Shown here: one piece after another, positions 1 to 46,727 of the stretch | Layout of the letters: each line of letters starts with the position of its first letter | Position numbering within the stretch: the stretch's first letter is position 1 | Origin: Clostridiaceae bacterium | Lineage (GTDB): Bacteria; Bacillota; Clostridia; Lachnospirales; Lachnospiraceae | Assembly (NCBI GenBank): GCA_902362865.1 | Contig: CABIYE010000027.1 | Location: forward strand, 1 to 46,727 | Direction of reading: 5' to 3' | Length of the DNA: 46,727 bases | Made by a program: the position numbers and the translations under genes | The notes under the pieces: generated by a model | Told to the model about the DNA's origin: nothing | Database searches by the model: none | Seen by the model: the letters and a program-made list of their open reading frames with translations, nothing else

Positions 1-164
1 TTCAAGAATACAGGAACGATTTAACTTATTTCACAAATGGGCAGGGAGTCTGCTTGACAGAGTTAAAAGGATACCAGCCAGCTATTGGTAAATTTATTTG
101 CCAACCCCGCCGCCCGAATAGCCGTATAGATAAGGTTCGGCATATGTTCCACAAGTTAGCTTAA
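1..164 (+). CDS. tet(O): Tetracycline resistance ribosomal protection protein, 3' end (partial)
   Basis: Reading from base 3, the last 53 codons of a gene end at TAA 162-164. The translation contains [20 protein letters not shown] and ends in [17 protein letters not shown], which I recognise as the C-terminus of Tet(O)-class ribosomal protection proteins. These elongation-factor-like GTPases remove tetracycline from the ribosome; the GTPase domain lies left of the window. The tail alone cannot separate tet(O) from a mosaic such as tet(O/32/O). The neighbouring tet(40)-like gene makes the known tet(O/32/O)-tet(40) pair likely. Family assignment is confident; the exact allele is not. Confidence 0.85.
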
Positions 165-214
165 CAGCTTGCAAAAGTCATATAAAATGAGATTTGAAAG
201 GAGAATGTAACTTC

Positions 215-1435
215 ATGTTTGCTAAAAATTCAAAGGCATATTCTGTCTACCTGCTGTTCCGATTTGTCTGTTCCCTGGCGGTTTCTATGTCCACAGTGCT
301 TTCCATCGTGTACCACATGGAGGTGGTGTAGCTGGATGCTTTCCAGCTTGTCCTGGTAGGGACGGTTCAGGAGACCTCCTGCTTTCTGTTCGAGATGCCC
401 ACCGGTGTGGTGGCGGATTTGTATAGCCGTCGGCGCTCGGTGCTGATTGGAATGTTCCTCTACGGCCTGGGCTTTCTGATGGAGGGTGCGCTACCGTGGT
501 TCGCGCCGGTTCTGCTGGCCCAGGTTGTCTGGGGTTGCGGTGATACCTTCATCACCGGCGCTCTGGAGGCGTGGATTGCCTCGGAGGAAGAGGACAAACC
601 CATAGACAAGGTGTTCCTGCGGGGCAGTCAAATGGGGCAAATCGGCGGCGTTCTGGGCGTGGTGCTGGGCACACTGCTGGGAAACATAAACCTGCAAATG
701 CCTATCATCTTGGGGGGCAGTTTGTGCTTGTTGTTGGGGCTGGTGATGGTTCGCATCATGCCAGAAACCAACTTCTCCCCTGCTATTGAGGAACGGCAGG
801 GCTTGCTTAAAGACTTTGTCTGCCTGTTCAAGCTCAACCTGGGCTTTGTGAAAGGCGCACCTGTGTTGCTGGCGCTCTTAGCAATCACACTATGCGGGGG
901 ACTTGCCAGTGAAGGCTTTGACCGGCTCTCCACCGCTCATTTTCTGGATGACACGGTAATACCCGTTATCGGGCCGCTGAACAGCGTCACTTGGTTCGGT
1001 GTTATCAGTCTTATCGGCAGAGGCTTAGGTATTCTGGCTTCTCAGTTGCTCATCGCCCGCATGGAGAAAAAAGGGACTGTCAGCCGAACCAGTGTGGTCA
1101 TGTCCACCAGCGCCGGGTATATCCTGTGCCTGGTTCTCTTCGCGGTGGGGCGGAGCTTTTGGTTCATGTTGTTGGTGTTCCTGCTGGCGGGGCTTATGCG
1201 CACCATCAAGGAGCCTGTGCTGGCCGCCTGGATGAACGACCAAGTGGATGAGAAAATGCGCGCCACAGTCTTTTCCACCAGCGGACAGCTGGACTCTTTC
1301 GGGCAGATCATCGGCGGGCCTATTGTGGGGCTGGTAGCCCAGCAGGTGTCCATACCCTGGGGGCTGGTCTGTACCGCTTTCCTGCTGTTGCCCGCGCTGT
1401 TCTTAGTGCCGGTGGCGGGAAAGAAGCGGGATTGA
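215..1435 (+). pseudogene. tet(40): tet(40)-like MFS tetracycline efflux gene with premature amber codon
   Basis: An MFS reading frame of about 406 codons starts at ATG 215 behind GAAAGGAG and ends at 1435. The sequence and its place just after a tet(O) tail match Tet(40), a membrane drug/proton antiporter for tetracyclines. The MFS loop signature GVVADLYSRRRS follows the second helix. Codon 39 (329-331) is TAG, between MEVV and LDAFQLVLVG, where a glutamine codon (CAG to TAG) would fit. A restart at ATG 395 would give 346 residues lacking the first helix and most of the second, and it has no good ribosome site. It is most likely non-functional unless the amber is suppressed or is a sequencing error. 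I call it a pseudogene on that basis. Confidence 0.8.
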
Positions 1436-1456
1436 TATGGCATAGTTAAGTTTACT

Positions 1457-1484
1457 GACGAGCGGGAGATTACTTCCGCTCGTC
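1457..1484 (+). terminator. Hairpin terminator after tet(40)
   Basis: GACGAGCGGGA (1457-1467) pairs with TTCCGCTCGTC (1474-1484) almost perfectly, 21 bases after the stop codon. The following TTCATTT is a weak T-tract. Confidence 0.6.
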
Positions 1485-1605
1485 TTCATTTAGTAGCGCA
1501 AAATTTGAGGACTCTTTATTTCCTTATTCGGTATAGCGGAGGCGGCTGTCAATTCGACATAATTTTCTTGTGATACTTTACCGTACATGAGCATTAGGAA
1601 TAGGA

Positions 1606-1704
1606 ATGTATCTTTGTGTGGTAGTTGTTACTTGCACAGGTATTATTGTTTCAAAAATCAGTTCCAAGCCAAATGAAGATACTCCTGAAGAAAAAGAAGA
1701 ATGA
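1606..1704 (+). pseudogene. Remnant of a small membrane protein tail
   Basis: A 32-codon frame encodes a hydrophobic stretch (MYLCVVVVTCTGIIV) and a charged tail (EDTPEEKEE). An in-frame stop lies shortly upstream and no good ribosome site precedes it. It may be the 3' end of a truncated ICE membrane protein at the junction between the tet segment and the conjugation genes. The rest of 1485-1807 shows nothing else I can name. Confidence 0.25.
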
Positions 1705-1807
1705 CCAATTCCAGTTTGTAGACCTAAAACAGAATACCGTTCCTTACATAGCAGTCATGCGCTTCGGTGCCTGGCTGCTAATTTTTTTGCGAAAGGAGCA
1801 GTATCGA

Positions 1808-3886
1808 ATGAAGCTTGTATTAGCGGAAAAGCCCTCGGTTGCCATGAGTCTCTCGAAAGTGATCGGGGCAGATCAGCGCGGGGACGGTTATATGGAGGGC
1901 AATGGCTACCTTGTCAGTTGGTGTGTGGGGCATCTGGTGGAACTTTCCCAGCCGGAAGCCTATGATGAAAAGTATGCAAAGTGGAAGTATGATGATCTTC
2001 CGATTTTGCCGGGACATTGGCAGTATCAGGTGTCCGCCAGCACGAAAAAGCAGTTCGGAATCCTGAAAAAGCTCATGCAGCGGAAAGATGTGGAGAGTCT
2101 GATCTGTGCAACCGATGCAGGGCGTGAGGGCGAACTGATTTTCCGACTGGTTTACCATCAGTGCGGCTGCAAAAAACCGGTGGAACGGCTTTGGATTTCA
2201 TCAATGGAGGACAGTGCTATCCGGGAAGGCTTTCAGAAGCTCAGACCGGGAACAGAATATGATGCCTTATATGAGGCGGCTTTATGCCGGGAGCGAGCCG
2301 ACTGGACTGTCGGAATCAACGCCACCCGGCTTTTTTCATGTCTGTATGGGCAGACCCTGAATGTGGGGCGCGTGATGACACCAACGCTTGCGATGGTGGT
2401 TATGCGAGATGCAGCAATCCGGGCGTTCAAGCCGGAGCCGTTCTACTCGGCAGAATTAAAATTTCGGGATTTTCAAGCGGGCGGTGAGCGAATGAAAGAA
2501 AAAGCAGAAGCAGAAAAACTGGTGGCAGAGTGTTGCCAGGCAGGAAGTGCCATCATTACCAAGGTAGAGCAGAAAGAAAAATCAGAGAAGCCCCCGGCCT
2601 TGTTTGATCTGACATCGCTTCAGAGAGAAGCAAATCGGCAGCTGGGATTCACTGCCCAGCAGACCCTGGATTACACACAGGCTCTGTACGAGAAGAAACT
2701 CGTGACATATCCCCGTACCGACAGCCGGTATCTGACGGATGATATGGCACCGCTGGTGCCGGAACTTGTTTCTGTGATCCAGCAGAGCTTTCAGATTCAG
2801 GCGGATGTACCGGCACCGGTGAATGCAGCGCAGGTCATCAATTCTAAGAAAGTCACCGATCACCATGCCATTATCCCTACAAAAACAGCGGCGGGTTATG
2901 ACATTTCCTCGCTTCCCAGTGGAGAACAAGCGATTCTTACTCTGCTGGCGGTGCGGCTGATTTGTGCGGTCGGAACACCCTGCCACTATGCAGAAACCAT
3001 AGTAGAAGCGGAGTGCGCCGGTCAGAAGTTCCGCACGAAAGGCAAAACAGTCACGGATATGGGCTGGAGGCAATATGCAGGAAAGCCGGTTGAAGATGCT
3101 GAGAAGAATGCGGAGGCAGGTGATCTTCCGGAGCTTTCGGAAGGCATGACATTGGAACTTGCCGGTGTCGATCTGAAAGAAGGCAAGACCAGCCCACCCA
3201 AGAGGTTTACCGAAGATCTTCTGCTTTCAGCGATGGAAAGTGCCAGCTCGGATGAATTTCCAGATGGCGTAGAGCGAAAAGGCATCGGCACACCAGCTAC
3301 ACGCGCTGCCATCATCGAAAAACTGGTACAGAAAGGCTTTATCGAGCGCAGGGGCGATAAGAAAACGAAATACCTTTGTTCTACGGACAAGGGAAATGCG
3401 CTGGTGACGGTGGTGCCGGAACAGATTCAGTCTCCATCCATGACGGCAGACTGGGAGGAAAAACTGCTGAAAATAGAACACGGCGAGTATGACAGCGATG
3501 CCTTTATGGGAGAAATCAGCAGCATGGTCAGCGGACTTGTAAAAACCTACGAGGCTGTGAAAGGTGCCAATGTCCTGATGCAGCCGGAATGCAAAGTCAT
3601 TGGTTCCTGCCCCGCCTGCGGCAGCGATGTTTGTGAAACGGCAAATGGATGGTTTTGCAGGGATAAGAGCTGTAAATTTGCGCTCTGGAAGGAAAACAGG
3701 TTCTTTCAGACACTGGGAAAGCAGATGACAGAGGAACTGGCAAAGCAACTGGTAAATCAGGGAAAAGCACGGCTTACCCACTGCTATTCCAAGAAGTCTG
3801 GACGTTACTATGACACAACCGTTCATGTAGAGACTGGCGAGGACGGTGCAGCAGCATTTAAGCTGGAGTTTGGAGGTAAAAAATGA
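1808..3886 (+). CDS. topB: DNA topoisomerase III of the ICE
   Basis: This 692-residue type IA topoisomerase relaxes or decatenates DNA by transient single-strand cleavage; ICEs of the Tn1549 family carry one among their conjugation genes. The N-terminus MKLVLAEKPSVA is the Toprim start, and the active-site tyrosine is in TYPRTDSRYL (about residue 301). A C-terminal zinc finger reads CPACG..C..C. The start at 1808 is chosen because GAAAGGAG precedes it and MKLVLAEKPSVA is the family start; the frame is open further upstream to 1625 but that part has no homology-like content. The stop overlaps the next start as ATGA, so translation of the following small genes is probably coupled. Confidence 0.93.
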   Translation: MKLVLAEKPSVAMSLSKVIGADQRGDGYMEGNGYLVSWCVGHLVELSQPEAYDEKYAKWKYDDLPILPGHWQYQVSASTKKQFGILKKLMQRKDVESLICATDAGREGELIFRLVYHQCGCKKPVERLWISSMEDSAIREGFQKLRPGTEYDALYEAALCRERADWTVGINATRLFSCLYGQTLNVGRVMTPTLAMVVMRDAAIRAFKPEPFYSAELKFRDFQAGGERMKEKAEAEKLVAECCQAGSAIITKVEQKEKSEKPPALFDLTSLQREANRQLGFTAQQTLDYTQALYEKKLVTYPRTDSRYLTDDMAPLVPELVSVIQQSFQIQADVPAPVNAAQVINSKKVTDHHAIIPTKTAAGYDISSLPSGEQAILTLLAVRLICAVGTPCHYAETIVEAECAGQKFRTKGKTVTDMGWRQYAGKPVEDAEKNAEAGDLPELSEGMTLELAGVDLKEGKTSPPKRFTEDLLLSAMESASSDEFPDGVERKGIGTPATRAAIIEKLVQKGFIERRGDKKTKYLCSTDKGNALVTVVPEQIQSPSMTADWEEKLLKIEHGEYDSDAFMGEISSMVSGLVKTYEAVKGANVLMQPECKVIGSCPACGSDVCETANGWFCRDKSCKFALWKENRFFQTLGKQMTEELAKQLVNQGKARLTHCYSKKSGRYYDTTVHVETGEDGAAAFKLEFGGKK

Positions 3887-4770
3887 GCATGAAAATGATG
3901 AATGCAGCTTATTTGGTGGATAATGCTGCGCTGCTTTCCTTGCAGGAAAAGCAGGACGGCGTGGAATTCCATTGCTTTGATATGGACAGCAAGGTGCAGA
4001 CCACCGAGGGACACATTGGCTGGGATGTGTTGGATAAACAGCCGTCTTCTACGCTGGAAGAAAGCGCAAGGGTGGTAGCACTTCAGAAGATTCCCCAGCT
4101 TGACGGTCTTGCCGTTGCGCCGGTAGCTCCGGAGATGCTGGAGCAGGTACGCGGCGGCAGAAAGGTTCTCTGGCAGATGAAAAAGGCTGATCCTGAGCTG
4201 GAGAATGCAAAAAATATCCGGTTTATCACCAGCAACTACGAGGATCGGTTCAAAATTCCGGATGGCAGTGCAGTGGAGATCGAGTATCCGAACCGGAAGT
4301 TCTCAGCTCGCTGCGAATATATGGACGAATATCATTTGCGCCTGGGGTATGATGTTTTGCACATCTGTCAGCTGGCAGAAATGCTGGAACGCGGCGGTGG
4401 TACATGCCGCCCGGAGCCGCTGATTACGGAAGAACGCAGTGCATGGGATTTGGGAAGCAAGGGCTTTCTTGCCATTCAGACCTGTGAGGACGGTTACGAC
4501 TATACCTTATATCATAAGGACTTTACGGAAATTGACGGTGGACAGATCGACAACCCGGAAATCAGCATGAATGCAGCCAGAGACCAGATTCTTTCGGATT
4601 ATGGGTTCGGTGGCCGCACCATGACGCGGATTGACTATGATGAACTTTGTGATCGTGCAGAGGAAGCGGAAATCAGCAGACGGGAATCTGTGCTGGGTAA
4701 ACTCTCGGATTTGTCTTCCAGAACGGATACGCCGGTGAAAGCTGCCAAGGCGAAGGAGGCAGAGCGATGA
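3883..4770 (+). CDS. Conserved ICE accessory protein, unknown function
   Basis: A 295-residue soluble protein overlaps the topB stop by four bases and has no signal peptide or membrane segment. The N-terminal part (1-150) begins with a region rich in Asp, Gln and Leu. The C-terminal part (about 185-260) contains GYDYTLYHKDFTEIDGGQID and ends in charged residues; this second part resembles the small polyvalent domains found in large conjugation-associated proteins. Proteins like this regularly sit between topB and the methylase/helicase gene in Tn1549-type elements. Function is unknown. The next start (4767) again overlaps as ATGA, so it belongs to the topB operon. Confidence 0.75.
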   Translation: MSMKMMNAAYLVDNAALLSLQEKQDGVEFHCFDMDSKVQTTEGHIGWDVLDKQPSSTLEESARVVALQKIPQLDGLAVAPVAPEMLEQVRGGRKVLWQMKKADPELENAKNIRFITSNYEDRFKIPDGSAVEIEYPNRKFSARCEYMDEYHLRLGYDVLHICQLAEMLERGGGTCRPEPLITEERSAWDLGSKGFLAIQTCEDGYDYTLYHKDFTEIDGGQIDNPEISMNAARDQILSDYGFGGRTMTRIDYDELCDRAEEAEISRRESVLGKLSDLSSRTDTPVKAAKAKEAER

Positions 4771-5075
4771 AATACAAGCTTACGAAGGCAGAGCAGGAAA
4801 CCGTCATCAATTTTGATAATGAACTGGATACCGCCAGCATTTATACCCATGACAGCCGCCTGATTAAGAAGCTTCGGGAACTGCGAAAACAGTATCCGGA
4901 GCAGTTTATTTTGGAGCACCGGGAGCATGGGTCGGTCACTTATACGATTCCGAAACGCTGCGTCGGTATCCGACCGCCTTATAGTGAAAAGCGGCGGGAA
5001 CAGCAGCGGCAGGAAGCAAAGGAAAACGGCCTGCCGTTTATGGAGAAGGGAGAAATGAACGATGGCAAGAATTGA
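4767..5075 (+). CDS. Small conserved ICE protein, unknown function
   Basis: A 102-residue charged protein (MKYKLTKAEQETVINFDNE) contains a central motif LIKKLRELRKQYPEQF and a basic C-terminus (PPYSEKRREQQRQEAKENG). It overlaps the genes on both sides (4 and 14 bases), so translation is tightly coupled within the topB operon. Homologues of this type are routine in clostridial ICEs, sometimes loosely annotated as chaperones, for which I see no support. It is probably a DNA- or protein-binding accessory factor; this is inference from charge and context only. Confidence 0.75.
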   Translation: MKYKLTKAEQETVINFDNELDTASIYTHDSRLIKKLRELRKQYPEQFILEHREHGSVTYTIPKRCVGIRPPYSEKRREQQRQEAKENGLPFMEKGEMNDGKN

Positions 5076-5655
5076 AAAATGGGATGAAGTGCATGGAACG
5101 CAGGCACCGGACGAAAGAATGATGGCATTTCTCGACAGTACTACCGACCAGTATGCGATTTTGCAGCTTCGCCGCAGCGAGGATACGGTATATGAACGCT
5201 TTTCGTCTATGCGCGAACTGGAACGGATGGGGCTGGAACCGGATATTGACCATTATGAGGTGGTTTATATGGCTCCGCTTCTTCCCTACAAGGATCAGAA
5301 TACGATGTTGGAGGAACTGTATGCGAAATTCAATGTTTCCCGCCCTGATGATTTTACTGGTCATAGTCTTTCTGTGTCTGACATCGTGGCTTTACGGCAG
5401 AATGGTGTTGTAAGCTGTCACTATGTGGATTCCATCGGCTTCCAGGAACTGCCCGGATTTTTGAAACCGGAGAACTACCTGAAAGCCGCAGAAATGGCGA
5501 TGGAGGACGATTACGGCATGATTGACGGCGTAATCAATAACGGAAAGAAGGAAGAACCGGTGGAGAAAGCATCGGTTCTGGACCAGCTGAAGGAAAAGCA
5601 GGAGGCTGTGCCGCCTGCGCCGCCTCGCAGGTGCTGCGAAGAAAAGGAGTTATAA
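5062..5655 (+). CDS. YodL/DUF4316-like ICE protein
   Basis: A 197-residue protein shows two parts. Residues about 10-110 (TDQYAILQLRRSEDTVYERFSSM..LERMGLEPDIDHYEVVYMAPL) and 110-150 (FNVSRPDDFTGHSLSVSDIVAL) resemble the YodL-like domain. The C-terminus EKASVLDQLKEKQEAVPPA fits the short DUF4316-type tail found on such proteins. The role in transfer is not known. It overlaps the previous gene by 14 bases and is followed directly by the TTRAP gene at 5656. Domain names are from memory of the family pattern, so the assignment is moderate. Confidence 0.7.
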   Translation: MARIEKWDEVHGTQAPDERMMAFLDSTTDQYAILQLRRSEDTVYERFSSMRELERMGLEPDIDHYEVVYMAPLLPYKDQNTMLEELYAKFNVSRPDDFTGHSLSVSDIVALRQNGVVSCHYVDSIGFQELPGFLKPENYLKAAEMAMEDDYGMIDGVINNGKKEEPVEKASVLDQLKEKQEAVPPAPPRRCCEEKEL

Positions 5656-5862
5656 ATGCGTTTTACGGATGACGAATGGATGCTCATGATGCTTTACAGC
5701 CCTGGCACACGGACAGGGCTGATCGAAGAGCTTCAAAAGATGCAAAAAAGTCTGACGGGCAGAGACAGAAACCTGCGCAGGTGGACGGCCTCGCTGCTTG
5801 CAAAACTGGCAGAGATGACGGATGCAGAATATGAGGCACTGGATTTGTATCCGGACGAATAA
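5656..5862 (+). CDS. Transposon-transfer assisting protein (TTRAP-like)
   Basis: A 68-residue helical protein (MRFTDDEWMLMMLYSPGTRTGLIEEL...LAEMTDAEYEAL) matches the short TTRAP family seen only in conjugative transposons. The hallmark is a start like F(T/S)xxExxLxxxY, then TRxxLIxxL, then a C-terminal MTDAEYxAL. The molecular role is unproven; the name comes from its association with transfer modules. It begins directly after the previous stop and is followed 21 bases later by the giant methylase/helicase gene, in the usual Tn1549 order. Confidence 0.75.
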   Translation: MRFTDDEWMLMMLYSPGTRTGLIEELQKMQKSLTGRDRNLRRWTASLLAKLAEMTDAEYEALDLYPDE

Positions 5863-5883
5863 AGGAGAGGAGGAAAAAGACAG

Positions 5884-8800
5884 ATGATGACGAAAACGGC
5901 TTATTATATGCAGATGGCGCAGGAAGCTGCGGCACAGATCACTGGCAGCAAAGAACAGTGGACAGCGTTTCTGACCACATCCGCGCGGCTTTATAAGTAT
6001 CCCTTTGCGGAGCAGCTGATGATCTATAAGCAGAGGCCAGAAGCGACGGCCTGTGCAGAGTACGATCTCTGGAATGATCGGATGAACCGCTATGTGAAGC
6101 GTGGCTCCAAGGGCATTGCTCTTTTGGACATGCGCGGCGAGCAGCCGAAACTGCGGTATGTATTTGATGTGGCAGATACCGGAGAACGGAAGAATTCCCG
6201 ACCGGTACAGCTCTGGAAAATGAATGCGGAGCATGAGCAGCCAATCATTCGCGCACTGGATGTAGCATTTGATGTTCCTGCCGGTGCTGGGTCTCTGGAA
6301 AATCATATCATGGAAGCGGCAGAACGCCTTGCAAGGGATTACTGGGAGGAAAATCGCAGGCAGATCAGTGACATCGTTGCAGATTCCTATCTGGAAGGAT
6401 ATGATGAACTCAACATCGGAGCTTCCTTTAAGAGAGCTGCCGCTGTCAGCATCGCATATTCCGTCTTTACCCGGACGGTGGGCAATGCAGATGACTATTT
6501 TGAGCACGAGGATTTTCTGGACATTTTTGATTTTAATACGCAGGCTGCCGCCAATGTGCTGGGAACTGCGGTCAGCGAAATGTCCAGCCAGATCTTCCGG
6601 GAAATTGAACGCACGATCCGAACCTATGAAAAAGACAAGCAGGCAGAAAGGAGCCAAAACTATGATGGAGCTGAATTACACGAAGAACGGCGATTACCTG
6701 ATTCCGGATATCCAGTTGTCGGTGCAGGAACAGAAGCCCCTGGGCAAGTACGGGAGGATGCGCAGAGCGTTCCTGCAGGAGAACAACACGCTGCTGTACA
6801 ATCACCTGATCCTGACCGAGAAGCTGTATCCGCACCTGTGGGAGATTCAGGAGACCGCGACCGCACGGATGGAGCAGATGATGGCGGAGCTTCTGAAAGC
6901 GAATCCGGCACCGGACAAGAAATCGAACCAAATGGCCTGGGTGCAGCACATGAACATGCTGAAAGCGCAGGCAGAGGAAGTCATTCTGACGGAACTTATC
7001 AACAGCTAAACTTTATGAGCCTGTTTCAGTCCGAGGCAGAGCAGATTCAGAAAATTGATGCGGCGGCAGAAAATGCAGCCAGAGAAGCGGAGAGCGAAAA
7101 GCCCTCCGCTTTTGTCATTTCTGAGAATGAAATCGACCGGATGTTGCGAGCAGGTTCTAATTTTGAGGGCGGAAAAATCCGTATTTATGCGCTGTATCAG
7201 CAGCAAGGGGACGCGAAAGAACGAGCTGCATTTCTGAAAGCGGAATACGGTCTTGGCGGTCACAGCTATACCTTTATGGATGGCAGTCGTGGTTTTGCAG
7301 ATTATGACGGAAAAGGTATTCTGCTTCGCAATTATGGCCATGATCGGGAAGTGCGACTTACATGGTCGGCGGTGGATAAGCGATTAGACCGGCTTGTGGT
7401 AAATGGTCAATATCTTACCGCACTGGAAATGGAAGAGTATCGGAAGCTGGAGCAGGAATATGGTGCACCGCTTCCTATGCCGACTGCCGCCCATGTATTT
7501 CCGCCAACACCACCGGAACACTACGATACCGGAAATGAGCATGTGGACAACTTGCTGAATACGGCTGCGGATGTATATGCCCGGAGTGAACTGGCAGCAC
7601 CCCAGCGGTTTACCGTGATGGAGACAGACGCTGGCTATGCGGTCTGGGATGATATTCAGGACGGCATTCATGTAGAGCCGGATGGTGTCAGCGAGGAGTT
7701 TACCAGCGAATGGGAGGCAGAGACCTACCGCCAGCAGCTGATTGAAAAAGTTCAGGAACGGGAAGCAAAAGACTGGCTCTATGTTGAACAGAGCAAGCAG
7801 AATTTGCAGCAGGACATTCCATTCCCAGATGTGGAATCCGAAGAAATACAGGAATCGGCTCACGCAGAGACAGATCCTCTGGTACTGGAAATGCAGGAAC
7901 ACGCCAGAGAACTTGCCAAAGAGTCTGGCTATGCGCCGGATGAACGGTTTGTAGTCACGATGACCGGCGAGAACTTCCCGGATTCTAAGGATGCGTTTGC
8001 CATCTGGGATTATGTCAAAGAAGAGTATTACGGATATTCAGACGGAAAAGTACAGACATTTGCCGATTATGTGAGTGCGTCAGAGGCGTTGCAGGAGATT
8101 CGTGGCAGGAATATGGAGGCTGAAAAAGAGCCTGCAACTGTGCAGCCAGAACCCGCAGCTCCGGTGCAGCCAGATTATCGTGTCGGCGATACGCTGTATC
8201 TGGACGGAAAGGCATTTACGATTGAAAAAGTCGGACTTTTTGATGTGGAGCTTCGGGACCCGGATTCCGTGTATCCGATCTTCCGCTCGGAAAGCAAGGA
8301 GAATCTGGCAAGACTTTTGGGGCATGAGGAAAATGTTCACCTGCACAATCTGGTGGTTGATCTGAATTCTGGAAAAGAAGAAGCGTTCCGGGCAGGGCAT
8401 GAAGCAAAACATGCGGAGAACTACCGCATCAACAGCTTTCACCTCGGCGAAGGCAGTCCTAAGCAGAAATTCCGTGCCAACATGGATGCCATCTACACGC
8501 TGAAAGCCTTAGAAAATCAGCATAGGGATGCGACACCGGAAGAACAGGAAACGCTGGCCAATTATGTCGGCTGGGGTGGGCTGGCAGATGCCTTTGACGC
8601 AGAGAAAACTGCCTGGACAGGCGAATATAAGGAGCTGAAAGCAGCTCTTACGGAAGAAGAATATGCCGCAGCCAGGGCTTCGACTCTGAATGCGCATTAC
8701 ACCAGCCCTACCGTGATCCGTGCAATCTATGAGGCATTGGACGGTATGGGATTTGAGAAAGGCAATATTCTGGAACCGTCGATGGGTGTCGGCAACTTCT

Positions 8801-11800
8801 TCGGTATGCTGCCGGATTCCATGCTGGGAAGCAGACTGTATGGTGTGGAACTGGATTCCATCACCGGGCGCATTGCGCAGAAATTGTATCCGCAGGCAGA
8901 AATCAAGGTGGCAGGCTTTGAAACCACCGACCGGCGCGACTTCTATGATCTGGCCGTGGGCAATGTGCCCTTTGGCAACTACCGTGTCAGCGATAAGCCC
9001 TATGATAAACTCGGATTTTCTATCCACAACTATTTCTTTGCCAAGGCATTGGATCAGGTTCGCCCCGGTGGCATCGTGGCCTTTGTTACCAGCCGCTACA
9101 CGATGGATTCCAAGAATCCGGACGCGCGAAAGTATCTGGCGCAACGGGCAGAACTGCTGGGAGCCATTCGACTTCCTAACAACGCATTCCGTGCCAATGC
9201 CGGTACAGATGTAGTGTCGGATATCATTTTTCTGCAAAAGAGAGACCATCCCATTGATATCGAACCGGATTGGGTGCATCTGGGGCTGACATCGGAGGGT
9301 ATTACCCTCAACAGCTATTTTGTTGACCACCCGGAAATGGTGCTGGGTGAGATTACAACGGAAAGTACCCAGTACGGCAAGGAAGAATGTACGGTCATTC
9401 CGATTCCGGATGAGGATCTGGGAGACCAGCTGCATGAGGCTGTGCAGCATATCGGCGGTCACTATGAAGCGCAGGAGCTGGCACCGGAGGAAGAACTGTC
9501 CTTGCAGGGCGAAACCATTCCGGCAGACCCTAATGTAAAGAACTTCTCCTATGCGGTGGTGGATGGGGATGTCTACTTCCGTGAGAACAGCATCATGCGA
9601 AAGGCTGACCTTTCTGCGACAGCCACTGGCAGGATCAAGGGCATGGTGGAGCTTCGTACCATTGTGCAGGAACTGATCGACTATCAGCTGAACGATTATC
9701 CGGAGGACGCGATTGCCCAGAAACAGCGGGAACTGAATGTAGCCTATGACCGATTCGCCGATCAATACGGGCTTATCAACTCCCGTGCAAATGCGCAGGC
9801 TTTTTCGGAAGATTCGTCTTATTATCTGCTCTGCTCTCTGGAAAATGTAGATGAAAACGGCAGGCTGGAATCCAAGGCGGATATGTTCACCAAACGGACG
9901 ATTCGACCGGAACGGGCTGTTACCAGCGTAGATACTCCGGCAGAGGCTCTGGCAATCTCCATCGGAGAGCGCGGCAAAGTGGATTTGCCCTATATGTCGG
10001 AGCTTTTAGGTACACCGGGAGAATTTGAAAAAATCCAGCAGGAACTGCATGGTGTCATTTTCAAAGACCCGATGACGCAGGGCGGCGAGGAAACCGGCTG
10101 GGTGACGGCTGATGAATATCTGTCCGGCAATGTCCGGGAAAAACTCCGCGTGGCAGAACTGGCTGCGGCTTCTGACCCTGCCTTTGCGGTAAACACGGAA
10201 TATTTGAAGAAAGCACAGCCGAAAGACCTGGATGCGTCGGAGATTGATGTGCGCCTTGGTGCCACATGGGTCAATCGGGATTATATCCAGCAGTTTATGG
10301 AAGAAACCTTTGAACCGCCGTTCTATCTGCGCAGAAATATTGAAGTGAAATTCTCTCCCATGACGGCAGAGTGGCAGATTACCGGCAAGAGTACACCGAG
10401 CCGGAATGATGTTCATGCCTATATGACCTACGGCACCAGCCGTGCCAATGCCTACCGAATTCTGGAGGATACGCTGAATCTGCGGGATATTCGTATTTAC
10501 GATACCGTGGAGGATGCAGACGGCAAGCAGAAGCGGGTTCTGAATAAAAAGGAGACCACCCTCGCCCAGCAGAAACAGCAGGCCATTAAGGATGCATTCC
10601 AGAACTGGGTGTGGAAAGACCCTTATCGCCGCGCGGAACTTGTGGAAAAGTATAACGAGCTGTTCAACAGTACCCGTCCTCGTGAGTATGATGGTTCTCA
10701 TATCCGCTTTGGCGGCATGAATCCGGAAATCCGGCTGCGGGAACACCAGCAGAATGCCATTGCTCATGTGCTGTACGGCGGCAATACGCTGCTGGCCCAC
10801 GAAGTGGGTGCCGGTAAGACTTTCGAGATGGCCGCTTCTGCTATGGAGGCAAAACGGCTGGGACTGTGCCAGAAATCCATGTTTGTCGTTCCGAATCATT
10901 TGACCCTTCAGTGGGCAAACGAGTTTCTGCGTCTGTATCCGAGTGCAAAATTGCTGGTGGCAAGCAAAAAGGACTTTGAAACTGCCCGCAGAAAGAAGTT
11001 CTGCGCACGAATTGCTACTGGTGATTACGATGCAGTCATCATCGGGCATTCCCAGTTTGAGAAAATTCCGGTGTCCGCAGAACGGCAGGAGCGGATTTTG
11101 ACTGCCCAGATTGATGAAATCGAAAACGCCATTGCTGAGATGAAATCCCAGAATGGCGAACGTTTCTCCATCAAACAGATGGAAAAGACCCGGAAAGGAT
11201 TGGAGGCGAGATTGGAGAAACTCCGGGCAACTGAGCGAAAGGACGATGTGATTACCTTTGAGCAGCTGGGCGTAGACCGGCTGTTCGTAGACGAGGCGCA
11301 CGCATTCAAGAACCTGTTCCTCTACACAAAAATGCGCAATGTCGCAGGCTTATCCACATCGGAAGCGCAGAAATCTTCGGATATGTTTATGAAGTGCCAG
11401 TATATGGACGAGTTGACAGGCGGGCGCGGCATCATCTTTGCGACCGGGACCCCGGTCAGCAACAGTATGACGGAGCTTTACACCATGATGCGGTATCTCC
11501 AGTATGGCACGTTGCAGCAGAAAGGGCTGACCCATTTCGACAGCTGGGCTTCTACCTTTGGTGAGACCACCACGGCCATTGAGCTGGCACCGGAAGGAAC
11601 CGGATACCGGGCAAGAACAAGATTTGCAAAGTTCTTCAACCTGCCGGAGCTGATGAATATGTTCAAGGAAGTGGCAGATATCAAGACTTCCGATCAGCTG
11701 CATCTGCCGGTGCCGGAGGCAAAATTTGAAACCGTGGTGGTGCAGCCCTCGGAGCATCAGCAGGCGATGGTGGCGGAGCTTTCGGAACGGGCGGCGGCTG

Positions 11801-13248
11801 TGCATTCCGGCGTGGTAGACCCGTCGGTCGATAACATGCTGAAAATCACATCGGATGGCAGAAAGCTGGGGCTGGATCAGCGGCTGATGAATCCGCTCCT
11901 GCCGGATGCCCCCAACAGTAAGCTCAACGCCTGTGTGCGGAATGTGCTTCGTATTTATGAGGAAGGACAGTCGGATAAGCTGACCCAGCTGCTGTTCTGC
12001 GACCTCAGCACACCGAAAAACGATGGAACCTTCAATGTCTATGAGGATATCCGCACTAAACTCATCCAGTCCGGCGTACCGGAAGAAGAAATCACATTTA
12101 TCCATGATGCTGATACCGAGGCAAAAAAGAAAGATTTGTTTGCCAAAGTTCGTACCGGACAGGTTCGGGTGTTGTTAGGTTCGACGCAGAAGATGGGCGC
12201 AGGCACGAACGTGCAGGACAGGCTGGTGGCCGTGCATCATCTGGATGTGGGCTGGCGGCCTGCTGATATGACCCAGCGAAATGGTCGTATCATCCGTCAG
12301 GGAAATCGAAACAAAGAAGTGCAGGTTTATCAGTATGTGACGGAAGGAACTTTTGATGCCTACCTCTATCAGACACTGGAGAATAAGCAGAAGTTTATCA
12401 GTCAGATCATGACCAGCAAATCTCCGGTACGTTCCTGTGATGATGTGGATGAGCAGGCACTTTCCTATGCGGAGATCAAGGCACTTTGTGCAGGAGACCC
12501 GCAGATCAAGGAGAAAATGGATTTGGATGTAGATGTTGCAAGGCTGAAAGTGCTGAAAGCGGATCATCAGAGTCAGCAGTACCGATTGGAGGATAAGCTG
12601 ATGAAATATTTTCCTGCAGAGATTGAGAAGACGCAGGGTTTCATCAAGGGCTTTCAGTCGGATATCCGGACAGTGGCGGCACATCCGTTGCCGGAAGAAG
12701 GGTTCTGCGGTATGGATGTGAAGGACACGCGATTTACTGAAAAAGCCGAGGCCGGTGAAGCAATCCTCGCAATCTGTAAAGCCAATCAGAGTCTGGAGCC
12801 GGTGCCGCTTGGCAGCTATCGAGGTTTCAAAATGGATCTGGCATTTGACAGCTTTCAGAAAGAGTATCAGGTGCTGCTGAAAGGCGAGATGACCCACCGG
12901 GTACCCATCGGCACCAGTGCTGCGGGCAATATCCAGCGTCTGGACAATGCTCTTGCCGGGATTCCTGCAAGGCTGGAAAAGGCAGAACAGCAGTTGGACA
13001 GTCTTAGAAGCCAACAGGAAGCGGCGCAGGCCGAGCTTGGCAAGCCGTTCCCGCAAGAGACGGAACTGGCAGAAAAGAGTGTAAGACTGGCAGAACTGGA
13101 CGCACTTTTGAATATGGATGACCGTGGAAAGGATGACCCTGACCGTGAGAAAACAACGGAAAAGCCGTCTGTCCTGGCAGAGCTGCGTGACCGTGCAGGG
13201 CGCATTCCGCCGATGACACATCGAAATGATGAGGAGGTGGCACTATGA
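5884..13248 (+). CDS. Giant DNA methylase / SNF2-type helicase of the ICE
   Basis: This 2454-residue protein is typical of Tn1549-family ICEs, where it is thought to process or protect transferred DNA. Residues 1-255 hold an N-terminal conjugation domain (TSARLYKYPFAEQLMIY). Residues about 260-376 are a low-complexity linker rich in Glu, Gly, Ala and Asp. Residues about 850-1130 hold an N6-adenine methylase fold with NVPFGNY near 1027. Residues about 1600-2190 hold a superfamily 2 helicase: Walker A AHEVGAGKT near 1640, DEAH near 1803, TGTPVSNS after it, and motif VI QRNGRIIRQGN near 2130. A coiled-coil C-terminus follows. The start follows GGAGAGGAGG. The methylase motif NVPFGNY replaces the usual NPPY, as is common in this family, so catalysis is not certain. 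The linker is also read in another frame as tnpV. Confidence 0.9.
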   Translation: MMTKTAYYMQMAQEAAAQITGSKEQWTAFLTTSARLYKYPFAEQLMIYKQRPEATACAEYDLWNDRMNRYVKRGSKGIALLDMRGEQPKLRYVFDVADTGERKNSRPVQLWKMNAEHEQPIIRALDVAFDVPAGAGSLENHIMEAAERLARDYWEENRRQISDIVADSYLEGYDELNIGASFKRAAAVSIAYSVFTRTVGNADDYFEHEDFLDIFDFNTQAAANVLGTAVSEMSSQIFREIERTIRTYEKDKQAERSQNYDGAELHEERRLPDSGYPVVGAGTEAPGQVREDAQSVPAGEQHAAVQSPDPDREAVSAPVGDSGDRDRTDGADDGGASESESGTGQEIEPNGLGAAHEHAESAGRGSHSDGTYQQLNFMSLFQSEAEQIQKIDAAAENAAREAESEKPSAFVISENEIDRMLRAGSNFEGGKIRIYALYQQQGDAKERAAFLKAEYGLGGHSYTFMDGSRGFADYDGKGILLRNYGHDREVRLTWSAVDKRLDRLVVNGQYLTALEMEEYRKLEQEYGAPLPMPTAAHVFPPTPPEHYDTGNEHVDNLLNTAADVYARSELAAPQRFTVMETDAGYAVWDDIQDGIHVEPDGVSEEFTSEWEAETYRQQLIEKVQEREAKDWLYVEQSKQNLQQDIPFPDVESEEIQESAHAETDPLVLEMQEHARELAKESGYAPDERFVVTMTGENFPDSKDAFAIWDYVKEEYYGYSDGKVQTFADYVSASEALQEIRGRNMEAEKEPATVQPEPAAPVQPDYRVGDTLYLDGKAFTIEKVGLFDVELRDPDSVYPIFRSESKENLARLLGHEENVHLHNLVVDLNSGKEEAFRAGHEAKHAENYRINSFHLGEGSPKQKFRANMDAIYTLKALENQHRDATPEEQETLANYVGWGGLADAFDAEKTAWTGEYKELKAALTEEEYAAARASTLNAHYTSPTVIRAIYEALDGMGFEKGNILEPSMGVGNFFGMLPDSMLGSRLYGVELDSITGRIAQKLYPQAEIKVAGFETTDRRDFYDLAVGNVPFGNYRVSDKPYDKLGFSIHNYFFAKALDQVRPGGIVAFVTSRYTMDSKNPDARKYLAQRAELLGAIRLPNNAFRANAGTDVVSDIIFLQKRDHPIDIEPDWVHLGLTSEGITLNSYFVDHPEMVLGEITTESTQYGKEECTVIPIPDEDLGDQLHEAVQHIGGHYEAQELAPEEELSLQGETIPADPNVKNFSYAVVDGDVYFRENSIMRKADLSATATGRIKGMVELRTIVQELIDYQLNDYPEDAIAQKQRELNVAYDRFADQYGLINSRANAQAFSEDSSYYLLCSLENVDENGRLESKADMFTKRTIRPERAVTSVDTPAEALAISIGERGKVDLPYMSELLGTPGEFEKIQQELHGVIFKDPMTQGGEETGWVTADEYLSGNVREKLRVAELAAASDPAFAVNTEYLKKAQPKDLDASEIDVRLGATWVNRDYIQQFMEETFEPPFYLRRNIEVKFSPMTAEWQITGKSTPSRNDVHAYMTYGTSRANAYRILEDTLNLRDIRIYDTVEDADGKQKRVLNKKETTLAQQKQQAIKDAFQNWVWKDPYRRAELVEKYNELFNSTRPREYDGSHIRFGGMNPEIRLREHQQNAIAHVLYGGNTLLAHEVGAGKTFEMAASAMEAKRLGLCQKSMFVVPNHLTLQWANEFLRLYPSAKLLVASKKDFETARRKKFCARIATGDYDAVIIGHSQFEKIPVSAERQERILTAQIDEIENAIAEMKSQNGERFSIKQMEKTRKGLEARLEKLRATERKDDVITFEQLGVDRLFVDEAHAFKNLFLYTKMRNVAGLSTSEAQKSSDMFMKCQYMDELTGGRGIIFATGTPVSNSMTELYTMMRYLQYGTLQQKGLTHFDSWASTFGETTTAIELAPEGTGYRARTRFAKFFNLPELMNMFKEVADIKTSDQLHLPVPEAKFETVVVQPSEHQQAMVAELSERAAAVHSGVVDPSVDNMLKITSDGRKLGLDQRLMNPLLPDAPNSKLNACVRNVLRIYEEGQSDKLTQLLFCDLSTPKNDGTFNVYEDIRTKLIQSGVPEEEITFIHDADTEAKKKDLFAKVRTGQVRVLLGSTQKMGAGTNVQDRLVAVHHLDVGWRPADMTQRNGRIIRQGNRNKEVQVYQYVTEGTFDAYLYQTLENKQKFISQIMTSKSPVRSCDDVDEQALSYAEIKALCAGDPQIKEKMDLDVDVARLKVLKADHQSQQYRLEDKLMKYFPAEIEKTQGFIKGFQSDIRTVAAHPLPEEGFCGMDVKDTRFTEKAEAGEAILAICKANQSLEPVPLGSYRGFKMDLAFDSFQKEYQVLLKGEMTHRVPIGTSAAGNIQRLDNALAGIPARLEKAEQQLDSLRSQQEAAQAELGKPFPQETELAEKSVRLAELDALLNMDDRGKDDPDREKTTEKPSVLAELRDRAGRIPPMTHRNDEEVAL
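6662..7009 (+). CDS. tnpV: TnpV-like protein nested inside the helicase gene
   Basis: In the +1 frame relative to the methylase/helicase gene, 115 codons encode MMELNYTKNGDYLIPDI... with GKYGRMRRAFLQENNTLLYN and LTEKLYPHLWEI. I recognise this as the TnpV family found in transposons and ICEs. A consensus Shine-Dalgarno GAAAGGAG (6646-6653) sits 8 bases before ATG 6662 (a second ATG at 6665 is also possible). The host frame across the same bases is only a low-complexity linker, which is what an overprinted segment should look like. The function of TnpV is not established. Expression is inferred from the ribosome site and from the conserved-looking protein. Confidence 0.8.
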   Translation: MMELNYTKNGDYLIPDIQLSVQEQKPLGKYGRMRRAFLQENNTLLYNHLILTEKLYPHLWEIQETATARMEQMMAELLKANPAPDKKSNQMAWVQHMNMLKAQAEEVILTELINS

Positions 13249-13577
13249 GTGTTCGGGAACACTGGATCAATGTCCGGGTAAATCCGGAAGAGCTGGCGAG
13301 GATTCGTGAAAAGCAGAAAGAATTGGGGATTCGGAATACCGGTGCCTATATGAGAAAAATGGCGATGGACGGGTACTGCGTAAATCTTGATTTGTCGGAT
13401 GTGGCGCAGGTATCCACACTTCTTCGCCGATGCAGCAACAACCTGAACCAGTACGCAAAACGCGCCAATGAATCTGGAAGCATCTATGCGGAGGATATCC
13501 GGGATTTGCAGAAGCGACTGGATGAACTCTGGGAGATGCAAAAGCTGATCTTAAAGAGGCTTTCTGGTATTCGATGA
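13245..13577 (+). CDS. mobC: MobC-like relaxosome accessory protein
   Basis: A 110-residue protein begins with a ribbon-helix-helix-like segment (EHWINVRVNPEELARIREKQKELGIRNTGAYMRKMAMDGY). It continues with LLRRCSNNLNQYAKRANESGSIYAEDI, the MobC family signature. MobC proteins bind oriT and help the relaxase nick. It overlaps the helicase stop by four bases (ATGA), with GAGGAGGTG as ribosome site. The relaxase is encoded 0.8 kb downstream behind two small genes. Confidence 0.85.
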   Translation: MSVREHWINVRVNPEELARIREKQKELGIRNTGAYMRKMAMDGYCVNLDLSDVAQVSTLLRRCSNNLNQYAKRANESGSIYAEDIRDLQKRLDELWEMQKLILKRLSGIR

Positions 13578-13610
13578 CGGCGCAAACGTGCGGAATTTCT
13601 ATTGCACATG

Positions 13611-13647
13611 GCACAGATGAAACAGTCTGTGTCATTACATATTTTTT
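13611..13647 (+). terminator. Possible weak terminator after mobC
   Basis: GCACAGA (13611-13617) can pair with TCTGTGT (13626-13632), one G-U pair, followed ten bases later by TTTTTT. The stem is short, so read-through is likely. Two TTGACA hexamers at 13661 and 13676 follow, but neither has a -10 at standard spacing. Confidence 0.35.
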
Positions 13648-13731
13648 GCAGGTCTTCCTGTTGACATCGTGGTGTTTGACAAGCGGGTACGATAAAATGA
13701 AGATGAAAAGAAAAACGAAGGGGTGAAATCC

Positions 13732-14037
13732 ATGAAGATCGTATGTTTTTTGTTGAAGCTGGTGCTGAAAATCCTGTTGCTGCCGGTTGCGTTTCTGCTG
13801 CGATTTCTGTGCTTTATCTGGAATCTGCTGATGCAGCTATCCCTGTGGGCACTTTCGCCGGTTATGCTTTTCGTTCTTGGCTGCGGCATTTATTCTGTGG
13901 TTCGGGCGAGCTGGACGGATGTGTTCTTGCTGACCCTGATTGAGATGGGACTGTTCGCAGCTGCGGTTGGAGCGGGCGGCATCATGGAACTAATGGAACG
14001 GCTGTGCGAGTGTGTGGAGGATGTTTTGACAATTTGA
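13732..14037 (+). CDS. Small membrane protein (CD1845-like)
   Basis: A 101-residue, very hydrophobic protein (MKIVCFLLKLVLKILLLPVAFLLRFLCFIWNLL) has about three membrane helices and a short acidic tail. It resembles the CD1845-type proteins that lie between mobC and the relaxase in clostridial ICEs. The start at 13732 has AAGGGG eight bases upstream; an in-frame GTG at 13723 is less likely. Function is unknown; location suggests a role near the transfer apparatus or relaxosome at the membrane. Confidence 0.7.
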   Translation: MKIVCFLLKLVLKILLLPVAFLLRFLCFIWNLLMQLSLWALSPVMLFVLGCGIYSVVRASWTDVFLLTLIEMGLFAAAVGAGGIMELMERLCECVEDVLTI

Positions 14038-14053
14038 GTTCAGGAGGGATTAG

Positions 14054-14323
14054 ATGGATATTCAGTTTATGAAAGATTATTATGATTTACGGTACGAGGA
14101 AACAGATGGAGAGAATCATTTTGTGGATGAGGCAGCTTATCAGGAAAAACAGTCTGAGCAATCGAAGATAGAAGACCAGCTGATGGAAATGGTGGGCGGC
14201 AGCGAATCTAAAGTGTGGAAGCTGTACGAAAGCATCATGTGTGTCTATTTCGATATGGAAGAAATCATCAAGCAGGCCGTTTATTTGCAGGGAGCTTATG
14301 ACCGGGAACTGATGTTAAAATGA
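14054..14323 (+). CDS. Small acidic protein, unknown function
   Basis: An 89-residue soluble, acidic and helical protein (MDIQFMKDYYDLRYEETDGENHF; ESKVWKLYESIMCVYFDMEEIIKQAVYLQGAYDREL). The C-terminal helix pattern is like short DUF6809-type proteins common in Firmicutes mobile elements, but I am not certain of that. It has a good ribosome site (AGGAGGGATTAG) and is followed by a terminator before the relaxase. Confidence 0.6.
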   Translation: MDIQFMKDYYDLRYEETDGENHFVDEAAYQEKQSEQSKIEDQLMEMVGGSESKVWKLYESIMCVYFDMEEIIKQAVYLQGAYDRELMLK

Positions 14324-14339
14324 GAATAGTAGATTGGTA

Positions 14340-14365
14340 AGAGCTGCCTTCGGGTAGCTCTTTTT
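14340..14365 (+). terminator. Intrinsic terminator just before the relaxase gene
   Basis: AGAGCTGCC, loop TTCG, GGTAGCTCT and TTTTT form a tetraloop hairpin with a T-tract. It lies only 12 bases before the relaxase start, so either transcription reads through or this acts as an attenuator on relaxase expression. Confidence 0.7.
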
Positions 14366-14377
14366 AGATGGAGGAAT

Positions 14378-15850
14378 ATGAAAATGGCGGCTACAAGACT
14401 AATTGCGCTGCATATCAATAAAGGAAAGACGGTAGCGCAGTGTCTGGCTGACCGTACTGATTATTCTGAGAATGCAGCAAAGACGGAAGATGGAAAATAT
14501 ATCAGCGCGTATGCCTGTGATGCAAAGACCTGTGATGAAGAATTTCTGCTTTCCAAACGGCAGTATGAGCATATTACCGGTAGAACCCAGGCGCATGATG
14601 TGATTGCATATCAGATTCGGCAATCCTTTAAGCCCGGAGAAATCACGCCGGAGGAGGCGAACAAGGTTGGGTATGAGACAGCCATGCGATTCACCAAGGG
14701 AAAACACGCATTTATCGTGGCTACCCATGTTGATCGCGCGCATATTCATAACCACATTATTTTTAATTCGACAACATTAGACTGCACCAGAAAATTCCGA
14801 GATTTTCGCTTATCCGGTCTTGCGCTGGCAAGGCTCAGTGATATCGTCTGCCTGGAACATCGGTTGTCGGTCATTATCCGGAAACCCTATGGAGAGCGGC
14901 AGAAGAGAACGGAATACCCGGAGAAAAAATCGCAGCGGGATGAAATCTGCGAGGCCATTGATGCGGCATTGGAAAGAAAACCGAGAAGTTATCGGGAACT
15001 GATTGGAATTTTGCAGGATGTAGGGTATGAGTATAAAGATGGAAAACAGCCTGCACTGCGGGGAAAAGGCCACGCCAGATTTGCTCGTTTCTGCTCTCTT
15101 GGCAAAGGATATTCGGTTGAAGAACTCTGCGAAGTGATTGCCGGAAATGCGGTTCATAAAAGCAAATTTGCAGAGAAAAACCGCACAAGCGCACGGTCTG
15201 CGCAGGTGCATCAGAAGGCGGAGCTGTCGTTCCTTGTTGATGTCCGTGCAAAAATGCAGGCGGGCAAAGGTGCGGGATATGCGCGCTGGGCGAAAGTCTT
15301 TAACCTGAAGCAGATGGCAAAAGCTATGATGTTCATGGAAGAGCATGGAATCAAGAGCTATGCAGAGCTGAAAGAAAAGGCAGATGGAATTTCTGAAAAA
15401 AGTGATGCGCTGCTGGAATCTGTAAAGGCAGATGAGGCACGGATGTCGGAAGTATCGGTGCTGCGGAAGCATCTAATCAATTATGCTAAGACAAAAGATG
15501 TTTTTGCTGCGTATAAGGCATCCGGCTACAATCGGGAGTTCTATGAAGCCCATCGGGATATGCTGGCCTTGCGCAGCGCAGCAAAAAAGGCGTTTGATGC
15601 CTATAAGAAAGAGAACGGTTCTGACAAAAAGCTTCCACGCATCAGCGAGCTGAACGCAGAGTATGCGATGCTCCTGGAACGAAAGAAAAGCTCCTATGCA
15701 GAGTACCGCAAGACCAAATCGGAAATGCAGGATTGGCTCGTGGCGCAGAAGATTGTGCAGGAAATCCTTAAAGAGGACGAACAGAAGAAAGAGCAGCTGC
15801 ATGAGCAGGAAGTGCGGCAGGAAGAAGAAAATAGACAGAATAGCAGATGA
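14378..15850 (+). CDS. mobA: MOBP-like relaxase / mobilisation nuclease
   Basis: This 490-residue relaxase nicks oriT and stays covalently attached to the transferred strand. The N-terminal motif DYSENAAKTEDGKYISAYAC holds the likely catalytic Tyr29. The metal-binding histidine motif THVDRAHIHNHI has His117, His122, His124 and His126. The middle region binds DNA and the C-terminal 150 residues are highly charged coiled coil (ILKEDEQKKEQLHEQEVRQEEENR). The start follows GGAGG and lies just behind a hairpin terminator. The gene is complete and is closed by a strong terminator at 15854. The pairing with MobC and the giant helicase is the Tn1549 arrangement. Confidence 0.9.
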   Translation: MKMAATRLIALHINKGKTVAQCLADRTDYSENAAKTEDGKYISAYACDAKTCDEEFLLSKRQYEHITGRTQAHDVIAYQIRQSFKPGEITPEEANKVGYETAMRFTKGKHAFIVATHVDRAHIHNHIIFNSTTLDCTRKFRDFRLSGLALARLSDIVCLEHRLSVIIRKPYGERQKRTEYPEKKSQRDEICEAIDAALERKPRSYRELIGILQDVGYEYKDGKQPALRGKGHARFARFCSLGKGYSVEELCEVIAGNAVHKSKFAEKNRTSARSAQVHQKAELSFLVDVRAKMQAGKGAGYARWAKVFNLKQMAKAMMFMEEHGIKSYAELKEKADGISEKSDALLESVKADEARMSEVSVLRKHLINYAKTKDVFAAYKASGYNREFYEAHRDMLALRSAAKKAFDAYKKENGSDKKLPRISELNAEYAMLLERKKSSYAEYRKTKSEMQDWLVAQKIVQEILKEDEQKKEQLHEQEVRQEEENRQNSR

Positions 15851-15853
15851 TGG

Positions 15854-15905
15854 AAAGCCCGGTGCAGTGTGAGTGTTATGCTCATGCTGCACCGGGCTTT
15901 TTTTC
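15854..15905 (+). terminator. Strong terminator of the transfer operon
   Basis: AAAGCCCGGTGCAG (15854-15867) pairs perfectly with CTGCACCGGGCTTT (15887-15900), followed by TTTTC. The loop is unusually large at 19 bases. Confidence 0.85.
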
Positions 15906-15978
15906 TTTGGCAGGAACTGCCGTTAAAGCATCCGGAACGGATGCGCAGCTCGATGCCGCAGGCAGCGTTCTATGGGGA

Positions 15979-16045
15979 TTGGGGAGTTTCCCCAACAAGC
16001 AGAAAATCGCTTTCGTGTCACGAAAGCCCTGCTTGCAGAAGAGTG
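15979..16045 (+). other. Candidate oriT region behind the relaxase
   Basis: The 320-base non-coding stretch after the relaxase holds two tight inverted repeats. TTGGGGA-GTT-TCCCCAA spans 15979-15995. GCTTTCGTG-T-CACGAAAGC (9-bp arms, one central base) spans 16009-16027, directly followed by CCTGCTTGCAG. An inverted repeat right before a short conserved nick-like sequence is the layout of MOBP origins of transfer. No nick consensus was verified, so this is a candidate; the segment 15906-15978 shows nothing else. Confidence 0.4.
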
Positions 16046-16084
16046 GATTCTAAAAAATCGTTCAAAATTTGGAAGAACTTTCGA

Positions 16085-16113
16085 TTGATTTTGTTCGTTT
16101 CTTGGAGTAGAAT
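16085..16113 (+). promoter_or_regulatory. Sigma-A promoter of the HTH-brxAB operon
   Basis: TTGATT (16085-16090), 17-bp spacer, TAGAAT (16108-16113), 60 bases before the HTH gene. Confidence 0.6.
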
Positions 16114-16172
16114 ATAAATGAGAAATTTTAACTTGCTGCGAGTGACTTTAGACATCGAAAAAGAGGTTCCGT

Positions 16173-16400
16173 ATGGATTTCATGACGATTAAGCAGGCTT
16201 CTGAAAAATGGGGCATCTGCACAAGGAGAGTACAGACATTATGCACAGAAGGGCGAATTGATGGTGCCGAGCGTTTAGGCCATCAGTGGGTCATTCCTAT
16301 TAACGCCGAAAAGCCGAAGGATGCCAGAATCAAAAGCGGCAGATACATTAAAACAAAATCCGGAAATGGAGAGAACGAAGATGGAAAGAAAACCGTATAG
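16173..16400 (+). CDS. Helix-turn-helix protein at the head of the BREX remnant
   Basis: A 75-residue MerR/excisionase-type DNA-binding protein: MTIKQASEKWGICTRRVQTLCTEGRIDGAERLGHQWVIPINAEKP is a winged HTH with the usual GxxWxIP ending. It overlaps the start of brxA by 20 bases and shares its promoter, so it is probably a regulator of the cluster. It is not the large WYL-type BrxR seen in other BREX loci. A basic tail (RYIKTKSGNGENEDGKK) follows the domain. Confidence 0.75.
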   Translation: MDFMTIKQASEKWGICTRRVQTLCTEGRIDGAERLGHQWVIPINAEKPKDARIKSGRYIKTKSGNGENEDGKKTV

Positions 16401-16989
16401 TGCTGGAGCCGTGAAATTTTCGTTCTGGTTCATGGAATTTCGGAAAACCGTGCAGCTTTTGAGCGAGGGTAAGAGCTTTGCAGATATTAAAAAGTTGAAT
16501 GAAGAGACAAACATCTATGGTGCACCGACAAAACTACGAGCGCAGCAGATTTATTCTACCGTAACAGCCCGTATCAAGACATTAGATGAAAGCTTTTATC
16601 CAATCTTTCTGAGCAGTGATCTTGCTACACAAAAATTATTTGTGCTGACTGCGGCTCTTTTGCATGACACGCTGTTCTTTGATTTTGTGTATGAAGTAGT
16701 GCGGGAAAAAATGATTCTTGGTTCCGATGAGCTGACGGATGCAGATATCCGGATATTTTTCAAAAATAAGCAGGAACAGAGTGAGAAAGTGGCTTCTCTT
16801 CAAGACTATACGCTGCACCGTCTCGGTTCCTGCTATAAGACACAGCTTTATGAAGCAGGACTTTTAGAAAGCAACCAGGCAAACAGCACAAGAAAAATAC
16901 TGAAGCCAATTCTTGATATTGCATTTGAGCATTGGCTTTATGACCATGATCTTGGCATCATGGTAAAAACACTGACGGGGGTAAGATGA
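16381..16989 (+). CDS. brxA: BREX protein BrxA (DUF1819)
   Basis: A 202-residue protein (MERKPYSAGAVKFSFWFMEFRKTVQLLSEGKSFADIKKL) matches BrxA in length and in its conserved N-terminus and C-terminus. BrxA is a small DNA-binding protein and the usual first gene of type 1 BREX phage-defence operons. It overlaps the HTH gene by 20 bases and ends one base before brxB. It appears intact, but the rest of the BREX operon is missing, so the system cannot work as a whole. Confidence 0.85.
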   Translation: MERKPYSAGAVKFSFWFMEFRKTVQLLSEGKSFADIKKLNEETNIYGAPTKLRAQQIYSTVTARIKTLDESFYPIFLSSDLATQKLFVLTAALLHDTLFFDFVYEVVREKMILGSDELTDADIRIFFKNKQEQSEKVASLQDYTLHRLGSCYKTQLYEAGLLESNQANSTRKILKPILDIAFEHWLYDHDLGIMVKTLTGVR

Positions 16990-16990
16990 A

Positions 16991-17566
16991 ATGGATTTAA
17001 GCCAAAGACTGGATGAGATGGAGCTTGCAATCCATAAGCCATCTTTCCGAAAAGGAACAGGCCGCGCAAATGAGGTCAACTATTGGGTGTTTGATTATCC
17101 ACCGGAAAAGGAACTGGAAGTTCGGGAGCGCGTAGAGTATCTGAAAAATAAGAACGACCGGGGCGATGATGATTTTGAGCTTGTGGTCTTTGACCTGTAT
17201 GATATCATCATTGACTTTTTGGAAAAGAAGAACTTCATGGAGAAGTGCTATGACTTTGAAAAAAAGCGAGGAATCGAGCGTATCGTCAAGGCAGTGACCA
17301 ACTCCATGAAGGTAAATGACGATGACAGCCTGATCGTGCAATATATCAAAGAACATACGCCGGAGAATGCAGTCGTGTTCCTGACCGGCATCGGCAAGTG
17401 CTATCCGATTTTGCGCTCCCACAAGGTGCTTAACAACTTGCATCAGGCATTTGTGCGCTGCCCGGTCGTGATGTTCTTTCCGGGAACCTATAATGAACAG
17501 GAGCTGATTCTGTTCAATGAGATTAAAGACGATAACTATTACCGGGCATTCCGACTGGTAAAGTAA
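16991..17566 (+). CDS. brxB: BREX protein BrxB (DUF1788)
   Basis: A 191-residue protein (MDLSQRLDEMELAIHKPSFRKGTGRANEVNYWVFDYPPEKEL ... VVFLTGIGKCYPILRSHKVLNNL ... PVVMFFPGTYNEQELILFN) matches BrxB, whose typical length is near 200. BrxB is an essential BREX component in tested type 1 systems, with unclear chemistry. It lies between brxA (one base gap) and the brxC start 18 bases on, in canonical order. It looks complete, with no frameshift. Confidence 0.87.
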   Translation: MDLSQRLDEMELAIHKPSFRKGTGRANEVNYWVFDYPPEKELEVRERVEYLKNKNDRGDDDFELVVFDLYDIIIDFLEKKNFMEKCYDFEKKRGIERIVKAVTNSMKVNDDDSLIVQYIKEHTPENAVVFLTGIGKCYPILRSHKVLNNLHQAFVRCPVVMFFPGTYNEQELILFNEIKDDNYYRAFRLVK

Positions 17567-17584
17567 TGGATGGAGGAAACAGTT

Positions 17585-18412
17585 ATGCAGATCAAGGACA
17601 TGTTCCGAAAGAAAATTGACCGTGAGATACAGGGCGTTATCATTGTCGGTCAGGGTGAAGAAACAAATGTAGCGCAGGAGCTGGAAGAGTACGTTGTGAC
17701 CCGTGAGCTTCAGCGTCATTTTGCGGATTTCTTTGCAGCATATAAAAAAGGTATTCAGGGAACTACACCGAAAATGGGTGTCTGGATTTCCGGCTTCTTT
17801 GGAAGTGGTAAATCTCATTTCCTGAAAATCTTGTCCTATCTGCTTCAGAATAAACAGGTCGGAGACAAACATGCCATCGACTACTTCATTGAGGATCAGA
17901 AGATTACCAATCAGATGGTGCTGGCAGATATGCAGCTGGCGGCAAACACCCCATCGGACGTAATTCTTTTCAACATTGATTCCAAAAGCGATTCTAATGG
18001 CAAAGAAAATAAAGATGCCATTGTGAACGTATTCCTGAAGGTCTTCAATGAGATGCAGGGCTTTTGCGGCTCCATGCCTCACCTTGCTGACCTGGAGCGC
18101 AGGCTTTCCGAGGAAGGTCGTTTTGAAGAGTTTAAGGAAAAGTTTGAAGAAGAGTATGCTGATTTAACAGTGGAGCAAAAGCAGAAAATCGTGAATAATT
18201 GGTATGATTCAATTATGGCTTCTTTGAAGGATGATGAAAGAGTATATATCGAAACCACAGATATACATGAGTGGTTCCTGAAAAATGCCGAGAGATACGA
18301 TAATATTCGTATTTTGAAATCAAAAATGGAAAATGCAATTTTTGAAAAATTAACGGATCATTTTATTATTATGACAGGAAGTATGGCGGAAGGCACACAG
18401 GATCGTGTGTGA
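17585..18412 (+). pseudogene. brxC: Truncated BREX ATPase gene brxC fused to foreign sequence
   Basis: The N-terminus (MQIKDMFRKKIDREIQGVIIVGQ) and Walker A (ISGFFGSGKSHFLKILSYLL) identify BrxC, normally about 1200 residues. The frame stops after 275 codons. After about base 18,170 (FEEEYADLTVEQKQKI) the sequence stops looking like BrxC, becomes more AT-rich, and ends FIIMTGSMAEGTQDRV. GSxAEGT resembles the nucleotide-binding motif of nucleotidyltransferases, so a deletion may have joined brxC to part of another gene. Start 17585 has GGAGG at the right distance; an in-frame ATG at 17570 also exists. PglX, PglZ and BrxL are absent. The stretch 18413-18534 shows no gene. Confidence 0.82.
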
Positions 18413-18534
18413 AGAGACAAGAGTACATTTCTGTTGCGCGAAAGTATGTGGATTGTTAAATGATTTTTTGGTTATATTCAGTGGCTAATTGAGTCGTGAA
18501 AGTAGTTTGGACAAGTATACGAGGGGGAATCGTC

Positions 18535-18867
18535 ATGACCAAGAAGAAAGCCTCTATGTCACAGGTGCTGGCAGATATAAAGCCTTATATAACGAAAAAG
18601 TTCATGGCGGCACCGTGTATTAAGGAGCAAGACATTCAGGCTATCTGTCAAATCCTCCTGCCCAGATACAAGAATGTGCAGCTCATGCAAGGACTGACCA
18701 ACAACAAGCCGGATTTTAGAATTCAGGTGAAAGGTCTGTTCGGGACGGAAGAAAAACGGTTTGAAGTGGTTGGTGGTGATAAGAAAAGGTCAGCAGCAAA
18801 GAAGAAATCTGACTTGGGCTGGATTGATAGGCTGGAAGAGATTGATGCTGCGCTGGATGATTTCTGA
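18535..18867 (+). CDS. Hypothetical protein
   Basis: A 110-residue basic protein (MTKKKASMSQVLADIKPYITKKFMAAPCIKEQDIQAICQILLPRYKNVQ) has no membrane segment and a lysine-rich stretch (GGDKKRSAAKKKSDLG) before a final acidic helix (IDRLEEIDAALDDF). The ribosome site GAGGGGG precedes ATG 18535. I do not recognise the family. It lies between the BREX remnant and the YjbR-like gene. Confidence 0.6.
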   Translation: MTKKKASMSQVLADIKPYITKKFMAAPCIKEQDIQAICQILLPRYKNVQLMQGLTNNKPDFRIQVKGLFGTEEKRFEVVGGDKKRSAAKKKSDLGWIDRLEEIDAALDDF

Positions 18868-18904
18868 CATCAATGCAGCGTGGAGAGTTATCTGAGGCAA
18901 GAAT

Positions 18905-18927
18905 TTGTGCAACAGGTTGTTGCACAA
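18905..18927. repeat. Perfect 10-bp inverted repeat TTGTGCAACA/TGTTGCACAA
   Basis: TTGTGCAACA, loop GGT, TGTTGCACAA. No T-tract follows in the + direction (AACCACAC). The same TTGTGCA/TGCACAA core recurs at 19791-19815. Confidence 0.7.
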
Positions 18928-18959
18928 AACCACACATAAAACAGCGGGGAAGCGATGGA

Positions 18960-19388
18960 GTGACACGACAAGAATTATTTACATGGATACGTCAGCAGTA
19001 CGGCACAGAACCGGAATATCCCTGGCATGACTGGAATGCAGTGCTGCGGCACAACGACAATAATAAATGGTATGGTGTGGTTCTGGAAGTATCTGCTGAT
19101 AAGTTGGGATTGCCGGAGGTAGGCATCATTGATGTACTTAATGTGAAAAGCGATCCGCTGCTGATCGGCTCTCTTCGCGGGCAGGACGGCTATTTTCCGG
19201 CCTATCATATGAACAAAGAAAAATGGCTCAGTATTCAGCTCGGCAAACCAGAACTGGATGATGCCATCAAAGACCTGCTTTCTTTGAGCCATGAGCTGAT
19301 AGCACCGAAAAAGCGAAACAGAAAGTTACCAGCAAATAATCCGGGAGATTCCGCAAATGGCAAAGAAAAAGAAACTGACAAAGGCTGA
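18960..19388 (+). CDS. MmcQ/YjbR-family protein
   Basis: A 142-residue protein starting at GTG 18960 (VTRQELFTWIRQQYGTEPEYPW). The motif KWYGVVLEVSADKLGL and the LSIQLGKPELDDAIKDLLSLSHELI segment are typical of MmcQ/YjbR, a CyaY-like fold suspected to bind DNA. GTG 18960 is preferred over the upstream ATG 18873, because TRQELF is the family start and GGGGAAG precedes it. The C-terminal extension (PKKRNRKLPANNPGDSANGKEKETDKG) is basic. It overlaps the next gene by 32 bases. Confidence 0.75.
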   Translation: MTRQELFTWIRQQYGTEPEYPWHDWNAVLRHNDNNKWYGVVLEVSADKLGLPEVGIIDVLNVKSDPLLIGSLRGQDGYFPAYHMNKEKWLSIQLGKPELDDAIKDLLSLSHELIAPKKRNRKLPANNPGDSANGKEKETDKG

Positions 19389-19788
19389 GCGAAAGGAAGC
19401 ACGCCTCCGAAAAGGCAAGCAGTGGCTGCTCACCTATACCGGCTCACCGAAAAAGATGAACAAGCATTATCGGGAACGCTTTCATGTGGATGTTGTGACT
19501 GCCGCTAAAGATTTGCAGGAGCTGGGGGTCAACTATACACAGGAGCAGCTCGACCAGATTAAACAGGCTGAAGAACAGCGGCTCCGGCAGCGGAAAATGG
19601 AGCGGGAAGCGAAAGAACGGGAACAGCTGGCAGAACGGTATGAGGACTGCGATGGTCGTTTTGCTTTTATCGCCGGATATACAGATGGCGGCGCACCGTA
19701 TGGTGTGATGTGGGAAGAAGTAGGCATTGATCCGGGACTGCCTTTCGAGGAAAAAGTGAAGCTCTATCACATGCAGGTGTTAGACTGA
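19357..19788 (+). CDS. Hypothetical charged protein
   Basis: A 143-residue protein has a lysine-rich start (MAKKKKLTKAERKEARLRKGKQWL), a predicted coiled coil (DQIKQAEEQRLRQRKMEREAKEREQLAERYEDC) and a conserved-looking C-terminus (FAFIAGYTDGGAPYGVMWEEVGID). It overlaps the YjbR-like gene by 32 bases. I cannot assign a function. Proteins with this YTxGGAPYGVMWEE-type end are common hypotheticals on Firmicutes mobile DNA. Confidence 0.65.
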   Translation: MAKKKKLTKAERKEARLRKGKQWLLTYTGSPKKMNKHYRERFHVDVVTAAKDLQELGVNYTQEQLDQIKQAEEQRLRQRKMEREAKEREQLAERYEDCDGRFAFIAGYTDGGAPYGVMWEEVGIDPGLPFEEKVKLYHMQVLD

Positions 19789-19790
19789 TA

Positions 19791-19815
19791 ATTGTGCAAG
19801 CACCGCCTGCACAAT
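19791..19815. repeat. Inverted repeat ATTGTGCA/TGCACAAT
   Basis: ATTGTGCA (19791-19798) and TGCACAAT (19808-19815) lie directly after a stop codon, sharing the core of the repeat at 18905. No T-tract follows at once; it may form a terminator or a protein site. Confidence 0.5.
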
Positions 19816-19822
19816 TCGCAAC

Positions 19823-19851
19823 AAAAAAAGAGGAGCCAGTCCAGGCTCCTC
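19823..19851 (-). terminator. Terminator of the XRE-ImmA operon
   Basis: GAGGAGCC (19830-19837) and GGCTCCTC (19844-19851) form a perfect 8-bp stem followed, on the minus strand, by seven T residues (AAAAAAA at 19823-19829). Confidence 0.8.
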
Positions 19852-19860
19852 AAATGTACA

Positions 19861-20373
19861 TTATTTCAAAAAGTTGCTCTTATGTTCCAGTGCGTGCAGA
19901 TTATAGCCAAGTGTTGCCAGGTGCGCTACCTTCAGTGCAACCAGATTGATGTCAGTGGACATCGCACTGGCGATCTGCTCGGCTGTGTATCCATACTCAT
20001 AGATGTAACGAAGGACTTCGTTGCTGTCCATCAGGATCTCCGCTGCTACGATGTTCGCTTCATATTCCGGTTTGGATTTCATGTCGTAGAGCATGAACTC
20101 ATGAATCGGGGTGGTTTTCGCCATATTCCGGTGAAGCTGGTCATGCCCTAATTCATGTGCGCACACGATGCGCAGCATATTTTCATCCAGACTGTTATTC
20201 AGGAAAATAAAACGATTTCGCTTAATCACCCGGTACATTCCTTTCAGGGAACCAAAATTTTCGCAAAGCATGACATTGATACCAAGCTGCCTTGCAATTT
20301 CAAAAGGGTCTCTGGAACCGCAGCGTTTTACCAGTTTCTCACCGACCCGTGAAAGCTGTTCCGCATTCATCAT
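19861..20373 (-). CDS. ImmA/IrrE-type metallopeptidase
   Basis: A 170-residue zinc protease of the ImmA/IrrE type: HELGH at residues 73-77 binds zinc and provides the catalytic glutamate, with a third ligand probably the Glu in KPEYEANIVAAEILM. Such proteases cleave a partner XRE repressor after a stress signal, as in ICEBs1 (ImmA/ImmR) and Deinococcus (IrrE/DdrO). It is the second gene of a two-gene operon with the XRE gene 45 bases upstream, and it ends in a strong terminator. The C-terminal third (TAEQIASAMSTDINLVALKVAHLATLG) resembles a small helical substrate-binding region. Substrate assignment is inference from context. Confidence 0.85.
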   Translation of the reverse strand: MMNAEQLSRVGEKLVKRCGSRDPFEIARQLGINVMLCENFGSLKGMYRVIKRNRFIFLNNSLDENMLRIVCAHELGHDQLHRNMAKTTPIHEFMLYDMKSKPEYEANIVAAEILMDSNEVLRYIYEYGYTAEQIASAMSTDINLVALKVAHLATLGYNLHALEHKSNFLK

Positions 20374-20418
20374 ACCACCTCCAGTTTACAGTATAGCGAA
20401 AAGTGTGTACGATAAATA

Positions 20419-20835
20419 TCACTGATCGGATTTTTTACGCCTCGTTTTCGGGGCGTATTTTTTATTGTTCTCCTTGGCAATCCAGTAGGCATCGGTCAGA
20501 GCTTTATAAGCTCCTTCGATGGCATCTTCGCTTAATTCGCCGCCAGCGAACATACCGGTCACTTCGCTGACCAGTTCTTCAATATCTTTCGCTGCTTTTG
20601 CGCCGCCTTTTTCATGAGCTTCTACGACATAGGTGCCGCTGCTTCCCAGCAGGTACTCAGTAGTAGTATTCAGCGCATCCGCAATCTTCTGGATCGTGAC
20701 CATATTGGATGGTTTACGGCTGCCAAGCTCATAATTCTGAATTGTGCGGGCGGTTACACCGGCCTTCTCTGCAAGTTCTACCTGAGTTAAATTGGCTTCT
20801 GTTCTTTTCTCTTTCAACCTTTCTTTGAAGACCAT
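20419..20835 (-). CDS. XRE-family repressor
   Basis: A 138-residue protein: residues 1-66 form a Cro/C1-type HTH (RLKEKRTEANLTQVELAEKAGVTARTIQNYELGSRKPSNMVTIQKIADAL). A C-terminal extension (EELVSEVTGMFAGGELSEDAIEGAYKALTDAYWIAKENNKKY) may be the dimerisation or cleavage region. The start at 20835 is preceded on the minus strand by GAAAGAGG; the upstream frame to 20898 is not needed. It is divergent from the Y-family polymerase gene across an intergenic region with CACGAA dyads, so it likely represses both directions. The ImmA gene follows and is its probable protease. Confidence 0.85.
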   Translation of the reverse strand: MVFKERLKEKRTEANLTQVELAEKAGVTARTIQNYELGSRKPSNMVTIQKIADALNTTTEYLLGSSGTYVVEAHEKGGAKAAKDIEELVSEVTGMFAGGELSEDAIEGAYKALTDAYWIAKENNKKYAPKTRRKKSDQ

Positions 20836-20891
20836 AGGAATACCTCTTTCTATTTTAATAATAAACACGAACACTTTTTCATAAAATCCTA

Positions 20892-20920
20892 TTGACACGA
20901 AAAACTGTACTTGCTATAAT
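20892..20920 (+). promoter_or_regulatory. Consensus sigma-A promoter of the Y-polymerase operon
   Basis: TTGACA (20892-20897), 17-bp spacer, TATAAT (20915-20920): a full consensus match. A CACGAA half-site overlaps the -35 and spacer (20896-20901). Confidence 0.85.
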
Positions 20921-20930
20921 GACGATGAAA

Positions 20931-21018
20931 ACACGAAATACAATTCGTGTAATTATAGTATCACAAGAAATGCTGTGTGTCAATGCGTTCGTGAAAAGTT
21001 GTTCGTGCTTTCACGAAC
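20931..21018. promoter_or_regulatory. Operator cluster of CACGAA/TTCGTG dyads
   Basis: ACACGAA-6-TTCGTGT (20931-20950), GTTCGTGAAA with TTTCACGAAC (20987-20996 and 21009-21018), and nested within it GTTCGTG-4-CACGAAC (21001-21018). Further single half-sites lie at 20866-20871 and 20896-20901. The dyads sit just downstream of the + promoter and around the - promoter, as expected for a shared XRE repressor. Confidence 0.75.
20955..20983 (-). promoter_or_regulatory. Probable promoter of the XRE-ImmA operon
   Basis: On the minus strand TTGACA (20983-20978), 17-bp spacer, TACTAT (20960-20955). It faces the XRE gene, leaving a leader of about 115 bases that includes the + promoter and operators. 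Confidence 0.6.
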
Positions 21019-21036
21019 GGAGAGGAGGAATACGAG

Positions 21037-22272
21037 ATGCAAAGAGTGATTCTTCATTGTGATATGAATAATTTCTATGCCTCTGTTGAGTGTATGCTGA
21101 ACCCGGAACTGAAGAACAAGCCGGTGGCAGTGTGCGGTTCTGTGGAGGAACGGCATGGCATCGTACTTGCGAAGAACTATGCAGCAAAGGCGTTTGGCGT
21201 TTCCACGGGAGAGGCAATCTGGCAAGCAAAGCAGAAGTGCCAGGATCTTGTGATCGTGGAGCCGCACTATGAGCAATATATAAAGTTTTCAAAGCTGGCT
21301 CGTGAAATATACGGTCGCTATACCGATCAGATCGAGCCGTATGGGATGGACGAATGCTGGCTGGATGTGACCGGAAGCGGCTGCATGGGAACCGGATTTG
21401 AAATTGCAGATGAGATTCGCAGAACCGTTAAGTTTGAACTGGGTCTTACGATTTCCGCAGGAGTGAGCTTCAATAAGATTTTTGCCAAGCTTGGGTCGGA
21501 TATGAAAAAGCCGGATGCGATTACCTGTATTGAAGCAGATTCGTTCCGGGAGAAGATTTGGTGTCTTCCTGCCGCTGACTTGCTTGGAGTCGGCAGAGCG
21601 ACCGAGAAGGTTCTGTCCGGTTATGGGATTCATACCATTGGAGAGCTTGCTGCAACATCGGATGATTTCTTGAAGTGCCGCCTTGGAAAGAATGGACTGG
21701 CGATTAAGAAATATGCCAATGGACTGGATGATTCGCCGGTTATGCGTTCCGATTATGTCTCCCCAGTAAAGAGCATTGGGCACGGGATAACGACCATGCA
21801 GGATTTGGAAAATAACGCCGAAGTCTGGTGTGTCATGCTGGAACTGGTGCAGGAAATCGGAACTAAGCTGCGAACGCATAAAAAGAAAGCAGGCGGAATT
21901 GCGATTTCCATCCGCAACAATGAGCTTTTCACGAAGGAGTGGCAGTGCCGGATTAGCATTCCGACACAAAGCCCTACCTATCTGGCGAAAACCGCATTTT
22001 CTTTGTTTGCAAAGAATTATCAGTGGGAACACCCGATTCGTTCGGTGACGGTTCGGGCAATCAATCTGTTTGAAGAGGATTGTCCGATACAATACGACCT
22101 ATTCACAGATGTGAAATCACTGGATCGCCAGGAACGGCTGGACGCAGCGATTGAGCAGATTCGATTCCGATTCGGGAAAGATGCGATAAAAAATGGGGTA
22201 CTTTTTCAGAAAAGCAAGATGCCGACAGAGCGAAAAGTGGATTTGGTCATGCCGACAGGAATGATCGGTTAA
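21037..22272 (+). CDS. Y-family DNA polymerase (DinB/UmuC-like)
   Basis: A 411-residue translesion polymerase: HCDMNNFYASVE carries the first catalytic Asp (residue 9), and YGMDECWLD carries Asp105 and Glu106. A fingers/thumb HhH region (DLLGVGRATEKVLSGYGIHTIGEL) and a little-finger domain follow. Such enzymes copy damaged DNA with low fidelity. GGAGAGGAGG precedes the start. The gene is driven by a consensus promoter surrounded by XRE operators and begins a four-gene operon. It belongs to the UmuC-like subgroup common on Firmicutes ICEs and plasmids. All catalytic residues are present. Confidence 0.93.
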   Translation: MQRVILHCDMNNFYASVECMLNPELKNKPVAVCGSVEERHGIVLAKNYAAKAFGVSTGEAIWQAKQKCQDLVIVEPHYEQYIKFSKLAREIYGRYTDQIEPYGMDECWLDVTGSGCMGTGFEIADEIRRTVKFELGLTISAGVSFNKIFAKLGSDMKKPDAITCIEADSFREKIWCLPAADLLGVGRATEKVLSGYGIHTIGELAATSDDFLKCRLGKNGLAIKKYANGLDDSPVMRSDYVSPVKSIGHGITTMQDLENNAEVWCVMLELVQEIGTKLRTHKKKAGGIAISIRNNELFTKEWQCRISIPTQSPTYLAKTAFSLFAKNYQWEHPIRSVTVRAINLFEEDCPIQYDLFTDVKSLDRQERLDAAIEQIRFRFGKDAIKNGVLFQKSKMPTERKVDLVMPTGMIG

Positions 22273-22353
22273 TACAGCACCGGCAGAATCTGGTGAGTTC
22301 TTTGCTAAAAGAAGTCAACACATTCGCCGGTTTACAGAGGAGGAGCGTAGAAT

Positions 22354-22614
22354 ATGTCGGAACAGAAATGTAGAAAAGTATATGTACCTGTGAATTTGGA
22401 TGTGGATGCGGAGGGAAATATCCGTCCGCGTCTGATTCGGTGGATTGACGGACGGGTGTATGAGATCGACCGATTGAAGCATAAGTGCCGGGCTGCTTCC
22501 ACGAAGGTAGGTGGCTGCGGAATCCGCTATACGGTCATGATCGGTGGGCATGAGAGTTTCCTGTACAACGAAGATGAAAAATGGTTCGTTGAAGCAAAGG
22601 AGCCGTGCCTATGA
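22354..22614 (+). CDS. Small protein downstream of the Y-polymerase
   Basis: An 86-residue protein (MSEQKCRKVYVPVNLDVDAEGNIRPRLIRWIDGRVYEIDRLKHKCRAASTKVGGCGIRYTVMIGGHESFLYNEDEKWFVEAKEP) is a probable small beta-rich domain. It resembles the short proteins (DUF6504-like) that often follow translesion polymerase genes, but that is a resemblance only. It has a strong ribosome site (GAGGAGGAG) and its stop overlaps the next start as ATGA. Confidence 0.7.
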   Translation: MSEQKCRKVYVPVNLDVDAEGNIRPRLIRWIDGRVYEIDRLKHKCRAASTKVGGCGIRYTVMIGGHESFLYNEDEKWFVEAKEPCL

Positions 22615-23342
22615 TCCTTTCGCAGAAAAACATAGAAGAAATCGCTGTTGCAGTGATAAGAGATTTTCAAAAGTCCTTTTTCGGCAGCGAAGCAGATGAT
22701 CCGGCAAGGTTCGCACTTCCGACACCCATTGACCAGTTTGCATCCGATTATCTGAACCTGAAGGTGTCATTTCAAAAGTTGTCCTCGGACGGAAGCATCT
22801 ATGGTCTGACCGCGTATGTGGATACAGAATATCAGATAGAGGTTGATGGAAGTCAGAGGAGCATCTTCCTGAAAACCAATGATGTGGTTCTGGACAAGAG
22901 TTTCATTGAACCAGCGAATATTCGGAAACTCTGCGGAAAACGCAGATTTACGCTGGCACATGAGTGCGCTCACCAGATACTGTTTCAGCTGGATTCCGAT
23001 GACCGAAAGATAGCCTGCCATAAGAGACCGGAAGTGCGAGGAAATGGCTCGCGCGTCTTGAGAACGCAGGAAGATTGGAACGAATGGCAGGCCAATACGC
23101 TGGGAGCTGCCATTCTGATGCCTCAGTCAGAAGTGGATCGGGCGATGTGGTTCATCAACAGCAGAAAGCCTCTGGCCTGTTATGGATGGCGTTTTTACGA
23201 CAGTGACCAAGTGAAGATAGATACCTTCTGTGGTGTCTTTGGTGTTTCGAGATCAGCAGCAGCTATTCGATTGGAACAACTGGGCTATCTGAACCGGAAA
23301 AAGGATTATGAATATCGTGATCCATTGGAGGTGTGGCCATGA
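22611..23342 (+). CDS. Second ImmA/IrrE-type metallopeptidase
   Basis: A 243-residue protein with the zinc motif HECAH (residues 117-121) and a downstream WNEWQANTLGAAILMP that may supply the third ligand. The N-terminus lacks an HTH. The C-terminus (FCGVFGVSRSAAAIRLEQLGYLNRK) is typical of longer ImmA proteins, which read a signal or choose a substrate. ATG 22611 (ATGA overlap) is preferred to GTG 22605. It lies in the polymerase operon, so the protease is induced together with its likely targets. Confidence 0.82.
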   Translation: MILSQKNIEEIAVAVIRDFQKSFFGSEADDPARFALPTPIDQFASDYLNLKVSFQKLSSDGSIYGLTAYVDTEYQIEVDGSQRSIFLKTNDVVLDKSFIEPANIRKLCGKRRFTLAHECAHQILFQLDSDDRKIACHKRPEVRGNGSRVLRTQEDWNEWQANTLGAAILMPQSEVDRAMWFINSRKPLACYGWRFYDSDQVKIDTFCGVFGVSRSAAAIRLEQLGYLNRKKDYEYRDPLEVWP

Positions 23343-23599
23343 GCAGGAATATCAGAGTATCGGAACCATCTGCGGAAATGCAGATTAAAATCATCCAGGC
23401 AAAGGATGCGATTGCTTCGCAAAAGCCCAGGATTGTCAGGTGCCCTTATTGCCGACACAATTCAATCATCGTCTTTGAGGATACCAGAGGACATGTGCAG
23501 ACCAAATGTAAGGCCTGCGGACGCGAGACCGTCTTCAATGTTTTGGAGATGAGAAGATTACGGAGATTGCAGCTCTACTATTCGTCTTTGAATGGTTGA
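23339..23599 (+). CDS. Small zinc-ribbon protein
   Basis: An 86-residue protein with a four-cysteine zinc ribbon (CPYC x20 CKAC: VRCPYCRHNSIIVFEDTRGHVQTKCKACGRETVFNV). The start at ATG 23339 overlaps the previous stop (ATGA). It is the last gene of the polymerase operon. Function unknown; a nucleic-acid or protein-binding role is likely from the ribbon. Confidence 0.7.
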   Translation: MSRNIRVSEPSAEMQIKIIQAKDAIASQKPRIVRCPYCRHNSIIVFEDTRGHVQTKCKACGRETVFNVLEMRRLRRLQLYYSSLNG

Positions 23600-23653
23600 G
23601 ATGACAATAAATAACCCTATTAACACAATTTTATAAGTCATAGCTGTGCTGTG

Positions 23654-23767
23654 GAGCCGCTGACAGGCGAAGTCTTCCGAATGCCGCATGAGACAGAATT
23701 ATGGGATACCCATGTTCTGTTTTATCGGCACAGGATTTTTCTTCACCGTCATGCGGCTCTTTTTTTG
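23654..23767 (+). promoter_or_regulatory. Attenuator-like leader with competing hairpins before an XRE gene
   Basis: GCCGCATGA (23683-23691) pairs perfectly with TCATGCGGC (23749-23757), followed by CTCTTTTTTT: an intrinsic terminator. The same 5' bases also lie in TGCCG (23682-23686), which can instead pair with CGGCA (23726-23730), enclosing ACAGAA/TTCTGT and ATGGG-ATA-CCCAT. GAGCCGC (23654-23660) offers a third partner for GCGGCTC. The folds are mutually exclusive. Ends 49 bases before the XRE start. No ligand or peptide is evident. Confidence 0.6.
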
Positions 23768-23815
23768 ACCTTCCGTTGATCCGGTTCTGTACCGGCTGTG
23801 CGGAAGGAGAAACGT

Positions 23816-24106
23816 ATGTATTTTGACGCAAAAGAGTTTGGTAAGAGACTTCACGATGTTCGCACTTCCCGTGGCATTACGCAGGAGGAACTGGCGGTTC
23901 GCCTGGGCCTGGCAAGCAAGCAGCATGTCAGCCGCATGGAGAACGGTGAACGCAGCTGCTCTATTGACTTGCTGATTGAACTGTCCTGCATCCTCCATGT
24001 CAGCACGGATTATCTTCTGATGGGCAGCGAGCCAAGCAAAGAGGAAGTCAAAAATGATCTTCTTAGTATTATTTCGGAGCTGTCTACGATTGCGAAAAAA
24101 ATCTAA
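23816..24106 (+). CDS. XRE-family transcriptional regulator
   Basis: A 96-residue Cro/C1-type HTH protein (KRLHDVRTSRGITQEELAVRLGLASKQHVSRMENGERSCSIDLLIELSCILHVSTDYLLMG) with a short helical C-terminal tail. GGAAGGAGA precedes ATG 23816. It has its own leader (hairpins at 23654-23767) and is not linked to the polymerase operon. Its targets are unknown; it may regulate nearby defence or integration genes. Confidence 0.85.
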   Translation: MYFDAKEFGKRLHDVRTSRGITQEELAVRLGLASKQHVSRMENGERSCSIDLLIELSCILHVSTDYLLMGSEPSKEEVKNDLLSIISELSTIAKKI

Positions 24107-24560
24107 AAAGCATTAGGTGCAATATAACTGCTGACGGCGTAGAATCATGGTGGCTATCTTGGTGGATACCTTGATGGGTGTCATCCTCTAAGTTATCATG
24201 GGTTGCGTCATAGGACTTATCATTGGCTGTACCCATGATAGAGTGAGCATGAGTGATTTGAGCACCCTCACTGCCGTGGGCAATAAGGTGGATACAAAGA
24301 TTCAAAACTGTGTGTGGGATGTCCGGCGATTTATCTTGCTCACTAACTTGGTCATTGACTAAGTTTTTCTGACTAAGTTGGTAATTTACATTTTTCAAGA
24401 TGACTCTGAAATCTGTTGCCGTTGAGAAAATTTTCGGATTATATGCCGCTGTATATCCAGGCGGCTTTTCGGTTTCCCTGACGATTTTGCGTAGGCCGCT
24501 TCCATGACGCTCCATGTATTTCATGCGGTGGAACGGGTCAGCAATCACAGGGCTTGCCAT
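24084..24560 (-). pseudogene. C-terminal remnant of an AAA/HTH ATP-binding regulator
   Basis: On the minus strand, 158 codons encode MASPVIADPFHRMKYMERHGSGLRKIVRETEKPPGYTAAYNPKIFSTATDFRVILKNVNY. This is the conserved middle of a divergent AAA/HTH regulator (the RecG-like AlbA/COG2865 type) that is normally about 450-500 residues. The N-terminal ATPase part is missing, and the C-terminal 60 residues are a His/Asp-rich low-complexity run (THDNLEDDTHQGIHQDSHHDST). Its stop overlaps the end of the XRE gene on the other strand. It is a truncated gene that marks a former neighbour. Confidence 0.65.
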
Positions 24561-24590
24561 ATTGAACGGATACTTTTTAGTGTAAAAAAC

Positions 24591-24647
24591 AAATCAGAAA
24601 ATAAAAACGGAAAATCCGTTGATATTTTCTGATTTGCGGCGTATAAT
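24591..24647 (+). promoter_or_regulatory. Promoter and nested inverted repeat ahead of the ATPase pair
   Basis: A perfect 13-bp dyad AAATCAGAAAATA (24591-24603) / TATTTTCTGATTT (24623-24635) encloses AACGGA-AAA-TCCGTT. The promoter TTGATA (24619-24624), 17-bp spacer, TATAAT (24642-24647) overlaps its 3' arm. The 14-base direct repeat AGAAAATAAAAACG occurs at 24596-24609 and 24657-24670, on either side of the -10. The arrangement suggests a repressor site or an RNA hairpin control. Confidence 0.7.
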
Positions 24648-24699
24648 AAGATTATAAGAAAATAAAAACGAAAAAACTGTTTTTAGAGGAGGACTACCT

Positions 24700-25851
24700 A
24701 TGAAAATACTCCGCATCACCGCACAAGGACTCCCATTATTCAAAAAAGACTTGGATATTTGCTTTTATACGCAGCAACGTGTTTGCGAAGAGGACAAAGA
24801 TAGTCTTTACCGTTTGACGGATAACTACTATCTCCACTCTGCCTGTGCTTTCATTGGAATTAACGCATCTGGCAAGACCTCGGTATTAAAGGTCATTAGC
24901 TTGGCCTTAAATATTGTGAAAAATGAGCCCATCAATCATGTGGAGGCAAAAAGCATTCTTGGCGGAGCGAAGAATGTTACAATCCGCACATATTTTTATG
25001 ATAAGCGTAGCTACGTCTGTTGCTTGGAAACTGTAATTGCGGCAAAGAAGTCGAAAACAGGGGAATATGTGTATTCGATTCTGTCTGAAAGCCTTTGGGA
25101 AAAACCGATTGCAACCGTTAAGTCGAAAAAGTATCTGACAGATTTTACAGGAATGAAGCCTGTAGAGCAGCGCAATAGCGATGAAGCATACCTTTCTGAT
25201 GATGTCAGCTTTGTCATTGCACATAATAAAAAAGCGAATGATACAGTGGAAATATTCAGCCTGCTTTCCTATACGAATGTGAATGTGCTTCCATTTACCG
25301 AAGATATTCCATTGGAGGTAATTGCATTTCTCGATCCGACCATTGAGAAATTGTGTTTTGAGCAGACAGAGGGAAAAACATTTATCCACTTGAAGTTTAA
25401 GGATGAAGAAGAGATTATCCTGAATAATCCGGCAGACCTTGAGCAGTATCTGTCCTCTGGTACGATTAAGGGTATTATTACATTCTCGATGGTAAAGGAA
25501 GTTCTTCATTCAGGTGGTTATCTTCTGGTAGATGAAATAGAGAATCATTTCAACAAGGAAATTGTAACGACCTTAATGCGCTTCTTTATGGACAGCCGAC
25601 TGAACAAAAATGGCGGAACGCTTATTTTCACTACGCATTATCCGGAACTGCTGGACGAATATGACCGAAATGACGGAATTTGTATCGTTAGAAACCGTAA
25701 TGGCATTACAGCAGAAAATTTGAGCTATATATTGAAACGTAATGATATTAAAAAGAGTGATGCTTACCAGAGCGGCTTCCTTGAGGGAACAACGCCAGCA
25801 TATGAAGCGTATATGCGCTTGAAGAAAAGCCTGGCTGCTTCAATCAATTAA
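24700..25851 (+). CDS. AAA-family (AAA_15/RloA-like) ATPase of a putative two-gene defence system
   Basis: A 383-residue ABC/SMC-like ATPase: Walker A GINASGKT (53-60), Walker B LLVDEIENHF (Asp278, Glu279) and a switch His in FTTHYPELLDEY (about 313). No membrane or nuclease domain is fused. The compact layout matches the AAA_15/RloA-like ATPases of abortive-infection modules such as AbiL, PARIS and RloAB, where the ATPase senses phage and controls a small partner. It is followed 12 bases later by a TOPRIM-like gene and is AT-richer than its neighbours, a sign of separate acquisition. The defence role is inference. Confidence 0.8.
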   Translation: MKILRITAQGLPLFKKDLDICFYTQQRVCEEDKDSLYRLTDNYYLHSACAFIGINASGKTSVLKVISLALNIVKNEPINHVEAKSILGGAKNVTIRTYFYDKRSYVCCLETVIAAKKSKTGEYVYSILSESLWEKPIATVKSKKYLTDFTGMKPVEQRNSDEAYLSDDVSFVIAHNKKANDTVEIFSLLSYTNVNVLPFTEDIPLEVIAFLDPTIEKLCFEQTEGKTFIHLKFKDEEEIILNNPADLEQYLSSGTIKGIITFSMVKEVLHSGGYLLVDEIENHFNKEIVTTLMRFFMDSRLNKNGGTLIFTTHYPELLDEYDRNDGICIVRNRNGITAENLSYILKRNDIKKSDAYQSGFLEGTTPAYEAYMRLKKSLAASIN

Positions 25852-25863
25852 GGAGGCGGCAGA

Positions 25864-26382
25864 ATGGAATTAGCAAAATACAAGGCGTGTATATGTGAAG
25901 GCTCTGCCGAAGAAGCTATTATCGACATACTGGTTGATAATGATCTTCTGATTTTCAACAGAGAAGAAATGTTGGAAGAACGTGTTATCCGTTGCAGAAG
26001 TGCTAAACGATTCGAGGAGCGATACTTACGGAAAGGATTCGATGAGCAGATTTCGGTGATACGGATTTTGGATTCTCGTAGAGAGGAATTTCGATTGAGT
26101 AAAGCATATGAGCAGAAAATTGACGTGGTAAATGTCATTACTGCTCCAGAAATTGAAATGCTGATTATTCATGCGGAAGGAGCATATGATCAGTTTAAGC
26201 GTTCTGGAAAAAAACCAAGCGAATTTTGTAAAACAAATCTTCGGATGCATGATGTGAAGTCGTATGATTTTGTGAAGCAGTATTTCAGTAATCCTCAGCT
26301 CTTGGTGAAAGCCATAAAAGAGTATCGCAGAACAGCCAATATCCCCAAAGGAGAATACAGCTTGTCTGATTTGCTGAGATGA
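25864..26382 (+). CDS. RloB/TOPRIM-like small partner of the ATPase
   Basis: A 172-residue protein begins MELAKYKACICEGSAEEAIID, whose C-E-G-x-x-E pattern is the RloB/TOPRIM-like glutamate motif (Glu12). RILDSRREE (Asp70) and APEIEMLIIHAEGAY (94-108) resemble the later TOPRIM-like Asp motif and the NPxFExWxxLH-type motif of RloB. It forms an operon with the AAA ATPase (AAGGAGG ribosome site, 12-base gap). It is probably the effector. The family is divergent, so homology is moderate: a TOPRIM-like nuclease or a related fold, not proven. Confidence 0.6.
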   Translation: MELAKYKACICEGSAEEAIIDILVDNDLLIFNREEMLEERVIRCRSAKRFEERYLRKGFDEQISVIRILDSRREEFRLSKAYEQKIDVVNVITAPEIEMLIIHAEGAYDQFKRSGKKPSEFCKTNLRMHDVKSYDFVKQYFSNPQLLVKAIKEYRRTANIPKGEYSLSDLLR

Positions 26383-26478
26383 GCGTTGCTTTTTTGATAC
26401 ATTAGCCGTGACTCAAATGGTCACCAGGAGATAAACGGGTACCAGTTTACAGAAAACAGAATAGAATCGTCTTTGATG

Positions 26479-26509
26479 CCTCGTTGGGAAACCAACGGGG
26501 TATTTTTTT
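26479..26509 (+). terminator. Terminator after the ATPase/TOPRIM-like pair
   Basis: CCTCGTTGG, GAAA loop, CCAACGGGG, then TATTTTTTT. It lies 97 bases after the stop codon. Confidence 0.8.
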
Positions 26510-26561
26510 GCCTCAATCTGGCTGTATAGAACACTGAAAAAGTCAAAACGAACCGTATGTA

Positions 26562-26888
26562 GTCCTGCAAGGACAACCAAAGTGCGCCTACGAGGCCAAC
26601 GCGAAACCGGAGGATTCTTGTTAAACTTACTTTGTAAGGACGAAAGTCCGGATGTCCCTTGAAAACTGAATACTCATTCTTCAGGTACATTCCTGTTTGG
26701 TCGAGCCTTCGACTGCACGCCATGAAGCCCATCGGGGCGATAGCGGTTTCGCAGAAGCAAATGCCGGATTGCAACCGGCGGCGGTGTTAAAGCCGGACAG
26801 GGACAATGATACTTCCGTAATTCGCGGTCCGGCCATAAGGAAGGCGGGATGGTTAAATTCCAATGGAGCAGTGAAGCACACTGCCGCC
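26562..26888. ncRNA. Candidate structured RNA region
   Basis: No convincing gene spans 26510-27030, but helices are dense: GTCCT-GCA-AGGAC (26562-26574), GCCT-ACG-AGGC (26586-26596), CTTAC-TTT-GTAAG (26626-26638), GGAC-GAAA-GTCC (26638-26649), GTCGA-GCCT-TCGAC (26700-26713) and GCCGG/CCGGC (26763-26779). An 11-bp long-range stem, GGCGGCGGTGT (26777-26787) with ACACTGCCGCC (26878-26888, one G-U), encloses GCCGGAC/GTCCGGC (26792-26798, 26827-26833). GCAGTG/CACTGC (26868-26884) competes with it. A 93-codon open frame (26697-26978) exists but lacks a ribosome site and protein-like content. The start GTGCGCC at 26582 is weakly reminiscent of group II introns. Strand and identity are unknown. Confidence 0.4.
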
Positions 26889-27030
26889 TGTGAGAAATCC
26901 TACATCTCTGGGGTGATAAGAAAAAGTACAGAGAAACCATATTTTCAGAAAGCGCTGCCGGGTGCTGTATCAGCATGATACCTGGCAGGCTTTATCCATA
27001 TCAGTGTATGGAGATTGGAGACAACAGCAT

Positions 27031-27453
27031 ATGAAAGAAAACTGGGTTTATCGGCGAGGTGATTTATATCTCGCCAATCTCGGTGTTCCGGTCGGATCAA
27101 AGCAGGGCGGTGTTCGTCCTGTTGTGGTTCTTCAGAATGATGTCGGCAATTATTATGCGCCGACGATCACGATTGCTCCGCTGACATCGAAAATTGAGAA
27201 GAAGCGAAAACAGCCAACGCATTTCTTTCTCCGTAAAGCAAAGGGACTGGCAAAACCGTCTATGGTATTGGCAGAACAGCTCGACACCTGCGACAAGATA
27301 TGCGTGATTCGCTATCTTGGGCGGGTAAGTAAGGGGCAGATGCGTGGGATTGATGAAGCTGTAAGGATTCAACTTGGATATTACATTCCGGAACAAGCAG
27401 AGAAAAAAAGACAGGGCAAATGCCGAAAGGATGGCGAAGAAGGCGATGGATAA
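27031..27453 (+). CDS. PemK/MazF-family toxin
   Basis: A 140-residue protein (VYRRGDLYLANLGVPVGSKQGGVRPVVVLQNDVGNYYAPTITIAPLTSK ... GLAKPSMVLAEQLDTCDKICVIRYLGRVSKGQMRGIDEAVRIQLG) is a MazF-type mRNA endonuclease. The GDxYxxxLxxxxGSEQGGxRPVxVxQ core is intact. The ATG at 27031 is preceded by GGAG. No MazE-like antitoxin lies immediately upstream, which instead holds the hairpin-rich region. It overlaps the next gene at 27431. MazF toxins near ICE integrase genes may stabilise the element; that is inference. Confidence 0.85.
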   Translation: MKENWVYRRGDLYLANLGVPVGSKQGGVRPVVVLQNDVGNYYAPTITIAPLTSKIEKKRKQPTHFFLRKAKGLAKPSMVLAEQLDTCDKICVIRYLGRVSKGQMRGIDEAVRIQLGYYIPEQAEKKRQGKCRKDGEEGDG

Positions 27454-27676
27454 ACTGATTACAAGGAAAGAAGCAGCCAGTATACTGGGAATCAGCGTAA
27501 AAACACTGGATGCTGCAAGAACAGACGGTTTGATCTCCTATGTTCAGTATGTGGAAAACGGCTGCGTTTATTTCACGGAAGTGGGGATTCAGGAGTACAT
27601 TGCAAAATGTACGCACCGTGCAAAACCGATGGAACGTGCTGCGACATATCGCAAACCTCGAAGCTTTCGGCGGTGA
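27431..27676 (+). CDS. Excisionase-like HTH protein
   Basis: An 81-residue protein carries a MerR/excisionase-type HTH (ITRKEAASILGISVKTLDAARTDGLISYVQYVENGCVYFTEVGIQEYIAKC) and a basic tail. Such proteins bend attachment-site DNA and direct the integrase toward excision. It overlaps the MazF gene by 23 bases and lies 71 bases before the first integrase. An in-frame ATG at 27446 with GAAGAAGG is an alternative start. Confidence 0.7.
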   Translation: MAKKAMDKLITRKEAASILGISVKTLDAARTDGLISYVQYVENGCVYFTEVGIQEYIAKCTHRAKPMERAATYRKPRSFRR

Positions 27677-27747
27677 AAATCGACATCGTTGAGTATGGAC
27701 GATGAATCCGCAATAATGAAAGCATCAACAGGATTGGAGGTAATGAT

Positions 27748-28956
27748 ATGGCGGCAAGAAGAATGATGCTTCCCGATTATGGTACGGTGAGTATGAAGGG
27801 AACGCAATATTATCGAACCCGTGTAACAGATCAGCAGGGACGGCGGGTTTCCTTATATGCAAGAACGAGAGAGGAACTGTACCAGAAGGAACAGGAAGCG
27901 ATCCAGCAGATTGAGAACAAGACGTATTGCCGCAGTACACCTACAGTGGAGGAGTATTGCGAGAAATGGCTGCTGATGCAGTCGGCACAGATCAGGATGA
28001 CAACGCTGATTGACTATACATCGAAAGTGAAGAACTACATCATCAAGCCATTGGGCGATATGCATATGGGAGATGTAACAGCAGATGACATTCGCCTGGC
28101 ACTGTTGGCGGCATCGAAAAAGTCGGCATCCGTGTACAAATCAGTGAATGTTCTATATAAGTGTATTTTCACGGCAGCAATGGAGAGTAAGATCATTGAT
28201 GAGAATCCGACCATCTATCTGAAGAAGAATGTGGGCGGGATTCCCCAGAAGGACCGCCTCCCGCTTACGGATGAGCAGGTGGATAAGCTGCTGGATGCCA
28301 TTTACGGCTTACCGCCGTATGTGTTCGTGATGCTGGGGCTGTACGCAGGATTGCGGAGAGAAGAAATCCTCGGACTTCAATGGGATTCGGTGTATCTTGA
28401 TTGCGAGGCTCCGTACCTTACCGTTCGGAGAGCCTGGCATACGGAGCATAATCGTCCGGTGATTCTGACAGAGCTGAAAACAAAGGCAGCGCATCGGAAT
28501 GTCCCTCTGCCGGACAATCTTCTGGAATGTCTGAAAGAGGCGAAGAAGACATCGACATCGGATTTTGTGGTTGCAAACCGGGATGGAGACCCGTTGTCCT
28601 ATACGCAGTTCAAGAGATTATGGCAGTATATCGTAACTCGTACCACCAAGGAACGCTGCTATTACCGCTATGAAGATGGCAAGAGGGTGAAGCATACGGT
28701 GAAGCCGGTTCTGGGGCAAAAGGCAGCACACAATGGAAATGTGGTTTACAGTCTGGACTTTGAGGTGACTCCGCATCAGCTGCGGCACACCTACATTACG
28801 AATCTGATTCATGCTTCGGTTGACCCGAAGACGGTTCAGTATCTTGCCGGTCATGAAAGCAGCAAGATCACCATGGATATTTACGCCAAGGTGAAATATA
28901 ATCGCCCAGAGCAGCTCGCAGGAGTGCTGGAAGATGCTTTTGCATCGTGGGATTAA
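27748..28956 (+). CDS. int: Tyrosine recombinase (ICE integrase 1)
   Basis: A 402-residue site-specific recombinase with the full catalytic set: Arg203 (GLRREE), His343-x-x-Arg346 (HQLRHTYITNLI), His369 (LAGHESSK) and Tyr379 (MDIYAKVKY). The N-terminus has an arm-binding segment (TVSMKGTQYYRTRVTDQQGRRVSLYARTREELYQKEQEA) and a SAM-like core-binding domain follows. It catalyses integration and excision of the ICE. GGAGGTAATG precedes the start. A terminator at 28979 separates it from the paralogue that follows. Confidence 0.92.
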   Translation: MAARRMMLPDYGTVSMKGTQYYRTRVTDQQGRRVSLYARTREELYQKEQEAIQQIENKTYCRSTPTVEEYCEKWLLMQSAQIRMTTLIDYTSKVKNYIIKPLGDMHMGDVTADDIRLALLAASKKSASVYKSVNVLYKCIFTAAMESKIIDENPTIYLKKNVGGIPQKDRLPLTDEQVDKLLDAIYGLPPYVFVMLGLYAGLRREEILGLQWDSVYLDCEAPYLTVRRAWHTEHNRPVILTELKTKAAHRNVPLPDNLLECLKEAKKTSTSDFVVANRDGDPLSYTQFKRLWQYIVTRTTKERCYYRYEDGKRVKHTVKPVLGQKAAHNGNVVYSLDFEVTPHQLRHTYITNLIHASVDPKTVQYLAGHESSKITMDIYAKVKYNRPEQLAGVLEDAFASWD

Positions 28957-28978
28957 GAGTAAATCAGAAAGAAATTAG

Positions 28979-29009
28979 GGCAGGGATGGTCAAAAATCCC
29001 TGCCTTTTT
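28979..29009 (+). terminator. Terminator between the two integrase genes
   Basis: GGCAGGGAT (28979-28987) and ATCCCTGCC (28996-29004) form a perfect 9-bp stem followed by TTTTT. Confidence 0.85.
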
Positions 29010-29026
29010 ACATACATTCGACATCC

Positions 29027-29055
29027 TTGAAGGAAGTGCTGTACGCCATGATAAT
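29027..29055 (+). promoter_or_regulatory. Promoter of integrase 2
   Basis: TTGAAG (29027-29032), 17-bp spacer, GATAAT (29050-29055), 46 bases upstream of the start codon. Confidence 0.5.
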
Positions 29056-29101
29056 AAAAGTGACAACACGCAATGTATGAAGATAGATAGGAGGAGAACA
29101 C

Positions 29102-30313
29102 ATGGCTAAAGGGAAAAAGCGTCCTGCTGAACTTCCGGAATACGGAACAGTGATGATGAAAGGGGTACAGTATTACCGCACCCGGATTACAGATGCAGAC
29201 GGAAAGAGAGTGGCGATTTACGGGCTGACACGCGAAGAATTGTATGACCGGGTGGAAAATGCCCAGAAGAAAATCGCGGAAGTGGTTTTCCATAGAGAGA
29301 ATCCGACCGTGGAAGAGTACTGTGAAAAATGGTTGCTGATGCGGTCTGGAACGGTAAGAACTAATACGTTGGAAGGATACGCACGGATGGTGAATCGGTA
29401 CATCGTGGGTCCGATTGGACAGATGTATATGGACGAGGTGACCACAGATGACCTGCGGCTGCTGATGGTTCCGTTATCAAAAGGTTCTTCCGGAATGTAT
29501 GGCCAGCTCAATATGCTGATTAAGAACATTTTTAATTCAGCAGAAGAGAGCAAGGTGATTAAAGAGAATCCATCCAAAACGATTTGCGCAAGAGGCGGAA
29601 AGCCAGCGAAACGGCGCGAGGCTTTGACGGATGAACAGACTGCCATTTTGCTGGATAGCATTCGTGAGCTTCCACCGTATGTCTTCGTGATGATCGGTTT
29701 GTACGCGGGATTGCGTAGAGAAGAGATCCTTGGATTAAAATGGGACTGCGTATTCCTGGATGAAAAAACGCCGTACATTTCGGTAAGGCGTGCATGGCAT
29801 GTGGAAGGCGGTGAGCCGGTAGTCAACACGCTATTGAAGACACCGGCAGCAAAACGAGATGTTCCGATTCCAAAATGCCTGGTAGCCTGTCTCAAGGAAG
29901 AAAGGGAAAAATCAGAATCGGAATATGTGATCTCGAATTCGAAGGGAACTGTTTTGACGGAAACACAGTTTGTGAGAGTCTGGAAGTACATAACAGTCCG
30001 TTCTACTGCAGAACGCTGTTATTACACTTATGTAAATGGACAGTCCATCAAGCATAGAATAAAGCCAAGGCTTGGTGAGCATCAGCCGAATAATCCCAAA
30101 CTGGTGTATACGATGGACTTCAAGGTGACTCCGCACATGCTGCGGCACACCTACATCACCAATCTGATTTACAAAGGTGTTGATCCTAAGACGGTGCAGT
30201 ATCTGGCAGGCCATGAGAACAGCAAAACGACTATGGACATCTATGCGAAAGTCAAGTACAATAAACCTGAGGAATTAAGCAGCGTTGTGAATGCTGCATT
30301 CGGGCTGCGTTAA
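29102..30313 (+). CDS. int: Tyrosine recombinase (ICE integrase 2), paralogue of integrase 1
   Basis: A 403-residue recombinase, by eye more than half identical to integrase 1 along its whole length (YGTVMMKGVQYYRTRITDADGKRVAIYGLTREELYDRVENA; LPPYVFVMIGLYAGLRREEILGLKWD). The catalytic Arg (GLRREE), HMLRHTYITNLI, LAGHENSK and MDIYAKVKY motifs are all present, so both copies look active. It has its own promoter and ribosome site (AGGAGGAG). It is the last gene of the ICE, and its stop is followed by direct repeats that could be arm sites. Confidence 0.92.
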   Translation: MAKGKKRPAELPEYGTVMMKGVQYYRTRITDADGKRVAIYGLTREELYDRVENAQKKIAEVVFHRENPTVEEYCEKWLLMRSGTVRTNTLEGYARMVNRYIVGPIGQMYMDEVTTDDLRLLMVPLSKGSSGMYGQLNMLIKNIFNSAEESKVIKENPSKTICARGGKPAKRREALTDEQTAILLDSIRELPPYVFVMIGLYAGLRREEILGLKWDCVFLDEKTPYISVRRAWHVEGGEPVVNTLLKTPAAKRDVPIPKCLVACLKEEREKSESEYVISNSKGTVLTETQFVRVWKYITVRSTAERCYYTYVNGQSIKHRIKPRLGEHQPNNPKLVYTMDFKVTPHMLRHTYITNLIYKGVDPKTVQYLAGHENSKTTMDIYAKVKYNKPEELSSVVNAAFGLR

Positions 30314-30339
30314 ACTGCACCAAAAATTTCGCGATTTCG

Positions 30340-30360
30340 TGGGTTTACCTATGGGTTTAC
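30340..30360. repeat. Direct repeat TGGGTTTAC, possible integrase arm sites
   Basis: TGGGTTTAC occurs at 30340-30348 and again at 30352-30360 (12-base period), just after integrase 2. Short direct repeats inside an ICE end are typical arm-type integrase sites. No attR core can be fixed without the left end. The rest of 30314-30490 shows no gene. Confidence 0.45.
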
Positions 30361-30496
30361 TGAGAGAGGAAAGCCCGAAAAACCGCATGAATACTGGTCT
30401 TTTTGGATCAAGGTCAGGTAATACGGTCTCAAAGCAGCTCGTAGAGCACCTCAGTTCAGCAAGCGTTAGGAAATTGTATATCTTATTGCATGGTAG

Positions 30497-30527
30497 ACCC
30501 ACAAACATTGTGTTTGTGGGTTTTTTT
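30497..30527 (+). terminator. Strong terminator near the right end of the ICE
   Basis: ACCCACAAAC (30497-30506) and GTTTGTGGGT (30512-30521) form a perfect 10-bp stem followed by TTTTTT. Confidence 0.9.
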
Positions 30528-30552
30528 AGGTGATAACTGTGGTAAACTTATA

Positions 30553-30584
30553 TTGTCAAGTATATATAGTCAACTATATATACT
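30553..30584 (+). promoter_or_regulatory. Promoter/operator of the first LysR gene
   Basis: TTGTCA (30553-30558) precedes a perfect 11-bp palindrome AGTATATATAG-4-CTATATATACT (30559-30584) that also contains TATATA and TATACT as possible -10 boxes. A repressor or the LysR protein itself could bind here. Confidence 0.55.
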
Positions 30585-30610
30585 ATAGAATGAAATGAGG
30601 AGGTAATGCC

Positions 30611-31501
30611 ATGGAAATTAGAGTGCTTCGTTATTTTCTCGCGGTTGTCCGGGAAGAAGGAATCAATCGGGCGGCAGAGGCCTTACATATTACACAGCCG
30701 ACACTCAGCCGCCAGTTATCACAGTTGGAAGAAGAAGTCGGCGTCAAACTGTTTCACAGAGGTGCGAAAAAAATCACATTGACAAACGAGGGAATCTTGC
30801 TGCGGAGGCGGGCAGAAGAAATTTTGTCTTTGGTTGATCGGACACAGCGGGAGTTGACCTGGCAGGATGAACTTGTGGAAGGCAGAATTGTGATTGGCGG
30901 CGGAGAATTGGCGGCTATGCAGGTTTTGCCGGAAATCATTGAAAGATTTCGTGAGAAATATCCGCTTGTTACATTCGATATTTTCACAGGAAACGCCGAC
31001 CTGGTAAAAGAGCAGATGGAAAAAGGCCTAATTGACATTGGTGTATTGTTGGAGCCGGTCGATATAGAAAAGTTTGAATTTATCCGCTTACAGGGAAAGG
31101 AACGGTGGGTTGTCTTAATGCGCCCGGATGATCCGCTTGCGGAGAAAGAAGCGGTAAATGCAAAAGATCTGGATAATATGCCGCTCATCCTTCCGAGAAG
31201 GACAAATGTACAGAATGAATTATCCAACTGGCTGGGAGATTTTTTTCAGGAGCAGCAGGTTCTCTTTACCAGTAATTTAACGACGAACAGCGCCATTATG
31301 GTTCAGAGAGGCCTGGCATATTCCCTTGTTATTGAGGGGGCGATTCCGTTCTGGGATAAAGAGAAAATTGCATACCGGCCATTGTCTCCGGAGCTTACCG
31401 CAAACAGCGTGCTGGCTTGGAAAAGGCAGCAGCCGTTTAGTCTGGCAGCGACGAAATTCATAGAATACATGAAATACTTTTTAGGCATAACAAAGGTGTA
31501 G
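30611..31501 (+). CDS. LysR-family transcriptional regulator 1
   Basis: A 296-residue LysR regulator: the N-terminal winged HTH (MEIRVLRYFLAVVREEGINRAAEALHITQPTLSRQLSQLEEEVGVKLFHRG) is followed by a periplasmic-binding-like effector domain from about residue 90 (GRIVIGGGELAAMQVLPEIIERF). GAGGAGG precedes the start. It is the first gene to the right of the ICE end and carries its own palindromic promoter. The effector is unknown. Confidence 0.92.
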   Translation: MEIRVLRYFLAVVREEGINRAAEALHITQPTLSRQLSQLEEEVGVKLFHRGAKKITLTNEGILLRRRAEEILSLVDRTQRELTWQDELVEGRIVIGGGELAAMQVLPEIIERFREKYPLVTFDIFTGNADLVKEQMEKGLIDIGVLLEPVDIEKFEFIRLQGKERWVVLMRPDDPLAEKEAVNAKDLDNMPLILPRRTNVQNELSNWLGDFFQEQQVLFTSNLTTNSAIMVQRGLAYSLVIEGAIPFWDKEKIAYRPLSPELTANSVLAWKRQQPFSLAATKFIEYMKYFLGITKV

Positions 31502-31630
31502 AAAAAAGTTAAAGGCAAAGATTCCATTTATTTGGTATAACAGCATTTTGACGGTTCGCTGCTGTGTGCAGTATTTGCCAGATTATTATATAAAGGATAT
31601 CACAAAGTTGGAAAGTTCAATATGGTCTGC

Positions 31631-31659
31631 TTGCTTTTGTTCGTATATCCGCATATAAT
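31631..31659 (+). promoter_or_regulatory. Promoter of the second LysR gene
   Basis: TTGCTT (31631-31636), 17-bp spacer, TATAAT (31654-31659), about 95 bases before the start codon. The rest of 31502-31753 has no gene. Confidence 0.55.
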
Positions 31660-31753
31660 AAAAGCGACGGGGTACAGCGTTTCGGACGTTCATGAATGAT
31701 ACCAAAAACGGCGGAAAAGCCGAAAGATTTAAGAAAGAGAAGAGGTGATATTG

Positions 31754-32647
31754 GTGTATAATCCTCAACTTGAAACTTTTATCCGCGTAGCGGATGCCGG
31801 TAGTTTTAATAAGGCCGCTGAGCAATCCTATATCACGCCTACGGCAGTTATTAAACAGATTAATCTGCTGGAGGCGAATTTAGACGTGAAGCTCTTTGAG
31901 CGTACCCATCGTGGACTGACGCTGACAAAGGCTGGTATGTCATTATATAATGATGCGAAGTATGTGGTCCAGTACTGCAAGGATTCTGTCATCAGAGCAA
32001 AGAATGCCATGCAGGAGGGGGATAACGTAATCCGCATCGGAACTTCTCCTATGACGCCTGCCGGGGTTTTAGTGGAACTTTGGCCGAAGATCCATGAGCT
32101 TTGCCCGGAAATCAAATTTCAGCTTATTCCCTATGAAAATACACCGGAGAATGCCAGAGAGATTCTGAAGAACCTTGGACAACATATTGATGTGGTCGCG
32201 GGGATTTTTGATGACACAATGCTGAATTTGCGAAACTGTGCGGGTTTTGAAATTTCCAGGCAGCCGATCTGTTGTGCGGTTTCCATCCACCATCGTCTTG
32301 CCGGTAAAAACCGTCTGACCATTCAGGATTTGTATGGAGAGCAGCTGATGTTGATGCACCGGAACTGGAGCCACTATGTGGATGTGCTTCGGGATGATAT
32401 TTGGCAGAATCACAGCCAGATTCAGATTGTGGATTTTGACTTTTACAGCGTAGATGTGTTTAACCGTTGTGAAAACAGTAATGACGTGCTGATGGCAGTC
32501 CAGGCATGGGACAATGTCCATCCTTTGTTAAAGGTCATCCCGGTGGAATGGAACCATTCCATTCCTTATGGCCTGCTTTATTCCCATACGCCATCGGAGA
32601 CGGTAAAGCATTTCCTGTCGGCAATTCAGACGGTACTGCGTCAATAG
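31754..32647 (+). CDS. LysR-family transcriptional regulator 2
   Basis: A 297-residue LysR regulator: HTH in MYNPQLETFIRVADAGSFNKAAEQSYITPTAVIKQINLLEANLDVKLFERTHRGLTLTKAG, then an effector-binding domain (VIRIGTSPMTPAGVLVELWPKIHELCPEIKFQLIPY). GAGGTGAT precedes GTG 31754; TTG 31751 and GTG 31745 are alternatives. It is followed immediately by promoter copy A, the first of four with the LysR layout, so this is the best candidate activator of the redox cluster. Confidence 0.9.
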   Translation: MYNPQLETFIRVADAGSFNKAAEQSYITPTAVIKQINLLEANLDVKLFERTHRGLTLTKAGMSLYNDAKYVVQYCKDSVIRAKNAMQEGDNVIRIGTSPMTPAGVLVELWPKIHELCPEIKFQLIPYENTPENAREILKNLGQHIDVVAGIFDDTMLNLRNCAGFEISRQPICCAVSIHHRLAGKNRLTIQDLYGEQLMLMHRNWSHYVDVLRDDIWQNHSQIQIVDFDFYSVDVFNRCENSNDVLMAVQAWDNVHPLLKVIPVEWNHSIPYGLLYSHTPSETVKHFLSAIQTVLRQ

Positions 32648-32659
32648 AGAATTTCACAT

Positions 32660-32725
32660 ATAACCTTTAGGTATAAACTGATGAACGAATCGAGACTTCT
32701 GCGGAGGCCTCGATTTTTTTATACT
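32660..32725 (+). promoter_or_regulatory. LysR-type promoter A (hydrolase/ADH/flavodoxin operon)
   Basis: ATAACCTTTAGGTAT dyad (32660-32674), AACTGA box (32676-32681), -35 TTCTGC (32697-32702), 17-bp spacer, -10 TATACT (32720-32725). A hairpin ATCGAG (32689-32694)/CTCGAT (32709-32714) followed by T residues overlaps the -35 and may end the upstream lysR transcript. Confidence 0.75.
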
Positions 32726-32772
32726 GTAGATAGAAAAAACATGGAAAAGGTTTGTTAAGGAGGGATACGCAG

Positions 32773-33810
32773 ATGAAGCAGGCGATTATAATGGGAATCA
32801 TGGCTGTCCTTTTTATGACGGTTCTGACTGCCTGTGGAAATTCAGCCGAAGCGGATCATTCCCAGGAGGTGCAGGACATGGTATCAAACACAATGGATGC
32901 GGAATATGCGCAAAAGGATACAGAGGATGATATATTGACGGGCAGCTTTTATACCACCGATACCCCTATATCTGACGTCATGCATGATCCTGCTTTCGGG
33001 GATTACGGCAGGCTGATCTTTCCGGTGGATGACTGGTACTATAGCGGAGACACACTGGGAAACCTGCATCTGACCTATTACAGCAATATTGATCCGGATA
33101 TGACCGTGGAGATTACAAATTACATGAAAGAGCATGCCACCTCGGGTGACACCATCTTTTATGACATTTACACCGATGAGGAAAAGGCGGCTGACCCGGA
33201 AAAAGAGGACACAGGGCTGTTTTTCTTTAAGGGAAATCCCGGTGAGCGCTTTGCGGTCTGTAACGCGGGCGGAGCATTTGCCTATGTAGGAGCAATGCAC
33301 GATAGCTTTCCCCACGCCTTAGAGCTTTCCAAACAAGGGTATAACGCCTTTGCCCTGATCTATCGTCCCGGCGCGCAAACGGCTTGTGAGGATCTGGCCC
33401 GTGCCATTCAATTTATTTTTGAACACGCGGATGAATTGGAAGTGAACACAGACGGATACTCTTTGTGGGGCGGCAGTGCCGGGGCAAGAATGGCGGCATG
33501 GGTTGGATCCTATGGAACGGCAGCTTTTGGAGCGGATGACCTTCCACAGCCTGCGGCGGTTATCATGCAGTACACGGGTCTTAGTGAATACAGTAAAAGC
33601 GATCCGGCAACCTTCGTGGCAGTCGGGGAAAGCGACGGCATTGCCAACTGGCGGACGATGAAACGGCGGCTTGAAGGCATGAGCGCCCTGGGAATCGACA
33701 CGGAATTTCATTCCTATCCGGGGCTATCCCATGGCTTCGGGCTGGGAACCGGCACGGTGGCGGAGGGGTGGATTGATGAAGCAATAGCATTCTGGCAGAG
33801 GCAAGTGTAA
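32773..33810 (+). CDS. Alpha/beta-hydrolase lipoprotein
   Basis: A 345-residue protein with a lipoprotein signal (MKQAIIMGIMAVLFMTVLTAC, lipobox LTAC) and an alpha/beta-hydrolase domain. The nucleophile elbow is GGSAGA, the acid is probably Asp in VGESDGIA and the base His in LSHGFG. It is expected on the outer face of the membrane and to cleave an ester or similar bond. The substrate is unknown. It is the first gene behind LysR-type promoter A, with AAGGAGGG as ribosome site. Confidence 0.85.
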   Translation: MKQAIIMGIMAVLFMTVLTACGNSAEADHSQEVQDMVSNTMDAEYAQKDTEDDILTGSFYTTDTPISDVMHDPAFGDYGRLIFPVDDWYYSGDTLGNLHLTYYSNIDPDMTVEITNYMKEHATSGDTIFYDIYTDEEKAADPEKEDTGLFFFKGNPGERFAVCNAGGAFAYVGAMHDSFPHALELSKQGYNAFALIYRPGAQTACEDLARAIQFIFEHADELEVNTDGYSLWGGSAGARMAAWVGSYGTAAFGADDLPQPAAVIMQYTGLSEYSKSDPATFVAVGESDGIANWRTMKRRLEGMSALGIDTEFHSYPGLSHGFGLGTGTVAEGWIDEAIAFWQRQV

Positions 33811-33850
33811 TAGGAAGATATGAGTTACTAATTTATAAAGGAGAACGAAA

Positions 33851-35020
33851 ATGAATAACTTTATTTTTGAAAATGCAACGAAAGTCTATTTTGGGAAGGG
33901 CTGCGTGAAAGAATATCTGGCCTGCCTTTCCGGCCGTTACGGACAGACCGTTATGCTTTGCTATGGCGGCGGGTCTGTTAAGAAGAACGGTATCTATGAT
34001 GAGGTAACGGCCTGCCTGCGAAAAGCCGGTCAATCCATCGTGGAATTCTCCGGCATCGGGGCAAATCCCACCTATGCCAAGGTGTTGGAGGGAGCGAGGC
34101 TGGCAAAGGAAAATCAGGTAGATATGATTCTCGCCGTAGGCGGCGGCAGCGTGATGGACTGCTGCAAGGCTGTTTCCGTGGCGGCAGTGTATGACGGAGA
34201 CATCTGGACGGACTTCTGGGCAAGGCCAGGTGTTATTGATTTTGAACCGCTTCCTTTGGGCGTTATCGTCACGGTAGCCGGAACCGGCAGTGAAATGAAC
34301 GGCGGAGCGGTCATTACCAATGAGGAACTGAAAATCAAGACCGGGCGGGACTATCCCAAATGTAATGCCAGGTTTGCCCTGATGGACTCCACCTATACTT
34401 ACAGCGTACCAAAATTCCAGATGGTGTCTGGTGGGTTCGATATTCTCTCTCATATCATGGAGACCTATTTCAGTGAGCCGGATGAGGACAATGTTTCCGA
34501 TGACATTTCCGAAGCGCTCATGCGGGGCGTCATCCGCGACCTGCGGGCGGCGATTCAAAACCCGGAGGATTACACTGCCCGGAGCAACCTGATGTGGGAG
34601 TCCACCATGGCGGAAAACCGCATCATCAAGCTGGGCAAACGGATGGACTTCCAGTGCCACCAGATGGAACATCAGTTGGGAGCCTACACCAACTGCAACC
34701 ACGGCGCGGGTCTAGCAGTGCTGCATCCGGTCTATTACCGGCATATCTACAAGGATGGGCTGTCAAAATTCCCAAAATTCGCCGTGAATGTATGGGGAAT
34801 TTCTCCGGAGGGCAAAACCAGGGAGGAACTGGCCCGCACCGGTGTGGAGGAACTGGCTGATTTTATCCGGGAGATCGGCTTACCCACTACCTTGCGGGAA
34901 CTGGGCGTGACCGAATCCACTGATCTCAAGGCGATTGCGGATTCCTGCAATCTCGTCTTTGGCAGCTATAGGAAGATGACACATGAGGAAATCCTGAAGA
35001 TCTTTCAGGAATGCTACTAA
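33851..35020 (+). CDS. Iron-containing alcohol dehydrogenase (butanol dehydrogenase type)
   Basis: A 389-residue group III alcohol dehydrogenase of the YqhD/BdhA type, reducing aldehydes with NAD(P)H. The nucleotide-binding GGGSVMDCCKAVS and the metal-binding region GGFDILSHIMETYF ... FQCHQMEHQLGAYTNCNHGAGLAVLHP (Asp and three His) are intact. GGAGAACG precedes the start. It lies in the promoter A operon, 40 bases after the hydrolase gene. Confidence 0.92.
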   Translation: MNNFIFENATKVYFGKGCVKEYLACLSGRYGQTVMLCYGGGSVKKNGIYDEVTACLRKAGQSIVEFSGIGANPTYAKVLEGARLAKENQVDMILAVGGGSVMDCCKAVSVAAVYDGDIWTDFWARPGVIDFEPLPLGVIVTVAGTGSEMNGGAVITNEELKIKTGRDYPKCNARFALMDSTYTYSVPKFQMVSGGFDILSHIMETYFSEPDEDNVSDDISEALMRGVIRDLRAAIQNPEDYTARSNLMWESTMAENRIIKLGKRMDFQCHQMEHQLGAYTNCNHGAGLAVLHPVYYRHIYKDGLSKFPKFAVNVWGISPEGKTREELARTGVEELADFIREIGLPTTLRELGVTESTDLKAIADSCNLVFGSYRKMTHEEILKIFQECY

Positions 35021-35050
35021 AAAATACAAGAAATAGAAAGGACGATTACC

Positions 35051-35743
35051 ATGAAAAAATTAGTTTCGTTGTTTTTGGGTCTATCCATGATTTTGGCTTT
35101 GACTGCCTGCAGCAGTAACAGCAACACAAACAGTACCGCGGACACGCAGTCTGAAAGCGAAAGTACCGAGGCTGTTACCGAAACGCCTACTGAGGAGCCA
35201 ACAGAATCGACTACCGAGACAGACACAGAAGAACCTTCGGAGGATACGGAACCCAAAGAAGGAAAAACACTGGTTGTCTACTATTCGGCAACGGGAAATA
35301 CGGAAGAAGCCGCGAGTTATATTGCAGCGGCAACAGGAGCGGATACACTGGAACTGGTGCCGGTGGAGCCATATACGGATGAGGATCTGAACTATAATGA
35401 TGACAGCAGCCGGGTGGTATATGAGCATGACAATCCTGACGCGAGAACAGTAGAACTTGTAGAATCTACTGTTTCTGACTGGGAGTCTTATGATACCGTG
35501 TTTATCGGTTATCCCATCTGGTGGGGAATTGCGGCATGGCCGGTAGATGGATTTATCGCAGCCAATGATTTTACCGGAAAAACAGTAATCCCCTTCTGCA
35601 CTTCTGCATCTTCCGGGTTGGGAGAAAGCGGAGAACTTTTGGCGGAAGCAGCCGGAACCGGAAACTGGCTGGAAGGTATTAGATTCTCGTCCAATGTTTC
35701 AGAAACGGATGTTCAGACATGGCTGGAAGGTTTGGAACTGTAA
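35051..35743 (+). CDS. Flavodoxin-domain lipoprotein 1
   Basis: A 230-residue protein: lipoprotein signal (MKKLVSLFLGLSMILALTAC), a Thr/Glu-rich linker (SESESTEAVTETPTEEPTESTTETDTEE), then a flavodoxin domain (VVYYSATGNTEEAASYIAAATGA; FIGYPIWWGIAAWPVDGFI; FCTSASSGLGESGELL). The FMN phosphate loop SATGNTEE is clear. It would be an extracytoplasmic, membrane-anchored FMN electron carrier. It is 30 bases after the ADH gene in the same operon. A similar protein is encoded at 43594. Confidence 0.88.
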   Translation: MKKLVSLFLGLSMILALTACSSNSNTNSTADTQSESESTEAVTETPTEEPTESTTETDTEEPSEDTEPKEGKTLVVYYSATGNTEEAASYIAAATGADTLELVPVEPYTDEDLNYNDDSSRVVYEHDNPDARTVELVESTVSDWESYDTVFIGYPIWWGIAAWPVDGFIAANDFTGKTVIPFCTSASSGLGESGELLAEAAGTGNWLEGIRFSSNVSETDVQTWLEGLEL

Positions 35744-35752
35744 AGAAAATAA

Positions 35753-36762
<1,010 letters not shown>

Positions 36763-36814
36763 TTCAGAAGTAAGCGTTATCACAAGTAAAAATTTAAATA
36801 GGAGGAATTTCATT

Positions 36815-37372
36815 ATGCGTAAAAATTTTGGAACAAAACCCTGGTTTTATCCCCTGCCGGTGCTGATTATCGGCAGCTATGATGAGGACGGTACCCCGGA
36901 TGCCATGAATGCTGCATGGGGCGGTCTGTACGATGCTGACAAAGTTGTTCTCTGCCTGAGCGAGGGACACAAGACCACCGCAAATATTAAGTCGAAAGGT
37001 GCTTTTACCGTCAGCTTTGCTGATGCTGCCCATGTAACGGAAGCTGATTATGTGGGGCTGGAGTCTGCCAATCAGGTAAAGGATAAGATTGTAAAGGCTG
37101 GCCTTCATGTCAGTAAGAGCGAATATGTGGATGCCCCTGTCATTGATGAGTTTCCTTTGACCTTGGACTGCGAATTGCTGAAGGTGAGCGAGGATGGGAA
37201 CATCATCGGCAAGATCGTCAATGTCAGCGCAGACGAGAGTATTCTGGGAGAGGATGGAAAGATCGATTCCGCCAAGCTTCAGGCCATTTCCTTCGATCCG
37301 GTGCATAATGCCTATCTGAAGCTGAGTGAAAAGGTGGGCAATGCTTTTCAGGACGGAGCAAAGCTCAAATAA
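36815..37372 (+). CDS. Flavin reductase family protein
   Basis: A 185-residue FMN-binding split-barrel protein (MRKNFGTKPWFYPLPVLIIGSYDEDGTPDAMNAAWGGLYDADKVVLCLSEGHKTTANIKSKGAFTVSFAD) of the flavin reductase-like family, which reduces or carries FMN. ATG 36815 has AGGAGG; the frame upstream to 36722 is read-through of the dead aldo/keto reductase. It is the last gene before a terminator at 37386 and appears complete. Confidence 0.88.
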   Translation: MRKNFGTKPWFYPLPVLIIGSYDEDGTPDAMNAAWGGLYDADKVVLCLSEGHKTTANIKSKGAFTVSFADAAHVTEADYVGLESANQVKDKIVKAGLHVSKSEYVDAPVIDEFPLTLDCELLKVSEDGNIIGKIVNVSADESILGEDGKIDSAKLQAISFDPVHNAYLKLSEKVGNAFQDGAKLK

Positions 37373-37385
37373 CGCTTAAAAATAT

Positions 37386-37419
37386 CAGCCCGCAATGAGT
37401 GAAGGTTCATTGCGGGCTG
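37386..37419 (+). terminator. Hairpin terminator of the promoter A operon
   Basis: CAGCCCGCAATGA (37386-37398) and TCATTGCGGGCTG (37407-37419) form a perfect 13-bp stem; the following ATGTTATTTCTTT is a weak T-tract. Confidence 0.75.
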
Positions 37420-37483
37420 ATGTTATTTCTTTCTATTGTAGCACGCTCCTGAAAAAGCAGAAGTCCTAAAAAGTTACGCGGTT

Positions 37484-37549
37484 TATACCTTTGACTTATA
37501 ACTGCATAACGAACGGAGACTTCTGCTCTGGGTCGGAAATAGGTAAAAT
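37484..37549 (+). promoter_or_regulatory. LysR-type promoter B (weaker dyad)
   Basis: ACCTTT half-site region 37484-37498, AACTGC box (37500-37505), -35 TTCTGC (37521-37526), 17-bp spacer, -10 TAAAAT (37544-37549). Spacing is the same as in A, C and D, but the right half of the dyad is degenerate. Confidence 0.65.
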
Positions 37550-37591
37550 GGAATCAGAAAATAAAAGCACTGCAAGAATGAAAGGATTAAC

Positions 37592-37886
37592 ATGAAAAAA
37601 AGAAAAAAGATGATAATTTCTGGAGTGATACTTGTTGTGTTTCTTGGAATCGGGTGGTGGTATCTGTTCATGGGCAGTCATATTACCGATGGCAGCAGCG
37701 AGCAGACGGAACCGAAAGAGATAGAAATCAGCACCCAACCGGAAGAAAGCACTCTTGGCTCTGTTACAGAAGGGACTGAAGAATACCGGGGCTTTGTTAT
37801 CGACAATGTGTTCCATTCCGTCAGTGAGGGCGATATCCATTACAATGTCTACATTCCTGAAAGCTATGACGGTAGCGAACCCTATG
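37592..37886 (+). pseudogene. 5' fragment of a membrane-anchored esterase
   Basis: An N-terminal signal anchor (MKKRKKMIISGVILVVFLGIGWWYLFM), a Ser/Glu-rich linker and the start of an esterase domain (FVIDNVFHSVSEGDIHYNVYIPESYDGSEPYGF) are followed by a junction to an HPr tail and a stop at 37909. The catalytic part of the hydrolase is missing. A deletion has joined two genes. Confidence 0.7.
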
Positions 37887-38000
37887 GCTTTGATGGGATT
37901 GGGCATTAAGGGCGGTGACACAGTGACCATCACCGTGGAGGGCGGCAATGAGGATGCCAGTCTGAAGTCTATGGAGCAGTTCTTTCAGGAGAATCTGTGA
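37887..38000 (+). pseudogene. 3' fragment of a PTS HPr-type protein
   Basis: In the frame shifted from the esterase, ALMGLGIKGGDTVTITVEGG..SMEQFFQENL is the C-terminal third of an HPr phosphocarrier. The part with the phosphorylated His is absent. It lies 21 bases before the enzyme I gene, the usual ptsH-ptsI order. Confidence 0.7.
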
Positions 38001-38021
38001 TTCTGAAAGGAGGAATATTCC

Positions 38022-39430
38022 ATGCAAGTTGCAACCGGAAAATCGATTCTAAACGGAATTGCAATCGGCCCTTTGCGGATTTATCACAAAGCTGCGCGGC
38101 AGACTGTAGTTTCTTCTTCGCTGACTCCTGCAGAAGAATGGGAGCGCTTTGACGCAGCACGGAAAAAAGCACAGGAGCAGCTTGGCATGCTCTATGAAAA
38201 GGCCCTGAATGAAGTGGGCGAGGATCATGCAGCCATTTTCGAGATTCACCAGATGATGCTGGACGATGAAGATTATCTGGAAGCGGTCAAAGGCATCATC
38301 GAAACACAGCTGGCATCTGCGGAACATGCCGTAAGCACAACAGGAGAAAATTTTGCAGCAGCCTTTGCCGCCATGGATGACACTTATATGCAGGCAAGAG
38401 CTGCTGATGTGAAAGATATTTCCAATCGGGTGGTCAATATCCTGTCCGGGCAGGAAGATGGCGGATTTTCGGATGATACGCCAGCCATTCTGGTGGCAGA
38501 TGACCTGACCCCAAGCGAAACGGTCCAACTGGATAAGAGCAAGCTCCTCGGATTCATTACACGGCATGGTTCCGTCAACAGCCACACCGCTATTTTGGCT
38601 CGGACGATGAACATTCCTGCTTTGATCGGAGTGGACTTTGACGAGAGCTGGGACGGCAAACCTGCTGTACTGGACGGCTATAACCATTGCGTCTATATCG
38701 ATCCCGCTGCAGAATTGCTTTCCACTATGGAGCAGAAACAAAACAATGACTTAAAACAGGAGGCGCTGCTACAGGGACTAAAGAAAAAGCCCAATGTGAC
38801 GCTGGATGGCCGGGAAGTAAATGTTTACGCCAATATTGGTAATGTAGGTGACATTGGCGCGGTACTTCAAAATGACGCCGGAGGCATCGGTCTGTTCCGC
38901 AGTGAGTTTATCTATTTGGACGCTCAGGATTTTCCCAGTGAGGACCAGCAGTTTGCAATCTACAAGCGTGTGGCGGAAACAATGGCTGGGAAGAAGGTCA
39001 TCATTCGGACGTTGGATATCGGCGCTGACAAACAAGTGGAATATTTTAATCTGGACAAAGAGGAAAATCCCGCGCTGGGCTACCGGGCGATTCGCATTTG
39101 TCTGACTCGGAAGGAAATATTTAAGCAGCAGCTGCGGGCCATTCTTCGGGCCAGCGCTTATGGCACCGTGGCCGTCATGTTTCCTATGATTATTTCCGTC
39201 CGGGAGGTTCGGGACGCAAAGGAGTTGCTGTAATGATGGCGGAAGAATTGGCCCAGGAGGTTGACTTTTTCTCACTGGGTACCAATGATCTCACGCAGTA
39301 TACGTTGGCGATTGACCGTCAGAACCCGAAGCTGGACGCTTTCTATGACCCTCATCATCCGGCAGTGCTTCGCATGATTCGGCAGACAGTGGAGGCCGGA
39401 CACCGCCATGGTTGCTGGGTTGGCATCTTC
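38022..39430 (+). pseudogene. ptsI: PTS enzyme I with internal deletion and lost 3' end
   Basis: The first 403 codons encode enzyme I (phosphohistidine domain NSHTAILAR with His188; PEP-binding GGIGLFRSEFIYLD; LDIGADKQ) up to VREVRDAKELL and stop at 39233. The next frame begins MMAEELAQEVDFFSLGTNDLTQYTLAIDRQNPKLDAFYDPHHPAV, the following conserved block, so roughly 28 codons and the reading frame were lost. After GCWVGI (about 39,430) the sequence leaves enzyme I; the C-terminal catalytic CGE region is missing. Bases 39431-39595 contain only an unrecognised tail (DREDYLDRAKEIVRWAAGA). Non-functional. Confidence 0.85.
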
Positions 39431-39595
39431 CTGACCTGCACCGGCTCGGAACCGGAGGAAATGAAACGGCTCGTGACCGGGAAGATTATCTGGATCGGGC
39501 AAAAGAAATTGTCCGCTGGGCAGCCGGAGCATAAGAAATGCCGGATATTTCACGGGTGCAGGAGATTTAGCATATAAGAAAGAAGTGATTGAAGG

Positions 39596-40969
39596 GTGGA
39601 TGAAGTATCAGAAAAGGAATTATTTGAAACTGTGCCGGCTCATAAGGCGGTGGCGGCATTAGCAATTCCCTCTATTATCAGTCAGGTGGTCAGCATTATT
39701 TATAATCTGGCAGATACCTTTTTCATTGGACAGTTTGGCAATCCATATATGGTGGCAGGCGTCACATTGGTATCGCCCTGGTTCAATCTTCTGACTGCGC
39801 TGGGGAATCTGTTTGGAATCGGCGGGAGCAGCCTGATTTCGCGCCAGCTTGGTTCCGGACAGCACAGGGAAGTGAAACAGGTTGCAGCGTTCAGTCTTTA
39901 CGGCGGCATGGGGATGACTTTCCTCTTTTCCATGCTGACATTGTGCTTCCGTGCACCGCTGCTGCGTTTTTTGGGCGCAAGCGATGAGAACTTTGCCTAT
40001 GCCCAAACCTATCTGCTGTGGGTTGTGGTAATTGGAGGAATTCCTACCATGCTGAGCATGACGCTGGCTCATCTGCTCCGAAGCGAGGGGCATGCAAAGC
40101 ACGCCAGCGCTGGTATGATGTTTGGCGGGATTTTGAATCTCATACTGGACCCGCTTTTGATGTTCGTTGCAGGGATGGGTTTTGTAGGAAGTGCTATCGC
40201 AACGGCCTGCTCCAACCTTGCCTCTGTGTTGTTCTTCTTAGTGATTTTTTACAGATTGCAAGGGAAAACGATGTTATCGCTGTCCATTCACAATGTCTCC
40301 ATAAAATTTGCCAGGCCGATATTTTCGGTGGGAATTGCTTCTGCAATGATGACGGTACTGGCGAATGCCTCTAACATGGTTATTGTAAAACTGGCATCCG
40401 GATACGGAGATATTCCGGTGGCTGCTTATGGAATCGTTAAGAGGATTGATCTGTTCCCACTGGGAATCTGTATGGGCCTTTGTCAGGGATTTATGCCTTT
40501 GGTGGGTTATAATTACGCTGCAAAAAATTATAAAAGAATGCGGCAGATCTCCGTTTTCTCATGGAAGACAGCGATGGCGATTGCCGCCTGCTTTGTTGTC
40601 TGTTTCTTCAGCTTCGCTCCATGGATTATGCAGGCGTTTATTCAGGAAGCGCAAACAAGCGTCCTGGGAGCTTCTTTTCTCAGAATCGCGTGTTTGGCTG
40701 TGCCGCTGACAGCGGTAAATGCTTTGATTATCTATACCATGCAGGCGATGGGAAAAGGATCGCAGGCTACATTTATGACGGTGTGCCGTCAGGGGCTTTT
40801 GAATATCCCCTGTCTTCTTCTTATGAACTGGAGCGTAGGCTTGTATGGAATGATCTGGACACAGTTGATCATTGAGACATTGATGCTGCCTGTTACCATC
40901 GGCATGTATGCCGTAACATGGAGAAGACTTACAAACCGAGAATTGAGTAAGGGAGGAAAAACTGTATGA
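39596..40969 (+). CDS. MATE-family efflux transporter
   Basis: A 457-residue protein with about twelve membrane segments and the MATE signature (AIPSIISQVVSIIYNLADTFFIGQFGNPYMVAGVTLVSP; GIGGSSLISRQLGSG; AFIQEAQTSVLGASFLRI). It exports drugs, flavins or other organic cations with Na+ or H+. The GTG start at 39596 is the first possible start, since an in-frame TGA lies just upstream; the ribosome site is weak. It overlaps the RibD-like gene by four bases. Confidence 0.9.
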   Translation: MDEVSEKELFETVPAHKAVAALAIPSIISQVVSIIYNLADTFFIGQFGNPYMVAGVTLVSPWFNLLTALGNLFGIGGSSLISRQLGSGQHREVKQVAAFSLYGGMGMTFLFSMLTLCFRAPLLRFLGASDENFAYAQTYLLWVVVIGGIPTMLSMTLAHLLRSEGHAKHASAGMMFGGILNLILDPLLMFVAGMGFVGSAIATACSNLASVLFFLVIFYRLQGKTMLSLSIHNVSIKFARPIFSVGIASAMMTVLANASNMVIVKLASGYGDIPVAAYGIVKRIDLFPLGICMGLCQGFMPLVGYNYAAKNYKRMRQISVFSWKTAMAIAACFVVCFFSFAPWIMQAFIQEAQTSVLGASFLRIACLAVPLTAVNALIIYTMQAMGKGSQATFMTVCRQGLLNIPCLLLMNWSVGLYGMIWTQLIIETLMLPVTIGMYAVTWRRLTNRELSKGGKTV

Positions 40970-41679
40970 ACAGACCCTATGTAATTTGCCACATTTTAAG
41001 CTCCCTGGACGGGAAGATCAATGGCCCCTTTATGGCGACAGAAACAACAAGGTCGCTTGGAGGGGAATATGGAAAAATCCGCACAGAGATGAATGCGGAC
41101 GCATGGCTGTATGGAACAACGACCGTAAAGGAATTTTTGAATTTCCGGGAGCCGGTTTTAGAAGAAGATGCCCATGTTCCGGAGGGAGATTTCGTCGCCG
41201 GAGATAAAGCGAAACCCTATTTTGTTGCTCTGGATACGAAAGGCGAACTTGGCTGGGAATCCGGACGGTTTTCCAATAAGGGACGTGCCGAAGCCCATGT
41301 CATTGAAATTTTGACCGAAAATGCTCCTGTAGCCTACCGTGCTTATCTGAGAGCACGCGGTGTATCTTACATTCTTGCAGGAAAAACAGAACTGAACTGC
41401 GAAATAGCGATGGAGAAGCTGCATCGGCTGTTTCACATGGAAAAGCTGCTGATCTGCGGAGGCGGCGCGGCGGACTGGACGTTCCTGCAAGCTGGAATGG
41501 TGGATGAACTGAGCCTTGTGCTGTCCCCTGTGACGGATGGGAGCAGTGGTACAGCTTCCGTATTTACCCGGATTCCGGCATTAAGCGCAGGAGAGTCTGT
41601 GGAATTTGAATTGAGAACTGTGGAGCGGCTCGGCAGCGGAGGGCTGCATTTGAACTATTTGGCAAAGAATGCAAAATAG
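40966..41679 (+). CDS. RibD C-terminal domain (dihydrofolate reductase-like) protein
   Basis: A 237-residue RibD/DHFR-like oxidoreductase (MNRPYVICHILSSLDGKINGPFM; WLYGTTTVKEFL; MEKLLICGGGAADWTFLQAGMVDELSLVLSPVTDG). It uses NADPH and may reduce a pteridine-like or other substrate. ATGA overlap with the MATE gene shows coupling. It is complete and ends 27 bases before LysR-type promoter C. Confidence 0.88.
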   Translation: MNRPYVICHILSSLDGKINGPFMATETTRSLGGEYGKIRTEMNADAWLYGTTTVKEFLNFREPVLEEDAHVPEGDFVAGDKAKPYFVALDTKGELGWESGRFSNKGRAEAHVIEILTENAPVAYRAYLRARGVSYILAGKTELNCEIAMEKLHRLFHMEKLLICGGGAADWTFLQAGMVDELSLVLSPVTDGSSGTASVFTRIPALSAGESVEFELRTVERLGSGGLHLNYLAKNAK

Positions 41680-41705
41680 GCTGGTTGAGGCAAGCATCTG
41701 CGGCT

Positions 41706-41771
41706 ATAACCTAAAGGTGTACACTGAAAAACAAATAGGAACTTCTGCTGGTGTGTGTATGGATTTATAAT
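41706..41771 (+). promoter_or_regulatory. LysR-type promoter C (aldo/keto reductase pair)
   Basis: ATAACCTAAAGGTGT dyad (41706-41720), CACTGA box (41722-41727), -35 TTCTGC (41743-41748), 17-bp spacer, -10 TATAAT (41766-41771). Confidence 0.75.
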
Positions 41772-41806
41772 AGAGATGTAAACAAAACGTAAAGGAGATG
41801 TCAGAC

Positions 41807-42558
41807 ATGAACAATCAGAAATATATCAAATTGAATAACGGTGTGGAAATGCCTATGTGAATGAAAAAGCGGTGGGCCGTGCGATTAAGAAGTCCGGCGT
41901 CCCCCGCAAGGAAATCTTCCTGGAAACCAAGCTGTGGCCATCCTTTTATGAGCAGACGGATGCAGTGGAAAAGACACTGAAGCGGTTGGATACCGATTAC
42001 ATCGATTTGCTGTTGATCCATCAGCCTGCCGGAAACTATATCGCCGGATACCGCCTGATGGAGCGGGCATACAAGGAGGGCAAAGTACGGGCCATCGGTC
42101 TGTCCAACTTCACAGCCACTCAGATTCAGGAGATTCTGGACATCTGCGAAATGAAACCTGCTATTTTGCAGACGGAGGTACATCCGTATTCTCAGGAGCA
42201 GAAGCTGAAAGAATTCCTGGCAAAAGAAAATATGGTCATTCAGGCATGGTATCCACTGGGACATGGGGACAAGGTGCTGATTCAGGAGCCAGTATTTTCC
42301 AGACTGGCGGAGAAATATGGAAAGAGCAATGTCCAGATTATCCTGCGCTGGCACATTCAGGCCGGAAACGTGGTCATTCCCGGTTCCAAGAATCCGGATC
42401 ATATCCATGCAAACTTTAACCTGTTTGATTTCAGCCTGAGTGACGAGGAAATGGCGGAGATCGCAGCACTCAATAAAGACAAACGGTATTATACCAGTAC
42501 TCCGGAACTGCTGGAAAGATATGTCACAATGGTGCCGCCTGTAGACGAGCAAAAATAG
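41807..42558 (+). pseudogene. Aldo/keto reductase with a frameshifting internal deletion
   Basis: MNNQKYIKLNNGVEMPM then TGA (41858-41860). The next frame starts at NEKAVGRAIKKSGVPRKEIFLETKLWPSF and continues to the end (VVIPGSKNPDHIHANFNLFDFSLSDEEMAEIAALN). About 30 codons of the first barrel strands, including the catalytic Asp region, are lost, and the remaining parts lie in different frames. The nearby intact paralogue at 42574 shows what is missing (ILGYGVYQV...DTAQSY). Confidence 0.85.
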
Positions 42559-42573
42559 AATGGAGGAATCACG

Positions 42574-43461
42574 ATGGAATATGTAACCTTATCAAACGGA
42601 GTAAAAATGCCGATTCTCGGATACGGCGTTTATCAGGTAACGAAGGACGAATGTGAACGGTGCGTATTGGATGCCCTGGAGGTAGGATATCGCAGCATTG
42701 ATACCGCACAGTCTTACTTCAACGAGGAGGAAGTAGGCTCTGCCATGAAAAAGAGCGGTATTCCGAGAGAGGAGATTTTCCTGACCTCTAAGGTATGGGT
42801 GGAGCATTACGGATATGAGGAAACCAGAAAATCCGTAGAAGAATCCTTGCGGAAGCTCCAGACAGACTATCTGGACCTGATGCTGCTCCATCAGCCTTTC
42901 AACGATTACTATGGCGCATACCGGGCGTTGGAGGATTTGTATGACGAAGGAAAGCTGCGTGCCATCGGCGTATCTAACTTCTATCCGGATAGGCTGGTGG
43001 ATCTTGCTTCCTTTACGAGAATCCCGCCGATGGTCAATCAGATTGAGACGCATGTGCTGAACCAGCGCACAGAAGATTATGAGTGGATGAGCAAATATCA
43101 TGTTGCTCACGAAGCATGGGCGCCCTTTGGAGAGGGCCGTGGAGGTCTTTTTGACAACGAGGCATTAAAGCAGATTGGCGAAAAATATGGTAAGACCACT
43201 GCGCAGGTGATGCTCCGCTGGAATATTCAGAGAGGTGTGATCGTGCTTCCGAAGTCAACTCATAAGGAAAGAATGATTCAGAATTTGGATGTCTTTGACT
43301 TCACGCTTACCGATGAGGATATGAGCGCCATCGCTGGGCTGGATACGAAAACCAGCGCCTTCTTCTCTCACTATGACCCGAACATGGTAGAGTGGTTCGT
43401 AAAGATGGTGGAAGAGCGGAAGAAACAGCATGACAGCAGCAAGGAAAAGAAAAACTGGTAA
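42574..43461 (+). CDS. Aldo/keto reductase
   Basis: A 295-residue NADPH-dependent aldo/keto reductase with all catalytic residues: Asp and Tyr in SIDTAQSYFNEEEVG, Lys in LTSKVWVEHYG, His in MLLHQPFNDYYG. The C-terminal cofactor site GVIVLPKSTHKERMIQN is present. It reduces aldehydes or ketones. GGAGG precedes the start, 15 bases after the broken paralogue. Confidence 0.92.
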   Translation: MEYVTLSNGVKMPILGYGVYQVTKDECERCVLDALEVGYRSIDTAQSYFNEEEVGSAMKKSGIPREEIFLTSKVWVEHYGYEETRKSVEESLRKLQTDYLDLMLLHQPFNDYYGAYRALEDLYDEGKLRAIGVSNFYPDRLVDLASFTRIPPMVNQIETHVLNQRTEDYEWMSKYHVAHEAWAPFGEGRGGLFDNEALKQIGEKYGKTTAQVMLRWNIQRGVIVLPKSTHKERMIQNLDVFDFTLTDEDMSAIAGLDTKTSAFFSHYDPNMVEWFVKMVEERKKQHDSSKEKKNW

Positions 43462-43482
43462 AGCAGTCACTCACCATTAGAT

Positions 43483-43548
43483 ATAACCTTTAGGTATCAA
43501 CTGAACAACAAATCGAGACTTCTGACGAGGTCTCGATTTTTTTATAAT
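43483..43548 (+). promoter_or_regulatory. LysR-type promoter D (flavodoxin/DUF4405 operon)
   Basis: ATAACCTTTAGGTAT dyad (43483-43497), AACTGA box (43499-43504), -35 TTCTGA (43520-43525), 17-bp spacer, -10 TATAAT (43543-43548). ATCGAGAC (43512-43519) and GTCTCGAT with T residues form a hairpin over the -35, as in copy A. Confidence 0.75.
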
Positions 43549-43593
43549 AAGGATACAGGAATAACCTGAAAAATATTCTGGAGGTAAACACTC

Positions 43594-44262
43594 ATGATGA
43601 AACGTGAACTTATAGCTCGTATCCTGTCCTGTCTTCTGGTAGTTACTATGATTGTAACGCTTGCGGCATGTGACCGGGCAGATGATACAAAGAACGCACA
43701 AACGGAAGAAAAGCAGGAGAGCGGCAAGATTCTGATTGCCTATTTTACCGCTGCGGAGAACAGCGGTGTGGACGCGGTTTCCTCAGCAAGCTATACCACG
43801 ATAGGTGGAACTGCGGTTGGGCGGCTCCGTGCAGTGGCGGATATGATTCAGGAGAATACAGACGGAGACCTGTTTTCCATTCAGACCGCTGTAGTTTATC
43901 CGTCAGACGGTGGGGAATTGATTGACTATGCGGCAGAAGAACAGGACGAAAACGCACGTCCGGAATTAACCAGCCATATTGAGGACTTGGATCAGTATGG
44001 TACGATCTTTGTCGGCTTCCCTACTTGGTGGTACGACATGCCCCAGGCGCTTTACAGCTTTTTTGATGAATATGACTTCTCCGGCAAGACGATCATTCCG
44101 TTTAATGTCCACAACGGGAGCCGTTTCTCCGGAACCATTGATACAATCAAGGAGTTGGAGCTGGACGCAACAGTGGTTGAAGATGGATTTACGGTCAGCG
44201 AGAGAGATGTAGCGGAAGCATCAGAGGATGTTGCCGAATGGCTGAACGGACTTGGTTATTAA
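43594..44262 (+). CDS. Flavodoxin-domain lipoprotein 2
   Basis: A 222-residue protein: lipoprotein signal (RILSCLLVVTMIVTLAAC), then a flavodoxin domain (ILIAYFTAAENSGVDAVSSASYTT; FVGFPTWWYDMPQALYSFFDEYDFSGKTIIPFNVHNGSRFSGTI). The FMN loop differs from classic SxTGNT (FTAAENSG), as in the longer flavodoxin_4-like group. It is probably an extracytoplasmic FMN electron carrier. It sits under LysR-type promoter D and is followed 13 bases on by a DUF4405 membrane protein, a natural redox partner. Confidence 0.88.
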   Translation: MMKRELIARILSCLLVVTMIVTLAACDRADDTKNAQTEEKQESGKILIAYFTAAENSGVDAVSSASYTTIGGTAVGRLRAVADMIQENTDGDLFSIQTAVVYPSDGGELIDYAAEEQDENARPELTSHIEDLDQYGTIFVGFPTWWYDMPQALYSFFDEYDFSGKTIIPFNVHNGSRFSGTIDTIKELELDATVVEDGFTVSERDVAEASEDVAEWLNGLGY

Positions 44263-44275
44263 GGAGGCAGTTTAA

Positions 44276-44986
44276 ATGAAACCCAAAATGATTGCGAAGA
44301 TATGTGTGGATATCGGCATGACGATTGCTCTGCTGCTGCTTATGCCCTATGAGCTGGTTGGACAGGCGGCTCATGAGTGGATCGGGATTGGAATTTTCAT
44401 TCTTTTTATCGTTCACCATATCTTAAACTGGAAATGGAGTCGAAATTCACTCAAAGGGAAATATACGCCGCTGAGAATCTGGCAGACTATATTGGTAATT
44501 TTTGCGCTGGTCTCCATGATTGGTTCCATGGTCAGCGGAGCCATTCTTTCCCGCCATGCTCTTTCTTTTCTGCCGATCAGCGGTGGACGTTCTTTTGGAA
44601 GAAGCCTGCACATGCTTGCATCTTATTGGGGCTTTGTTCTGTTGTCCTTACATCTGGGTCTGCATTGGAGCATGATGATAGGAATGGCGAAAAAAGCGGT
44701 AAAGAAACCATCTGCTGTCCGTACATGGATACTGCGTATCCTGTCATTGGCGATTGCCGGGTATGGTGTGTTCGCCTTTGTAAAACGGGAAATAGGGAGC
44801 TATATGCTTCTGAGAATACAGTTTGTATTCTTCAATTTTGAAGAGCCGTTGATTTTCTTCCTGTTGGATTATGCAGCGGTTATGGGACTGTTCGTATTCA
44901 TTGGGCATTATCTTACGGAGATTTTGAAATATTGCAGCCGAAAGAGGCAGATGCAGCCGGCAGACAACAAAAGATTCCCAGATTAA
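44276..44986 (+). CDS. DUF4405 membrane protein (cytochrome b-like)
   Basis: A 236-residue protein with about six membrane segments and conserved His residues (AAHEWIGIGIFILFIVHHILNW; SLHMLASYWGFVLLSLHLGLHWSMM), the pattern of DUF4405 proteins linked to flavin-based extracytoplasmic electron transfer. Likely passes electrons between quinone or NADH dehydrogenase and the flavodoxin lipoprotein encoded just upstream. The redox role is inference. It overlaps the convergent channel gene by four bases. Confidence 0.8.
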   Translation: MKPKMIAKICVDIGMTIALLLLMPYELVGQAAHEWIGIGIFILFIVHHILNWKWSRNSLKGKYTPLRIWQTILVIFALVSMIGSMVSGAILSRHALSFLPISGGRSFGRSLHMLASYWGFVLLSLHLGLHWSMMIGMAKKAVKKPSAVRTWILRILSLAIAGYGVFAFVKREIGSYMLLRIQFVFFNFEEPLIFFLLDYAAVMGLFVFIGHYLTEILKYCSRKRQMQPADNKRFPD

Positions 44987-45465
44987 TCCGATTTTTCATT
45001 TTCGTGTCCCTGATTTTTTTTCGTTTTTTTAAAAATAGAGTTGTTTTTTTCGTCTAAAAACAACTTCGCACGCTCGGACATGATCGTGAGCTCTTCTTGA
45101 GAAAGCTCTGGAAGCCGTTGCAATTTATCGACAAATGCTGCAAGCGTTTCCTTTTGCTGGATCTGTATGAGCTGGTTATAGTAATTAACGATGACACCAG
45201 TTACAAGCGCGATTACGATTAAAGAATAGATTGTCAGTAGTACAGAAGCGGTTTTTGCGATCAGTGTTGTGACGACGATATCTCCAAATCCGGCAGTAGA
45301 AACCACAGCATAACAGTACCACAAGGCATCCCGGTATGTATTGATGTGAGGGTCGGCCAGTTGGATGACCAGAGCGTCCGCCAGGAGAAACAACAGATAA
45401 GAAAGAAGTATCTGTGTTGTGTGTGTTCGGATCAGTATGGATTTTAAGAGGCGTAATTTTTTCAT
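44983..45465 (-). CDS. Two-helix K+ channel-like protein
   Basis: A 160-residue protein with two or three membrane helices and a pore motif AVVSTAGFGDIVVTT, a potassium-channel selectivity filter of the TxGFGD type. A coiled C-terminal tail follows (NQLIQIQQKETLAAFVDKLQRLPELSQEELTIMSERAKLFLDEKNNS). The start at 45465 is preceded on the minus strand by AAAGGAG. It would form a small K+ or cation channel as a tetramer. It is convergent with DUF4405. Confidence 0.85.
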   Translation of the reverse strand: MKKLRLLKSILIRTHTTQILLSYLLFLLADALVIQLADPHINTYRDALWYCYAVVSTAGFGDIVVTTLIAKTASVLLTIYSLIVIALVTGVIVNYYNQLIQIQQKETLAAFVDKLQRLPELSQEELTIMSERAKLFLDEKNNSIFKKTKKNQGHENEKSD

Positions 45466-45659
45466 AGTCAGCTCCTTTAGGTGAGTTTCTTCTTGAGTTC
45501 CAGAAAATAATGGTTTTGCTATTATACATGAAAAAGAATAGAAAAGCAAGAGGAAGGCAATTGTAAAAATGGCAGTGCTGACGATGATTTCCTTTTTATT
45601 TTGATCAATTGACCAATAAGTTCTGATGCGGTATAATACTTTAAAATTGGAGGTATAGC

Positions 45660-46667
45660 ATGGAACTGATTAATTTAGAAAAAGCCTTTAAAAATCATAC
45701 ATTTAGAACAGAAGAGGATGTGAAAATACATTTTCACGCAGATATTGTTGAGCCTTTATTAAAGGAATTAAATCCTGCCCGTGCAAATCAATATAGAAGT
45801 GAAGATACACTTCTTGCCGGAGGCAGAACGGATGCCACATTTCAGAATATATCTTTTGAATTAAAGAAATTAAAATATTTCAAAACGAAAAATGGCGTGA
45901 AAGAAGCTCTTTATGGCAGAGATGCAAACGATCATGGTTTATATGATTACATTATCGGCAATGCAGGCATTTATGAGACAGATTCAAGCGACGTTATAAC
46001 GGTGAAATTGTTAAACGGTATTGGCGTCGGGTTTGATGGAAATAATTTTATTTTTGCCCGATTTGTACCTTCTCCGGTTGGCAGTCCCGTAAACACAAGC
46101 AAACTGAAAATAAACATCAAATATGATTTGTCAATTACCTTTGTTTATGAAGTTAAAGACTTTTCATCAGGACTTAAGAAATTGGCGTTCCTTTTGAAGC
46201 AGCAGGATAAAATCGCACTGAATAAGAAGAATCTCATTTCTATTATTAATCCCAAAAGTTCTTTTGTTCAAAAAAATATTAAGATAATTTATGATGAGTT
46301 ATATTTTAATCTTAATGATTTAAATGGCAGCAATCGTGTACGTACTTTGTATAAAGAGTGGGATAGGGTATTTGGCACAATGTACGGAGAAGACGATGAG
46401 GCAACTTCTTTCACCGAAGTTTCATCAGTGATAAAAGAAATTTATGGTTTCGGTGATGAGGTTATAATTGACAGTAAAGTATATTTATTTGCGCTTCAAA
46501 CATTTTTTAATATGTTTTTGAAGCTGCTTATATATTCATTCTTAGCTCAGCTTGTTAGTCCAACCTTTAAGGTTGAAACGCTTACAAAGCCGCAAATTGA
46601 TAAATTGTTTGACGGTGAACTAAATAAGTACGAATCATTGGTGATGATGTGGTATAAAAAAAGTTGA
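45660..46667 (+). CDS. PD-(D/E)XK-type protein, probably the front part of a restriction-modification enzyme
   Basis: A 335-residue, AT-rich gene. The N-terminus has a nuclease-like motif GGRTDATFQNISFELKK (Asp and Glu-x-Lys of the PD-(D/E)XK fold), followed by ALYGRDANDHGLYDYIIGN. This resembles the restriction domain that opens large type II restriction-methylases of the Eco57I kind. The C-terminus (KLFDGELNKYESLVMMWYKKS) ends in a region that normally continues into the methylase part, so the gene may be truncated. GGAGGTATAGC precedes the start. The low GC differs strongly from its neighbours. Confidence 0.6.
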   Translation: MELINLEKAFKNHTFRTEEDVKIHFHADIVEPLLKELNPARANQYRSEDTLLAGGRTDATFQNISFELKKLKYFKTKNGVKEALYGRDANDHGLYDYIIGNAGIYETDSSDVITVKLLNGIGVGFDGNNFIFARFVPSPVGSPVNTSKLKINIKYDLSITFVYEVKDFSSGLKKLAFLLKQQDKIALNKKNLISIINPKSSFVQKNIKIIYDELYFNLNDLNGSNRVRTLYKEWDRVFGTMYGEDDEATSFTEVSSVIKEIYGFGDEVIIDSKVYLFALQTFFNMFLKLLIYSFLAQLVSPTFKVETLTKPQIDKLFDGELNKYESLVMMWYKKS

Positions 46668-46672
46668 CACCC

Positions 46673-46727
46673 CATTCTCAAGGATTTGAGATATAATCTA
46701 GAGAATAAGGAGTGAACAAAATGGCAG
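46673..46727 (+). CDS. 5' end of a further gene (partial)
   Basis: ATGGCAG at 46721-46727 follows AAGGAGTG at standard spacing, so a new gene begins here. Upstream, TCTCAA-GGAT-TTGAGA (46674-46689) is a perfect 6-bp dyad touching TATAAT; TTGACA at 46664 has a 22-bp spacer, too long for a normal promoter. No family can be named from two codons. Confidence 0.4.

Follow-up and report, generated by a model that had tools for sequence, protein, structure and literature searches.

The usual textbook account makes induced mutagenesis in bacteria a response of the host under LexA control. Repressor-protease pairs and related switches are described in the papers cited here by PMC number. In ICEBs1 and TnSmu1, the ImmR/ImmA pair controls excision and transfer and governs the element as a whole (PMC8960796, PMC10233336); ImmR of ICEBs1 is cut at F95-M96 (PMC8960796) and a requirement for RecA is reported for this element (PMC10233336). 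DdrO/IrrE (PprI) of Deinococcus is an SOS-independent repressor-protease response to damage, in which PprI is activated by ssDNA (PMC10904395); a Deinococcus translesion cassette is under RecA/LexA control (PMC8072749). CapH/CapP, found in CBASS and other immune operons, sets a repressor and an ssDNA-activated M78 protease over one adjacent operon (PMC13373217). The Gram-positive Pol V counterpart, YqjW/UvrX with YolD, combines a Y-family polymerase carrying a conserved C-terminal tail with a small operon partner (PMC6511836), and the phage 186 CI switch uses pR/pL transcriptional interference together with CI flanking sites (PMC7708051).

The locus considered here lies in a window of 46,727 nt, the whole stretch of DNA analysed, from a Clostridiaceae bacterium (Lachnospiraceae; GCA_902362865.1, contig CABIYE010000027.1, positions 1-46,727, forward strand). 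A leftward XRE1-ImmA1 pair is divergent from a rightward operon encoding a Y-family polymerase, p86, ImmA2 and a zinc-ribbon protein, with ATGA overlaps at p86/ImmA2 and ImmA2/zinc ribbon. The features are as follows:

19861-20373, reverse strand: ImmA1, M78/IrrE-type metallopeptidase, 170 aa, HExxH (PF06114, E 2.3e-13)
20419-20835, reverse strand: XRE1 repressor, 138 aa, HTH (residues 1-63) and two-helix C-terminal domain (HTH_3, E 2.1e-14; query with one extra codon)
20539-20553, reverse strand: predicted cleavage loop M-F-A-G-G, residues 95-99 of XRE1, between the two C-terminal helices
20866-21019: putative operator region, seven CACGAA half-sites and three dyads
20892-20920, forward strand: predicted polymerase-operon promoter, TTGACA-17-TATAAT (12/12)
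20955-20983, reverse strand: predicted XRE1-ImmA1 promoter, TTGACA-17-TACTAT (10/12), facing the polymerase promoter
21037-22272, forward strand: Y-family DNA polymerase, 411 aa (IMS, E 3.3e-43; IMS_C, 6.8e-17)
22354-22614, forward strand: p86, small conserved polymerase neighbour, 86 aa
22611-23342, forward strand: ImmA2, second M78/IrrE-type metallopeptidase, 243 aa, HExxH
23339-23599, forward strand: zinc-ribbon-like protein (CPYC...CKAC; several zinc-binding families match weakly, none at its cut-off)
23683-23766, forward strand: hairpin and T-run 3' of the operon, likely terminator

A sequence-only reading had described an XRE-ImmA pair divergent from a Y-polymerase operon with a second ImmA-like protease and a zinc ribbon, and had likened it to ImmR/ImmA or DdrO/IrrE. 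The genes and domains are present, and sequence comparison places the pair facing the translesion-polymerase operon in that type; the span given, 20866-23599, misses XRE1 and ImmA1 (19861-20835), and the operon list misses the 86-aa gene. The module is a variation on the principle of ImmR/ImmA, DdrO/IrrE and CapH/CapP, with the Y-polymerase as cargo. It differs from ImmR/ImmA in its divergent polymerase operon, second protease and face-to-face promoters, from DdrO/IrrE in that one mobile operon headed by a polymerase replaces a chromosomal regulon of several repair genes controlled through the RDRM motif, and from CapH/CapP, whose cargo is an immune effector. In B. subtilis, YqjW/UvrX and YolD are described as being under LexA control. 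From the phage 186 switch this module differs in its predicted start sites, separated by about 20 bp, and in encoding a protease. Among the matches listed in the open PMC literature (searches including the best 20 of 779, 20 of 30, 20 of 26 and 20 of 24), none described a Y-polymerase governed by an XRE-ImmA switch; for Heliusvirales, one review on phage assays came up.

CACGAA starts at 20866, 20896, 20932, 20944(-), 20988(-), 21002(-) and 21012. Its overall abundance in the window is ordinary (27 copies; shuffle mean 21.4, with 27 reached in 16/100 shuffles). Seven of the 27 fall within 20866-21017, and a 152-bp interval holding seven has one start position only; when the 198-bp intergenic region was shuffled 300 times with dinucleotides preserved, no 6-mer ever appeared seven times. 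The dyads are CACGAA-N6-TTCGTG at 20932-20949 (inside inverted pair I4), perfect 11-nt arms at 20986-20996/21009-21019 (I6), and GTTCGTG-N4-CACGAAC at 21001-21018 (I15); because the last two overlap (20986-21019 and 21001-21018), they share one site. Both predicted promoters are of the sigma70 type, have TG before the -10 box and point at each other, so that RNA started at either one soon runs through the other. The six or more half-sites, three dyads (all within 20932-21019) and perfect promoter with an opposing one of the sequence-only reading are thus all found. XRE1 would bind these half-sites and dyads. Clusters of three or more half-sites occur in the window at the operator region only; a hairpin at 16009-16027 (TTCGTG-N1-CACGAA), considered as part of a wider XRE1 regulon, was rejected as isolated, differently spaced and with no third site near. 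LexA control of the polymerase promoter was rejected for lack of a LexA box (GAACN4GTTC) within 250 bp upstream of the gene. At the 3' end, the fold of 23675-23785 has a z-score of -4.58, equalled in 0/200 shuffles; the outer terminator stem GCCGCATGA/TCATGCGGC before TCTTTTTTT was read by eye and is absent from the predicted minimum. No Rfam family reaches gathering score in 19700-24800.

The arrangement was compared across polymerase loci, for which the genome search contributed 30 loci and 40 further places out of a larger number (at least 70). Face-to-face, near-consensus promoters, with -10 boxes 25-36 bp apart, are found in 31/31 XRE-ImmA loci whose polymerases are distinct at 90% identity, in 0/45 loci lacking the pair and in 2/1550 shuffles, with thresholds set after the data had been seen. 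A LexA box lies within 250 bp in 2/31 XRE-ImmA loci against 17/45 without the pair (Fisher p 0.0025), a comparison that keeps 88/119 loci (31 near-duplicates or loci with no called polymerase frame dropped), excludes 12 of the 88 as 'partial' (7) or 'short' (5), includes among the 45 two (L064 and L070) whose genomes carry XRE1-ImmA1 4-7 kb away, and draws on 1.5 kb of flank only for L054-L083. L015 and L072 have a LexA box beside XRE-ImmA; L043, whose stretch ends before ImmA1, also has one. A polymerase tree of 87 rows places 30/31 XRE-ImmA polymerases together in a group of 44 rows (support 99/93). One of the 31, L055, has a stop in the polymerase frame and a split ImmA1 and may therefore be decaying; the polymerase of L152, outside the 31, is also broken.

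Half-site sequence varies by lineage and tracks recognition-helix residues 33-34 (0/2000 permutations). Although the motifs differ, each locus's own top motif has a copy between -66 and -72 relative to the promoter midpoint in 16/31 loci, many of them related phages. The top 6-mer count is only 3-4 in 15/31 loci. It is reached by at most one of 300 shuffles in 16/23 regions and is not significant by the same 300 shuffles in L008, L011, L013, L015, L029, L030 and L043, among which L008, L011 and L015 are nonetheless XRE-ImmA loci.

The pair also occurs in other settings. Among 20 further loci, the promoter pair is present in eight, also with other divergent genes; in four, the polymerase gene is co-oriented with ImmA1 and comes after it, and none of these has the promoter pair. 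In 30 fetched repressor-family loci (of 54 places, several being near-copies of one another or of earlier loci), a protease adjoins the repressor in 30/30, a Y-polymerase lies within 7 kb in 22 and none was found nearby in eight, polymerase and ImmA1 being matches at E 1e-5 to profiles built here; with the window polymerase as query, no match was found in the L136 genome at E 1e-20. These eight loci, and the divergent operons without polymerase in L008-L012, indicate that the XRE-ImmA switch is not exclusively for mutagenesis. Among 32 viral loci, XRE1 and ImmA1 are upstream and divergent in 20, XRE1 only in five and neither in seven, some viral contigs ending close to the polymerase locus.

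The AF2 model of XRE1 (mean pLDDT 85.2, pTM 0.67) has C-terminal helices at 67-96 and 103-125 separated by a linker. Fold comparison covered mostly residues 1-67, to which at least a fifth of the matches were confined; in it the HTH matches ImmR, DdrO and CapH among others. The C-terminal domain alone gave nothing convincing against PDB sequences (best E 0.17). The XRE1 family profile does match one solved protein nearly end to end (residues 5-133, E 4.9e-10): 9sf2_A, a 'Transcriptional regulator' of 129 residues. In the loop, F, G and G are unchanged in 28/28 aligned homologues, with three more keeping FAGG, and F96 A97 G98 G99 are unchanged in 26/26. Repressors across the loci keep Phe-Ala/Thr-Gly-Gly in the inter-helix linker, at the place where ImmA cuts ImmR, and by analogy ImmA1 may cleave XRE1 in this loop. 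Over wide sequence distances the loci preserve the gene arrangement, the two promoters and the predicted cleavage loop.

The reading favoured here, with a probability of about 0.65, is that an integrative conjugative element here carries a translesion-synthesis switch that is gated by a protease and independent of LexA. Sequence comparison and prediction give the linkage of the genes, the promoter pair, the half-site clusters, the fold and the position of the loop; for binding, cleavage, signal, promoter interference and mutagenesis the following course is inferred. XRE1 would bind the clustered half-sites and silence its own promoter together with the consensus-strength one that faces it and drives the polymerase. 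ImmA1 would be activated by DNA damage, with ssDNA (the activator of PprI and CapP) or RecA as the probable intermediary, and would cut XRE1 in the loop between its C-terminal helices; cut XRE1 would lose its dimeric form and leave the DNA. Since the promoters face each other with predicted start sites about 20 bp apart, collisions between RNA polymerases may make the change switch-like. The freed operon would yield the Y-polymerase and p86 as a mutasome, with ImmA2 and the zinc-ribbon protein; ImmA2 might act in feed-forward or on another repressor. The suggestion of a LexA-independent, SOS-like module holds as regards the missing LexA box and is limited to it: RecA may still be needed, as is reported for ICEBs1, so the module may yet depend on the SOS signal.

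The same layout could serve entry of the element into a new cell, as in a phage-type lysogeny switch: the promoter would fire in an XRE1-free cell, the polymerase would help to complete or repair the incoming strand and XRE1 would then shut the operon off, induction by damage through ImmA1 being secondary or absent. A full-consensus promoter would give a strong burst in a naive cell. In three Heliusvirales phages the XRE1-ImmA1 pair faces the polymerase, and in a fourth another annotated repressor does so. In each of these four phages, co-directional genes for a second DNA polymerase and a helicase come next; an exonuclease is annotated in one of them and an ssDNA-binding protein in two. The window operon, however, appears to stop after the zinc ribbon, without replication genes, and this reading leaves unexplained both the protease with conserved active site beside the repressor in 30/30 loci and the invariant XRE1 loop; it is considered unlikely. 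Still less probable is that XRE1-ImmA1 is the master switch of transfer and excision, the polymerase being simply its first gene. ImmR/ImmA does have this role in ICEBs1 and TnSmu1, and the distance from the operon to the integrase genes downstream is about 4 kb. Against it stand the confinement of half-site clusters to the operator within the part of the ICE covered by the window, the hairpin and T-run after the operon, and a second XRE gene (23816-24106) between operon and integrases. XRE and M78-protease pairs are also listed among predicted toxin-antitoxin systems, which would make XRE1 an antitoxin, ImmA1 a toxin and the polymerase a bystander; this is very improbable, since distant phages and ICEs have in common the polymerase linkage, the promoter pair and the operator layout.

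Residues of ImmA1 unchanged in 28 homologues include H73, E74, H77, H81, E103, N107 and K148. Both ImmA1 and ImmA2 match CapP and IrrE/PprI, CapP being the best solved match of both (profile E 5.6e-6 for ImmA1), and the ImmA2 model matches PprI-ssDNA and IrrE. Two proteases in one module had been thought unusual, which is so beside textbook examples; here, other phages and ICEs also have an ImmA2-type protease 3' of the polymerase. L013 has ImmA2, p86 and polymerase in an operon with a LexA box, and its stretch holds no XRE-ImmA pair; ImmA2 is therefore unlikely to be merely a second XRE1 protease, and that notion was rejected. The zinc ribbon accompanies ImmA2 in L008-L012 and L055. p86 adjoins Y-polymerases with and without XRE-ImmA and has 14 invariant columns across 16 sequences. 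It is possibly a UmuD/YolD counterpart; unlike YolD it lacks a Pfam YolD match (PF08863 listed for 0/16 homologues at E up to 1, by sequence profile), and no solved relative emerged by sequence (best E only 0.26). Most XRE-ImmA polymerases have an MP(T/G)-type C-terminal tail, compared by eye among sequences other than YqjW/UvrX.

Seven genome records, among them Gemmiger, Faecalibacterium, Roseburia and Enterocloster, contain near-identical copies, and a relative lies near tet genes in a Monoglobus record. It may tentatively be proposed that a branch of translesion polymerases in mobile elements of gut Clostridia and in Heliusvirales phages left LexA for its own protease-cleaved repressor and bistable face-to-face promoters, a transmissible private SOS in which ImmA2, made after the flip, would be an amplifier or a weapon, cutting the repressors of this element or of other resident ones. 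Because the loop and the promoter pair are conserved, the mechanism lends itself to direct tests. With this mobile element and its relatives among phages, a separate circuit from damage to mutagenesis appears to enter many gut hosts. If this is true, a non-cleavable LexA would fail to silence mutagenesis by the module, and the mutation rate under stress would be set partly by the mobilome.

The module lies in part of an integrative conjugative element, with a topoisomerase, MobC and a relaxase to its left and two integrases to its right. Its features are as follows.

19861-20373, minus strand: ImmA1, M78/IrrE-type metallopeptidase
20419-20835, minus strand: XRE1 repressor
20892-20920, plus strand: polymerase promoter, TTGACA-17-TATAAT, full consensus, TG before the -10 box
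20983-20955, minus strand: XRE1 promoter, TTGACA-17-TACTAT
21037-22272, plus strand: Y-family polymerase
22354-22614, plus strand: p86, an 86-aa protein
22611-23342, plus strand: ImmA2, a second metallopeptidase
23339-23599, plus strand: zinc-ribbon-like protein
27748-30313: two tandem tyrosine integrases, right of the module

Gene and domain calls confirm that the XRE-ImmA pair diverges from the polymerase/ImmA2/zinc ribbon operon, as the sequence-only reading had proposed. Both proteases retain HExxH and the invariant downstream glutamate. ATGA overlaps join p86 to ImmA2 and ImmA2 to the zinc ribbon, so that translation of these last three genes is probably coupled, and the operon appears to terminate at a hairpin and T-run 3' of the zinc ribbon. 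At least six CACGAA half-sites had been claimed; seven are present in 20866-21017, an unusual cluster since a 7-fold 6-mer arose in 0/300 shuffles of the region. The hexamer itself is not rare across the window (27 copies vs 21.4 expected). The perfect promoter and its opposing partner were both located and are aimed toward each other. With starts placed about 7 bp downstream of each -10 box, transcription would begin at points about 20 bp apart and each transcript would cross the other promoter. Between the -10 boxes sits a central dyad (20932-20949), on or next to both predicted start sites; one half-site shares bases with the polymerase -35 box, and the others are flanking.

Several other features of the element were recorded. 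A perfect hairpin with 9-bp arms, GCTTTCGTG-T-CACGAAAGC, lies between relaxase and BrxA (16009-16027) and has the CACGAA core in common with the operator region; it is possibly an oriT-type feature or a chance occurrence. The segment 16321-18412 is a truncated BREX system, in which complete BrxA and BrxB domains precede a 280-aa stretch that has only weak DUF6079/AAA matches; no other BREX genes were seen among the window proteins scanned. Beyond the operon's hairpin, a second XRE gene (23816-24106) is conserved in most near-identical ICEs, and the related locus L005 has an XRE gene of 33% identity in its place. At 24700-26382 a 172-aa protein lacking a Pfam match comes after an AAA_21 ATPase; the two might be a two-gene defence pair, with no match within the L005 stretch. 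The integrases share about 57% identity. Both recur in related loci L002 and L003, where the end of the stretch partly truncates them, and L005 has more distant copies.

The arrangement is real, and its conservation exceeds what could be known from the window. A polymerase relative occurs in 228 of 291 Clostridia genomes searched (E 1e-20); 88 of 119 loci with a polymerase, distinct at 90% identity, were kept. XRE1 and ImmA1 lie upstream and divergent in 31 and neither stands there in 45, with 7 partial and 5 too-short loci left aside. A LexA box (GAACN4GTTC) lies within 250 bp at 2/31 loci with the pair vs 17/45 without (Fisher p 0.0025, kinship ignored). Face-to-face promoters with -10 boxes 25-36 bp apart, thresholds chosen after a first look at the promoter data, occur at 31/31 loci with the pair, 0/45 without and in 2/1550 shuffles. 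When 87 of the 88 polymerases were placed in a maximum-likelihood tree, one group of 44 (support 99/93) takes in 30 of the 31 XRE1-ImmA1 polymerases, L095 falling outside, and includes one LexA-box polymerase (L013). The XRE1-ImmA1 label requires 11 changes (shuffled mean 25.7) and does not form one clean clade. This pattern fits an exchange of regulator followed mostly by inheritance, with some later gains and losses. Dual control is possible in L015 (3701-3853) and L072, which have a LexA box in addition to XRE-ImmA; that of L015 lies between the -35 and -10 of the polymerase promoter.

The repeated motif varies with lineage: CACGAA in the window, ACGACA in L053, AACTTC in most phages and AAGTTC in L016, L027 and L044. 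Loci whose repressors have the same residues at recognition-helix positions 33-34 have motifs in common (mean 5.87 vs 0.82 copies, 35 same pairs), an association equalled in 0/2000 permutations (kinship ignored). A copy lies at -66 to -72 from the promoter midpoint in 16/31 loci. In 15/31 the top motif has only 3-4 copies and is a candidate operator.

The XRE1 C-terminal domain was found at 54 places in 44 of the 291 genomes. Among the 30 fetched, which include several near-copies, ImmA1 adjoins the repressor in all. The Y-polymerase is divergent and adjacent in 12 (L124, L125, L127-L130, L133, L134, L137, L147, L152, L153), downstream on the same strand in four (L136, L139, L146, L150) and 4-7 kb away in six (L138, L140-L142, L144, L145); none was found nearby in eight, one of which has a divergent p86. 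The promoter pair recurs in 8/20 further loci with a non-polymerase divergent gene (L008, L011, L126, L131, L132, L135, L141, L149). The switch is thus a general device, of which the Y-polymerase is the commonest partner in this sample. Similar-looking unknown proteins replace the polymerase in L126 (533-1093, 186 aa) and L131 (543-1115, 190 aa), promoter pair kept. The divergent operon, lacking polymerase, is p86-ImmA2-zinc ribbon in L008 (2546-4413; also L009, L010) and ImmA2-zinc ribbon in L011 (1414-2947); L008 and L011 retain the face-to-face promoters.

ImmA2 has no constant partner gene. It lies 3' of the polymerase in the window near-copies, L055, L049/L056/L057 and phage loci L029, L037, L045, L047 and L048, and accompanies XRE1-ImmA1 in L008-L012, where the divergent operon lacks a polymerase. 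In L013 it stands beside polymerase and p86 under a LexA box, and XRE1-ImmA1 is absent. It may exert feed-forward on XRE1, may act on repressors of other elements, or may process a mutasome part.

Compared by eye, most polymerases of the XRE-ImmA branch carry an MP(T/G)-type tail at the C-terminus and many LexA-box polymerases carry HPVSYF/HPVGF-type tails; p86 accompanies both kinds. YolD is proposed in PMC6511836 as the partner of Gram-positive Y-polymerases; it is a counterpart of UmuD with an SH3 barrel, and the tail is where it is expected to bind. As PF08863 (YolD) is listed for 0/16 p86 members, p86 is a candidate functional counterpart rather than a demonstrated family member. Plasmid L051 (1-13888; MobP3 relaxase, coupling protein) has p86 and a Y-polymerase with a LexA box in the neighbourhood of genes for SIR2, DNA ligase and Ku, placing translesion and end-joining genes on one plasmid.

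Viral contigs searched with the polymerase yielded 32 loci, with XRE1 and ImmA1 upstream and divergent in 20, XRE1 alone in five and neither in seven (some cut by contig ends). The pair also occurs in three named Ca. Heliusvirales phages; in a fourth, L048, it was looked for and not found, a different annotated repressor occupying the XRE1 position. In all four, another DNA polymerase and a helicase come after the Y-polymerase, and XRE1 in these phages is therefore probably the lysogeny repressor. The ImmA2 search of genome contigs gave 12 loci, seven of which hold the module (ImmA2 identity 96-99%), in Pseudoflavonifractor, Gemmiger, a Lachnospiraceae bacterium, Enterocloster, Faecalibacterium, Roseburia and Brotaphodocola. 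The adjoining genes differ among these near-copies; the module has therefore passed between genera recently. In a Monoglobus record the module lies near tet(O/32/O) and tet(40).

The proposed mechanism is the known repressor-protease principle, and no description of such a switch on a translesion operon was found among the open-access literature matches listed. What would be new, judging from these comparisons, is that the switch is coupled to a translesion operon, that LexA boxes are scarce, that the promoters keep a fixed face-to-face arrangement and that a second protease is present.
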